Of a stretch of DNA of 64,000 bases, positions 1-64,000 are shown one piece after another; the first letter of the stretch is position 1, and each line of letters begins with the position of its first letter. Origin of the DNA: Telmatactis stephensoni. Taxonomy: Eukaryota > Cnidaria > Anthozoa > Actiniaria > Isophelliidae. The stretch spans positions 107,001 through 171,000 of the forward strand of contig JALIZF010001561.1 of NCBI GenBank assembly GCA_029948255.1, read 5' to 3'. The notes under the pieces were generated by a model that was not told the DNA's origin, made no database searches, and was given only the letters and a program-made list of their open reading frames with translations. Position numbers and translations under genes: made by a program.

Positions 1-2045
1 CAAATAAAATGGTTCATATTGTTATCGTGATCTCACTTACCCCAGCACTTGCCATTCCATGCACTGGTTGAATCATGCCTTGGCCAACCATGCCCTGTTG
101 ATACTGAAAGGAAAGCAATTTGTTACTCTCCAAACTTTTGCAAATAAAATGGTTCTATTGTTGACGTGATCTTACTTACTCCAACACTTGCCATTTCATG
201 CACTGGTTGAATCATGCCTTGGCCAACCATGCCCTGTTGATACTGAAAGGAAAGCAATTTGTTACTCTCCAAACTTTTGCAAATAAAATGGTTCTATTGT
301 TGACGTGATCTTACTTACTCCAACACTTGCCATTTCATGCAAAGGTTGAATCATGCCTTGGCCAACAATGCCCTGTTGATATTGAAAGGAAGGCAATTTG
401 TTACCCTTCCCAACTTTTGCAAATAAAATGGTTCTATTGTTGACGTGATCTTACTTACTCCAACACTTGCCATTTCATGCAAAGGTTGAATCATGCCTTG
501 GCCAACAATGCCCTGTTGATATTGAAAGGAAGGCAATTTGTTACCCTTCCCAACTTTTGCAAATAAAATGTGTACGAATGTTGACAAGATCTTACTTACC
601 CCAAAACGTGCTATTCCATGCACTGGTTGAGTCATGTCTTGGCCAACCATGCCCTGTTGATACTGAAAGGAAAGCAATTTGTTACCCTTCCCAACTTTTG
701 CAAATAAAATGGTTACGAATGTTGACGTGATCTTTTTTTACCCCAGCACTTGCCATTCCATGCACTGGTTGCATCATGCCTTGGCCAACCATGCCCTGTT
801 GATACTGAAAGGAAAGTAATCTGTTATCCTTCCCAACGTTTGCAAATAAAATGGTTCATATTGTTATCGTGATCTCACTTACCCCAGCACTTGCCATTCC
901 ATGCACTGGTTGAATCATGCCTTGGCCAACCATGCCCTGTTGATCCTGAAAGGAAAGCAATGTGTTACTCTCCAAACTTTTGCAAATAAAATGGTTCTAT
1001 TGTTGACGTGATCTTACTTACTCCAACACTTGCCATTTCATGCACTGGTTGAATCATGCCTTGGCCAACAATGCCCTGTTGATATTGAAAGGAAGGCAAT
1101 TTGTTACCCTTCCCAACTTTTGCAAATAAAATGTGTACGAATGTTGACAAGATCTTACTTACCCCAAAACGTGCCATTCTATGCACTGGTTGAATCATGC
1201 CTTGCCCAACCATGCCCTGTTGATACTGAAAGGAAAGCAATTTGTTACCCTTAGCTTCCCACCTTTTGCAAATAAAATGGTTACCAATGTTGATGTGATC
1301 TTTTTTACCCCAAAACGTTCCATTCCATGCACTGGCTGCATCATGCCTTCGTCAACCATGCCCTGTTGATACTGAAAGGAAAGCAATTTGTTATCCTTCC
1401 CAACGTTTGCAAATAGAATGATTTCTATTGTTCACAAGATCTTAATTACCCCAAAACGTGCCATTACATGTACTGGTTGAATCATGTCTTGGCCAAGAAT
1501 GCCCTGTTGATACTGAGAGGAAAACAATTTGTTACCCTTCCCAATGTTTGCAAATTAAATGGTTCCTATTGCTGACGTGATCTTACGTACTTCAGCACTT
1601 GCCATTCCATGCACTGGTTGAGTCATGCCTTGGCCAACAATGCCCTGTTGATGTTGAAAGGAAGGCAATTTGTTACCCTTCCCAACGTTTGCAAATAAAA
1701 TGGTTACGAATGTTAACAAGATCTTACTTACCCCAAAACGTGCCATTCTATGCACTGGTTGAATCATGCCTTGCCCAACCATGCCCTGTTGATACTGAAA
1801 GGAAAGCAATTTGTTATCCTTCCCAACGTTTGCAAATAGAATGATTTCTATTGTTTACAAGATCTTAATTTCCCCAGCACTTGCCATTCCATGCACTGGT
1901 TGAATCATGCCTTGGCCAACCATGCCCTGTTGATACTGAAAGGAAAGAAATTTGTTATCCTTCCCAACGTTTGCAAATAGAATGATTTCTATTGTTCACA
2001 AGATCTTAATTACCCCAGCACTTGCCATTCCATGCACTGGCCATG
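1..2045 (-). repeat. Tandem array of ~140-bp exon-plus-intron units (about 14.5 copies)
   Basis: A unit of 138-142 bp repeats from the left edge to about 2045, where the last copy is cut short. On the minus strand each unit has a pyrimidine tract ending TTTCAG, a 63-nt open segment, and GTAAGT, so it reads as acceptor, exon, donor. Exon segments lie near 41-103, 180-242, 319-381, 459-521, 600-662, 741-804, 883-945, 1022-1084, 1163-1225, 1308-1371, 1449-1513, 1591-1654, 1733-1795, 1873-1936 and 2014-2040 (partial). The acceptor AG is changed to AA in the copies ending near 381, 521, 1084 and 1654. The donor GT is lost in the copy at 1873. Neighbouring copies 319 and 459 are nearly identical, which points to recent local duplication. 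The array continues past the window edge. Confidence 0.95.
41..2040 (-). CDS. Partial gene with repeated 21-codon mini-exons (hypothetical repeat protein)
   Basis: Each full exon copy encodes 21 residues in phase 0, with a core like YQQGMVGQGMIQPVHGMA followed by a short variable end (ASAG, ASVG or ARFG type). Because the exon length is a multiple of three and both borders are phase 0, any number of copies can be spliced in or skipped without changing frame. Introns would be only about 77 nt. The predicted product is a Gly-, Gln- and Met-rich tandem repeat with no cysteine in the core, of the kind seen in disordered or structural proteins. I do not recognise the family. The 5' exons (toward higher coordinates) were not found, and the 3' part lies outside the window. 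It could instead be a satellite derived from one exon and no longer expressed. Splice signals kept in most copies favour a gene. Confidence 0.45.
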
Positions 2046-2050
2046 GTTGA

Positions 2051-3810
2051 ATCACGACGATCAGTTCATAAAAACAATGAAACAATGATTTTTAAGAAAT
2101 ATTCCAGGAAATGGGGATAAAGCGTGAAACTTCCACCAAGGACTTTTATAATTAAGCTTGTGCGTTAATGAGAATAACACTGAAGAATAGTGTATTTTTA
2201 CCTAAATACTTGTAGCATATAAAACGCATAAGCTGTACAACGCACTTGGCTTTTGCGAATGCTAAATTGAAATTGAAAGCTCATTAAAAATAATTGTTGC
2301 GTTTAAAAGTATCGTACTTGCTTGAAAATAAAGATATCTTCACTTTAAATAGGTGTATCGACCAAAGACGTTCTAGTAATGGCGTCGTAGAGTCCATTCC
2401 ACTGTCCAGGACCAAGGTCACGTGACATAAAATACTCCCAGTGACGTAATTGAGTCTTACGTCAAGTGCGCAAAACATTTAACGTTTTACCACAACTTTC
2501 AATTACACCTCGTGAGTCCATAACAAATTTTGGCCATGTGTTGACTAATATCGTGGTGAATAAGAGTACATACCACGGCTTTCTATTGTAAATTTGTTAA
2601 ATCTTCCTCATGGCGGCTGTTTTCCTCATTATCCTTGCTCTTTTTTAAACTTTTGTATTGCTATTCCACCCACGATTGGTTCCGATCTTCTAGTTTGAAA
2701 AGAACTAAAAATGGACAATAAATAGACAAAATAATTATATAAAGTTCGTGCTTTTGCAGTAATCGTTAGGCAGTACTCACAGTCACGTTATAATTGCGCT
2801 GCCAAATGCATTGTTTCACACGAAAGCTGCTTGCAAGCGTTGATGCACAGTTGCACTCCAAAAATATAATTGTCTTGCAACGGAAGGTTCATGTCAGCAA
2901 AGGCTTCTTGATTGCGGTGATTCACTCTGAAGTTTGGTTTAACCTAAGAAGATACAAAGACCTACTCTTAGACATCATGATCACTGAAAATCCATCTTCC
3001 ATCATTAACAAAATGGCATCCCAACGCATCTTTTTAGACCCATATTAATCATCAAGCTGTTGTTCCTTTTACATGACAACGATTACCAAAATGATGCTGA
3101 GTTAGAAACCGTAGCAAACGAAAACATTCCCATCCTGGTTGAAGGCTATGCGGAAGAATCATCGGGGAATTATCCCATTTTCTGTATTAAAAACTCACGA
3201 CAAGTTTAGCAAGAGTACAAAACATAAACTTGAATTAATACTTTGACAAATGATACCTATCTATGCAAGCGCTGCAAGACAGGCCAAATATGTATTGTCG
3301 TTTCAGCTGAAAAAATAAACGTAGTGTAGCATTTCCATAGTATACGTTGTTTCCAGAGAGGTATCATGTCAACAAAGGCTTCTTAAAAACTCCAATGTCC
3401 AATTTGCTTTCGACTTACTTTGTTTACATGTGTTGTATACATTGAAATCAGTCCAAACCGCAATCTTCAAATGTACTCACCCATTAATAATAAATCATAA
3501 TAATAATTAAAACACAATAAAATAAAAGTTCACTGGTGCATGAAGGACATCTTGGCTCAGTCGAGCTCATCCGCCCATTGTCGTTATCAAGCCTACGCGA
3601 CTCACCCGGAAGGGAGTATGGGAAGAAATCACTAAAGTTATTCCGAAAACCTCAAAATTTCCACATGATTACGGCTCAAATTCAGCTTGCTCTGACCTTA
3701 TACACTAAAGAACTTCTCGTACTGATGCTAAAGTCAATACCAAAGCGGAAAAGGAGATAAAGTTTTGAACTACCCATACTCCTTTGCGGTCTAGTCGCGT
3801 GGGCTTTAGA
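2051..3810. other. Intergenic DNA between exon array and LTR element
   Basis: No gene is supported here. Several short open frames exist (for example 2284-2478 minus and 2794-3048 plus), but none has a recognisable domain or convincing splice borders. A motif of about 20 bp around 2891-2912 recurs near 3366-3387. The 5' exons of the exon-array gene could be hidden here, but I could not identify a signal peptide exon. Confidence 0.4.
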
Positions 3811-3815
3811 GCTCT

Positions 3816-3969
3816 TGTAATGGTTTTACTTCCGTTGAGTTACTTCCGTTATGTTAATTAGAACACATGTTCTTTCAAGATGGCGGCTCGCGAGAGTTGT
3901 AATAAAGAGCCAACACAATCCATTCCATCTTGTTGTTTATCTGAGATATCCATCGTCGAAACCATAACA
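3816..3969 (+). repeat. 5' LTR
   Basis: 154 bp, starting TGTAATGG and ending CATAACA, matching the 3' LTR base for base as far as I can compare. It is short for a Gypsy LTR. It contains an AATAAA-like signal (AATAAAGAGCC) that could serve for polyadenylation. Confidence 0.95.
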
Positions 3970-3986
3970 TGGTGTCAGAAGTGGAC
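3970..3986 (+). other. Primer-binding site, tRNA-Leu type
   Basis: TGGTGTCAGAAGTGG directly follows the LTR end. It is complementary to the CCA-bearing 3' end of metazoan tRNA-Leu genes that end in CCCACTTCTGACA. This is where minus-strand DNA synthesis would be primed. Confidence 0.75.
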
Positions 3987-4071
3987 CTAATCCACACTCC
4001 AGGTTTGTCATTCTAGGTCGGAAGACACCGGGAAAGGAATATTTTTGTAAAGTTCAAGCTAAAGAAACAAG

Positions 4072-4806
4072 ATGACAACTAGTGAGCTCATCGCTGGATT
4101 ACCAGTACCAAGCATTGATTGGAATGCCCCAGAGGCGCCTCAGTTATTTAAGAAATTCAAAGCAAAATGTAGTTTAATCTTTGACGGTCCTCTCAAGGAC
4201 AAATCAGAAGAAGAGAAAGTTAATTATTTACTCCTTTGGTCGGGGGACGACGGCATTGAACTTGCATCAACATGGACACTTACTGAGGAAGAGAAAGGAA
4301 AGTTAGAGACATACTGGAAAAAATTTGAAGAATTTGTTGTGCCAAAGAGCAATTTCAGATTATCTAGATTCAAGTTAAGATCAATGAAGCAAGGAGCAGA
4401 AGAATCAGTGGATTTATTTGTAAAGAGACTCAGAGTTCTCATCCAAGAGTGTAAATTTGAAAAACCAGAGGAACACCTCATCGATGCATTGATTTTTGGA
4501 ACTAATTCTGACCTGGTTCGGTCAAAACTACTGAAAGAAACCACCATGACACTAGACTGAGGAATACACATAGCTCGTACAGAAGAAGCTACAAAAAGAA
4601 AAGTTCAAGGAATGAACTTATCAACCGACACAGCACAACTCCACATGATTAGCAAACCCAAACCAAATGTTAATGACAGCCCAGGGAGGGCAGATAATTC
4701 TAGAAAGGCAAATGTCACAAAGAAGAAATGCTGGAACTTTGGCTTAAGCCATAGTGTTTCAAAGAGAGAAAACTGTCCTGCTTATAATACAACTTGCCAT
4801 TCTTGA
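4072..4806 (+). pseudogene. gag: gag-like reading frame, interrupted
   Basis: The frame opens at ATG 4072 and runs 162 codons to an in-frame TGA at 4558-4560, then continues in the same frame to a second stop just after 4803. The first part resembles a retrotransposon capsid: a charged, helical protein with aromatic residues and a C-terminal helical stretch. The second part has a zinc-knuckle-like segment around 4730-4800 whose second expected cysteine is phenylalanine, and the next stop falls inside a second knuckle. These breaks imply that no full-length Gag is made from this copy without readthrough. Confidence 0.75.
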
Positions 4807-6101
4807 AACCGACTCAACCACTGGGCCAGCCAGTGCCGATCAAAATCCAACACAGCCCCCACAAGTAAGCCAGGTGCTAAGCAGGATGTCCACATGATTG
4901 AACAAAAGGAAAAAGAGCACCTCTATTTTAGCCCAATAACCGTTGATAACATTGACCAAGGTGCATCAGCACAGTCCATGGCACTCTTGGACATAAACAG
5001 CAGACAAATTGAATGCAGATAGACAGTGGTGATGAAGGCAATGGTATGCCTATTTCAACGCACGCAAGCAACGTTTCTTTCAGGATGTGGAAGTAACAGA
5101 TAGCACTACTATCATGGCCTATGGAAGAATTACTATCCAAAACTAAGGAAAATGTAACACGAGTATGAATCACAAGGATAAAAACCATTCAAGCTGTCTT
5201 CCATATTGTAGAGTCGACATGGTCCTGTCATACGTCATACTAGGTCTCAAATCTGTCAGGACGTGAAACTAATCACACTACACTGCACTCTGAACTCTAC
5301 TAAGCCACAACTAAGGCTCAAGGGTAGTCTGGAAGCAAAAGAGGAACTTTTTGAGAAATACAGTGATTGTTTCGATGGAATTGGTCGCTTTGAAGGGGAA
5401 TACCACATAGTGCTGGATGAGGAAGGTCACATCCAGTTGTGCACCCACCCGACGTATTCCTGAAGCTCTACGCGAACCATTCAAAGATGAGCTTAAATCT
5501 TTCATGTGCTAAAAGAATCTTGAAAAAGTTGATCAACCACAGACTGGTGAATTCATTTGTAATACCCACAAAGAGTGATGGGTCAATTAGACTATGCCTT
5601 GACCCAAAAAGATCTAAACAAAGCTATCAAACGACTCATCACTGCACACCAACACTAGAGGACATATTGGCTAAGCTTAATGGCGCTCATTATTTCTCAA
5701 TTGTGGATGCACGCAAGCGGTTACTGGAATATCAAGTTGGATGAGAAAGCTCCTATCTTACAACCTTCAATTCGCCCTTTGCTGAGGTACTCGCTTTTGC
5801 CGTTTACCATTTGGTCTCATCTGGTGCGCAAGATGTGTTCCAGAAAAAAGTAGATTTAACATTTGAGACTTGACTGGAGTGGCCTGCATAGCAGATGATA
5901 TTGTTGTGGGGCTGGATTCAAGAGGATGGAAGCGATCATGACTCAACCTGCAGGTACTCATGGCGAGAGCAAAAGCTACTGGAACCAAGTTTAACCTAGA
6001 TAAATGTGTAATAAAGAGCACCAGAATACCATTTTACGGGCACATTTTTAAGTGCAGACGGCCTCCAAGTTGATCCGTCGAAAGTAGAAGCCATCAATGC
6101 C
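4807..6101 (+). pseudogene. pol: Protease and reverse transcriptase part of pol, multiply frameshifted
   Basis: An Asp-Ser-Gly protease triad is encoded at 5022-5030 but soon hits stops. Reverse transcriptase remnants are spread over different frames: a segment at 5263-5463, another at 5439-5744 with the palm-domain start, and an Ala-Asp-Asp catalytic motif near 5890. The frame changes at least near 5450, 5720 and between 5750 and 6100. The polymerase is therefore not produced from one frame. Confidence 0.8.
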
Positions 6102-8087
6102 ATGGATCCATCCACCTCAGTCCAAGCCTTGCAGTCATTCCTTGGAGCAACACAGTACCTCAGCAGATTCATACCACATCTGGCTTCAGTAGCAGCGCCA
6201 TTATGGGATCTAGTTAAGAAATCAAGTGAGTTTGTCTGGAGTCCTGAACACCAAGCAGCTGTTGAAAAAGTCAAACAAGCTGTAGTAGCAACCACATCAC
6301 TCAAGTACTTTGATGGTAAGAAACCAGTAGTTGTTCAGGTTGATGCCTCACAACGTGGGCTCGGCGCTGTGCTTCTACAGGACAACCAACCTGTTGCCTA
6401 TGCTAGTAAGTTACTAACTGACACTGAAAGACGCTACTCAAATATTGAACGAGAAATGCTTGGAGTGGTGCATGGACTAGAGAGGTTTCACTATTACTGT
6501 TACGGCAGACCCGTAGTTGTCCAAACGGATCATAAACCACTCGAGGCAATTTCAAAGAAACATTTGTCGAGTGCACCTCCACGTATTTCAAGAATGCTAT
6601 TAAGAATTCAAAAGTATAATGCTGAAGTGAAGTATGTTCCTGGAAAGGAAATACCGCTTGCAGATGCCTTATCGCGCATCAACCCGTGTCCTGGGGAGGA
6701 GATTCCAGGACTTGATATCTCAATTCATGAACTACACTTACATTTGAATGCTTCATCCATCAGACTTGAACAGATCAAACATGAGACAGCAAATGACACT
6801 GATTTAGCTACACTAAGGAAAGTGATTACTGAGGGCTGGCCAAACACGAGGTCAGAATGTCCATCAAACCTGCATGCATATTGGAATTATCGAGATGAGT
6901 TAACTGTTGCTGATGGTATAGTTTTAAAGGGACTTAGGATTATCATCCCTAAAGCAATTCGAAATGAAGTACTTAACCAGTTACATTATGGTCATCAAGG
7001 CTCTGAGAAGTGTAAGTTACGTGCCAAAGGCTCTGTGTTTTGGCCCAATATCAACCAGGACATCGACGATATGGTAAAAGAGTGTACCCCATGTCAGCGT
7101 CATCAGAAGCAAAACATCAAAGAACCCATGATTCCACATGATATACCTCAGAAGCCCTGGCATACTCTTGGAGCAGATCTGTTTTACTGGAACAGTTCAC
7201 ACTATTTGCTTGTTTGTGACTATTATAGCAAATATCCTCTCGTACGAAAACTGGCCAATTGTGAATCTAGCACCACCATAGCTCATATGAAAAGCATGTT
7301 TGAAGAGCATGGGATACCAGACAAGCTGGTTACTGGTAATGACACTCAGTTTACCTCTGAGATATTTCAGAAGTTCAGTTTTACTTATGGATTCAGTCAT
7401 GTGACTACGTCACCATACTACCCACAAGCCAATGGGTTCATTGAGCGTAATGTACAAACAGTTAAAAATTTGTTCCAAAAATGTAAGGAAACAGGGGAGG
7501 ATCCCCACTTAGCAATGTTATGTCTCCGAACAACTCCGCTGGACCATACTTTGTTGTCACCAGCAGAACTATTAAATTCAAGAGTGTACAAAACAAACTT
7601 GCCATCAATTTCTAAAGCAAGTGTTGGACTCTCAGCCAACGGAGATGTAAACAAGAACCTTCAAGAAAGACAGGACAAGCAGAAGTTTGCTTATGATAGC
7701 ACTGCAAAGCCCTCACCACCATTACAGACACGTGAACCAGTTCGAGTATTCAACCCTAAAACTCACATATGGCAGCCAGGTATTGTCAAGGACACCACTC
7801 TACACCCTCGGTCTTACATGGTTGCCATGGAAAATGGCAATGTCCTGCGTAGAAACCGTCGACATCTGCACAGAACTAGTGAAAGATTCCCCGATATTGG
7901 TAGTGTACCAGTAGACAGTGACCTCACAGCTACTGAGAGAGAAAGGGCATCGAATATGGAAGAGAATGACTTTAAAGACATTGTCAATGACAAAACAGTT
8001 GAACAGTCAGGTGGATCTCAAACATTCTTGAGGCGTTCAACACGCACAAGGAAGCCACCCGACAGACTAGGATTTGAAAATAATTAA
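6102..8087 (+). CDS. pol: RNase H and integrase part of retrotransposon pol (open, 661 codons)
   Basis: The first ~90 residues are the end of the reverse transcriptase connection (pattern LQSFLGATQYLSRFIP). Next comes an RNase H domain with the DASQRGLGAVL motif, the ERRYSNIEREMLGVV helix and QTDHKPLEA. An H2C2 zinc-binding region follows (H-Y-G-H ... C-T-P-C-Q-R), then an integrase core with acidic residues in GADLF, in a changed form of the usual SDNG block (TGNDTQFTS), and in NGFIERNVQ. A basic C-terminal tail ends the protein. The first ATG is simply the first in the open stretch; in the intact element this is the C-terminal part of a polyprotein. The nearby duplicated LTRs show that it belongs to the retrotransposon, not to the host. 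Confidence 0.9.
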   Translation: MDPSTSVQALQSFLGATQYLSRFIPHLASVAAPLWDLVKKSSEFVWSPEHQAAVEKVKQAVVATTSLKYFDGKKPVVVQVDASQRGLGAVLLQDNQPVAYASKLLTDTERRYSNIEREMLGVVHGLERFHYYCYGRPVVVQTDHKPLEAISKKHLSSAPPRISRMLLRIQKYNAEVKYVPGKEIPLADALSRINPCPGEEIPGLDISIHELHLHLNASSIRLEQIKHETANDTDLATLRKVITEGWPNTRSECPSNLHAYWNYRDELTVADGIVLKGLRIIIPKAIRNEVLNQLHYGHQGSEKCKLRAKGSVFWPNINQDIDDMVKECTPCQRHQKQNIKEPMIPHDIPQKPWHTLGADLFYWNSSHYLLVCDYYSKYPLVRKLANCESSTTIAHMKSMFEEHGIPDKLVTGNDTQFTSEIFQKFSFTYGFSHVTTSPYYPQANGFIERNVQTVKNLFQKCKETGEDPHLAMLCLRTTPLDHTLLSPAELLNSRVYKTNLPSISKASVGLSANGDVNKNLQERQDKQKFAYDSTAKPSPPLQTREPVRVFNPKTHIWQPGIVKDTTLHPRSYMVAMENGNVLRRNRRHLHRTSERFPDIGSVPVDSDLTATERERASNMEENDFKDIVNDKTVEQSGGSQTFLRRSTRTRKPPDRLGFENN

Positions 8088-8128
8088 TTTGACATTTTGT
8101 TATTTCACTGTTGCAGTTTGTATTGTTG

Positions 8129-8144
8129 AAAAGGAAGGGGAGGA
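8129..8144 (+). other. Polypurine tract
   Basis: A run of A and G only (AAAAGGAAGGGGAGGA) directly abuts the 3' LTR, the expected primer site for plus-strand synthesis. Confidence 0.85.
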
Positions 8145-8298
8145 TGTAATGGTTTTACTTCCGTTGAGTTACTTCCGTTATGTTAATTAGAACACATGTT
8201 CTTTCAAGATGGCGGCTCGCGAGAGTTGTAATAAAGAGCCAACACAATCCATTCCATCTTGTTGTTTATCTGAGATATCCATCGTCGAAACCATAACA
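8145..8298 (+). repeat. 3' LTR
   Basis: Starts TGTAATGG and ends CATAACA, same length as the left LTR and with no visible differences. It is followed by the GCTCT target duplication. Confidence 0.95.
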
Positions 8299-8303
8299 GC
8301 TCT

Positions 8304-10179
8304 CATACGACAACCTTTAATTGTTCTAAATAGGTTTATATAATATTTAAAAAGAACACACCAAACTTAGTACAAATTGAAATTTTGAAGTAGTTTCGAT
8401 GAATAGTGACAAAGTTATGGGCGGCCGAAGTTTGCTGTTTTCTAAAGAAACGTTCGGTGGTGGGCAACAGCTTGCCCTACATTGAACCTCTCTTTTGAAA
8501 AAGAACAAATTCGACTGTTCGTAGCACTATGTTGCTATTCATCGAAATTACTTTAGAAATTTCAGTCGTTACTAACTTTGGTTATGCTCTTTTCAAATAT
8601 TTATTTTGTTTTTGTTAGATTATATTAATATGACAATGGGGAGTTTGCAGGTGCCGAGTGCATGAGGTTTTGAATTCTAATTTGATTATTTAATTTGATT
8701 AAAAATTTTATAATATAGTTCAATAAAATCCTGCAATTTGATTGGCTTAGAGGAGTGGTATTTATCGTTAATAGTGGTATTTCAAGCTCTAGAGAGTGGT
8801 ATTTTAAAATCACCATGACAACCAGCACTTTCCAGCGGTTTGACAAACTACAAATAAAAGCCCTCTAAGAGGACATGTGGTTACTGGTCAAATGATAAGT
8901 AAACAAGCAAAGCATTTAAACTAAACAAACAAACCAACAAAAACAAATAGAAAACGGAAATAAAGAAAGAATGCTTACGAGGAAAAAATAATTATAATTG
9001 TTCTGTCAATATGGAGTCTACGAGAATGATGAAAGTGCTCCAAAAAGTCCTCCAAATTATATATTACAAAGAAGAAAATGACAAACTAGGCAAACCACAA
9101 CTTTCTATTCCTAAACGTTTTGAGGTTACTGAACAAACAGAACAGTCTTTGTAGTCACATCTGGACTCATTGGCTCTTTGTTAAATGACTAATTAAATTC
9201 AAAAATAATTTTCACGTGTATTTCACATCTTTTTTACATATTTCCCCCAGTAGTTTAGTGACAGGTAAAAATAAAAGCTGTGCCTGGTTGAATGAGAAAA
9301 ATAAAGAGTCTGCTTGACCTTTTCGTCAGCGGTATCGGTGAAGCCAATGCCGAGTGTGTTCGTAGACTCCATATGTATTGAAAACTTCTAAGATTTTTTC
9401 ATCGAAAGGAAATCTCTAATGAAATTTCAACAACCTCTGTCTAAAAAAGGTGGATATTTCTTAGAATATTTCGTATTTTCTTCGTGAAAACCGATTAAAA
9501 TGAGTCAAGTAATCTTCGAGCCAATTTCGTACGTTTTTCGTTCTCTCTTCGTGAACGACTTCGGGAAATCCGAATTACTTACACCTTACACACTTACACA
9601 CTTACACACTTACTTACACGCTCGATGACATAATGGTTACTGGCTTGCATACAAGCCAGTAACCACAAAAAGAAAATGGCGGCTAGACACGGGAAGCTTT
9701 CTTCAGCTAAAAAATGATTAAATCAAAAAAAGCAAGTTAAAAATGAAAGCAGTAGTATAAACCATTTGATGTTTATGAAGATTTCTTTTGGTCATTTTTG
9801 CAAAATCGTGAGAAACGATCGTGCTGGGTTACACGACAGTGAAAGAGTTGTCCTGAAAATATGGGTTCATTCAACTTACAGTAAAGGACTGATGGCTGAA
9901 AAGCTCTTGAAAGGTAATAAAAAGTTATTCTACACTCATGCATTGTTTATCTTATTGAGAAATATTGTTCTCAGTCCTCTCATTAAAAAAACACCGTTTT
10001 TGCCTTCGCAAATGACAATAGGCTCGCATAACGAAGAGCTCCATCTTAACTCTTCTTATCGTTTTCTGTGACTTTGAAGTCATTCACAGTCCAAAAATCT
10101 TAATTTTACTTATCACTGAAATGCTTTGACTTCGAAAGATTTATCCTTACCGCCGGTTTTAGAATATTGTTTATGTTAT
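8304..10179. other. Intergenic AT-rich DNA
   Basis: I see no supported gene. It holds a short CTTACACA-type tandem repeat at about 9581-9619 and a 32-bp perfect hairpin at 9634-9665 (arms TGGTTACTGGCTTG). A related GGTTACTGG motif occurs near 8879, so this may be the debris of a small inverted-repeat element. Confidence 0.5.
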
Positions 10180-10470
10180 CTTAAGTATGGTGGCCGAGGG
10201 CTGCCAATAAAAAAAATCCTTCTTACATCCTATTTCATTTTATATTTTATTCTATTTCTATTTTATATTACTTTTCATCTCAATTTCATTTTACTTTTTA
10301 CTTTTAATTTACTTTTTATTTTACTTTCATTTTACTTTTACTTTCAATTTTCTTTTTATTTCAATTTCATTTTATTTTTAATTTCAATTTACTTTCCATT
10401 TCCACTTTCATTTTACTTTTACTTTTACTTTACTTTTCATTTCAATTTACTTTTCAATTTCATTTCATTT

Positions 10471-10650
10471 TAAAAGTAAAATCGTTTTCAATTTAAAAGT
10501 AAAATTGTTTTCAATTTAAAAGTAAAATTGTTTTCAATTTAAAAGTAAAATCGTTTTCAATTTAAAAGTAAAATCGTTTTCAATTTAAAAGTAAAATCGT
10601 TTTCAATTTAAAAAGTAAAATCGTTTTCAATTTAAAAGTAAAATCGTTTT
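10471..10650 (+). repeat. ~23-24-bp tandem repeat, left arm of foldback
   Basis: About eight copies of AAAAGTAAAATCGTTTTC plus CAATTT. The reverse complement array at 12068-12202 has about six copies, so the two arms have changed copy number independently. Confidence 0.9.
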
Positions 10651-11235
10651 TAATGGCAGCGTTCGGCCAACCCCGTGGCCGAGGGCTGCCACTATAATGA
10701 TCCCTTGCGCGCCGGGGTTCTCCCAGCATTCATTGCTGTTCACCGCTACTGTACAGTATGTGGAGCGGGAGGACAGCGAGAGACTGTCCGGCAAAGAGTC
10801 CATCAATGCTTGCCTGTGCTCACACAGCGGAGAAGAAGTACAGTACGGAAGCGCTGAGCAGACTTCAGACTTCAGAGATGGCTATCTATCTATGAAGACA
10901 CTAACGGCTATGTCTGAAGTCTGAAGTGGCCCACTATAGAACTTCAGACATATTTACCCCTAAGAGATACCACAAAAATAATGCTATTGAAATGCATTGG
11001 ATTAATAGGCTTTTGACATGATTTTCCTTGAGAAATATTCCGGCTGAGTTTACGCAGGCATACGTGTTGCGTTATTATGCGATGGGCTACTTTCTTTAAA
11101 AGATACCAGACTGGACCAGAAAGTGCCGATTTGCTAAACCTCAAATTTAAGACCCTAAAAGATACCAAATCGCTGATTTTTACCCCTATTAAGAGATACG
11201 ACGAGCATACCCGATACTTTACCCCCGAAGTCTAA

Positions 11236-11477
11236 AAGTAAAGCAACCATATTTAACGTCGATAACTCGTGACAGTAATTCAACTGATCAAACTTGAGGT
11301 CGACGATGCGCTCATTTTACTCCCCTCTCTCCATCAGTGCTCCATTTTAAGGGTGTTTAAAGCTACTTAAAGCTACACAGAAATGAAAGAAGTCGAAACA
11401 AGGGTGTAAAGTCACTGGGGATCGAACTCAGTAGGGACCTCTTGGTCCGCACTAACCGACGGTGCCATCCTTGCTCC
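11236..11477 (-). mobile_element. tRNA-derived SINE (family 1), copy A
   Basis: On the minus strand it begins GGAGCAAGGATGGCACCGTC, with an A-box-like TGGCAC and a B-box-like GTTCGATCCCC, then a tRNA-unrelated body with GTAGCTTTAAGTAGCTTTAA and a TTTACTTTTA-like end. It is homologous along its length to 22988-23236 (minus) and 39811-40050 (plus). It sits in the centre of the foldback element. Confidence 0.85.
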
Positions 11478-12809
11478 TCCTCCTACTGAATGATTTGAAT
11501 AGGTGCAATGATACAATGAAAATACTGAAAAGGTCTCTTTACAGCGCAAACAAAAATGCAACTCCAGACTATTTCTTGACCTTTGACACACGTTTTATAG
11601 CAAGATGGATTAGTATAAAAGGAACAGTAGACTTTGTTATCAGTTGATTTCACTGTGCCTCGTCCGGGAAACGAACCGTAGCTCGAACCAGGGACCACAG
11701 CGGTCTAATCATTCGGTGTGGATATCGTACAAACTACTGTTTGTGCTCTGTAGCAAAACTTGTGACCTCAAATCGCAGTCTACCCTTCGAGTGCCGAGAA
11801 GCCACGTGGAAGAGGACACGTGTCATGAAACATAATGAAAGTCCGTATCTCTGAAGTTTGAAGTTCTATAGTGGGCTACTTCAGATATAACTATCTCTGA
11901 AGTCTGAAGTCCCCTCTGCGCTTCCGTACAAATGCCTGTAACGAGTCATTTCTAGTGTGAAGAACAACAGTATCGGTGAACAACAATGCATGCTGGGAGA
12001 ACCCCGGCGCGCAAGGGATCATTATAGTGGCAGCCCTCGGCCACGGGGTTGGCCGAACGCTGCCATTAAAAACAATTTTACTTTTAAATTGAAAACGATT
12101 TTACTTTTAAATTGAAAACGATTTTACTTTTAAATTGAAAACGATTTTACTTTTTAAATTGAAAACGATTTTACTTTTAAATTGAAAACGATTTTACTTT
12201 TAAAATGAAATGAAATTGAAAAGTAAATTGAAATGAAAAGTAAAAGTGAATTAAAAGTAAAAGTAAAATGAAATTGAAATTAAAAGTAAATTAAAAGTAA
12301 AAGTAAAATGATATTGAAGTGAAAAGTAAATTAAAAGTAAAAGTAAAATGAAATTGAAATTAAAAGTAAATTAAAAGTAAAAGTAAAATGATATTGAAGT
12401 GAAAAGTAAAGTAAAAGTAAAAGTAAAATGAAAGTGGAAATGGAAAGTAAATTGAAAGTAAAAGTAAAATGAAATTGAAATAAAAAGTAAATTGAAATTT
12501 AAAGTAAAATAGAAAGTAAATTAAAAGTAAAAAGTAAAATGAAATTGAGATGAAAAGTAATATAAAATAGAAATAGAATAAAATATAAAGTGAAATAGGA
12601 TCCAGATGTAAGAAGGATTTTTTGATTGGCAGCCCTCGGCCACCATACTTAAGTACTTGGGCTTAAAATTTCACTTTTCAAAATGATCTGGTTTACACGA
12701 AAACTATTTTCAGCCGTTTTATGATCAAAATTGCAGGATTTTATTGAACAATATTATTTAAGCAATAGAAGATAGATTTCTATGACTCTACCGGTGAAAT
12801 AGAGCACGC

Positions 12810-12880
12810 GTGATGTTGGGAGAAACACGAGAAAAGTTTGAAAATTTTCAAACTTTTTCGAGTGTTTCTCCCAACATCAC
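12810..12880. repeat. 71-bp near-perfect hairpin
   Basis: GTGATGTTGGGAGAAACACG reads back as its complement at 12861-12880, with almost no loop. It lies just after the phrase ACCGGTGAAATAGAGCA, which recurs at 16552 next to another hairpin. Confidence 0.85.
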
Positions 12881-13714
12881 AAGTATAGCAAGAGGTATTT
12901 TAAGAACGATCAAGTTGTGTTATTTCCTGATCAAAACTAAAATTCTCAAAACTTGTGCAAATATAAGCCAATCACATTTGTCGTACTTTTTGAGTAATCA
13001 ATACGACTCAAAGCGGTGTTTTTGAGAATAGTTTGACAACTTTCATCGAAGGAATTCAGCAGAAATTATCCCGAAGAAAGAGCTTTCTGCTTTTACAATT
13101 AGTACTACAATTGACAATGGCTCGAAAATAGACGAAAAGGCTAAATATGACTTGCAGTTCTTCAAGATTTGGAAATGTTTACGTGCTTTCGATGAATCGA
13201 GCAGCGTTCCACATAGGGAATTGAAAGCCGTGTTTTTGGTTTGGAAAAGTTGAAGTTTAAAAGAGGTTTACAGAATGAGGATTTTGCTGGTAAACGAGAA
13301 ACTGTTAACTTGAATTATCTGTTGGCTGTTCACCGATAGCTTGTGCTAAGACATCTCTACACTGGCGTAGTTTATACGAAGGATGAACCACAGGCACCCC
13401 AAGCTCTGTTTTAGTTAGGGCGTTTTACGCGCGCGATGATTATTAGTTTGGGCTACCTGTGTCGTTTGTCAATTTTATTAAGACCATTGGGAGTAAAAAA
13501 TATCTCGCTAAAAATCGATAAAATTCTGAAAACTTGAATAAAATGACTCTTTTCTTATTTAGATTAGAACTTTTGGAGTCTTTTGGGCTGGTTTTTGGAC
13601 TCATTTGTGCGCGTTTTGTGGGTTTTTGGCGATTCTCCTTTTCACACTGGTTCTCTCTAGTACTATATTAACTAAAGGCTGGCAACTTCGCCTCCTCACG
13701 ATCACGAACCGTTT

Positions 13715-14041
13715 TTGAATGTCCGACAAAATATCCCTAGAAATCGCTTCTCTCGCCAAAACAACACCACAAACACACTGGCAGATAATCACTCTACCGA
13801 GAAACGAAGAAAAAAAGACTACTTTATTAATGACTTTATAGAAAACAAGGAAGGTTTTCAGTCAAGGTTTTTCAAAAATGGCTTTCTGCCGATGCTTGGC
13901 GGACTTGACTCGGTCAAAAACACAGGCTACCCAAATTCCTTAAATGTGATTGGTCCGTGGTTACTAAGGAAAGGAACCAAATTTTCAATGAACCCTCGGG
14001 AGGGAGAGATCTCATTTCGTATCACAACGAAGAAATATTAG
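13715..14041 (+). CDS. 108-codon open frame in left arm (hypothetical)
   Basis: A basic, Asn-rich open frame. An identical frame exists on the opposite strand in the other arm (15141-15467). It has no recognised domain. The identity follows from the palindrome and is not evidence of selection. I regard it as an accidental open frame or a remnant. Confidence 0.15.
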   Translation: MNVRQNIPRNRFSRQNNTTNTLADNHSTEKRRKKDYFINDFIENKEGFQSRFFKNGFLPMLGGLDSVKNTGYPNSLNVIGPWLLRKGTKFSMNPREGEISFRITTKKY

Positions 14042-15140
14042 AGGGGTGGGCTAGTCTGACAGTGTCTTACTGACCCCCTCCACCCTCATGCTCAAGTAAT
14101 CGTGAATAATGCTTCTTCGGCAAAAAGGCTGCCTTCGAACTTTTAGTTTTTAAAATTGTTTATGCTCAATTTTTTTAAATTTAAAGACTTCAAAAATCCT
14201 GATTTCGATGACCAAAAGCACAGAAGTCGTGGCTATCTAAAAGTGAGTGAAACAGTATTTTCTTTTAGCTGAATGTAGACTTTATAAACTCACCGGGCGA
14301 TGCATTTTGTGGTCCAAAGTTAAGAAGAAGAATTTAGTGAACAGAAAAAAACTTTCACTATCAAAATAACCCTCCAGTTCAAACAAAAACACTTCTTAGA
14401 AGGTAGGTTCATTGATGAATAATTATCTTTTTTTGAAAACGTAGAGGAAAATGCTTCTGAAGTACAAGACTGAGGGTAAAGTGAGATGCCGCCATTCAGT
14501 TTTGCTTTGACTGAAAAACTACTGTCACAAAGTTCGACAAAGTGTTGATTTTGTCATGTTTTCAACATTGGTTAGATTTGTTTTGATTTGTTATCATAAA
14601 AGCAAAAGGAGAATGATATTTGATGTGTAACACCCCTTTTTTCCACAGTGATTTTCCGACTCAAATGCTGGCAAAATTCAAAAACGTTGTGGCACTTCAG
14701 TTTTTCTTTGTCGAGCTTCGCGTGAATTCCCTCTTTTGGCACGTCACCGTCTTGCTTTACTCATGATTTTATGTCAATTATTGTTATAGCTAACATATCA
14801 GCGATTGTCAAAAGTTGTGAAAACCGAAGGAAAGCAAAAGTGAATGGGTACCTCTCGGTTTTGTATGGACCACAAAATGCATCGCCCGGTGAGTTTATAA
14901 AGTCTACATTCAGCTAAAAGAAAATACTGTTTCACTCACTTTTAGATAGCCACGACTTCTGTGCTTTTGGTCATCGAAATCAGGATTTTTGAAGTCTTTA
15001 AATTTAAAAAAATTGAGCATAAACAATTTTAAAAACTAAAAGTTCGAAGGCAGCCTTTTTGCCGAAGAAGCATTATTCACGATTACTTGAGCATGAGGGT
15101 GGAGGGGGTCAGTAAGACACTGTCAGACTAGCCCACCCCT

Positions 15141-15467
15141 CTAATATTTCTTCGTTGTGATACGAAATGAGATCTCTCCCTCCCGAGGGTTCATTGAAAA
15201 TTTGGTTCCTTTCCTTAGTAACCACGGACCAATCACATTTAAGGAATTTGGGTAGCCTGTGTTTTTGACCGAGTCAAGTCCGCCAAGCATCGGCAGAAAG
15301 CCATTTTTGAAAAACCTTGACTGAAAACCTTCCTTGTTTTCTATAAAGTCATTAATAAAGTAGTCTTTTTTTCTTCGTTTCTCGGTAGAGTGATTATCTG
15401 CCAGTGTGTTTGTGGTGTTGTTTTGGCGAGAGAAGCGATTTCTAGGGATATTTTGTCGGACATTCAA
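15141..15467 (-). CDS. 108-codon open frame in right arm (mirror copy)
   Basis: It encodes exactly the same 108 residues as the left-arm frame at 13715-14041. See that entry; its coding status is doubtful. Confidence 0.15.
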   Translation of the reverse strand: MNVRQNIPRNRFSRQNNTTNTLADNHSTEKRRKKDYFINDFIENKEGFQSRFFKNGFLPMLGGLDSVKNTGYPNSLNVIGPWLLRKGTKFSMNPREGEISFRITTKKY

Positions 15468-15528
15468 AAACGGTTCGTGATCGTGAGGAGGCGAAGTTGC
15501 CAGCCTTTAGTTAATATAGTACTAGAGA

Positions 15529-15856
15529 TTCCCTGCTAACAGAGGCTCACACAGACGTTAAATCACTCGAAAAGTGAGCCTCTGCCGAGCGAGGCCGTTT
15601 TCTTTGTTGCGCATGCGTTAGGTAACTAAGCAACCCCTGACGTCATTATGACGTTTCGTGTCTCATGGGCTCGAAAAAATAAGCGGAGTTTCCAATTTGC
15701 TCATGTGCATCATCTAATTTCCGGTTTAAACCGGATAAACCCGGTTTTCTTCGTCCACGATTGTGGACGGCGGCACAACAAAGAAAACGGCCTCGCTCGG
15801 CAGAGGCTCACTTTTCGAGTGATTTAACGTCTGTGTGAGCCTCTGTTAGCAGGGAA
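15529..15856. mobile_element. 328-bp inverted-repeat element with 9-bp target duplication (Mutator-like MITE)
   Basis: It has perfect 81-bp terminal inverted repeats starting TTCCCTGCTAACAGAGGCTC. It is flanked by TACTAGAGA at 15520-15528 and 15857-15865. The empty site is preserved in the other arm of the surrounding palindrome (near 13659-13677), which proves the insertion and its exact borders. Long inverted repeats plus 9-bp duplications are characteristic of Mutator-like elements. It is too short to code for a transposase. Confidence 0.9.
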
Positions 15857-16624
15857 TACTAGAGAGAACCAGTGTGAAAAGGAGAATCGCCAAAAACCCA
15901 CAAAACGCGCACAAATGAGTCCAAAAACCAGCCCAAAAGACTCCAAAAGTTCTAATCTAAATAAGAAGAGTCATTTTATTCAAGTTTTCAGAATTTTATC
16001 GATTTTTAGCGAGATATTTTTTACTCCCAATGGTCTTAATAAAATTGACAAACGACACAGGTAGCCCAAACTAATAATCATCGCGCGCGTAAAACGCCCT
16101 AACTAAAATAGAGCTTGGGGTGCCTGTGGATGAACAAGTTGTCTCGAGGCGACGGTCAGTTTTGGAAATCTTCGCCTGTCTTTGTAAGTAAGAAACAAAA
16201 TTTTGTTCAATGAAAAATAATCCTAATTGATTTAAACTAATCTCAGGCAAAAAGAAAATTCCTGATGTGCATGAATCCTAGTTCCTTCAGGTTTTTCCTG
16301 TAACTCCTATATTTAAACAAACTACAATTTGACTGGCGTTGTTTGAAAGTACATGCTCATTTGAGTCATTTTCTTTGAATATTTACACATTATATTTTGC
16401 TATTGTCCGAGCATGAAGCTTAGTTTGTAAATTTAAAGGAGACTGGAAAGATCGAAAGTCTTTTGTATAGTTTAATTTTAAGTTTTGGTTTTCCTTTACT
16501 AAAGTAAAATTTGCTGAAATACTCATTCGTCAGAAAACCATGTCTTTACCGGTGAAATAGAGCATAGATTTTGGTGGTCTCTCAGCCAATCAGAACGTGT
16601 GTTATAATTGATTATAAAAACAAA

Positions 16625-16786
16625 TAATAGCATGTTTTGTTCGTGGTATTTGGGATAAATATCACTCGTGATCTTTCAAAATTGTCCACAAATTTTACTC
16701 GCCTGCGGCTCGTGAAATTTTGTACAACAATTTTGAAAGATCACTCGTGATATTTATCCCAAATACCACTACAAAACATGCTATTA
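16625..16786. repeat. Inverted repeat, ~60-bp arms
   Basis: TAATAGCATGTTTTGT and the following GTGGTATTTGGGATAAATA return in reverse complement at 16727-16786, around a ~40-bp spacer. It looks like a MITE. Confidence 0.8.
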
Positions 16787-17970
16787 CCTATACAAATAGG
16801 GCCGAGAACGAGCGCGAGCGACGTAATAACGCTTCAGCGCCGTTGTCTGAACTCCTTTTGACAATAGTTTTCAATCAATCATTTGCCGAGCGGCCCGCGC
16901 TTCGCGCTCGCAAATTCTAACTGGCCCATAATGCACAAAAACAAACAAACAAACAAAGTTTGAACTTTGTGGAGTTTCTACTCGCGCCTTGCTTCGGCAA
17001 GAGCATCTCAAAACCAACAAGAAACTTTTGCCTGAACGCTTCGTTTTTACGCCCTTTGTTACAATGTATATCGATAATGACCTTCATGCTAAGCTAACCA
17101 TCACGAACTGTAGTTATATCTATACAGTATTAAAGGGTTATTAAAGACGTTCGCGGGAATTGTTCACGCGCACTTTTACTGCGCAGGCTAGCGCGCGCGC
17201 TCAACAAAATCCAACATGGCGGCCGTAAAACAATATTTTTTTTCGATAATTTCTTTTTTTCTTTTTTTGAAGAAAAAATTGTTCAAGTTTGTAGGAAAAA
17301 TTAAAATAATGGAAATTCAAGATTGAAAAAAATATTTGGATCGAAAAAGCGCAGAAAAAAGAAAGAAAAAAGACAAAAAAGGAACCCACGAAACCCAGTC
17401 TCCACTCGGTTTTCAAGATGGTGAGCGGATTGCCGGATTTTGACGTGAAAAGCGTGAAATATTTCGAAAACGAAGCCCGTTGCCCCCCTTTTTTTTGTTT
17501 TGGAAATGAAGCTATTGACATTCTTTACAATATATGTCGAAACAAAAAAAACAAACTGAACGTTGAGTTTTGAATGAGATCAAGTTTACCAAAAAAATCG
17601 AGACTATAAACGAGTTCGAAAATGACTGCAACGCGCCGATTTAAAAGCTCATAATTATCTCCGATAGTCTCTTTAAAGCACCAACTCATATCCAAAATGT
17701 CAAGCGACAATTGTAGTTGGGATCCATATCTTTTTCTAGCGATTGTTAATTTTGAAGTTCAATAAATGAGGTGTTATTGGGCAGTATTATGTTTCGCATA
17801 ACGCGTGCGAATTTTTACAAAACATACCCTGCTTGTCAAGTGATTTACGAAAAAACGAAGCCCGTAACCCCCCTTTTTTATTAATAATTTTGAACACCAA
17901 TACAATGTAGTTTGCCCATGTGAAGTTTAAAACAAATCTGAACGTGAACTCCTTTACCCGCGAACGTCAT

Positions 17971-18100
17971 TAACCGAGCGCGAGGTCTGTATGGGAAAAT
18001 ATCAGACCGAGGTCTTGACAGTACGGACCGAGCGCAGCGAGAAAAAAAGACCAAAAAAGAGGTCTGATATTTTCCCATACAGACCGAGCAAACGAGGTTA
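17971..18100. repeat. Inverted repeat containing GGTCTGTATGGGAAAATATC
   Basis: The left arm TTAACCGAGCGCGAGGTCTG returns as the right arm ending ACGAGGTTAA. Next to it, 18110-18254 has a second inverted repeat with TTATTATATGGCT ends. Together they look like nested MITEs. Confidence 0.75.
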
Positions 18101-18860
18101 ATAACTTATTTATTATATGGCTTTGAGAGGTCCCGCTAAAATAATTGCCAAACGCAAGCTTTTCTTTTCATCCGGGACAGCGGTCCTGATATGGCAAAAT
18201 ACAGACCATGCGTTAGCCAATCAGAATTCAGGAAATTATCTAGCCATATAATAAAATCAAATATATCGTCACACATGTAGAATAGAGTTCCTATATAATA
18301 GGCCTTAGTAGCTGAATTAGCTTTTTCTGTATCCTAAAATGACGTCGTCATTCTCACATTTTGTTAATTTTGGGGATACAAAGCCTGACAATTATGGGGA
18401 TACGGGATATCAAGAACCCCCCTAATGGGGCCTCCATGATATGCAGGACCTATGGCCTTCAGTGAGGCAACAGTTAAGATTAGATTTTTGTCCAATTGCA
18501 ATCTACCGGAAGTCTGGCGGTAATGTAACGAACTCCAAGAGCGGTGTATTATCAGTGCACAGGTAGCCCAAGGCTAGGTGGAATGATGCTACCGTTGAGA
18601 AATGACTGAATCGAAAATCAAAATTAATATATCACAGTGTAAGAATAAAAGGAAAAGATAAATGTGGACAATCAGAATGTTTGGCCGACGTTTTACGCAA
18701 TTTTGATATCTCGCTATTCTACATTATATAATAATTAGTATATTACGCGCGCTCCGATTGGTCGAGAACCGTGTGTGATTAGAGTACACACACATGGATG
18801 GCGTCATCGAATCTTACGCGCGCTCTGATTGGTTGGAATGTTTCGATAAATATTATATAA

Positions 18861-19011
18861 AACAGATAGATTCCATTTTTCCGTGCGTCTGTACTCTAAT
18901 CGTGCACAGAAGACTTCGTCTCGTGGCGTACGTTTTTGTTCTCACCACATTTTGACGTCATCTGTGCATCGATTAGAGTACAGACGCACGGAGAAATGGA
19001 ATCTATTTGTT
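18861..19011. repeat. Inverted repeat with ~48-bp arms
   Basis: AACAGATAGATTCCATTTTT and the adjoining GTGCGTCTGTACTCTAATCG are mirrored at 18962-19011. The adjacent stretch 18755-18800 has related words (GTGTGATTAGAGTAC). Confidence 0.8.
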
Positions 19012-20176
19012 AATTATTGTACAGGAGTTCAGATATGACACAACGTAATTAACGGTAGCTTGGTCTTCCTATGGTCAGTACAGTGCAAATGACATTGCAG
19101 CACCCTTGAGAGTTTTTGAAATCTTGAGAGAATATTATTTCTTCAGTGGTGAACTTGTTTTCAAAAGAATGAAAATTTTCAGGCAGTATATCAGAGGTAT
19201 CAAGCTAGAGTTGACTGAAATTTGTTTTGAAAGAGATAGGATCGAGAATATTGACCTGCGCTTTTGTTTGTTTGTTACGCCGGTTTTTTTAAATTGTTTT
19301 GTTTTGCCGGCTCTTCATTTTGTAGGAAACAAACCGACGACACAAAGTTATCAAAAGTCATCCAAATTTTCAATAGCGAAGCGCAACAGTGACGTCACAA
19401 CTCGGACAAACAAATCAAGTTAATTTTTATCTCCTTGAGCCCGAATTCGGTACTTTGGATTTTAATGCCCATTTTTTAAACGTACACCATAAATATGTAA
19501 AGTACATAAATGCGCATGCGTAGAAATGTAACTATGGTGTATGTATAAGTCAGTTCAGAGTTTAAGAATCGTTTTCAGTGCGCATGTGACTTTATCCCGA
19601 ACTTCTGACTTTCTTTTGTTTAAGGACGGTGGCCACGGTGGGCACAAACGACCCCAAAATGTCCGGGGTTAATTTCACATTTTTACTCTAACCTCCATAT
19701 CTTTAACAGTTTTTCATCAATTGGGACGAAATTTTCGGAGGTGATTTACTACATGTAGCGTTTTATTTTGTCATGCAAATAGTCACCATTGTGACCATTA
19801 TGACGTCATAGCAAATTGTTACATTTCGTGAGAAAAAACAGATTACTTCAAGAGTTTCTTAAAAGTACACATTTTGATAGAGAATATGATTTTCTAAAAT
19901 TTGGTGCAATTTTTATCTCGATGCGACAATTCGTTGGGGAAGAGGGGTGGAAAGGGAACCGACAATTTTTTACAGCGTCCAACCAAGAATACAAACTAGC
20001 AAGTACAAAATGAGCGATTTGGGGAACTCGCTAAATTTTGCCAAAATATGTTATTGCTAAAAAGTTACCTTAAGGTACTTTACATTGAACTTAGTATCCG
20101 TAATATCCGTAATTTCGTTGGGCAAGATCCGACAGACAGCTGTAGTCTCATGATCTCTTGGCTTACCTGCAGCTAT

Positions 20177-20281
20177 CCTGCGTAGCAGGCATTCCTTTGT
20201 TGGGATTTGGGGGGCAATTAAGGGACTCCTCCAGTCCCTCGCCCCCATTTCCACAGAAAAGAACCAACGGCTGCTACGCAG
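20177..20281. repeat. Short inverted repeat with CCTGCGTAGCAG ends
   Basis: CCTGCGTAGCAG at 20177 and CTGCTACGCAGG ending at about 20282 are inverted copies around a ~80-bp centre. It is a MITE-like structure downstream of the astacin gene. Confidence 0.7.
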
Positions 20282-20937
20282 GTTAACCTGTATCAAGAAG
20301 GGGAGATTGCGAAGGAGGAAAAGAAGGGCGAGGGGTAAATCCCACCTCGCTCTCTTGCCATCTATTAACACAGAATACCCAAAGAGGGAGTTGCCTATAT
20401 TGAAGGCATTTACTCAAAAAAAACATTTTTATTTGAAAGAAAACGCCTATTTTTCCCCAAAACAACACAGTTTTTTCCACAGACATTATTAAACAAGTTC
20501 GTTTTCACGTCACCAAATTATTATTTGCTGCGTTTTTAAATAGAAATTAATTATGAAATACAATGGAACATCTTTAAAGCGGACACCAAAGGGCGGAAGA
20601 AAAGTGTCCGTAGTATAGAGATGTCCGTCTTTTAGCTAGAAGTTTCATTATTTCATTTATAAAGAAATGTATGGAGATTCTACAAGCTGTTTGGAAATAG
20701 AGAACGGTCTGTTTAGAGAAGTGTTCGTATTATGGAGGTGTTCCTTAGCAAAACAAGTTTAACTGTACTGAGTATCACCACTTGAAGCAGTGAAGGGGAT
20801 ATTTGTTTTGACGGACACGAGAAGAAATACATTTAAAGTACGTTTAACCAACTATCTCTTTTTAAATGTCTTTGTTGATCGAGCCTTCTGCCTGCGTATG
20901 GTCTTCGACTTTTCAAGTCTGCTAAAACAGCAGCACT

Positions 20938-22891
20938 TTATCCTCTTCGACAAGATTTACAGCAGTTGTTTACCATCCATACTCGATTCTTCTTACATTC
21001 ACCTAGCTTGGCCCATCTTGTACACTTTTTGTTTTTATCGTTACATGGACGCTCTGAAGCCAAAAGAAAACACAGTTAAACGAACGCAATGGCTTACCAG
21101 GGAAGTGGGTGGCTAGCCACTCCCCACCTTGCAGTATAATTGTTAGGAAAATTAAACCTTCTTCCAAACAAATTGTAATATTGCCATGTAATCTTTTTGG
21201 GAGGTCACCTTCCCCGGTTCAAAAGTCCTGGATCAGCCCTTGTGACGATCTGTGAGCCACGCTAGAGGTTAAGCTTTTCCATTTGCAGACATTGATCACA
21301 ACAACTCAAATGCCTCCATCGTCTTCTAATACTTAATCGCTTTACATATCAAGCTTATGGTTGCCTTAAGGTCCACCAGTACTGGGGATGATTTTGTTTT
21401 CATTGCCTGACCACGAGCAACATACGGTGAGTCGACGGATGACCGCCGAACGTGTGCCGGACCTAAAGCTCTTGAAGTGTGAAAAAATCTATTGTTTTCC
21501 TTAAGGCAACCAGAACAATAGAATAAGCTTGATATGAATCAATCCAAATCTCGGTCTATTAAATTTAACGCTCACCGTATCCAACTTTTTGGCACGATTT
21601 ACAGCAGTTTTTCTTCATCCATCCACGATTTTTCTTGCATTCGCCGTCCTTGGCCCATTTTGGACACTTCTTTTTGTCTGTATCAGGACAAGCTTTAGCT
21701 GTGACGGTGATCAACAACAGAATCTTAATAGATATTGATTTAATCTGATAGACCAGTTCTTATCAAATATGACAATACAATGTAATAGATTTCATTGTGA
21801 AATCTGATAGATATCTTATTTAATAGTTAATGGATATTTTAATTTAATCTACTTGTTAGTATTTCCATTACCATTAATAATTCAAGTTTTAACTTAAAAG
21901 TTTTCGTTAATTACCAGCAGTTACTTTGCTTGGCCTTACTTTCATTCCTTTTGTCAACATTCAGCTGGAATGTGGACGAAGAAATCGGGGGGGGGGGGGG
22001 GGATTAAAGTGATCCTTTCCCTTCCTCGCTGAGATTATGAAAAAGTAACTTCTTCTTAAAGTATGATACATTTTGAGAAGTACTAGATTACGACTGCGCT
22101 AATAGTACTAGGACGTTGTTAAATCTCTCGCGCACACTTTTTCAAACTTTTTGTTGCAAATTGAAAAAACAATCATCATCCTTCGCATGTTCTAAATCTG
22201 CACACAGCACGCGCGCGCGCGTGTTTTCTTCCGCGTTCTTCATGCATGATGATGCTGAGTGATAACATTGATTCGTTGATCATTCTTACCGATTCTACAA
22301 GACACGCAGCAATTTTTTCGCATCCAAACAGGATTCTTGTCACACTCGTCTTTGTCAGCCCAACCAGGACACTTTTCTTTGTACTTAGGTGTATCTACAC
22401 ACTTGACAGCTGAAACAAAAACATGTTTTGTCGTGAGCTCCCTGAAAGTTTCGTAATAAAGTGTCAGCTTTCAGACACTGGTTAATATTTAACGATACAA
22501 TTAAAGGAAACAACAAAAGAGAGAAGGCCAAGAGGGAATGTTATACATATATAGTCAACAAGGATGCGTTTTTGATTTTTTTTTTGTTTTCCTGCGTTTC
22601 GTTTGCGTTTTGTCAGTTGCGTTTTGTTTCGTTTTGTTTTGCTGTTTCTTTTCTTTGTATTACTCGATGTGCACCAATCATATGTCGACAACACTGGTGT
22701 CTTCAAACACACAAACAGACTTTGGAGTGCTCCAGGGATCTATTCTTAGTCCATTTTTTTCATACGTTTACATATACAGCTTTTCCTGCAGAATTTCTTC
22801 ATATATTTTGGTCTTTTGGAACACTCTCCTTCGTAGGCCCACTGTTTGCATTTGAGTTTGATATCGATGCATGGAGGAATTGTGGGCTTTG
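20938..22891 (-). CDS. Astacin gene: four ShKT exons and stop
   Basis: Four small exons of similar length (22772-22891, 22290-22409, 21576-21698, 20938-21053) each encode one six-cysteine ShKT module with the pattern C-x(n)-C-x-x-W-A-...-C-x(n)-M-x-x-x-C-x-x-S-C. The three internal ones are phase 1-1, and the last ends in TAA at 20938-20940. The pattern fits serial exon duplication. The second and third residues of the Lys-Tyr channel-blocking dyad of ShK cannot be judged by eye. Confidence 0.88.
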
Positions 22892-25800
22892 CTGAAAACA
22901 ATTAAAAGAACAGTATATATAGGTCTACTGCTGACGTCATTACAAGCTACATACACTGGGTCCACTATTGCCAACGACTGTTAAAGTAAAAAAAGTAAAG
23001 CAACCATATTTAACGTCGATAACTCGTGACAGTAATTCAACTGATAAACTTGAGGTCGACGGTGCGCTCATTTTACTCCCCTCTTTCCATCAGTGCTCCG
23101 TTTTAAGGGTATTTAAAGCTACTTAAAGCTACACAGAAAGGAAAGAAGTCGAAACAAGGATGTGAGGTCTGGGGATCGAACTAGGGACCTCTCGCACCGA
23201 AGGCCGCGCACTAACCAACTGTGCCATCCTTGCTCCTGTTAGTCTTCAAGGAAGTTGCTTTATCCCTACCACAGTCACGGTCAATGTTTAGCTTTCTAAT
23301 TTGGTCGAGAACTGTTGTTGAATAAGAGTCTATGCCATTGATTTACGTCATCGTTTTGATTTTGCCCGCGATTAAGGTGGCCCGCGGGTATCTATTTTGG
23401 CGCGGAATCACCCATTTCTGAACCTCGCTGTATGGCGTGAAATTATCCGATGGCTCTCAAATTTCAGATTTAAAACGCCTAAGGATCTATGTTTTCAGTT
23501 ATAAAGACTGTAATTTGGAAATGCTAAGCGATTAGCCGTTATGCGTGTGTAAAGACAAGGCGAATTTTGAGTTTCGGATAAGATTTAGGAAAAAATTAAA
23601 GAGCTTTACACTTGATTTTACATTTACGAACTCCTTACATATACTAGTTTTATGTGGCAAGAGACCAAAGTATTCGTGACCTTAGAAATTTAGAAAAATT
23701 GAAGACGTTTCGCGCTACACAAGAAAACATTTCCAAGGTCACGAATACTTTGGTCTCTTGCCACATAAAACTAGTATATGTAAAGAGTTCGTAAATGTAA
23801 AATCAAGTGTAAAGCTCTTTGATTTTTTCCTAAATCTTATCCGAAACTCAAAATTCGCCTTGTCTTTACACACGCATAACGGCTAATCGCTTAGCATTTC
23901 CAAATTACAGTCTTTTTAACTGAAAACATAGATCCTTAGGGATTTTAAATCTGAAATTTGAGAGCCATCGGATAATTTCACGCCATACAGCGAGGTTCAG
24001 AAATGGGTGATTCCGCGCCAAAATAGATACCCGCGGGCCACCTTAATTAGTACGCGGACGTTACGCATATATTCTTACGCCCCGACCAAGCGAGACGCAA
24101 GTCAACGTAAGGTTCGACTTGCGACTTGCTCGTCTCGTTTGATCACTGCTCCATGCAAGTTGCGTTTTTGCGTCCTCTCTCTCACGTCTCGACGCGTTTG
24201 CTAAATCAGTCTAATCTCTTTATCACGGCGATCCATCATCGAGGTCTTCATCTCGTCAGAGCGTTAGTTGAGGCTTTTTGCACGTTCAAAAATTTTGACA
24301 ATAACAGCGCGCTTATTGAAAAACCTACGCTTGAGGTCTGTGCGGTCGTTGTTTTAAACTGCGAATTGCTATTTTTTAGCTAGACCCCTATTGTTAAATC
24401 CCCACTTCCCCAAATGAACAATTTTCTAGTGCTTCCTCTCATACACTAAGCTATAAACTGATTGCATGAGGAGCAAGAACATGGAGATCATGACGAACTC
24501 TAAAACGCTTGCTTAGAATGCCGTGGTACAGAGGAAATCCAGACCCTTCTTTGGTAAAGAGAATTGGGTATCACTTACGAGTGGGCATAGAGGGACAATT
24601 TGGACTTATGTAGATGTCATCCAGGGCAATGGTTCCTTGCTTCTCTAAACCATTGCCAGATCCTTCAAAGGAGATCTATAGAAGAACAAAAGCATCGAAA
24701 GTCAGTGACGATAGCTAGAATTTTTCCGAGATGCGCACAACAATTCTGAATATATATATACCCCTCCAAACCCGATAGTCCCAAAACATGTAAGTCTCAC
24801 AAATCTCTTTAATCCTGCGTTCTGCTCTCCACTATCACTTTCTCTACTGTTTTCGACTCTTTTGTTTTGATTTTTAATTTCTAGCATCCGAGGTACGCAA
24901 ATTTATACGAACATGGCCAAGTCCAACAACTACAGGTCACCAAACTTGGACAGCTTTGAAAAATCCGTTTCTTTGCTAATTACTCCCCTCCGCAATTCGA
25001 GAACGAGGCGGAGTGATAAAACAGCCATTTCCTCAGACTATATATTATCAATAGTCCATAATACTAAGACGGCGAAACTGGTATTGTTGTCTGCGTGATG
25101 TGCTTGGCGCTTAAGGCTATTTTTAGTAACAGGAAGTTGACGCCATCGCGCGCGCAAACAATCAGGAATTTGATTGCGGGAATAGAAATGGTTCGTATCT
25201 TCGCGCACGTAAAAACCCATGATTATGGTCTCTTGATGTTACCCATTGCTGGATTGAAAATCCCATCTTCCCATGCAACCATCAATTCACAAATTCGACG
25301 TAATTATTCCGTACCTCAAAGTTTTTATCTTTCACGTTAATGAACGCAACTCCAAGATGCCACTCCCTGTCCTTCGAGCCTTTGGCAGTAAAGACTGGCC
25401 ACGTTCGTCTGTCGTTTCTCATTTTGATCTTTATGACTACTGACAGAGTTCCAACTGATGGCCCATCCATGCAGTAATAGAATGTAAGACAGAAAGGATT
25501 TCCCCATCCAAATGTATTGACAAGTCGAGCTTTTTGTCCCTTGTACCTTGCACCCCAGTATGTAGATAGGTAAAGCCATTTGCCTTGAATATAGATAGAA
25601 AAGATTTTAAAAACTCAGTAAATCAACCAGTGAAGGCAGCACAGAAAAATGGTTTTATGGCTACAGAAATTAACTACATCGAGCGAGCATCAATAGGCAC
25701 ATTCTTGGCTGTAACTTGTTCTTGTCCTTTCTTCCACTAACATTAGGGCTATTTATACGACCAAAAATATAGAATCTACAACATTTTGGTCTCTTTGGGT

Positions 25801-28800
25801 GCAATATTAAGCGAGATATCAGCCTGAGGCTTTCAATTTGCTTTCAAATTTCTGGGCGCCAAAAGCGCTAATGGGTTCAAACTTTCTCGGTAAAATGTAG
25901 AGTTTCTAAAACCGCATCATTAAAAAGCTATTACGCTTGTGTCAAGCTCAAATTTCCAAGGAAACCTAATTTGGCCATGTCCTTTCAATATTCAGAGTTG
26001 ATTTGGTGTTTATTTGGTTGAAAAGAGAAATGCCTATGCTAATGAGCAAAAATTGTAAACAAAGATCCGCCAATACACAAGCCCAAACACACCGACAATT
26101 TTACGTACCTTTTCCAGTCGTGTGGTCACCCTTAGGACCGGGATTTCGGTAGTAATCTTCTACTTTCCAATTGAAGTAACCATGTCCCTTGGATTGCCAT
26201 GAACCAGTATTGCCATCGAACTGTGTCTCGTAATATCCTGTGTTGATGCCAAAAGTTGAGTTCAAAATGAAACTTAAATGATAATAGAAAGACAACAACG
26301 TGCGATTGATTAATAAAAGGTGGTGCTGTAGACAGACAGACTGACAGACAGACAGACAGAAGTTTTTATTTGGTATAATCAGTACTACATCGACATTTTT
26401 CCAAATACGTGTGGTGTTAGCTGCAGATATAGATGTAGATACTCTGATGAAGGTCGAGCGTTGGGGGCTGTAGTGAGGGGGGACTACCATATACCCTTTT
26501 TGGCCGGGAATGATCATCGAGAGTTTTCATTTCTACTCCTAAAAGGATACCAAAATTGGCCTGGTCCAAGGTATTTTTCACCTGATGATTAGAAATCTGC
26601 TGTGCTCTAACCAGACGTAGAAGAATTACTACTTACCAAGTTTGCATTTCCCAGACGTGCATTTCCCCGTTACGGTGTGACTCCCAGGACACTTTTTCCC
26701 TTTGCGCATTGGAACCGGATTGTCGCATTTTCGCTTTCTGGTTCTCTTTCCTTGGCCACACTGTGCACTGCAATATGTCCAGGCAGTCCAATGTGACCAT
26801 CCTCCGTCGATTGGACCTGATTTTTAACAACATTTACAGTTAAGCTTCCTCTTTCAGAAACGTTTCTAGCATTAAAACGCACCAAGAGACCATAATACTA
26901 AGATAGCGAAACTCAGTATTGACGTCTGTGCGATGTTCGCGGCGACTAAGGTTATTTTTAGTAACAACGCCATCGCGCGCGCAAGGCTCTTAAATAATAG
27001 AATTGTAGTATGTCCTTTAGTGTAATAGGACAGAACACTCACACTGGCAACTTCATGGTCTACTCTCCCCGAATAGTAGTGTGGGTTCTTTAAGGTCCCT
27101 CCAATTCAAGGGTAATGTGTAGTGGTTTTGGAGAGACATGACCTACAGTGTCACAATATTCCTTATCCAAGAAGACGTGAAGGTCTAACAAATTGCAGAT
27201 GTAATTACAAAGTAGCACCTTCTCCTCAATTATTAATGTTGGTCCGGCCGGGCCGTCGAAGCCTGACCTTCCGTACTGATGACCAGCACTCAACACATTG
27301 AACCAACCGGGCGGCGGTAAGATTTGTTTCACTATAGTTTTACCCCCCATTTCTGGAACCTTCCGATTTCTCAAAGCAAGCAGATTCGATTTGCTTCACT
27401 TGGAGGTTCAAAAAATGGGGATTCTACTGTATAATCTTACCACATTCACTAGGATCGCAATCTTTGTACTCGATTTGAACTCCATTTTTCTCGGCACCAG
27501 GACACAGCTTTTCCCTCCAATATTGATTTGCAACATTCATGCAAAATCGTTCTCGATAGCGTTTGCAGTTCCAGTTACAGCCAATCCATTTGGACCAGCT
27601 AGAGAATCCTCGATAACCAGCTACAAATTGAATAATAATAAGGATGATACGATAGAAATGATAATTATGATTATTATCGTTCTCATCATTATCAATGATC
27701 ATCATAATGATCATTCAATGGCCGTTGTCACACAGGGAGCCCAATAACCGTTACAAAGGAAGTCCAATAGCTGTTACAAAGGAAGCCCAATAACCGTTGT
27801 CAAAGGGAACCCAATAACTCTTATAAAGGAAGTCCAGTAGCTGTTACAAAAGAAGCCCAATAGCCATTGCCACTGAACTGAAGAAGTCCAAGGTGCTACA
27901 TGCGGAGGAGGCAAAGAAGGATACGTTTGGCGCAGAACTGTTACCATACGCAAGCATGACCCTTTAGGTGTTACTATGGTAACACAGCAGCCATACCTGG
28001 GTACTTGGTACACTCATAAAGAGCATTGATTGCAGTTTTGTCATAACTGCTAAAACTACTATCAGATCTTCCAAGTTTGAATTGCGGGTTATCGATTCTC
28101 TGTACGGTGTTGCCGCCATTTCTAGAAAATGCTTTGTTGCCATAGTGCATGATGCTCTGATAGTCGTAGGGAAGGTTTAAAGAGTCCACCGAGCCAGTAT
28201 CATGACGTTCAAAGTTATATTCTTGACCTGGTAGTAAATTACATAGCATTAATGGGTAGCAAATTAGGCTTTTGCGTGACGCGTGACTACTCTGCGATTT
28301 GCGTGATGCATGATTTGCCGTAGTATAGTCGCGTGATTAGTTCGGTCAACATTTGCCGTGTGATTCATGGTTAATAACACCCCATCCCACTCCACCCGAT
28401 ATTAATTGCCCCTGCCAATTAAAGCTACGGGCAGTTACTGAAAGGTGACCTCAAGGTGCAAGCTTTTTTCTATCCCTTAGATCTTTTAGCTAACTGTTTA
28501 GGTGTAGGTTTTTAATTATTTCAACTACAAAACTGACTTACCCGTTCTGATATTTTCCCATATCACCTTCACGTATTTGTTTCTGTCACTTCTTGCTTGT
28601 TCATGCCAAAATCCTAAAAAATGAAGGTTTTATCGGTTACACTATTGATTTGTGGAAAAATAAAAAACAGGAGGAAAAATTATAGCGCAACTAAAGTAAC
28701 CCCTAAATTGAAATTTTGATAATCGTTTCTTCATGAATGGAAATGCTTTATGGTTTATTAATGTTTCTGGATATAGACATCACCAAAGTATGGTGAATAT

Positions 28801-31800
28801 TTTCGCTACTTTACTCGAATGCACTCGTTGCAAATCTAAAAACAAAATTAAGCAAATTCCTGGGATGACGTCACCTCATTTGCATTTTCAGATTTCAAAT
28901 GCTTATTATTCAGTAAGTAGACATTGTCATTTAAAAGTTTTACACCATCCAGCTTTTCAATTCAAAACGAAATCATCATCAATATTTCAAATAATTAATT
29001 ATAAGGGGTTATGGGCACTTTAACATACGGGCATTTCGGGCACATGTATATTACGCGCTGACTGATCATGAACCGTGTGTGATTACAGCGCATATGCAGG
29101 TATGAAGTCTCATGCAGCATCTTATGTGCGCTCTGATTGGTCGAGACAGCAGCCACACCACTGGTTCTCTGGGGGAGGGGAGGGGAGGGTCTGAGGCAAA
29201 AAGGGATCGGAGACCCCGCACGAACGCTATTGTTTACAAAATACACTGCCCTGCGTTCACCAACAACGCACGTGGTACACAGTTATGATACATAGCGTTG
29301 TTATGGTTACTAGTACTATGCGGTATAGAGTGCACGCACTTAATCCATGACACAAATACACAAATAGTACAAAATAGTGCTAAATTACGGTAATTCCTTT
29401 GTTTCCTATTGTCTAATCAATACTGTTTAGTAGTAATTAGTAGTGTTTGTTTCACGGATTAAGTGCATGCACTCTACTAGCTAGTGCACTAGCATATATA
29501 GTCGGTAGCATTGACATTATAACGTTGTCATGGTTACTATGCAGTATACTATTGCACTGGCATAGTCTGGTGCATTGATACTCTTTAACGTTGTCATGGT
29601 AACGTACCTATTGCATGTGTCATTTCATGAAGTATAGTGCCAACATCATGGCACCCGCCACCAAGGGAGAGAAGTTGACGCTTCTTACTCCATGTTCTAC
29701 CGATTTTGGAGTGGCATCTGTTGAAGAGAAGTTATAATCGTTTTACTGAAACTTGGTCCGTAACATAATGTGTATATTCAATTAACAGTCCTCCGATATT
29801 CGGTAGATTTAGCAAAAGGAAGAAAGAAGATTCCTCGCGCTGATGAATGTCAGTCGAAACTCTTGTAAACGACCACCTCAGGAATTTGCAAAAGGTGGTC
29901 GCAACTAGAGGTGGTCGCTTACTTTATTGCGCTCTCGTAAACGACCATACATCAGTACAATAGGTACTGACCGTTTAGCAGAGCGTTAAGCGATAAAAGG
30001 AAAAAGATGGGAAGTATTAACCTATTATAGAAGAAGCCTACGAATACACAAATTACCATTCTAAAGAAAGAGACTGCATGATAGTGGTCGAGGTCGCATG
30101 GACTCCTGCGAGAACGGTCTCCTACGAGAGCTTTTGATTATAGCGTTTGACTGACAATTCAAATGGAGTGATTACATTTGTGGTCGTAACTAGAGATGGT
30201 CTCTTTAAAAGGCGGCGAAATACGAGACACAAAAACCCTCAACTTGTCGCGCAACATTGTTGCGTTGCAGGTTTTTGATCGATGTTGCGCGTTTTTCACC
30301 TCGTGTTTTTCACCTTGTTGCGTGACAAGTTGAGATCGCGAGGTGAAAAACGCGCAACATCGATCAAAAACCTGCAACGCAACAATGTTGCGCGACAAGT
30401 TGAGGGTTTTTGTGTCTCGTATTTCGCCGCCTTTACGAGACTGGTCGCAAGGAGAGCTTTTACTCTATGCCAGGTTCAAATGACCGCTGACTTTGTCACT
30501 GTTATCAAGAAGAGGACGCAGGAAGTGAAATGGCGTCGCCATTTCAATTCTTACGTCCTCTGCACGATCGTCTTGGTAGTTGTTACAATGACATTTGTTT
30601 CAGTAGTATCCTTACCCATCTCTCATGTCAAAGTAGATGTAGTTGGTGTTGGAACGATGACTTGACATCTCATAGAACTTCAAACACGTGTCGCGTTGGA
30701 AAATCCTCACAGCCTGTTTTATCAAGTGACGCTTACTTCCTAGTGAAATTAAATCAAAGCATTTTCATTGTTTTGTTCAGTACGACGTGCATATAGGTGC
30801 AGGTAAAGAACAAGTACGAACTCATGCATGCCTACGTACGTGTACGTACGTACTACCACATGCCTACGCAATGATAACGTACACGTATGCGCACATACAT
30901 ACACATGCCTACGTGATGATAACGTACACATGCTTACGTGGTAATAACGTACACCTACGTACACATGCCTACGTGATGATAACGTACACGTATGCACACA
31001 TACATACACATGCCTACGTGAGATAACGTACACATGCTTACGTGGCAATAACGTACACGTCCGTACACATGCTTACGTGGCAATAACGTACACGTCCGTA
31101 CACATGCTTACGTGGTAATAACGTACACGTACCTAGACATGCCTACGTGATGATAACGTACACATGCTTACGTAGTAATAACTTACACGTGCGTACACAT
31201 GCCTACGTGATAATAACGTACACTTACGGTGGGGCATGAAAATCTCGACGAGCAGAGTTGATGATGATGATGATGATGATGATGATGACAAGCATTTTTT
31301 CAAGTGAGTCGTACTTACGTAACGATGGAGCGATAAGGTACGGAATCAAGCGGTCATGCCACAGGGCTGATTTGCTTTTTCGTCCAGCTGTTCTTCTCTG
31401 CAGCGTTCCTGTCTCTCGTATCATCTCTGATTGGTCAGGAGTAAGGTCAATATCTCCTTCGAACAATTGAACACCCTGTTCTATTGTCAAAGAAAATTGA
31501 CTTAATTTGATTGTTATCAGCAGCAATTTTAAATAGCAAAGCGCGTTAGTGACGTCACAACTCAGACAAACAAACCAAACTTTACACCTCCTTGATTCCG
31601 ATTTTGAAAGTTGTATTTTTAAAATTACCGACCTTTTTTAAATAAGCAACGTTTTCATGATAGAATGTATGCTTCTCCGTGTTCTTTTCAGTACGATTAC
31701 GTTTTCATGATCTTTGTCTGAGTCATGCAATTATTACGCGAGCTATTTTTAGAAACGACGCGCAGCGCTATTTAATCTCTCTCGACTTCTGTTTTTGGTC

Positions 31801-33797
31801 TCCTCATCAACAGACTAGTGTAGTTTTACACTGGGCGTATGGGATATGCCTTGTAATACCACACACCATGGTCCAACGTTTGCGCACGCGTGAATTGGCT
31901 AATGCGCAAATTTGCTTTGAACGCACTTTCCAATTTTTTGACTCGTTTGGTTTAAAAGCAATTGCTGTAATCTATTAACTAATAAAAACATAATTTCACT
32001 GTTCAGTTTTGAACTCAGCATTTTCTCTCAAAGGGTTTGTACTCTCGTCTCTTCGGATGCGCAGACGCCGAAGCTTTACTTTCCATAGGAAGCCCATTTA
32101 ATAACTTCTAATTATGGTTGTTTAGTTACCTGAGTTAGTTTCTATGATGTTCTCTTCGACATCAATAGTTTGGTTCTCAGATCCTGCTTGGTCTTGTTGT
32201 AGCTTTTGTTTAAACTTTCTGTGAACTTCATTTACGGCCACAATACGAGAGTGTACGTCGTCGTCTTCCAGTTCTTCAAAAGTAATCAAATAATTGAATT
32301 TAAATTATTTTATGAATGTCTATCTAGTGTGCAACGTAGTTATTTAAGGCACTGTGAAAGCAATATGTTCGACGACCAATTACAACTAAGCTAATCTCAC
32401 ATGCAACTTTCCTATTGGTTGTAGAAAACAATGGCCATAGCAGTGATCCAGCCCAGGAGCTAGCCGCTATATCCAGCCGTGCTTCGGGGGGAAAGGATGT
32501 GTTTTTATTTATTTATTGTTTTTTTTTTAACCATACTTATATTTTTAAAACTGATCCAAACACACGGCTGTAAACCAAGCAGCCTTCTTTAAGCCCATTT
32601 GCTCAATCTTTTTAAAATCTCCAGACCGTCGGTATGCAGAAACATATGTAACTATGGCAACTATGTTGCATAGCAACAGCGCAATTAAAATTACCTGATA
32701 AGATATCTTCCACCATTTTCTGGAATTCTGCATAATCATGATATGAATGATCGTCTATGAAATGGAACAGTTATAAGTTGTGTGTTCAAAGGAAATCACA
32801 AAACCCTAGCTAGGGACCAGAGGCTTTGACTCGCACCAGGGAGTTTTTTTTTTTTTTTTTGTACGAACTGTTAGGCCTAAAAACTGATCAAAATATCAAA
32901 TATAAAAAGTCGAGATAACCCTCATAATCCTCAAAACGTCTGGTCTTCAGGGTAAAATCCTAGTTGCCTGTCACTGGGAGGGAAACGAAAAGGGAAAGTA
33001 GCGCCCTATCAGTCTTTCCTCCTTTTTCTCCTCCTCCCCAACGCCTTCCCTGCATGCCCAATGCCAGCTTGCTATGTAAGCGACGGCTCGGTAAGGAAAT
33101 CCAACATGAAATAACTCTGATCACTGATAGAAACCTGATTCAAATTTATTATTCCGTCTTTAAAATTATAGGGGCCCTGTTACGTTGGAAAGGGGGTCTG
33201 CATGCATATTCCATATATCCTGTTACATGTTCAAACTGGTATCCTGGGAAACTTAACTCCCCTCACCTGACCTCCCCCACTCTGATAATGCCGATAATAG
33301 TATGATCATGATCTTTTTTTTAAGTGTTATAATGATCTGAAAATTAAAAATGAATAAGATTCCTGGTTTTCTGTGAAAAGTTTTTAACTGGAAGTGTTGA
33401 GAATTATTTAATGCATCATAACAGTCACTCTACAACATGCACGTTGACCTTTACAATTCAACATGAATTGAAGGTATCATTTACGTAGCAGTTGAAAAAA
33501 ATATTGGCCTGAACATTGGAAGCATGCAGCTCATAAGAATTCTTCAAAGATCAAATATAATCGCTAAATCTGATTCAAATTATCTTATGAAGCAGGCCCT
33601 AAAGTACTATCGCGTTTATTGAGGTCAAGGACACGATGATTTGGTCGAGCGACCTCTCAAATTATTAATTAAATTTATACAGTTTAAAAAGTCAAACCTC
33701 TTAGTGCCGTTGAGAATCCATCAACCATAAGAAATGTCTTTTCATAGCTGAGTATTCCAGCAAGAATAATAACCATCCACAACACTGTATTCGGCAT
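20938..33797 (-). CDS. Secreted astacin metalloprotease with two TSP1, one MAM and four ShKT domains
   Basis: Sixteen coding exons join in frame with GT-AG borders: 33698-33797, 32130-32273, 31319-31480, 30616-30739, 29608-29717, 28542-28613, 27997-28227, 27441-27620, 26637-26816, 26109-26237, 25315-25583, 24579-24675, 22772-22891, 22290-22409, 21576-21698 and 20938-21053. They total 2277 nt, about 758 codons plus TAA. Order: signal peptide (1-~22), propeptide, zinc protease (~113-313), TSP1 (~315-374 and ~375-434), MAM (~435-599), four ShKT (~600-758). It should be secreted, activated by removal of the propeptide, and cut extracellular or matrix proteins. Hydra HMP2 combines astacin, MAM and ShKT; the two TSP1 domains here are an addition. 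ShKT is named after a sea-anemone channel toxin but is common in non-toxic secreted proteases, so a venom role is not shown. The first donor (GTTTGA) and the donor at 22771 are weak. Confidence 0.9.
22988..23236 (-). mobile_element. tRNA-derived SINE (family 1), copy B
   Basis: The best-preserved copy of the family. On the minus strand, GGAGCAAGGATGGCACAGTT is followed by GGTTAGTGCGCGGCCTTCGG and a B box GTTCGATCCCC. It lies in the astacin intron between the MAM and the first ShKT exon. Confidence 0.88.
23371..24047. mobile_element. Foldback element, ~310-bp arms, TTAA at both ends
   Basis: ATTAAGGTGGCCCGCGGGTA at 23371 is mirrored at 24028-24047. The arms match almost completely for about 310 bp each and are separated by ~50 bp. 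TTAA at 23372-23375 and 24043-24046 fits a TTAA target duplication, as used by piggyBac and Kolobok elements. There is no coding potential. It lies within an astacin intron. Confidence 0.85.
24579..26237 (-). CDS. Astacin gene: MAM-domain exons
   Basis: Three exons (26109-26237, 25315-25583, 24579-24675) encode one MAM domain. It starts with FDGNTGSWQS, has the central CLTFYYCMDGP, and ends with the characteristic IALDDIYISPNCP. MAM domains mediate adhesion or oligomerisation in meprins, the vertebrate astacins with the same domain. Confidence 0.9.
25056..25159 (+). repeat. Dispersed ~100-bp repeat (family with CCATAATACTAAGA), copy 1
   Basis: Shares CCATAATACTAAGA, GGCGAAACT, TATTTTTAGTAACA and GCCATCGCGCGCGC with 26888-26982 (plus) and, inverted, 39530-39650. 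It is intronic in the astacin gene. Confidence 0.75.
26330..26361 (+). repeat. CAGA microsatellite
   Basis: About seven CAGA units with one interruption. It lies just upstream (on the gene's minus strand) of the first MAM exon. Confidence 0.8.
26637..27620 (-). CDS. Astacin gene: two thrombospondin type-1 exons
   Basis: Two 180-nt exons (27441-27620 and 26637-26816), both phase 1-1, each encode one TSP1 repeat. The second is classical (WSHWTAWTYCSAQCGQGKR, then a basic RKRKC). The first is more divergent (FSSWSKWIGCNWNCKRYRER). TSP1 repeats usually bind matrix or glycosaminoglycans, so they may localise the protease. Confidence 0.9.
26888..26982 (+). repeat. Dispersed ~100-bp repeat, copy 2
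   Basis: Second copy of the family at 25056, same orientation, in the intron between the two TSP1 exons. Confidence 0.75.
27060..27315 (-). mobile_element. tRNA-derived SINE (family 2), diverged copy
   Basis: Read on the minus strand it starts with GCCGCCCGGTTGGTTCAA and contains GAGGAGAAGGTGCT and CTTCACGTCTTCTTGGATAA, shared with the copy at 52518-52880. It is older and more diverged than that copy. It sits in the intron between the TSP1 exons. Confidence 0.75.
27735..27872 (+). repeat. ~28-bp minisatellite (GGAAGCCCAATAACCGTTAC type)
   Basis: Five or so imperfect units of about 28 bp, in the astacin intron following the catalytic domain. The adjacent 27630-27712 is AAT/ATC-rich low-complexity DNA. 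Confidence 0.8.
27997..30739 (-). CDS. Astacin gene: catalytic-domain exons
   Basis: Exons 30616-30739, 29608-29717, 28542-28613 and 27997-28227 complete the peptidase family M12A domain. The zinc site HEMTHAIGFWHEQ spans the 29608/28542 junction: His207, His211 and His217 as ligands and Glu208 as catalytic base. The Met-turn SIMHY gives Met264 and the fifth ligand Tyr266. Four cysteines expected for the two domain disulfides can be seen (for example in RDTCLKF, GGGCHD and YECTK). All catalytic residues are present, so it is predicted active. Confidence 0.92.
30208..30434. mobile_element. 227-bp MITE with ~90-bp inverted repeats
   Basis: AAAGGCGGCGAAATACGAGA at 30208 is mirrored at 30415-30434, with near-perfect complementarity through most of the element. 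It is inserted in an older repeat with GGTGGTCGC words (29850-30200) in an astacin intron. Confidence 0.88.
30835..31228 (+). repeat. ~35-bp minisatellite rich in ACGTAC
   Basis: Units like ACATGCTTACGTGGCAATAA followed by CGTACACGTCCGTAC repeat about ten times with variation, inside the astacin intron before the propeptide exon. The ACGT-rich palindromic words create many accidental open frames on both strands. Confidence 0.9.
31257..31288 (+). repeat. GAT trinucleotide microsatellite
   Basis: About ten uninterrupted GAT units, next to the minisatellite and 30 bp from an astacin exon. Confidence 0.9.
31319..33797 (-). CDS. Astacin gene: signal peptide and propeptide exons
   Basis: Exon 1 (33698-33797) starts at an ATG and encodes a hydrophobic leader with the core LWMVIILAGIL, typical of a signal peptide. 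Exon 2 (32130-32273) is acidic and helical. Exon 3 (31319-31480) contains FEGDI at about residues 88-92, the conserved propeptide motif whose aspartate (about Asp91) caps the active-site zinc in astacin zymogens. It then has basic residues and the start of the catalytic domain (LWHDRLIPYLI). All joins are phase 1. Confidence 0.85.
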
Positions 33798-34411
33798 TTT
33801 GCCTGGGTACATGACAATGATGAGTACTCGCTTCCAGCCTGTACCACCAACTGAAACTATATAGCAAAACCGTTGGGATATTTGAAGTTATATAAGTGAC
33901 CGTTGAAAATGGTTAGTTAATCATTCATTGGACTGTAAAAATGTCATCTTTTGTAATCGGATAGAAGGCCGCCCGTGGCTGAAACAAAAAACAAAACAAA
34001 ACAAAGAAAACAAAACAAAAAAGCACACACGCAAAAAAAAATCAATTTTCTCGACGTCATTTTTGTTGAAAAAAAACCCTCATTGATTTTGATTCCAAAA
34101 GTGAACCGAATCAGAGAGCAATTTGAAGCTATTGGAAAATAATGAAAAAAGATTTGCGAGTCTAAGAAAACATCTAACGGTTTTTGCACCATTCCCAAGG
34201 GATTGGAAACTGAGTGGGTGTATAGTTTATGTACGTCATGCAATACTTGATTGTACAATGAACACGCATCGGACGCCAGCTGAAGGAAAACGGCACATGT
34301 TTCGATTTAGTTGTATTTAGCCTTCAATCCGTAATGAACAGCGTTGATTCAAATTATCTTATGGAGCAGGCCCTAAAGTACTATTGCGTTTATCGAGGTC
34401 AAGGACACGAT
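33572..34411 (+). repeat. Pair of ~66-bp direct repeats flanking the astacin signal-peptide exon
   Basis: GATTCAAATTATCTTATG and the following AGCAGGCCCTAAAGTACTAT to ACACGAT occur at 33572-33637 and again at 34345-34411 with two or three differences. The first coding exon lies between them. Confidence 0.85.
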
Positions 34412-34909
34412 CTTTCTTTTTTCGTCTAAGGATAAGAGATCAAGACAGATGTATTTTCAATTCCCGGATTTGTGCGAGGTTGCCTTATTACATTGCTAGG
34501 GCATCAAAATCCTCATTTAGGAGTTATTAAATAATCTCTCTACCAGCAGGGTAAGAGCTTCAATGGGTTTATAATCTATAAAAGAAGACAGGAAACTCTT
34601 CTAAAAAAAGTCGTCGTTGTTTGCTCGTCTAATGTGTACGAGTTAAGACGATTTTTTTCTTCTCAGGAGAGCTTATCTTTACCACTTTATATTCACGTCG
34701 ATACGTCTGATTAGATGCGAAATTAAATAAGACGAATAAAATTGAGACAGGAAACTGGTCCTTCACCGGCCCCACATAGACGAGTTTTCCGTCTGAAGAC
34801 AAGTTTCCCACCATGCAAGATGGTTTTCCGTCCATCGGAATTCGGCCTATTATTCAACCTCTGAACTGACTTCAAAAATTTCACGTCTTCGTACCGTGTT
34901 CGTAAGGTT

Positions 34910-34966
34910 TTACAGACTCAATATTGTTCCTAGCTCACGGATTTTCTTGTCCAGTATGCGCTTATG
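34910..34966 (-). CDS. Possible terminal exon of the coiled-coil gene
   Basis: After a TTACTTAG acceptor, a short frame (HKRILDKKIRELGTILSL) ends in TAA at 34910-34912. It looks helical and charged like the upstream exons, but its phase cannot be connected to them, so the link is a guess. Confidence 0.2.
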   Translation of the reverse strand, partial: HKRILDKKIRELGTILSL

Positions 34967-35245
34967 CTAAGTAAGCAGACTACAGACACAATTCAAATAC
35001 TGTAAACCATTTTTATTTGTTCTGAAGTCTATTTGTTTAATTACAAAACGTGATTAGTAGTGCAGAGGTCAGGTTTTCTGAAGACGACTTATTTTCTCAT
35101 CTAAAGAAAGAACAACCTACAAAAAAAACCATAGATCATTTATAGTAATCTCACTACTCAATCGACGCAATAAACTTAAGTTCCCTCTGCAGCAGTCCTA
35201 CAAAAGCCGTGAAAAAATCCCTCGAAAAACTCTCAGAGATTGAGT

Positions 35246-35372
35246 CCTAGTTCAAACGTCGAATCTCACGTGCCGAATTCAATGCAAATTAGTCAAATCT
35301 TTTGTTTCTACTCATTATCATCTCATTTGCATTGAATTCGCGGCACTTGTGAGGTGCGACGTTTGAACTAGG
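35246..35372. mobile_element. 127-bp MITE with CCTAGTTCAAACGTC ends
   Basis: The arms of about 45 bp are mirror images. There is no coding capacity. Confidence 0.8.
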
Positions 35373-35394
35373 CCATAGAGAAGAACTGTGACTA

Positions 35395-35500
35395 ACTGTC
35401 GGGTTTGTTGGCCCTCCTTTCCCAGTCCCCCTCCCCTCCCCTTTCCCTCCTCCCCAGTCCCCTCACTTTCCTCTCCTCCCCTCCCCTTCCCTTGAGGGCC
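35395..35500 (+). repeat. Pyrimidine-rich tract
   Basis: A C- and T-rich low-complexity stretch of CCCCTCCCCTCC type, about 100 bp. No gene is seen in the rest of 34000-37200 apart from the repeats listed and possible exons of the coiled-coil gene. Confidence 0.8.
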
Positions 35501-36091
35501 GGCAACGCAGACTAAGTAAGCGGCATAAGCGCCGAGAGTTCGTGGAACCAACCAGGGTATATATGTCATATATTTTATAAGAATATTTAAGGTCCTGTTG
35601 CACTGTACACCTTTCTCAGCAGTTTGTTTCTCAACGCCATTGCAAGTCAACGGTTGCAGGACAATTGCATAGCGGGCTTGACACGAAGAACTCGGTTATA
35701 CTTTTCGCAACAGATTGCGCAGCAGCATGCAACGTCATTGCGCCGTGTAGCATCCCTCCAGTAACTTGTCTCGCAATTTTACGTTACGTGTTTTCGAATC
35801 CCTAAAGAACGCATCCGCATGTCTCCAGCCTTCATTGGTAAAAATAACAAGTTGCAAGTTGCTGCAATGTTTCGAGTAGCTACTTAACATCTCGCCACGG
35901 CACTCCGCAATGGTGCAGTTTCTAGTATTGAGAGACAAGTTGCTGAGCAATTGCATAGTGCAACGTGTGCATCGCCTTTATTGTTTGATGTGTCGCTATA
36001 CGCAAACTGCTTCAATGAAATTACGTGGAACTAGAGCAGTTTTCGTTAGTGTGAAACGGACCGCACCGTACATGCGGTGACCGTACATGTC

Positions 36092-36396
36092 AAGGCGCTG
36101 TTACATGCACGCTGAAACTTTTATCTGAAACTTGTGTCGATCACCGATACGAGACGAGTTTCATAAGGGGTGTTACACACTGAAATTTCGTCCTGAAACT
36201 TGTCGCGAAACACGTTTCTGCTGTAGAATCGAAGTAAAAAGCAGTTCTACTTTTTGTGAAACCGTCTCGTGAAACCGACCCGGGGAAAGTTTCAGCTAAA
36301 TGACCATGTTACACGGTGCAATGCATTGTGAAACTTGTCTCGTAACGGCCATTGAGGCAAGTTTCAAAGAAAAGTTTCAGTGCGTAACAGCACCTT
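36092..36396. mobile_element. MITE with AAGGCGCTGTTACA-type ends, copy 1
   Basis: The ends CAAGGCGCTGTTACATG and GCGTAACAGCACCTT are inverted relatives. The interior repeats GAAACTTGT and its complement many times, so the strand folds into multiple hairpins. Related copies are at 43981-44270 and 54574-54984; 42225-42700 and 35585-35960 look like diverged members. Confidence 0.75.
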
Positions 36397-36608
36397 CAGT
36401 ACCGTATTGCTTATAAACAACATTCAAAATTTCTGTCCTAACCGCACAGACGTGACTGTACCGTTTTACACTGTCAAACAAAATCTGCTCTATTGCCTTA
36501 TTTTAAGGCCACGTGTCAAAACCCTTCCGTAAATGTATGAATAATTGTGAAATAGGAGCCCTGTATATCATTATCTTTATTGCATCACCACATACACTTA
36601 AAACTTAC

Positions 36609-39600
36609 TCTTAAGATTCTGTCTAAGAAACTCATTAACGAACTATAGGTACAAGACGTCATCCCAGCTGCAGGTTCTGTAGCTTTAGCACTAGACACCA
36701 CGTTAGATTGATGACTACATCCCTTGATAGATAGTGCAGTGTGATCACAACATGGTGGGCATAAATGCTGAAATATAATGATTTCAAAAAGCGATATATA
36801 GCGTTCTTACATACACCTGTGTATAGCTTCACACGTGCCCACACTTTCCCTGGATATATATTATATATACTTCCCAATCCGTCAGCTACGCAGGTTAATT
36901 AACTGGCAAACTATCAAAATATTTTTAAGGTGGATCTCTCTTAAAAACAATCGTTGCACCAAGCAGAGGTATCCGCCATAGAAATGCCTGGCTTCAGTAC
37001 AAGGTGTCTCTTTTGAGAAGCTCGCTGAATATAGCAAGTAATAATTAACTATTTTACTACTGATCCTAACCTGGTTACAGTAGTCTCTGCCTATAGATCT
37101 AGACTCTCTGGGGAGGAGGAGGAGGAAGAGGAGAGATGAGAAAAGCAGTGCCCCCTGCCCTCCCCAGAGAACCTGTGTGTAAATTTTGATTTATACAGTG
37201 TATGAATACCTTTGCTTGATCTGAAGATGTCTCAACTCCTGTCAGCGATCTTCCCAAATGGTCCTTTTGCCTAAGCTTGTCCTCGAGCACTTCAATTTTC
37301 CTATCATAAATCAGTCGAACCGCTTATAACTGAAGTGGCAACTCTTGAGAAATAATTATCAAGTATATATCCCACACCATTGAAAATACAGCCAATCAGA
37401 AAGCAGGAAACGTACCGTTGTATATTTGGCAGTATTGCCAAATAATGAGACATAATTGGGATATATTTGGCTGTATTTGCTGTACATATGTTGTGGGATG
37501 AAATGGTTATACAATAGTTTCTCGTGGCATACCGTGGATATCCCACTCGTCATTTGTATTTTCTTTGTGTACACACTCGCATAAAGGCTCATGGGCCGGG
37601 TATACTAGACAGTACAAGTGACTCGTGGGATATTCCACGGTATGTCACTCGAAACCATTGTATGACTAGTATGCTTCAGTCTAGAAAAGCGTTATAAGCG
37701 GCGATATTCGATTTCCTTGCAATTTGCGTACAACGCTGTGAATGGGAATATTGCGCGCGCATGCATCAGCTGCGTTATTACCCTTCACGACTTTATAGCT
37801 CTAGAAATTTAATGCTTTCCACAGCTTTGCATGTTAAGATTGCTTCATGAGATCACATGGTTCTGTAAAATATCCTGTCTAGAGGCTTTGCACCATCACG
37901 TGATGGCAGCCATGACAGGAGACACAACTAATGAATAAAGTCTTTTCCCCTGCGAAACTGAACTCATTTTCATGCAAACAAGATTAGTTCAGACTCTATT
38001 GTTCCTGCCTCCTATCATGGCTGCCGTCACGTGATGGTGCATAGCGTCTATTGATACTGTATGTAGTAAGCTTAATCTGAATTTTATATGAATGGTTCTT
38101 AGTGCACGGTGCAATTCTGTGTTGCGTGCGGTGTTGAACAAAAAGTTGAAAGAAAAGTCGCATTGTGTGTCTGGAACAGAGATATTTGGAGAAACTCAGA
38201 TTTACTTTTTGTAACAGTTACTGCACGAGCAGCGGTTTTCCTTTCTTATCTCCCCGGACGAAGGTGAAATAAAAATTATCTCCAGGCCGGGGAAATGAAA
38301 GAAAGGGAAGTCACTGCTCGTAGTTACCCTCAGTAACAGTCAGTACCTCTCTGCAACTGCTCTTGCAGCTTCTGCGCTTTTAAGCCTTGCTTTTAGATAA
38401 GAAATCTAGAAATTTAAATGTTGGACGATCAAAATATTGAAAAATTAAAAAGTAACAAGAATATATATCATCAGGCAAAAAGGGCTATATATAAACGACA
38501 CGCGCACGGCGTGGCGGAAAGTTGGCTGGTCACTAGTGGGTCGTTTGGGTTAGAAGGTAGTTCACTATTATCTTTCTTGCGCCTAGTACAGCAATCAGTG
38601 TATAACGTCTTATTATGTAGAAATAAGTAACTAAGTAAGAACTAAGTATGGGTACCTCCAATGTGTACTCCAAGTTTTCGTTCAACAGTTGGCCATTTTC
38701 CATGTCTTGGCTGACTTTCACTGAGCTGTTTGGCTGTGTGTCGGCTTTCAACCCCTAAAATGGAAAAGCATTAGAGCAGACTTACTATGAAGATCTTGCG
38801 CGTACGGTATATCGTGTCTTCACGTACATAGTGCTGGTCATTACCGTGTGTGAAGTTCCGTGTCGTGTCATGCCCTATTTAGCCCACGCTGTCCATTACA
38901 CAATTATTGCAATTACATATAAAGAATTATAAACAATTATTAGGTAAATAGCAAACACGATGAGATTTTTTAAGAGGATGTCGCGGACGCCGCCGACAAA
39001 CAAATAATGCCGAAAATGACCATTTACGTTATACCTGCTGAAAACGGGTAGACTACTCTTGTCATTGGATACACATATGCGTAATTGAGTTTGGGAGGTA
39101 GAAGCGCATGGGATGCTCGCCAGTTTCTTGAGTTTAGATTGACATTAAGCTACAACGTTTTTAAAAGAGGTGTACATAAACCAAAAACAGGACATTATAT
39201 TAGATGACGAATTTATCATATTCATTCTTTACATGACTACCATGACAACGTTGCGACGCCACGTTGCGCTTGTTTTTACGTCCTATCGTGTTTGCTAAAT
39301 CACTCTATTGACTGACGACGATCTGTTTATTACCTCAAGGCTTGAAGTCTTAAAGCTTGGGAATGGAATGAACCGTGTTGAAAGAATACTACCACACATG
39401 TTCTGAGTAACGCCCTGCACCATACATGGTAAGAACACACTTTGTTAGTAATACAGCTTAAAAACTCTCGGGAATTAAAAGACAGTACGGGGATCCCAAC
39501 TAGAGATGGCCTACGGCAATCAAATAAAATTGTGTGCGCGGCGATGGTGTCAACTTCCTGTTACTAAATTAAAATAACCTTAAATATCAAGCACATCGCG

Positions 39601-41483
39601 CACACATCAAGACCAGTTTCGCTGTCTTATAATTAGTATATGGTCTCTTGGCTCTACTTAAGTGACTGAAGGCCGACTGGAGATAAGTCATTCACGTTAA
39701 CGGTTGCAGTTATTTGCCTGTCAGAGAAGAGGTTTGAGAGCATAAATCCGTATGCGTAGCTGGTAGTTTGGTTTTTCCTCTCTAAAACACAGGCTAAACA
39801 GTTACTTTAAGGAGCAAGGATGGCACAGTTGGTTAGTGCGCGGCCTTCGGTGCGAGAGTCCCTAGTTCGATCCCCAGTCCTGACCTCGCATGCTTGTTTC
39901 GACTTATTTCCTTTCCGTGTAGCTTTAAGTAGCTTTAAATGCCCGGAGTAATGATGGAGAGGGGGTAAAATGAGCGCACCGTCGGCTTCCTGGAAAGATT
40001 AGGTTAGCTAAAGGAACTATACCGACGTTAAACAAGGTTCTTTACTTTTGCCTTTACATATAACCGATACTCACAAATAGCCATCTAATCGGAAACCCAG
40101 GGTGTTATTCTGTTGCTCGTTTCTTGCTTCTACATACAGAGAAAGTATTTCTTCTGAAGCACGAAACGAGTGAGAGAATAATACTTCTAGGCCTGGGTTC
40201 CCGACGCCATCCAAAAAGCTTGTGCTGTAAGCCAGAAAACAAGATTGCAACTTAATAAAATTAAAAATATTTTGTCAGCTTCTAGAGCGTATTTTCCATG
40301 GCGAAATGATCAAATGCGCTATAACTAAATCATATAAATAAATGGATTAAGAATCCCAACTGGCAAGGAGGCAGACCAGTTGGCTATATTACAAGCATGG
40401 CCGAGAAACTGAATTTGAACTAATTGAAATCGGAACAAATTCAGTCTCAGCTAGTGGCCAGAGCGGGAATCGAACCTGCATGGGACTGCCAGATTACGAG
40501 ACCAACGTAATACACTAATATTTTTACCCTATGCACACTTACGTCGATTCTCTGGTTATCTTGTTTGGCCTTATTACAGCTATTGTCACTGGCCATTCCT
40601 GACGTCCATTCTTTCTCTCGTCGTGTGCTCATCAGATTATTCAGCTGAAACTCAAGATGTTGAAGTCTGTGTTGAAGAGAACTGTTGTCGATTTGTAACT
40701 GACGTTTTTCTGTCTCGAGACGCTAAACGAAAATACAGATAAAGAGAAAAGATACAAATCAATTGATATTATTTCAGAAGCTATTACAGGAAAGATACGT
40801 TGGTGTAGTTGACTTGTGCGAGAACTAGACGGAAGATATTTTTTCTCCTGGAAAAGACTGGAAAAAACATTTTCCTCTCCCATTGGTCGTGCAGTGAATA
40901 GAATAAATTATTGTACATATAGTAAATTCACGCTTACTATATTTTCAACCATTTTCTATTCAAGTCCATATCAAGGAAATTAAAATTATTATCTTGCCAG
41001 GAAGACATGGCTGGCTTAGTTGATTCCCATGTCCTAATTATCGCACTGGCTCGAGTGTAGCTTGGAATACCAGCATTCATTAGATGGATCCAGCACTGCC
41101 AAGGGTAATGATACGGGACGCACAAATTAACGTCAAAACGATAAACAGAGGTTGTTTTTATAGGAGCACCAACACATCTCAAAGTTCAGGACGGCCTCAA
41201 CTAAAGTCCTGTAAAGAACGACAATCTTAAAGACGCGAGATTGCGCGCGCATGAAGAAAAACGCGCTTCCGCCGTCCGTAATGATAATTTTCTTTAACAG
41301 TTTTAATGTGAGAACTGGGTCACACCTACGTATGAGAGAAATTGCCTTCAAAAACCCGTAGGTCACTACAAATAGCTCTAATTGATGTAAAATGAATAGA
41401 TAAAAGATACGTTTACTTACCTTGATAAATCTATCTTTGATATGAAGTTTCTTTTTAAGATAATCGTCCTTACTATCTTCCAT
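36609..41483 (-). CDS. Coiled-coil protein gene, partial model
   Basis: Exon-like segments on the minus strand: 41421-41483 (possible start ATG at 41483, acidic then basic, MEDSKDDYLKKKLHIKDRF), 40543-40722 (60 codons, heptad-like LETEKRQLQIDNSSLQHRL), 38656-38754 (33 codons), 38347-38389 (QKLQEQLQ) and 37210-37300 (IEVLEDKLRQKD). A possible short exon is 36609-36642. The first four join in phase 0 with good GT-AG borders. The join 38347 to 37210 does not fit in phase, so an exon or a base is missing there. The leucine, glutamate and glutamine pattern indicates a coiled coil, hence probably a cytoplasmic scaffold. I do not recognise the family. The ATG may not be the true start because the frame is open upstream. 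Confidence 0.6.
37367..37670 (+). repeat. ~300-bp interspersed repeat (ATATCCCACACC type), copy 1
   Basis: Shares start, end and most of its length with 49107-49378 in the same orientation. It has internal inverted words such as GTGGGAT and ATCCCAC. It is probably a MITE family. Confidence 0.8.
37890..38040. mobile_element. MITE with GCACCATCACGTGATGGC ends
   Basis: Arms of about 37 bp are mirrored around a ~75-bp centre. The end itself holds an internal palindrome (ATCACGTGAT). It lies inside an intron of the coiled-coil gene. A second inverted repeat follows at 38225-38320 (GAGCAGCG...CACTGCTC). Confidence 0.8.
39530..39650 (-). repeat. Dispersed ~100-bp repeat, copy 3 (inverted)
   Basis: Reverse complement relative of 25056-25159 and 26888-26982, sharing TGTTACTAAA-like and TTCGCTGTCTTA-like words. 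Confidence 0.65.
39811..40050 (+). mobile_element. tRNA-derived SINE (family 1), copy C
   Basis: Plus-strand copy beginning GGAGCAAGGATGGCACAGTT, with A box TGGCACAGTTGG, B box GTTCGATCCCC, then the GTAGCTTTAAGTAGCTTTAA body and a TTTACTTTTGCC end. It lies in an intron of the coiled-coil gene. Confidence 0.88.
40454..40520 (-). other. tRNA-like 3' fragment
   Basis: On the minus strand, GGTTCGATTCCCGC followed by TCTGGCCAC looks like a tRNA T-arm and acceptor end. No matching 5' half or A box precedes it, so it is a tRNA pseudogene or SINE remnant, not a functional tRNA. Confidence 0.45.
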
Positions 41484-42326
41484 GTCAATACACCTATAAT
41501 ATATTTTCATGATTGATGGGAAAAAACCTCTAAATGTTATAAATAAGGACAATAACGTCAAGGTCATATTTTATTCAAATGCAGTGACAAAAACTTTGGT
41601 TGCAGTGAAAGTCGATTCAAACTCGGCTTGCATGGAGCTCATATGTTTGACTGATATATAACACATTATCTATAGCTAGCACTGAGTACAATTCGCAAAC
41701 TGGATATATAGCATATAAAGTCCTTATTTATTCATTTTCTGTGTTCTTTAATCATTGCAGAACAGCTAGCTTTGCAAGAGCTCGAGCAACAATTGAATAA
41801 AACCTTGCGCGCGCTGAGAGAAATTAGCACGCTCCGTCAAAAGTCATCAAATTAATATGTTGCGCCATTAAATTAGAAAACAAACCTTTATTTTGAATGT
41901 GTTCCTTTCACGAGTACACTCATTGTACTTGGCCTGCTACATATCTCATACATTCAATTCCTTATCAGTTATGATTCATGGTTGGTGTATCTACATGTGC
42001 TTACTGAAAGATTATGACGTAGTCAAAGACGTAATTGGAAAATCTGTTGAGAATTAGTTGACGATGACTGAATTGTTCACAAAGTTTGTACTCTAAAAAG
42101 CGTTTACAATTCTTGGTATGATCAAATAATATAATGTGGAAGAAAAACTAAAATATCATCTAATAATGCTAGCTACCTTTTTTACTATCTTTGTAGATCT
42201 AGATAAACATCTGTACACACGATGCAACATTTTAGGCAACGTTACGCGCAACAGTTGCACCGTGTGTTCATCCTTGCAGTGTTGCACATTGCACAACATG
42301 TTGGAGAAGTAGAACTCGACCCTAAA

Positions 42327-42494
42327 CAGTAGCGGATCCAGGATTTTTCCAAGGGGGATTTTTGCCGTTTCTTAAACCCAGCTGTGTATATAATACTCTA
42401 TTCTTTGATCGATGTTTGACAACAAAATGGCTTAAAACGTACAATGGAGGGTTCCGTGGACTCCTTAGCTTCGACCCCCCTGGATCCGCCACTG
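42327..42494. mobile_element. MITE with CAGTGGCGGATCCAG ends, copy 1, nested in another repeat
   Basis: CAGTAGCGGATCCAG at 42327 is mirrored by CTGGATCCGCCACTG ending at 42494. CTAAAC flanks both sides. It interrupts a repeat with GTTGCA words at 42225-42700. The same end sequence bounds 56899-57532. Confidence 0.8.
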
Positions 42495-42937
42495 CTAAAC
42501 CTGTAACTGTTACAGAGTCACACACACGGTGCAATGCATTTGTGTTGCTCGCATGCAAAGTTGCAGAAAATGTTAAAGTAAAACTCGATCCTAAACCTAC
42601 AACTGTTTCGCGCAGCAATTGCAGGGGTAGATACTCGGCACAATACCGTGTTGCGCGCAATGTTGCAAAAAATGTTGCATCTTGTGTCCGGGCGTTACGA
42701 CTACTACTATTTGTATTGCATCCTATAATTTAACAAATGGGACTTTGCTATGCTCCCAAATACACAGGATTATCTACGGGATCGGAGTGTCTGGAGCTAA
42801 CTTCTTTGATGGAATCGACTAGAATACTCTTCCTCCCTCTAATTGATTTTTGTTTCCATTTCTTCCGCAACTCACACGCCTAGTAAAACGCTACGTAATG
42901 TCAGAAAGATGTTATCACAACGAACTGTTTTTAGTGA

Positions 42938-45900
42938 TCAATGATTCTTTACATGTACAATTTTCAAAAAAATTGGAGACTTTGGTCTCAACATAGTAAA
43001 TGACACCAACGACAGTGGTTTGGTTTCGGGTGAATTTTCAAATCGAAAACCAGCATCAAGAACTTTAACCAGTAAAATCTTCATAATCATCATTGCATAT
43101 CGACTTCCGATACACTGCCGAGGACCTTCTCCGAACGGTAGGTATGAAAACGGATGCCTCTTCAACACCTCTCCGGGATGGAATCGTTCGGGGTTAAATG
43201 TAAAAGGCTCAGGCCATATTTCTGGATCGTGGTGGATTGCATATGCAAGAATATTAACAGGAGTACCTTTAGGGAACTTAATACCATCTATAATGCATTC
43301 TTCGACAGCTTTTCTTAAATGCCTGTGTCCCGGGGAACACATCCGCATGACTTCTTTAAGCACCCAATCCAGGTAGACGATTGAGTGGGCGAGCTCATAA
43401 ACGCTGCCACTGTGGTTTTCTTTAATTTAGCCATTTGTATTTCCTGGACTAACTTTTCCTGGACAAGTTGGTTGGTGGCCAGGAAGTAGCACGTGCAAAT
43501 GAGAACAGTAGAGGTGGTGTCGTAACCAGCGGCCAGGAAACTCAACGAAACTCCTTTCATTTCATCATCATTCAAGCGGCTTTCACCGTCCACTACTGTT
43601 TTATTGGCATCAATCATTAATTGTGCGACATCGTAACGACCAATGTATCCATATTGTTGACGTTCACGGATTATTGCACTGTAAACAAATATCACAAAGT
43701 AGATTAGTAGTTATTTTTTTACAACACTTGATACTAATCTCGCGATCTGATTGGTTGATTAGAGTGTGTCAATAAGAGGACACACACTGCTGACGCGTTT
43801 CAGCCAGCGCGCGCGCTCGTTCTGTTGGCCCGATTGAAAAGGATTTTTTAACTTTTATCTCAAATAATTGTTGTAAAAAACGAATTGAAGATGGTTTTGA
43901 GTTGTCTGTCCTCTTATTGACACACTCTTGACGCCATAAAAATGTTCTAAATCAAACGTCGTTGGAGGGCGAAACAAAAATTAAGGCTACAATACGGTGC
44001 AATATTTTCTGAAAACTTGTCTCGCAATGGCGTTTCAAAACAAGTTGCACTGCCATTGCAGGGTCGTTACACGACGCAAAGTGTTGCTCCAATTGTTTTC
44101 TCGCAATGATTTTGAGCGATTGAAACTTAATTAAACTTAATTAAAAAAAGATTTTGAGCGATGCAGGGTTTGTTACACCCTGCAACAATATAATGGGTCC
44201 TAAAACTTGTTTACGTCATTGCGAGACAAATTGCAGAGAAAAAACTGTACCGTGTAACAGCGCCTTTAAATAAACGAATCGAACAAACAAATAAACTAAC
44301 AAACAAAGAAGCATTATACATAAGCGTGCCATTAAACTTACTTCACTCGTTCACTAGTCTGTTTGCACATTCTCCGACTGGCACTAATCCATATGCGCTT
44401 TGGCCGCTAACAGGACAGACTAGTGCAAAATGAATGTTAAAAACAACTGGTCTTCGTATATACTTTTAAACCAAAACGTTTCCGGCCCTTTTACTGCATG
44501 ACAAGTCCAATGAATTTTTGCTAAGAGCAAAAGGCCATATCTGCATAAGGCGAATTCCTCTTCCTTTATCCCTCCCTTGTTCAGTACGTACTTCATAGTG
44601 ACCTTGCTACAGGCTTTCAGTTGGGGATAGGGGAGGGGAGGCGGAGGGGGAAGGGCAAGGGAAACCCTCCCCAAGCCCTCTCCCTACCGCCCTCTCTCCT
44701 CCCTCCCAAGAACCTGTTCAGAGACTAGTTACCTTGCTAGATCCATGAAATACCCAGCGTTTCCCAACACATCAACGTACTTTGGAATCAAACCACCAAA
44801 TGGTAAAAAGGACGCTAAAGCTGTCCAAACTGGACGACTAAAGAGAGTGTTAGCACGATTGATCACTGTTCTGTCTTGCCCAGTTTGCAGTTCTGTGGTA
44901 TCAACGCCAAACGAACTGGAGAGAATGACGTCGAGTATGCAAAGCTTTATCAAGTCTGTCATCTCTACACTTTCACCTGGAAAATGGAAATATAATAAGT
45001 TAAGTGGAAACCAGTGGAAACTCTTGAACATGTATCCCTTCTATCAAATAGCGCCGTTTGGTATTTTCTTCTACATGAAGCTGCTGGAGCATAATTCCCC
45101 TCCACTAACTCTTTAAAACTTATCAGACGATAAAACAAAACTTATTTCTGATAATGATATAGGGATCAAACTTTACTCTGACACAATATTTTGAACTTCA
45201 AGATATGAAGCAATGGCAAGCAAAATCGTGAATGAAAGGCCATTCGATCATGACACAGGAAGCCCAAACTGATGGGTTCCAATTAGTGACGTGTTGGTAA
45301 TGACTTCCACTGCTTAATGCACCTTATATATAAATTTTGCGTCCACAATATAACTCGAAAGTGCGGAGTTCTGGTCCTTGTTTCAACTTTATACTGCTGA
45401 CTTTCATCTGAGGGTACCTTCGATTTAAATAATTATCCACAGCGGTAGGTAGACTGCTTATGTCTCACAGGTCTCAGTATTTTTTTCCATGTCAACATAA
45501 AATTTCTTGCATTCGATATGAAAATGCATTTCAAACCAAAACACAGACATGCGCAAGCAAATTGCATAAAAATTAAGCTGCGTGATGCGTGACTGTACCT
45601 GTGCGTGATACGTGATTAATGTAGGCGCTTGTAATTAATTAATGTCACCGATCACTCGGGTCAATATTATTGAATTAGTCAATAAAAGCTTGGCTGTGCA
45701 AATCGCTTGGAATAAACTCTAATTTCTTTTAAAAAATTGTAGCTTAGTAGTAAGATTTCAAGTGAACAGTACTAATTTATTATGTCCAACATATCGGATT
45801 CCAAGTCAGACAAGTGTACTAACCAGTCGTTGAATACTTTTCCAACTTTGAAATCAGTCGCCTTGCGGCATCTTCTACCAATTGAGCAGTTCCCTTCAGC

Positions 45901-46356
45901 TTTGCTGCACTAAACACCGGACTTACAACTTTACGAACTCGTTTCCATTTAGTGTACTTCGATACAAATAACTCTGAATCTATCGGGGGAGGGAGCTCAA
46001 AAGACAATCCACGATTACGGAACTTGTAGAACTCTTTTACCATTAATCTTCTTGGCCATTTCTGGGTCTGCAACACAAATAGTTGGTTTCCTGCCATAGA
46101 AACGAGCCTGGAAGACCTTGCCGTATTGTCTGGTGAGTTCATATTGAAGTCTGTGAGAGCCTTGATATTTTACGATAGAATACGCGTGTGATATGGCGCT
46201 CAGAGGAAATGGATAGTGATTTGGTCCTGGTAGAGATGTTTCAGATGGATTTTTGAAGTAGATGTAAAGAGAGACTAGTAAAACCAGCAAAATTACTGGT
46301 ACCAATGCGGATGAAGTCAAATTCAAAGTATCAACAAAAGGAAACATTATACTCAC
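42938..46356 (-). CDS. Cytochrome P450, CYP3-clan-like, with two one-base frame breaks
   Basis: Four coding exons: 45824-46356, 44733-44976, 44342-44371 (only 30 nt) and 42938-43678, about 512 codons in all. An N-terminal membrane anchor (VPVILLVLLVSLYIYF) is followed by the Pro-rich hinge LPGPNHYPFP, the I-helix AGYDTTS, the K-helix ExxR in KEVMRM, and the haem-binding loop FGEGPRQCIG with its cysteine ligand. It should be an ER-bound haem monooxygenase; the substrate is unknown. AGYDTT and the overall pattern suggest the CYP3 clan. The frame is broken by one extra base near 46043-46047 and one missing base near 43416-43424, both in otherwise well-conserved stretches. Start ATG may be 46356 or 46347. 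It is either a young pseudogene or an intact gene with assembly errors. Confidence 0.88.
43981..44270. mobile_element. MITE with AAGGCGCTGTTACA-type ends, copy 2
   Basis: It starts TTAAGGCTACAATACGGTGC and ends GTGTAACAGCGCCTTTAA, with repeated AACTTGT and GCAATG words inside. It lies in the P450 intron before the last exon. Confidence 0.7.
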
Positions 46357-46823
46357 GACCGTAATTGACTGAGTTTGTCACGCTTAATTGTGGCACGCAA
46401 GACGTCAGTACTGGCACCTGGGAGTACGAGATACCGCGCGGACTGAAGGACAGCGGTCTAGCAGCAATGCAAACAGAACTTGTTTGTTGTTGTGGTTGTC
46501 GGTCAGTTGTTGTTAGTGTTGGTCAACCGGCTTGTTCGGCAGTTTTTGGTTGTTTCATCCTGTATTTATTTGGATGAATTGCTTCTCGTATAGATTTTTT
46601 GTTTGTTTGCTTGCCGTTTGTGTTTGTTCTTGTTTTTCATTTTCTTTCTTTTTCCTCTTCTCTTTCCTTTCCTTTTCTTTTCTTTTCTTTTCTTTTCTTT
46701 TCTTTTCTTTTCTTTTCTTTTCTTTTCTTTTCTTTTCTTTTCTTTTCTTTTCTTTTCTTTTCTTTTCTTTTCTTTTCCTTTTCCTTTTAATTTTCTTTAA
46801 TTTCCTTTTTTTCTTTTCTCAAC

Positions 46824-46854
<31 letters not shown>

Positions 46855-47193
46855 ATTTTTTTCGTTTTTTAATGGTCTTGTTACGAGATCTTGTTACGAG
46901 AATACTCGACGCCATTGCTACCCTGGTTCCAGAGGCTTTCTTTTGTATTTTATTTATATTTTTTCTTTTTTTGGCAGTGATAATGGGTGTCCTGTGGATT
47001 ATTAAAAAGCGATACTTATGGTCAGTGGTATTCCACTTCGCATGCGCATTATCTACTCTATCATGACGTCATAAGGGTGATCCTTAGCGGGCGTTCTTCC
47101 TTTCGTTGAACGATCAAGAAGACGCGAAGCATTCTATACAAGTCTGCTTGAAATTTCACCGGATTTGACTATACAATTTAACACAGATTTATC
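46348..47193. other. Head-to-head intergenic region between P450 and SLC25A3
   Basis: About 850 bp separate the divergently oriented start codons. It carries a TTTTC microsatellite (46660-46790) and a T-rich flank. Promoters for both genes must lie here, but I cannot point to specific elements. Confidence 0.6.
46660..46790 (+). repeat. TTTTC pentanucleotide microsatellite
   Basis: More than 20 near-perfect TTTTC units. Long Phe/Ser/Leu open frames here are produced by the repeat and are not genes. Confidence 0.95.
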
Positions 47194-50100
47194 ATGTACT
47201 CAAGATTCTTAGAGACAGCTAAACGTAGCCCATTCGGGACACCGATCGAAGATGTCGCAACAGCCAACACGGAAATACTCGCCGGCTAATGGCCTCTGCT
47301 GCCGGTAGGTAGATCTTGTGTGATTTGAAGGAATTTTATTGTCTTATAACTTGCACATTAGCTATAATCTAGCTTGTATTGGCCCTGATTTAGGTAAATC
47401 AATGTATAGAGAGTTTTCTTGGCTAATTTAAGACCTCTGATTGCAGTAATAAGGGCCTAACTAGCAAACCAACCGACTTTGTCAATGTTTAACTTATAGT
47501 CCGAGATTTGATACGTGAGTTATTGAACTCGATGGCTTTGTTTGTACGCAAAGAATCGCATCTGAAAGACTACATTGAATAGAGAGTTGTCTGAGGTCAT
47601 TGAAAAATGACGTAGAAATCCAAAATGTTGCCACAGCGCTTTCAACTTGACCGGCGTTTTGTTCACACGTGGATAGTGACGTAATTATTATTTATTGCGT
47701 AATGTTACTGATGCCTAGAAAAACGGAATTAAAATCATGAAATTTTGTTCCTCTGTTTCGTTGGAAAACCTGATGTTAAATTTTTGATGATATTATATTT
47801 ATATATATATAAAGCCTACATTGTTTCATGAGTATTATTATTCTTTTCAGTGTTATATTTTGTAAAGATGAGTTTTAAATTTATTGATCAAGACAACCAA
47901 GAACAGCAGAAACTAAAAAAGAATAGAAAGATTTTATTTGCAAATTGGCCTGGAAGCATTAGAATAAGTTTTTAATGATCTTTTGGAACACTGGCCAAAC
48001 TGAATGAAATTGTTGATGTCATTAAAAACATTACCACTTGTCATGGATTACTAACAAACTGTTGTAATTTGCTAATATGCCAGCCATTTTCACAATAATG
48101 TTTTACAATTTGCTTTTTTTTAAATAACAACTTGACCTCTGGTTGGCTCATAAAAGAGGCAATCACATTTGGACTTTTGGACCACTGTTTTCCTCACTGT
48201 TCTCTAACAAGCACATTGTAATGCTTATATGCCAACAATAACTTTTCACAAACTGCTCTGTTTAATCAGCAATTTGATCTCTGGTTGGCATGTGAGTGAC
48301 AAAGGCTGATTTCACCATGAACTTTGATATAGCTCTTGAAAAGAATGTCAGGAATTTAAATTCAAAATGGCGAAAAATTTGAACTAAACTCCCACTTCCC
48401 CATAGTCTGAAATCAGTATTTTATTACAGTAGTTATGGAATGTTCCTGTATGAGGAATTTTTAAATCTTTTTAATATTAAGTGCTTTCCACTCAAATATA
48501 TGGTGCCCTCAATTAAATCCCCTTCTTGTCCACAAAATTTGAAATTAGTGTCCCCAGGGGTGAGTCCCTGAAAGCCTGGGCCCGGTTGTACGAAGGTTGG
48601 ATAAAGTTATCCACCGGATAAGAGTTATCCACTGTATAGATTTTATCTGCTGAATAAGGATTTATCTGCTGGATAGCGCTATTCACCCTTCGTTCAACTG
48701 GCCCTTGATACATACTTATCCAGGATTAAATAAGAAAAGAATTGGTGTTGATCCTGGATTTGTAATCATCTGGTCAACTCTCAGGAACTGGCCCAAGGGC
48801 ACTTAATTCAAGGAAATATTGTATGAATTGAATTTACACAATATTATTTTCAGTTGAAGAAACAAGTTGTGAATTTGGAAGTATGAAATACTATGCTTTA
48901 TGTGGATTTGGTGGTATCTTGAGCTGTGGTCTCACTCACACTGCTGTCGTACCCTTGGATTTGGTCAAGTGCAGAATACAGGTAGGCATACAGAAATCTT
49001 GTAATAAAAATTGCAAGGGCCCAACCAAGAGCAAGAGCGCCTTTGAAAGTTTCAAAGTGATACCCCTCAGCAAGGCTGTAAATGCAGCATTTGAGTTATA
49101 TATTATTATATCCCACACCATAGAAAATACAACCAATTAGAAAACAAGAACTGTCTCTTCCCATGAGACTTTGAGGTACATGTAATTGGCTGTATTCTCT
49201 ATAGTGGTGTGGGATAAAATAGTTATACAATGGTTTCTCATGGCATACCATGGACATCCCACTCGTCACTTGTATTTTCTTTGTATACACACTCACACTC
49301 ACCTAAAGGTTCATGTGTATAACTAGTGACTCATGGGATATTCCATGGTATTCCACTTGAAACCATTGTATAACTAGTGTTTCTAACAGTTGGACAGTTG
49401 TCCAAAGAACAGGTCCCGTCCACATGTATGCATTTTTGTTTGTAAACACATTTAAACAGATTTCTGTCCACTGCCACAAAAACAGTGACTGTTTACAGCT
49501 CATTTTAGAGCCATCCACACATATTCAGTTTTGGTTGTATGTGCATAGAATGATGCATTTGTGCTAGGTATGTCCACACAAAAATGCTTATCTTCAATGA
49601 GCAAGCACTGATTGATGTTGTTTACGGGTGTTTACAAAAAAATGTGTAAACAGTATTTTCAAAAGTAACCACTTTGGAGAGCATTTTTATAAGTATGCAT
49701 TTAGGGTAAGGGTTTTAGTTGTTTTTGTGTGGACAGAAGGCCTAAATGCATAAAATTGTATGCATTTACAAACGAAAATGCACACAGGTGAATGGGGCCT
49801 TAGTTGCAGCCTTGCTCTGTCCTCCAAGTGCTGTACCTTTATCCTTGATAGACCCAAAGACTTATTCATATTTTATACAGTATATATTACATTTATATTA
49901 TATTTTATTATTTTAATCTCTTATTTATATTGTACAGTAACTGCATTTTAGTTATAATCTTATTGTTGTATTGTTTAGGTTAACCCTGGTAAATACAAAA
50001 ACATTGTCCATGGTTTCAAGGTCACTTTAAATGAAGGTGGTGTGCGTGCTCTTGCAAAGGGTTGGGCACCAACCTTCTATGGATACTCTATGCAGGGTCT

Positions 50101-50288
50101 CTGTAAATTTGGCTTCTATGAAGTCTTCAAGATTCTTTATGGCAACCTCATGGGTGAAGTAAGTAACAAAATTTAAGGGGATACTCCAAGAACAGTGTAA
50201 GTGGCATCTGATCAAATTGTAAGTTCTCTTCAAAGATCTTTTATTTCTAGAGGACATTTCACAGTTTGATCTAATAGCCACTTAGCAG

Positions 50289-50320
<32 letters not shown>

Positions 50321-53242
50321 TGGGCTGACTTCTTTTGTTTTCTTTTCCCTGGGGGTCACAGAACAAAAGAAGTCAGCCCACTTACAGGGCTGGCTCGCCT
50401 CCATATAAACAGCCCCTTAGTCTGTTTTTTGTATGCCCCCCTTCATTAATGATATTTGATTTTAGTATCTACTAACTCCACAACCTCGAAAGATCAGACA
50501 AGTGATTCTTTTGGCTCACTATCTCGGAATATTGAGACCATATAGATCTGCTTCCCAAGCTCTGAATAATGAGCTTTCCAACAAAATGGTCTCTTTTAAC
50601 AAAGAAGATGATTACACAGTGTATTTATCTCTGTCAAACCATTGCTCAACTAAGTATGGTGACAGACCCTGGCAAGCCATTAATAGTTGCTGTACCTAAT
50701 TAAAGCTGCCATACCGATAGTTGTTGTACCTAATTAAAGCTGCCATACCAATAGTTGTTGTACCTCAGACTTTCATCACTAACTTTTTTGTTTTAAAATG
50801 CCTACAGGAATATGCCTACCTATACAGAACATCTCTCTATCTTGCTGCATCAGCCTCAGCTGAATTCTTTGCAGACATTGCTCTTGCTCCTATGGAAGCT
50901 GTCAAAGTTAAGATTCCAGACAACAGAGGGGTGGGCTTCTACCCTTAGAACTGGTGTCCCTAAGTTGTGGGCTGAAGAAGGAATAAGAGGGTGAGTTTTA
51001 TAATATTGTTAATTGATAATCATCAGTTATAATCAATAGAGTCAGTTTTCGTATGAGTGGGAAACTTACCGTACCGTAACTGTACCAGTATCATTATTAG
51101 TTTCTATAAAAATATTCAAAATTCGTGCTGTAACTGTATCATATCGTAACCGTACAGTGTTTCCACTCATACGAAAACCACTCTATTATGGAAAACTTTT
51201 AATAATAAACTGATTTGACAAGTGATATTCATGACAAATAATCAAGAATGAAGATAATTCAGTGACAGAAAGAATACTGTGCTTTTTGACTCTAAATGAT
51301 GTAAGTTTCACATCTCTGTCACCTCTGCTAAAACTATTAGAATCATGTAGGCAAAGAGGTGGCATGGTTGGCCAAGCATGAGACTCCGGGTTTCATTGAG
51401 TCCCACCTCAGGTGCTGTTCTACATGTACATGAACTGAGTTTGTTTGATGTGCCATTCTATGCCACGAGGGTTGTTTTCTGTGTTCTCTGGTTTTTCCTC
51501 CCTCTGCAAAAATCAAAATGTGAGTTGAGCATTGTATGCCAAATATTTAATGTAGAGATAGTGAAAGTGAGTGCCAGCAGATAAAGAACCATGTGGATAT
51601 GCTGCTGTGAAAAAATTATTATTATTTAAATGAAAATATAACAGCCATAATAAGTCTGTTCTTTACTTAAATCTTCCTTTTAACCTATAAAAATTATTAA
51701 ATAGATTCTAGCCATAAAACTTATCGATTGGGTAGATTAAAGAATTATAATTTTTGTTCAACAGATTTTACAAAGGTCTTCCTCCACTGTGGATGCGACA
51801 GATTCCTTACACCATGATGAAGTTTGCTTGCTTCGAAAGAACTGTTGAATTCTTGTATAAATATGTTGTACCAAAACCAAGGTTAGTTCCCATTGAAACA
51901 AATCATACTGTACCCATGATGCCAGAGATTTGGGTTGCACTACGGTTGGTTAATAATTATCTGGGAAGAATCTTTCGAAGATGATTATTAACAAAACTGT
52001 AATGCGACCCAAATCTCTGACACCCAGAGTAATAATACTGTAACAATTGGGAACATTACCCAAATTTAGTTGTCCATGAGTGAACTGCTCTACACATGGA
52101 CATTCTCAGTACTGCTGTAGCTTCTGATGGGAGAGAGTAGTTGTATAGACAAACTAAATAAACAAAAATTGTCCAGTGCCTCTCACCTTAACCACATAGA
52201 AATGTCTTCCTCTTTCCCTTCCTTGCTTCCATCCTACCTTGCTTGCTTGCTTGTTTGCTTCCTTTCTTCCTTCCTTCCTTGCTTGCTTGCTCCCTTCCAT
52301 CCTTCCTTTCCTTCCTGTCTTTCTTTCTTTGTTCATTTCTTCCTTCTCTCTATTTTTTAATATTGGCTATTTGATTTCTAATTGGTTTTCTTCTCATAGG
52401 AGTGATTGTACTAAAGGTGAACAGCTTGTGGTCACATTTGCTGCTGGTTATATTGGTAAGACAAAGATTTTTGATTAGTTTTTTAAAATTCATTAATTCA
52501 CTGCACATGAAACGAAATTAAAAAAAAAATGAAATTTTAGCATTTATATAGCGCAAATATCTATATGTATATAATCAAATGCGCTAAGAGTTTGTTAGTA
52601 GCAAGGACAGACTGTTGTACCGGGCGACAATCCCCTACTCTTTGCGAACAGTACAACAGGTTCTTTAATGTCCCCCATATACAGGTTAAGGAAGGGATGG
52701 GAGACAGGGCCTACGGTTAAGCGTCCTTATCCGAGAAGACGTGAAGGTCTAACCGTTTGCAGATGTAATTACAAAGGCAGCACCTTCTCCTCAATTGTTT
52801 AAAGACCCTGAGTGTTGGTCCGGAACCCCGACCTCCCGCACGAGAGACCGACGCTCAACCAACTGAGCCAACCGGGCGGCATGAAACGCTGACATGAAAC
52901 GATGCCTCTTCCGTTATACTTGATTTTTATACCTTTTAACCAACATCTTGTCTATGTTATCTAGCTGGTGTATTCTGTGCTGTCGTCTCCCATCCAGCTG
53001 ACACAGTGGTCTCTAAACTCAACAACCAACCTGGCAGCTCACCAATGCAAGCTGCTCGTGAGCTTGGAATGGCGGGTCTCTGGAAGGGACTTGGACCACG
53101 TATCATCATGATTGGTACCCTTACAGCTCTACAGTGGTTCATCTATGACTCCGTCAAGGTGTTCTTCCGCCTACCACGCCCACCACCACCAGAGGAACCC
53201 GAAAGCCTCAAGAGAAAGCGCCTCCAACAGCAGGCTATGTAA
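47194..53242 (+). CDS. SLC25A3: Mitochondrial phosphate carrier, with a one-base frame break
   Basis: Seven coding exons: exon 1 ending at 47304, then 48854-48981, 49979-50158, 50808-50990, 51765-51881, 52400-52455 and 52965-53242, all with GT-AG borders. The product imports phosphate with protons across the inner mitochondrial membrane for ATP synthesis. Three mitochondrial-carrier repeats show their signatures: [18 protein letters not shown] and [10 protein letters not shown]. The C-terminus [16 protein letters not shown] is diagnostic for this carrier. The frame joins throughout except for one extra C at 50916-50917. Exon 1 is uncertain. An ATG at 47194 gives a presequence-like start that meets a stop at 47287, while the frame needed by exon 2 opens at ATG 47289, giving 318 residues. 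A polyadenylation signal may be AATAAA at 53647. Confidence 0.93.
48578..48704. mobile_element. MITE-like repeat with GGGCCCGGTTGTACGAA ends
   Basis: Inverted ends with GGCCAGTTGAACGAA on the other side, and internal TTATCC/GGATAA words. It lies in SLC25A3 intron 1. Confidence 0.65.
49107..49378 (+). repeat. ~300-bp interspersed repeat (ATATCCCACACC type), copy 2
   Basis: Second copy of the repeat at 37367-37670, same orientation, in SLC25A3 intron 2. Confidence 0.8.
50282..50420. mobile_element. 139-bp near-perfect palindrome in SLC25A3 intron 3
   Basis: GGCTGTTTATATGGAGGCGA-type ends mirrored around a ~30-bp loop. The arms are about 55 bp. It is a MITE. Confidence 0.85.
51035..51187. mobile_element. 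Inverted repeat with AATAGAGTCAGTTTTCGTAT ends
   Basis: The arms are mirrored at AATAGAGTGGTTTTCGTAT, and the interior has CCGTAACTGTA words. It is a MITE-like repeat in SLC25A3 intron 4. A further inverted repeat lies at 51922-52021 (CCAGAGATTTGGGTTGC) in intron 5. Confidence 0.75.
52205..52350 (+). repeat. CTTC/CTTG low-complexity tract
   Basis: Imperfect CTTC and GCTT tetranucleotide repeats in SLC25A3 intron 5. Confidence 0.85.
52518..52880 (-). mobile_element. tRNA-derived SINE (family 2)
   Basis: On the minus strand it starts GCCGCCCGGTTGGCTCAGTT, with A box TGGCTCAGTTGGTTGAGCG and B-box-like GGGGTTCCGGACC. The body carries GAGGAGAAGGTGCTGCC and ends with GCGCTATATAAATGC and a T-rich tail. 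It lies in SLC25A3 intron 6. Confidence 0.85.
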
Positions 53243-53815
53243 ATCCCAACATCACAATCCCTCTTTTGTAACTTCCATCAAGAAAAATTCGTTTTAAACC
53301 ACAAAAATGAGCCTGATATACCCAAAGTACTGTACAAATCCTAAATTTTCTTTTTTGAACTAATTTGAGTGTAAGAGGATGTGTGAAGAGGTGAAGGTCA
53401 TGTGACCCAAGTTTTTATTGGATATGACAAATACAAACATGCCGACAAATATATTCTATGTATTTAAGTCATTACAGTCAAATGCACGCCGCCTCGCCAG
53501 AGGTTAATATTGCAAATAAGAGAGAATTTCTCTCAGCGTCCTAACTAAAATTGTCACGAAAATCCAAAACAAAGTGACTCGATGCTATTTATGTTGCTGT
53601 TTGTAGAAAAAAAGGCTGAAATGGTGAATGGCGGCGTGTGACCAACAATAAAACGGATTTTGATAATCGTTTATTTGTGTCGCATTTCCGCCGACTTGAA
53701 ACGGCATTTTTTCAAGGCAGGGAGTGCAGTAAGCTGTACCGTTTGCCCACCCTCGAATATCATTTTTTTTAGGGTGCCGGAAAAGATTCAATCACGGACA
53801 AAAATCCTTAAGACA

Positions 53816-56610
53816 CACTGTTATTTTTAGGGAGTTGATTTAACTCGACCATAAGAGTAAAATTAACTCTTTATAGTGGAGTTAAATTTAAGAGTTAATT
53901 TTACTCGGCCAAAATTGGAGTAAAAATAACTCCGATTAAGAGTAAAATATGAGCTTGAGGGTTAAATTTACTCTAGTTGGTGGAGTTAAAAATTATGTAT
54001 AATCTAACTCCAAAACTGGAGTAAAAATAACTCTTATCAAGAGTAAAAATATGAGCTTGAGGGTTAAATTAACTCTTAATTATTGAGCTGGCAGCGTTTA
54101 ATACTATATAATAGTAACGAAGCTGAATGCCCCAGAGCCCATTAGAACTCGCTATCCAAAACGCTACAACCGAAATTTTGTCCTAATAGATTTTACACGG
54201 TTTTCATTTGCTGGCAATTATTAGATTCAATATTCGATACAATATTTGATCATATTCTTTCCACTGCGAAAAGATTCCTTTGTGATTTCTGGATTCCTGT
54301 GTGTGATGGAGAACTGGTAGCTAGTAACAAGACTTTGCCAACCAATGACAGCACAGCATTTTACCACGTGACCAAGTTTGAAAGTTGGCGGACTGGAAGC
54401 CATTTCATTGTGAACGGTTGGAAGTTTGTTGTTTACTGAGGGTTTGCTCGAAAATTCCTTCTTTTGTACTAAAGGAATTGCTCTGATAGTTGTTCACTGT
54501 AGCCAAGAAGATCCAGGAAAGCTTCGTAACATTGAATGATACAGTTTTGGGAGAATAATTGCGAATACCGACTTAAGGCGCTGTTACACGGTGCAATTTT
54601 TCTTGCAACTTGCAATGCAACGCCGTTGCGTTGCAAGTTGCAGAAGAGATTGCACGTGTAACACCCTTCTCTGCAACTTGCAATGCAACGTTGCAAGTTG
54701 CAGAAAAAGTTAAACGAGTTTCTACTTTTCGCAACGTTGCGAAGCACGTTGCAGCGTGTAACATCTATCCAGCAACCTGCAATGCAATCCCTGTCGCAAA
54801 TGACCAATCAGAACGTAGTGACCACGGATATATCTGGTTTTTCGAAGGTCAAGAAAGAGTTGCGTTGCGAATTGCAAAGAGAATTGCGAGCGTCTGACAT
54901 CTTGTCAGCAACTTGCAATGTTCTGCTTTTGTCAGCATTGCATTGCAAGTTGCAAGAAAAATTGCATCGTGTAACAGCGCCTTTACTCAACGAAAATTTT
55001 CGACTTGAGTTCAGTGTGGTTCGATCGTCGATTTGTGGCCGTTTCATTTTCAAAATTGGTAAGTTGTATTTTGTTATAAACAACTGTTCTAAAACCTAGT
55101 TCAGACGCCAGACCAGTAATGTGCCTTGCAAAATTCATGAAATGAATAACATGAAAACTTCAGCGTCTAAATACCAGTAAATTCTGCGGTGGAATATTTA
55201 GAACTACGTGCAGAAGAAGTAACACTCAGAACTATGGATTGAAATCTAAAGCTGATAATAATTAAGCTAATGTTTTCTTCATGATATATAGATTCAAGTA
55301 AGCATATATTGAATGTGATTGCTTGTTGTTTACTTGTCCGGAACTTCGGAAATACATTGCAGACTTGGGAATGGAGTATTTACATTGATTGTTATTTTGT
55401 TTCAGGTTGACATGAATATCCAAGAATTGAAGCTGCTACTGAAAGTTCATTACAAGTTTGATTATTATTAGTGATATAAGCAGTAAGTTCTTTTAGTGTG
55501 ATCACCATGAATCTATGAATTTACTAAGTACTGAAATGCTACAACTCTTGAATAATATAAATTTCCTGTTATAGTGATCTGTACTTATATTGAACTGCAA
55601 AATAGTTTGTTAAAAGTTTTGTATAACCTTATGAGCTTTCTTTTTATTCAGAATTTTGAAGTTTGTTTGTGTTGTAATGATTTGCTTTTCTATTTTTATA
55701 TTGAACTGAATGAAGTGTATTCATTAGAACTTCTTTGCTTGTTTCATTGGTTTCCCAGTACACTGTACATTCCTCCTATGTTTGATACAAACATTTTTTC
55801 ATGTCTTACCAAATATTTCAAACAAACCTTTTTCCTAAGAGAAATGTCATATTGAAATCACTGGGGCAAGCAAGTAAGGTCTATTATTTATTTCCTACTT
55901 AAGAACATTTCCTAATTTGATTTCGTTAGTCTGCTTGTATATTTTGTGACATTTATGGAGAATATTCATTTTCATTAAAGATCCTAATTGTCAATATTTA
56001 CTGATTTAGTTTTTGATCAAGACAGAACTTAAACTCTAACTTCCAGAGTAAATTCATGACCTACTTTTGGAAAATGTATTTGAAGAGTAAAATTCACTAC
56101 TTGATAGGGTCAAAATTACTCTGGTACTGGAGTTAGATTCACTCTTGCAAGGGTGAATATAACTCTTGAGAATAGTCAATCTTACACTCACTTGAGAGTT
56201 AATTCAACCCCAATTGTAGTAAAAATATACTCCCAAATGAGTAAAATTAACTATTTGGATTAGTTAAAATTACTCTGGTACTGGAGTTAGATTCACTCTT
56301 GCAAGGGTGAATATAACTCTTGGGAATAGTCAATCTTACACTCACTGGAGAGTTAATTCAACCCCAATTGTAGTAAAAATATACTCCCAAATGAGTAAAA
56401 TTAACTCTTTGGATTAGTTAAAATGACTCTTTTTCAAGAGTTAAGTAACTCTCATAGGAGTAATTACTACTCCTATATTAGAGTTATTTTTACTCCAAAA
56501 TTGGAGTTAAACTTTGAGGAGTTAAAATAACTCCAAAAAAAGGAGTTATCTGGGACCTTTTTTTTAAACTCCATTTTTGGAGTAAATTTAACTCCCTAAA
56601 AATAACAGTG
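53816..56610. mobile_element. ~2.8-kb element with CACTGTTATTTTTAGGGAGT ends
   Basis: CACTGTTATTTTTAGGGAGT at 53816-53835 is mirrored at 56591-56610. The first 250 and last 600 bp are filled with alternations of GAGTTAA and TTAACTC, so the strand can fold on itself many times. A 152-bp segment is tandemly duplicated at 56111-56417. No transposase frame is seen. A separate MITE is nested at 54574-54984. No convincing target duplication is seen. Confidence 0.8.
54574..54984. mobile_element. MITE with AAGGCGCTGTTACACG ends, copy 3 (best preserved)
   Basis: TTAAGGCGCTGTTACACGGT and TCGTGTAACAGCGCCTTTA are inverted ends. The interior is dominated by TTGCAACTTGCAATGCAA and its complement. The many open frames here on both strands are by-products of the repeat. 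Confidence 0.85.
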
Positions 56611-56698
56611 CAGTTATGAAATCCATACATTTCAGCTGCTACTTAGTTAGGTCGCCTCTTGCTGACAAATTATTTACTGAATCCCCCTCCGCCCCGTG

Positions 56699-56815
56699 TC
56701 ATTGTTGTACCAGACGATAGCCCATTCTATGGACGACATTGTACACCTACCTCAACAATGTTGTACCAGACGATAGCCCATTCTATGGACGACATTGTGC
56801 ACCTACCTCAACATT
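56699..56815 (+). repeat. Two tandem copies of a 56-bp unit
   Basis: The unit starting TTGTACCAGACGATAGCCCA occurs at 56705 and again at 56761 with a single visible difference. Confidence 0.9.
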
Positions 56816-56898
56816 GGGGGAGAGGAGAGAACAATTAATTGAAAGTGACGGGTTTACTCAAAAAGCAACAATTTTTTCGCTTTGTCTTAACCTTTTTG

Positions 56899-57532
56899 CA
56901 GGGGCGGATCCAGTGCTTTTCAAGGGGGTGTGCGTTTAAATTGATAGCCAAAATGATCAGTATATTTACTCGTGTAAAAGCAGACTACTTTAGCTCAAAA
57001 AAGTATACTAAATCTATCAAATTTAGCAACAAAATTACATTTTCGCTGCTTAGGAGATCCGAATTTATCGTTTTGTGGCGGTGAATAGCTTACGGTATGT
57101 TTACTCGTGAGCTTCGCTAAAAAGGAGAGAAGATTCCATCACTGAATGACAAAAAATCCCTATTACATCGTCTGATATATTTATGTACATCTATTATATC
57201 ATCTGATAGCTTTATACATAATTCATAATACATAATTCGGGTTGATTTTTCCTCTTAAAAAACGAATCAATCGTTGTTCGCTTCATATTCGCTCTCGATG
57301 GTGATCAGATGTGATTCCAAACTCTGCCAAACTTGCAAACACGGCCGCGCCATTTTTCCCGCCACCACAGGCTTCCCGGTGTCAAAGTAGCAGGCGCACG
57401 TGGAGGTGCCGTTAACCAAAGACTTCCCGCCCAACCATAGAAAAAAAAGTTTATGTATGAAAAAAGCTTTCATCGTCGTCCAAAAGGGGGGGTGCGCCCG
57501 CACCCAACGCACTACCCCTGGATCCGCCACTG
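56899..57532. mobile_element. Element with GGCGGATCCAG-type inverted ends, copy 2
   Basis: GCAGGGGCGGATCCAGTG at 56899 is mirrored by CCCTGGATCCGCCACTG near 57532. It has the same end sequence as the MITE at 42327-42494 but a longer interior (634 bp). Confidence 0.75.
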
Positions 57533-57704
57533 TTTTGTCCGGCATTGTAGCACTGATCTTAAGTTTTCAGGGCACGGTTAAGATCAATGGTCATACATGA
57601 GTGAAAATACTAGGCCTGCACTGCTAGCGCTGAGGGACAAGTGTAAGAGGAGAAGCCCTCTTCTCACTTCTCCAGTGCTGCCTTCGTTAGCCTATAGAAG
57701 TAGA

Positions 57705-59196
57705 CAGGGTCCGTGCAGGTCCTTAAATCCTTGAAAAGTGCTTGAATTGAAAACTCATTTTCAAGGGCACTTGAAACTCCTTGAAAATTTGAAAATTTCG
57801 AAAAAGTCCTTGAAAACTCCTTGAAAAAGATCTATCACCAAGCGATCTCTGAATTATTCCGTTCGGCTGAAGGTTGATTCGGATTTGCCAGTAAAAAATG
57901 ACAAATGGACTCCCTGTCCCAAATGATGTCCTTATTTGGCAGTACTTTCTGGCGGGAACTAGCCAACACCTAAACGAGGCTTGCACACGCGTTTTCAAAA
58001 GCTTCTTCCTCGCACCGATCGATCGTGAGATGTCAAAAGAAAGCAATTTGTTAGCCCATTCTAACGAAATAAGGTAAGTCCTCGTTGTGGCTTCTTTAGA
58101 TTAAGATATTGAAAGAAAAAAAATGATTTTCTATCGGATATATGAAGCTTTTTTTTACATTAAAGTAATGAAAACGGTCAAAGTCCTCCTCAGGTTGGAG
58201 AACCTAGCGTCAATGGCTGTAAGTTACTCAAATAATATAATACAATCAAGTTTATTGTCATAATTAACGTGAGGGGTGGTCGTTGCATTGCCCGTATATA
58301 AAACATAACGTGTACAAATATGCTTTTGTAAGCTTCTCATTGATGTTTTTTTCATTTAGCTATGTGTATCTTGTGTTAAGCTATATCCCATATCTTTTGA
58401 GCCAATAGTGATTTTTTTCATTGACTCAAAATATTATTTGTTGTAAAATGAATAGGTTTGCTGGATTGTCCCAATGAAGTGATAATCGCTATTCTTCAAA
58501 AACTTACAGTCAAGTGTATGATTGTCATGCACGTGTAAAAGATCTATTTCTTATGCCATACTGCTATTCTAAAGTGGAGGAAATTTATGTTTGAAGAGAC
58601 TGGTCACGTGTACTATACAGTGCACTCTATTCAAGGGATTTTTCAGAGACATGCCAAACATTTTAGGCAATTACATTTCTATGGAGAATTCCAAAGTCAC
58701 TTGCTGTACTTCAAACATCTCTATTTTTATAACAATCTCATTGATTGTACTAATCTTGTTGCAGTTCTAGATCTATCTTCAAACGCCCGAAATTATAGAT
58801 AACTAACCCTAACCCTAACCCTAACCCTAAACTTTAGGGGTTGCTTGCCATATCATTACAGTTAGTGATAAATTTGAATCATATTAACTGATTTCGCGCA
58901 CTTGATTTTGCAAATTTTCAAGGGAAATATTTAGCGAGATGTTTTTGTGATTAATGGTTGCTCACGCGTCGTCAGTCACGCGATTTTTTTCAAATCACAT
59001 TTTTGAAGAGAATCTTCCGAATAAATTCACATGTGATTCCGCTGAAATATGAAGTTATTTTTCATTACATTGGAAGTAAGACGTTTGTGAGGTATAAGAA
59101 TGTACAATTAACATGATCTTGATGTTCCTTGAAAATTCAATTTTGGTCCTTGAAAAGTCCTTGAAAAGTCGTTTTTGATACCCTGCACGGACCCTG
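57705..59196. mobile_element. ~1.5-kb non-autonomous DNA element with CAGGGTCCGTGCAGG ends (hAT-like)
   Basis: CAGGGTCCGTGCAGG at 57705 is mirrored at 59182-59196, and AGTAGA flanks both sides (57699-57704 and 59197-59202). Subterminal CTTGAAAA words are repeated and mirrored near the right end. The CAGGG start is typical of hAT elements, though the direct repeat seen is 6 bp rather than 8. No transposase frame is present. Confidence 0.8.
58803..58831 (+). repeat. Interstitial telomere-type repeat, four CCCTAA units
   Basis: CTAACCCTAACCCTAACC and onward gives four perfect CCCTAA units, i.e. TTAGGG on the other strand, the metazoan telomere repeat. It lies inside the 57705-59196 element. Confidence 0.9.
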
Positions 59197-59202
59197 AGTA
59201 GA

Positions 59203-62200
59203 CATTGTCAGTTCCGGAAAAGATACCCTGATTTCCGCTCGGCGATCCAAATGGAAAAATATTTAGTGCCCAGTCTCCTTGCCAGTCCATTTCGAACAAG
59301 GGATCCCGAATTTGTTTATGAACTAACAACCAACTCCGGGGATCAAAGACTTTGACTCATGGGGTTCTTTCTCATATTTTTTATCTATCTTTTAGTTTTC
59401 ATGCCCAAGAGCTACGAACTGTTAGGTCTAAAAAAATCAAAGTATCAAATAAAAAAGCTTGACAATGTGTCAAAACCCTCTTGTCTCCAGGGTATACCAA
59501 TATAGCCAAAGTGCGATAATACGGGCAACAATGCTCTACTAGCAGTAAATGCATGTTGCTTGAATTTTAAAATTAATTACCAACGCGTAACAAAGGGCTT
59601 CCACTCGGTGCAACAAAGACATTTTTAGCCGGCGCACGAGATAGTGATACGAGCACTGTTTTGAAACTTGTAACGCAAAAATGTTAACACGAAATGTTGC
59701 ATTATTTTGTTGCTTCTTAAGCCTTGAAGTTGTGGGGTCTTTTAAAGTTTGTACCTCTTCACCTATTTTGGGTATGTATTTTGAGGCAGACTTGCGCGTT
59801 CGCAGTCGCTTCTTCTTTATTCGCGCAGTGATTGATGGGAAGGATTTAGCGAGCTCGCGATGCATCAGCCGGACAAAAGGGTCTCCTTACCAAGCGCCTT
59901 TGCAATCTCCAATATCCCCCTCCCAGATTCCTTTTCGGATAGAAAAAATGAGTGGCGACTAGGTACGAGTCTGATTTTGAGGTGAGAGCACAGCTCAGTT
60001 GTTGATTTTTTATGAGGCTTGGTAACCAGCAGTATAAATCGCTTGGGGCACGGGATGAAGGGAGAGCCAGTATCGCATTATGAAAGTCTGTCAACATATG
60101 ACCTTCGATTTTTGGGTCACAAACAGATTACTCACTAACTTTACCCGTGTTATACATGTGTCTCCACTTTGCATTAAGCCATATGTTCCCACTGGTTTAG
60201 GTACAAAAAACCTCGATCAAAGATGAGGAAGTTCTCGAAAACTTTGTTATGATTTTTTTCCGCACGACTAAAAGTCTCGTCTCCATGACAACTGAAGGGC
60301 TTCCTTGGCGTCGACCGGTGTCCTAGTGAACAGTACAAGACAGACTCGGAGCTCCTGTGGTGCTATTCAAACATTTATTCTTCTTTAAATAAGTAACTAT
60401 TAAAAAGAAAAACAGTATACACGGGGAAGATGGTAGAAAGGCGAAGGTTTCCGTGACTTAATCCTGTACTGCCATACTTTTGATTCGCCGCCATTTGTGC
60501 GTCTGCCTCGGGGAGGTAGAGTCGTATATAAAGTTAACTTTAACATCTATTATAAGAGGAACAACTGAGCACGAGTTTGCACAAATGATCAATGCAGACT
60601 ATAGTAGCGAGAAATGAGCCATGGCTATATCATATGTCAAGTCAGTAAGCGTAGCAAAAAGTGCATTGCGCAGAAACCCGAACTTGAAGTGCGTTGTGTA
60701 AAATTTTGTGTGCTGACAAGTATAGTCCTGATTTTTCTACCGCTAAAATCTAGTAAATTGAATAAAATGTACTCAGGAATATTGTAAACTTCAATATTTC
60801 TCTAAAAGCGACTTTTTCAGTTCACGTGTTGTCGGCGAAATCTATTCTTCTTCGTAGGGCGTAAACAACACGTGCATTCAAAGTTTCGTGTGGTGGCTAT
60901 TATATAGACCACCCCTCCAATAATTGATTATGACGTCACCACTGATAAAAGACCGAGTCTGATAACCCAACATTGAAAATTTCTTAATTAGCTTCTCCTT
61001 TGTTATATCTACTTCAGTATCGATCTTTTCCAGCGTCTACTTGAGTTTTTTCTGGCTAAAGATAAGGGGCAAAGCCACAAGAGCTAATTCAACACGAATA
61101 TTGGGAAATTCAAAGTGGCTAGCTGCCCCTTGGGGGAGCGCTCATTATGTTCGATTAGATAATTAGTCTTTTGTTAGATTATTTATAGAAGTAGTTGTGC
61201 GACTTGTTTACAAGAAAATTTGGTAAACAAAAGTTAGGATTTAGGGGAATTTCAAAGGAAGATTAAAAGTGCAATGTGCCGACCACGAGTGATATATCGC
61301 GTTGCGCTTTTCAGCATAGCATTTCAGAGCTTAACTTTTCTGCAATATCTATTTCGCGAAGTTTCTATTGAGTAACCTCAAATTTGCAGAACTTTTCGAT
61401 ATCGCAAATATGTTCAGCTGAAAGCTCAGGGTCAGATAAGAACTTCCGAACCCCTTCCCGTCTTCTTCCCCGGTCAAACGACTATTTTAATCTCGCAAAT
61501 CTACAATAAAAAAAGTTAAAATGTTTGATTCAAGTTTTCTCATCGTCAATGATTTCCTTTTTGTAGTTTCATGTTATTTGCAAAATCCCGTCGAAGTTGT
61601 TCCCAACGACTCTTTTATTTTCTCAATCTTTTCTTCATATAGTTAGTTATTAGTTTCATTAGAGCTCATCGTAAAAAAGTATCTTTCTGCGATCAAATGA
61701 AGCATTTTTCAAATATGAAGTTCTTTAATTTTAGTCAATCTATGAGTCATCAGCGACTCTTGAAACTGTTATCTCTCAATCCCAAAAGCAGACTCTGTTT
61801 AGATGGTTGTGAAATTAAAAAAGTACTTCGCATGTAAGATACGTGAGTCGTTTTGCTAAGCAAATTAAAACACTAAATTTTGCGGTTATGGGCTTTGGAG
61901 AAACCGCGTTTTGTCGATGTCCATTTTAGCGGTATTATGCTCTTTTTGATTGAAAGAAATAAGGCTAACGATTTTGTATAATTTGGTAGTTCGCAGCGAA
62001 AATGATAAACTTAAAACTTTAGTCTTCTGGAACAAAAATGAACTGAGAAAACAGAACGTTTGTACTGTAGATCAGTCTCAATCTCTAAACTATCTTATGT
62101 ATAGTTTTATGAGAAAAATAATTTCAAATATAATCAAATAACTGATTTAGTGCGATATGTAATAACAGGGAGGTGGAAAGAAAACTCAAAACACACAATA

Positions 62201-64000
62201 AATTTCAATTTCATCAATTTTGACTTTGGTCTATTTCCAAGTGAGTAAACATTGTGTCGGACGAGTTTTGTTTTGCTTTCTTGAAGATAAAATCCTTCTA
62301 CTTATTATCAACAAAAACTATTCCAATCTTTTTTTGATATTTTTCAATTAAACGTACTTGTTTCTTCTGATTATATTCATAGGCTATATTCACGCTAAAC
62401 TGGAAAGCGAATCTTTGTAGTTTGATTCGGCTGGCTGGGCTTTCTGCTTTCAGTTCACATAAAACTGTGTTTTTCTTTTATAGATCTGATATGATGCAGG
62501 TGTAAACCCGGAAAACATGTTTTAAAAGTCTATATTTTTGAAGAATTCAGTTTTCATACTTCAGTTCTTACAACAAAACTATACAAAAAATGTTTCAAAC
62601 AGTAGTTATTTGAGTTTATTTTACAATTAAAAAAGTCCACAATACTGCTGCCGAGAAAGTCGAAGATCGTCTTATATAACTTTTTAAAAATATACAATCT
62701 ACTTATGCTACGCTAATAAATATTTTTACAAAAAAAATCAACTGAAGAAGAAACTCCTCCATTTTTCAATTTCTAAAATGAAGGTGAATTCGAAATTGAT
62801 AAAGAAAGATATGTCACAAGTACGCTCTCACGAGAGTTTTGCCACTTAAATTTTTGGGCAAGTGACTTTAGTAGTAACGGCTGCAAGAAAGATGTCATGC
62901 CCCGAGTCTTAAACTCAATAGATACTGTCTTCGAGCGTTTTATATTTTTATACAATATAGTCTGTATTTCTCACTTCACTTACGAAATATTTCTAGTAAC
63001 AATTTGCAATTGTTGTCAATGGCTGCCTTGGTATTGTATTTTTATTTCGAATTCTTATTTTATTTTTTATTAAAAATGCCAAAAAATTTGGCTAACGCAA
63101 AAATACTTCAAACCATTAGTTTTTAGCCTCAAATCTTGATTCCATTTGCGGCGAGGGCTTGAAATGACTAAATGTAAACCACACACTTATTAGAAATCTT
63201 CTTCCTAAATGAGCATCTTGAAAAATACGTTGAAAATTATGTTAAAACCGCATTTTCTCCCTCATACTGACAGCTCATCCAGTTTAAATGAGTGTTGAGG
63301 CCTTTTTGCGTGCAGCTGGCAAGTCTTGGCTCATTACGACTCGAGTTTGCGATTACCATCGATGAGAATTATCATTTCGCTGCTGTCTGGATTAATCAAG
63401 GAAAATTAGTTTTTGCAATGTTCTTTGAATTCAGTAATTTCTTCCAGCTTGTGAATAGATCCGACCCCTTTTTTGTATTTGCATGAAAAGTTATTAGCAA
63501 ATGCGCATAATTTAGAGGTCTACCATCTCCGAACATCATCTCTCAACTTGAGATGAAAATACATCTTATGACACAAGAATTGTTCTGGCATTTCAGAATT
63601 TTTTTTCCTTGCTTTTCGTGGATTCTTCGCTGCATGTAAAGTTGTTAGATCGCCCGCGTTAAATCACTGGCATTTTCCGGAGATTCCGAAGGATATTGAA
63701 TCAGTATGAAGGTATTTCCGTTCTAGAACGTATGATACTCCTTTTTCAAGTTCGACAGGTGCACAAAACAAACTCAGGAAATAGATTCCACCACCGTAGA
63801 CGAATCTGACAGACTTTTTACCTGTGGAAAACCTGTCCAATGCTATTTCCTGCAGTGGGTGGGAAACATTTCTTTGTTGATTAGGTCGCTTTTAGAAACG
63901 TTTTAAACTATTCACAGATTGTAAGGCTCTTGTTCTCAGTTCAGATGGTAACAGAAGGTTTTTTGCGTTGTGAAAGAGAAGTAAAAAAATTCTTTTTTTC
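59203..64000. other. AT-rich intergenic DNA, no recognised gene
   Basis: Only short open frames are present, none with a recognisable domain or a convincing chain of splice borders. Composition is strongly AT-rich, especially after 61500. I see no clear tandem or inverted repeat, and no RNA gene. Confidence 0.5.

Follow-up and report, generated by a model that had tools for sequence, protein, structure and literature searches.

The left edge of the window, by which we mean the entire 64 000-nt stretch of Telmatactis stephensoni DNA analysed here (contig JALIZF010001561.1, designated C380, positions 107001-171000), is occupied by an array of ∼141-bp units that resembles a satellite. The question is whether this array is non-coding tandem DNA or, as the original prediction proposed, a row of mini-exons on the minus strand, each with its own intron. 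We examined the units themselves, their distribution over the genome (483.5 Mb, 1782 contigs) and the exons that flank them; taken together, the evidence is best read as pointing to tandem mini-exons of a protein gene, which we regard as probable.

Anatomy and genomic distribution of the array

TRF recognized one array at positions 1-2040 of the window (period 141, 14.5 copies, 88% matches). Its components, and the two related arrays found elsewhere in the genome, are as follows (paired motifs are acceptor and donor).

1..2045, minus strand: tandem array, running on past the left window edge to C380:105864; 14 full units and a truncated one in the window, unit spacing 139-146 bp
2014..2045, minus strand: remnant of the truncated unit, 3' part of the exon, which carries 6 extra nt in frame; donor GTAATT, acceptor not seen
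1873..1935, minus strand: unit 1 exon, YQQGMVGQGMIQPVHGMASAG; acceptor TTTCAG, broken donor GAAATT
1732..1794, minus strand: unit 2 exon; TTTCAG and GTAAGT
1591..1653, minus strand: unit 3 exon; TTTCAA (first acceptor lost), CAACAG kept, donor GTACGT
1450..1512, minus strand: unit 4 exon; TCTCAG and GTAATT
1309..1371, minus strand: unit 5 exon; TTTCAG and GTAAAA
1163..1225, minus strand: unit 6 exon; TTTCAG and GTAAGT
1022..1084, minus strand: unit 7 exon; TTTCAA (first acceptor lost), CAACAG kept, donor GTAAGT
883..945, minus strand: unit 8 exon; TTTCAG and GTAAGT
742..804, minus strand: unit 9 exon; TTTCAG and GTAAAA
600..662, minus strand: unit 10 exon; TTTCAG and GTAAGT
459..521, minus strand: unit 11 exon; TTTCAA (first acceptor lost), CAACAG kept, donor GTAAGT
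319..381, minus strand: unit 12 exon; TTTCAA (first acceptor lost), CAACAG kept, donor GTAAGT
180..242, minus strand: unit 13 exon; TTTCAG and GTAAGT
41..103, minus strand: unit 14 exon; TTTCAG and GTAAGT
∼C354:339408-342284: second array, 20 full units
∼C1019:33034-33448: third array, short and diverged, 2 full units and a variant first exon

A 63-nt segment is present in all 14 full units of the window and is open in phase 0 in every one of them, in the frame originally predicted, encoding YQQGMVGQGMIQPVHGMASAG and its variants. The accompanying claim that nearly every unit combines this segment with TTTCAG and GTAAGT holds for the open segment but not for the motifs, which occur together in six of the 14 units. 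The acceptor site reads TTTCAG in nine units, TCTCAG in one and TTTCAA in four (units 3, 7, 11 and 12), so that 10 of the 14 have a CAG; the donor site reads GTAAGT in nine, another GT in four and GA in one (unit 1), giving a GT in 13 of the 14. With some units lacking this acceptor and one lacking a donor, the use of every unit is not supported. Nor is an exon of exactly 21 codons, because a second acceptor, CAACAG, lies 9 nt inside the exon and is also in frame; with the 54-nt exon that it would define, either 18 or 21 codons are possible.

Following the array leftwards, a check that the original prediction had suggested, brought the number of full units on C380 to 22 in total. The 5' edge of the C380 array falls within an exon. 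The majority consensus of the window units contains a complete phase-0 mini-exon, and a pattern of this kind, defined post hoc with the array already seen, appeared in 0 of 5000 dinucleotide shuffles under strict rules and in 43 of 5000 under lenient ones (either strand). In a control set of circularised 141-bp slices from the rest of the window, 1 of 1315 passed the strict rules and 27 of 1315 the lenient ones.

The unit was found at three or more loci (C380, C354 and C1019, ∼0.4-3.2 kb each) in the 483-Mb genome, this and the other locus counts given here being lower bounds because the search passes over very common words and scores the best candidates. A six-frame protein search recovered the repeat on C380 and C354, together with four weak rows on C124 (28-31%); the latter overlap an open reading frame on the other strand that encodes a Ser/Glu/Lys/Pro repeat and were taken as chance matches. 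Long satellite blocks at many non-genic loci, the finding named beforehand as speaking against a gene, were looked for, and with three loci found (a lower bound) the unit is not a dispersed satellite. Within loci, multi-unit blocks of exon plus intron have been copied: C380 units 8-12 are 0.986-1.0 identical to units 14-18, and C354 units 4-6 are identical (1.0) to units 13-15. These near-identical blocks support the predicted growth of the array through exchange of exon-plus-intron units.

Splice signals and possible coding character of the repeat units

For the tests described below, the 22 full units of C380 and the 20 of C354 were combined into a set of 42. Each of them consists of an open, phase-0 (symmetric) exon with its own similar intron, 76-88 nt long between mini-exons and 78 nt in the consensus. 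A donor GT is present in 41 of the 42 units, if a 3-nt in-frame insertion is allowed in the last C380 unit, a level of conservation that 39 of the unit's 140 dinucleotides equal or exceed. Of the acceptors, the first survives in 34 of the 42 units (equalled or exceeded by 99 of 140 dinucleotides) and the AG of the second, CAACAG, in 39 of 42 (64 of 140). One or both acceptors are found in all 42 units, and the two are never lost together, as expected by chance from losses of 8/42 and 3/42. Upstream of the acceptor there is a TAAC in 41 of 42 units and a 12-nt pyrimidine tract with at least eight pyrimidines per unit (mean 10.7); the GT-AG ends, the TAAC and the tract would correspond to intron termini, a branch-point-like element and a polypyrimidine tract. 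In the 2 full units of C1019 the first acceptor reads TTTCGG and CAACAG is kept. We rate the second acceptor no lower than the first as the point where the exon truly begins.

Special conservation of the splice sites relative to the rest of the unit was not found, and in the 14 units at positions 1-2045, 52 of 141 circular 63-column windows matched or surpassed the exon in conservation. On this account, and on its typical tandem behaviour, the array could be taken for a plain non-coding satellite or minisatellite with splice-like motifs arising by chance. That reading appears very unlikely in view of the three loci found in 483 Mb (a lower bound), the lack of a complete mini-exon in all 5000 strict shuffles and the constrained paralogous exons, in matching phase, that lie downstream (see below).

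Several observations are consistent with coding exons. There are no stops in the 42 repeat exons, where ∼3.9 would be expected from 104 parsimony changes on the assumption of uniform substitution (P 0.021). Indels, in events tallied by eye, are triplets in 3 of 3 cases in the exon and 2 of 11 in the intron (Fisher P 0.027). Divergence is lower in the exon than in the rest of the unit in each pair of loci: 0.112 vs 0.160 for C380-C354, 0.231 vs 0.346 for C380-C1019 and 0.238 vs 0.339 for C354-C1019.

The unit length is also a multiple of three (141 = 3 x 47), and the array might instead be translated unspliced, in repeats of 47 residues. The intron of the consensus (78 nt) can be read through in frame, open frames around the matches reach 241 aa and stop-to-stop stretches extend to 206 residues on C380 and 186 on C354. 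We nevertheless give this reading hardly any chance, the slimmest of those considered here: 26 of the 40 introns, as segments between exons, contain an in-frame stop or have a frame-breaking length, whereas the exon segments have no stop in 42 and a triplet as their sole length change.

At the amino-acid level no constraint was seen in the repeats (pN/pS 0.85-3.4). The ratio is 0.95 for the 14 units of the window, 1.06 within C380, 3.43 within C354, 1.57 between C380 and C354, and 0.85 in comparisons to C1019; distinct changes over the 42 units comprise 36 non-synonymous vs 7 synonymous. One study reportedly deals with strongly relaxed selection acting on protein repeats (PMC5120217), which would fit a pN/pS near 1. 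Weak constraint would be expected from redundant symmetric exons and equally from a dead array, a possibility to which we return after describing the flanking regions.

Flanking exons and related genes

Of the unique coding exons that would flank the array, those on the 3' side, and a stop, were found; for the 5' side there is a candidate, in C354 and C1019 only. Downstream, the C380 and C354 arrays are followed by a common 63-nt, phase-0 exon, NLAGQASLLQIGVA[Y/S]PSSDVE, with the GC donor GCAAGT. A single residue of this exon distinguishes C380 from C354, and frame and splice sites are kept. A terminal exon with a stop comes next, MTSPSSSPSSSSSSSST or MASPSSSST, the two versions differing by a 24-nt in-frame gap. 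At the matching place in a further copy on C1019 there is an exon EIADRLSELQIREPSLPSDVE, likewise of 63 nt in phase 0 but with GT as its donor. The penultimate intron accordingly begins with GCAAGT in C380 and C354 (L009:8401-8406 and L012:3150-3155) and with GTAAGT in the C1019 copy, a GC-AG/GT-AG switch. Upstream of this EIADRL exon on C1019 (L037:5081-9951), long satellites with a period of 10-40 bp, of the TACCATGCCT type, stand where other copies have mini-exons.

The C1019 array leads into a different phase-0 exon, DNFG... (DNFGSSENGNPVSQCSDESTTCTP, 72 nt), followed by VVFG... (51 nt), IVFG... (45 nt; 48 nt in the gene to the left on C380) and a terminal exon VDFN.... This DNFG/VVFG/IVFG/VDFN set is common to the C1019 gene and the next gene leftward on C380. 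The latter (L010:8067-9030 = C380:95366-96329, minus strand) carries a long acidic repeat of 21-nt units, (DEDSSG[S/N])n. Its reading frame stays open as far as a phase-0 GTGAGT donor, after which come the DTFG/VVFG/IVFG/VDFN exons; farther upstream the frame of the acidic repeat is lost at an insertion. The DNFG-type exon was found at five places in the genome, at least that many being present as the best candidates were scored.

The selection tests concern these constant exons of the family, not the repeat exons. Pooled over the exon set, pN/pS between the C1019 gene and the leftward C380 gene is 0.37 (P 0.038). For the DNFG exon against its relative on C40, which is one codon shorter, pN/pS is 0.15-0.32, with P between 1.5e-5 and 0.006, across nine comparisons, namely three exons, each scored over 20 codons alone or with the missing codon put at one or the other of two positions. 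The comparison of EIADRLSELQIREPSLPSDVE with NLAGQASLLQIGVA (the EIAD/NLAG exon) is weaker, with synonymous changes at 9 of 15.3 sites vs non-synonymous ones at 16 of 47.7 (P 0.078). Divergence between the C1019 and leftward C380 genes is similar overall in exons (17 of 219 aligned sites) and introns (146 of 1423), so that it is the codon test, rather than overall identity, that carries the point about selection. Judged by these codon comparisons, the small phase-0 constant exons of the family show purifying selection.

Upstream of the array, the following block has paralogues beside the related genes.

2599..3410, minus strand: upstream block, 83% to both C1019:84291-85152 and C40:3109-3970, with weaker matches in C354, C1019 and the block of the leftward C380 gene

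No conserved reading frame was seen in this block, nor one conserved in all the related upstream blocks of C380, C354 and C1019. A hydrophobicity scan pointed to a candidate start exon, ME[P/S]SLRKGFVIVIYSL, in C354 and C1019; it is short and hydrophobic and has a phase-0 donor. The candidate is not intact in either of the two C380 blocks, and in the further C1019 copy it has an 11-nt insertion that is absent from the C40 counterpart. A signal-peptide exon considered farther upstream was dropped, its frame not being kept.

Farther upstream, positions 3576-3815 are part of a high-copy dispersed repeat: a first look with the whole 1770-base query gave at least 2620 candidates, and most of the best 40 of the 2620 match here at 88-90%. 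Next to it lies an LTR element (3816-8298) whose two 154-bp LTRs show 100% identity, with what looks like a 5-bp target duplication (GCTCT). It contains a pol-like ORF (named by eye) of 661 aa at 6102-8087 and is a recent insertion, placed between the array and any exons that may lie upstream. Elsewhere in the window, segment 18486-26393 is similar in several pieces (82-95%), and in the same orientation, to C1019:35794-42323 (L014), as a segmental duplication or a mobile element adjoining genes of the family.

That no frame was seen in common among the upstream blocks, and that the start-exon candidate is confined to C354 and C1019, counts against the gene reading, as do the lack of amino-acid constraint in the repeats and of special conservation at the splice sites. 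Since its 5' edge is truncated inside an exon, the C380 copy may be partly degenerate. This truncation and the upstream block with no conserved frame would fit a dead or dying array, in which the exon-plus-intron repeat of an ancestral gene has become a non-functional minisatellite at this locus, the remnant of a pseudogene severed from its 5' exons. A repeat pN/pS of about 1 would fit as well, as would the damage to one donor and the loss of the first acceptor in six of the 22 C380 units. This decay would, however, have left none of 42 units with a stop and exon indels that are all triplet-sized, and it would have spared a downstream exon that is one residue apart between C380 and C354 with its frame and splice sites kept; we consider it a possible but unlikely account.

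A probable gene of tandem mini-exons and known genes of similar layout

The reading of a repeat-protein gene draws on the small number of loci, the phase-0 downstream exons with a stop, the constrained paralogous exons, the triplet exon indels and the absence of stops in all 42 units, and the neighbourhood, meaning the shared downstream exons and the constrained exons of the family, weighs most; to this extent the original prediction is borne out. The array would then be the repeat-coding middle of a minus-strand protein gene, one of a small local family, in which each ∼141-bp unit is a symmetric phase-0 exon (63 or 54 nt) with a GT-AG intron of 76-88 nt. Spliced together, the units would encode ∼20 repeats of 18 or 21 residues each, rich in Gly, Gln and Met, in a predicted protein that would contain GMVGQGMIQPVHGMASAG-type peptides and end with the phase-0 exon NLAGQASLLQIGVA[Y/S]PSSDVE and the terminal Ser/Pro-rich exon with its stop. 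With symmetric exons, duplication, deletion or skipping of whole units would leave the frame intact, so that loss of a splice site in single units would be tolerated, and the array would turn over by exchange of unit blocks. Transcription, splicing, translation and any function of the array we infer from genomic sequence, and a secreted or structural nature of the product is guessed from its composition.

If the array is transcribed, it shows that a 'minisatellite' of 141-bp units can consist of closely packed, alternating mini-exons and mini-introns; such loci might escape gene annotation where repeats are masked. The array would then provide a compact natural test of splicing through ∼20 near-identical short introns and would show how symmetric exons allow an array to expand without damage to the frame.

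The original prediction named no described family for the repeat, and none was found in the protein, Pfam, PDB and literature searches given here. Neither the 14 exons (294 aa) nor a 693-aa concatenation had protein homologues at E up to 10, with ∼8000 candidates scored in each case. Pfam gave no repeat match above the cut-off (best UPF0175, E 0.19), PDB gave no repeat matches at E up to 10, and no Rfam family reached its gathering score; pattern scans of viral and bacterial/archaeal contigs gave 0 hits, plasmids no match, and a limited literature search no match to the repeat motif. As a control query we used the cytochrome P450 (CYP3A-like) gene of the window (42938-46356, minus strand, several exons), stitched by hand from window ORFs with approximate exon ends; its best match was Nematostella vectensis (57%), and no named stony coral occurred among the best 120 of 204 matches, many rows being nameless. 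The protein collection thus appears to lack close relatives, which qualifies the claim of novelty: the negative protein searches say little about corals.

Similar layouts are known elsewhere; no description of the protein family was found. The SmPoMuc genes of Schistosoma mansoni form a clustered family of 15 exons averaging ∼60 bp, in which a 27-bp exon with its flanking introns is repeated in tandem up to ∼20 times, and the copies differ in repeat number (PMC2576457). They resemble the array in being a gene family in clusters with a small exon and its introns repeated in tandem. Their units are ∼1 kb long and contain microsatellites, with intronic parts >94% identical (PMC2576457), as against a unit of 141 bp and an intron of ∼78 nt here; the exon length and the repeat peptide differ too. 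For SmPoMuc, transcripts and a case for trans-splicing have been reported (PMC2576457), whereas the array described here is known from genomic sequence alone.

The SOWgp gene of Coccidioides, as described in the same source, has repeated exons with associated introns that are nearly identical and subject to concerted evolution (PMC2576457). By that description it shares with the array repeated exons that have their own introns and differs in being fungal and single copy. In spiders, the silk genes Flag and MaSp2 encode repetitive proteins with multiple introns that are near-identical within a gene, and the introns of other silk genes measure 496-2620 bp (PMC3522626). The likeness to Flag and MaSp2 is again one of layout, near-identical introns in a repeat gene; the introns of the other silk genes are far longer. 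In layout, then, the array resembles SmPoMuc, SOWgp and Flag.

A bolder and doubtful extension is that the family forms a cluster of fast-changing cnidarian genes whose common small phase-0 exons carry interchangeable repeats (Gly/Gln/Met here, acidic Asp/Ser/Gly/Glu next door). Turnover, skipping and two acceptors (18 or 21 residues) might then generate variable proteins, much like the polymorphic mucins of schistosomes.
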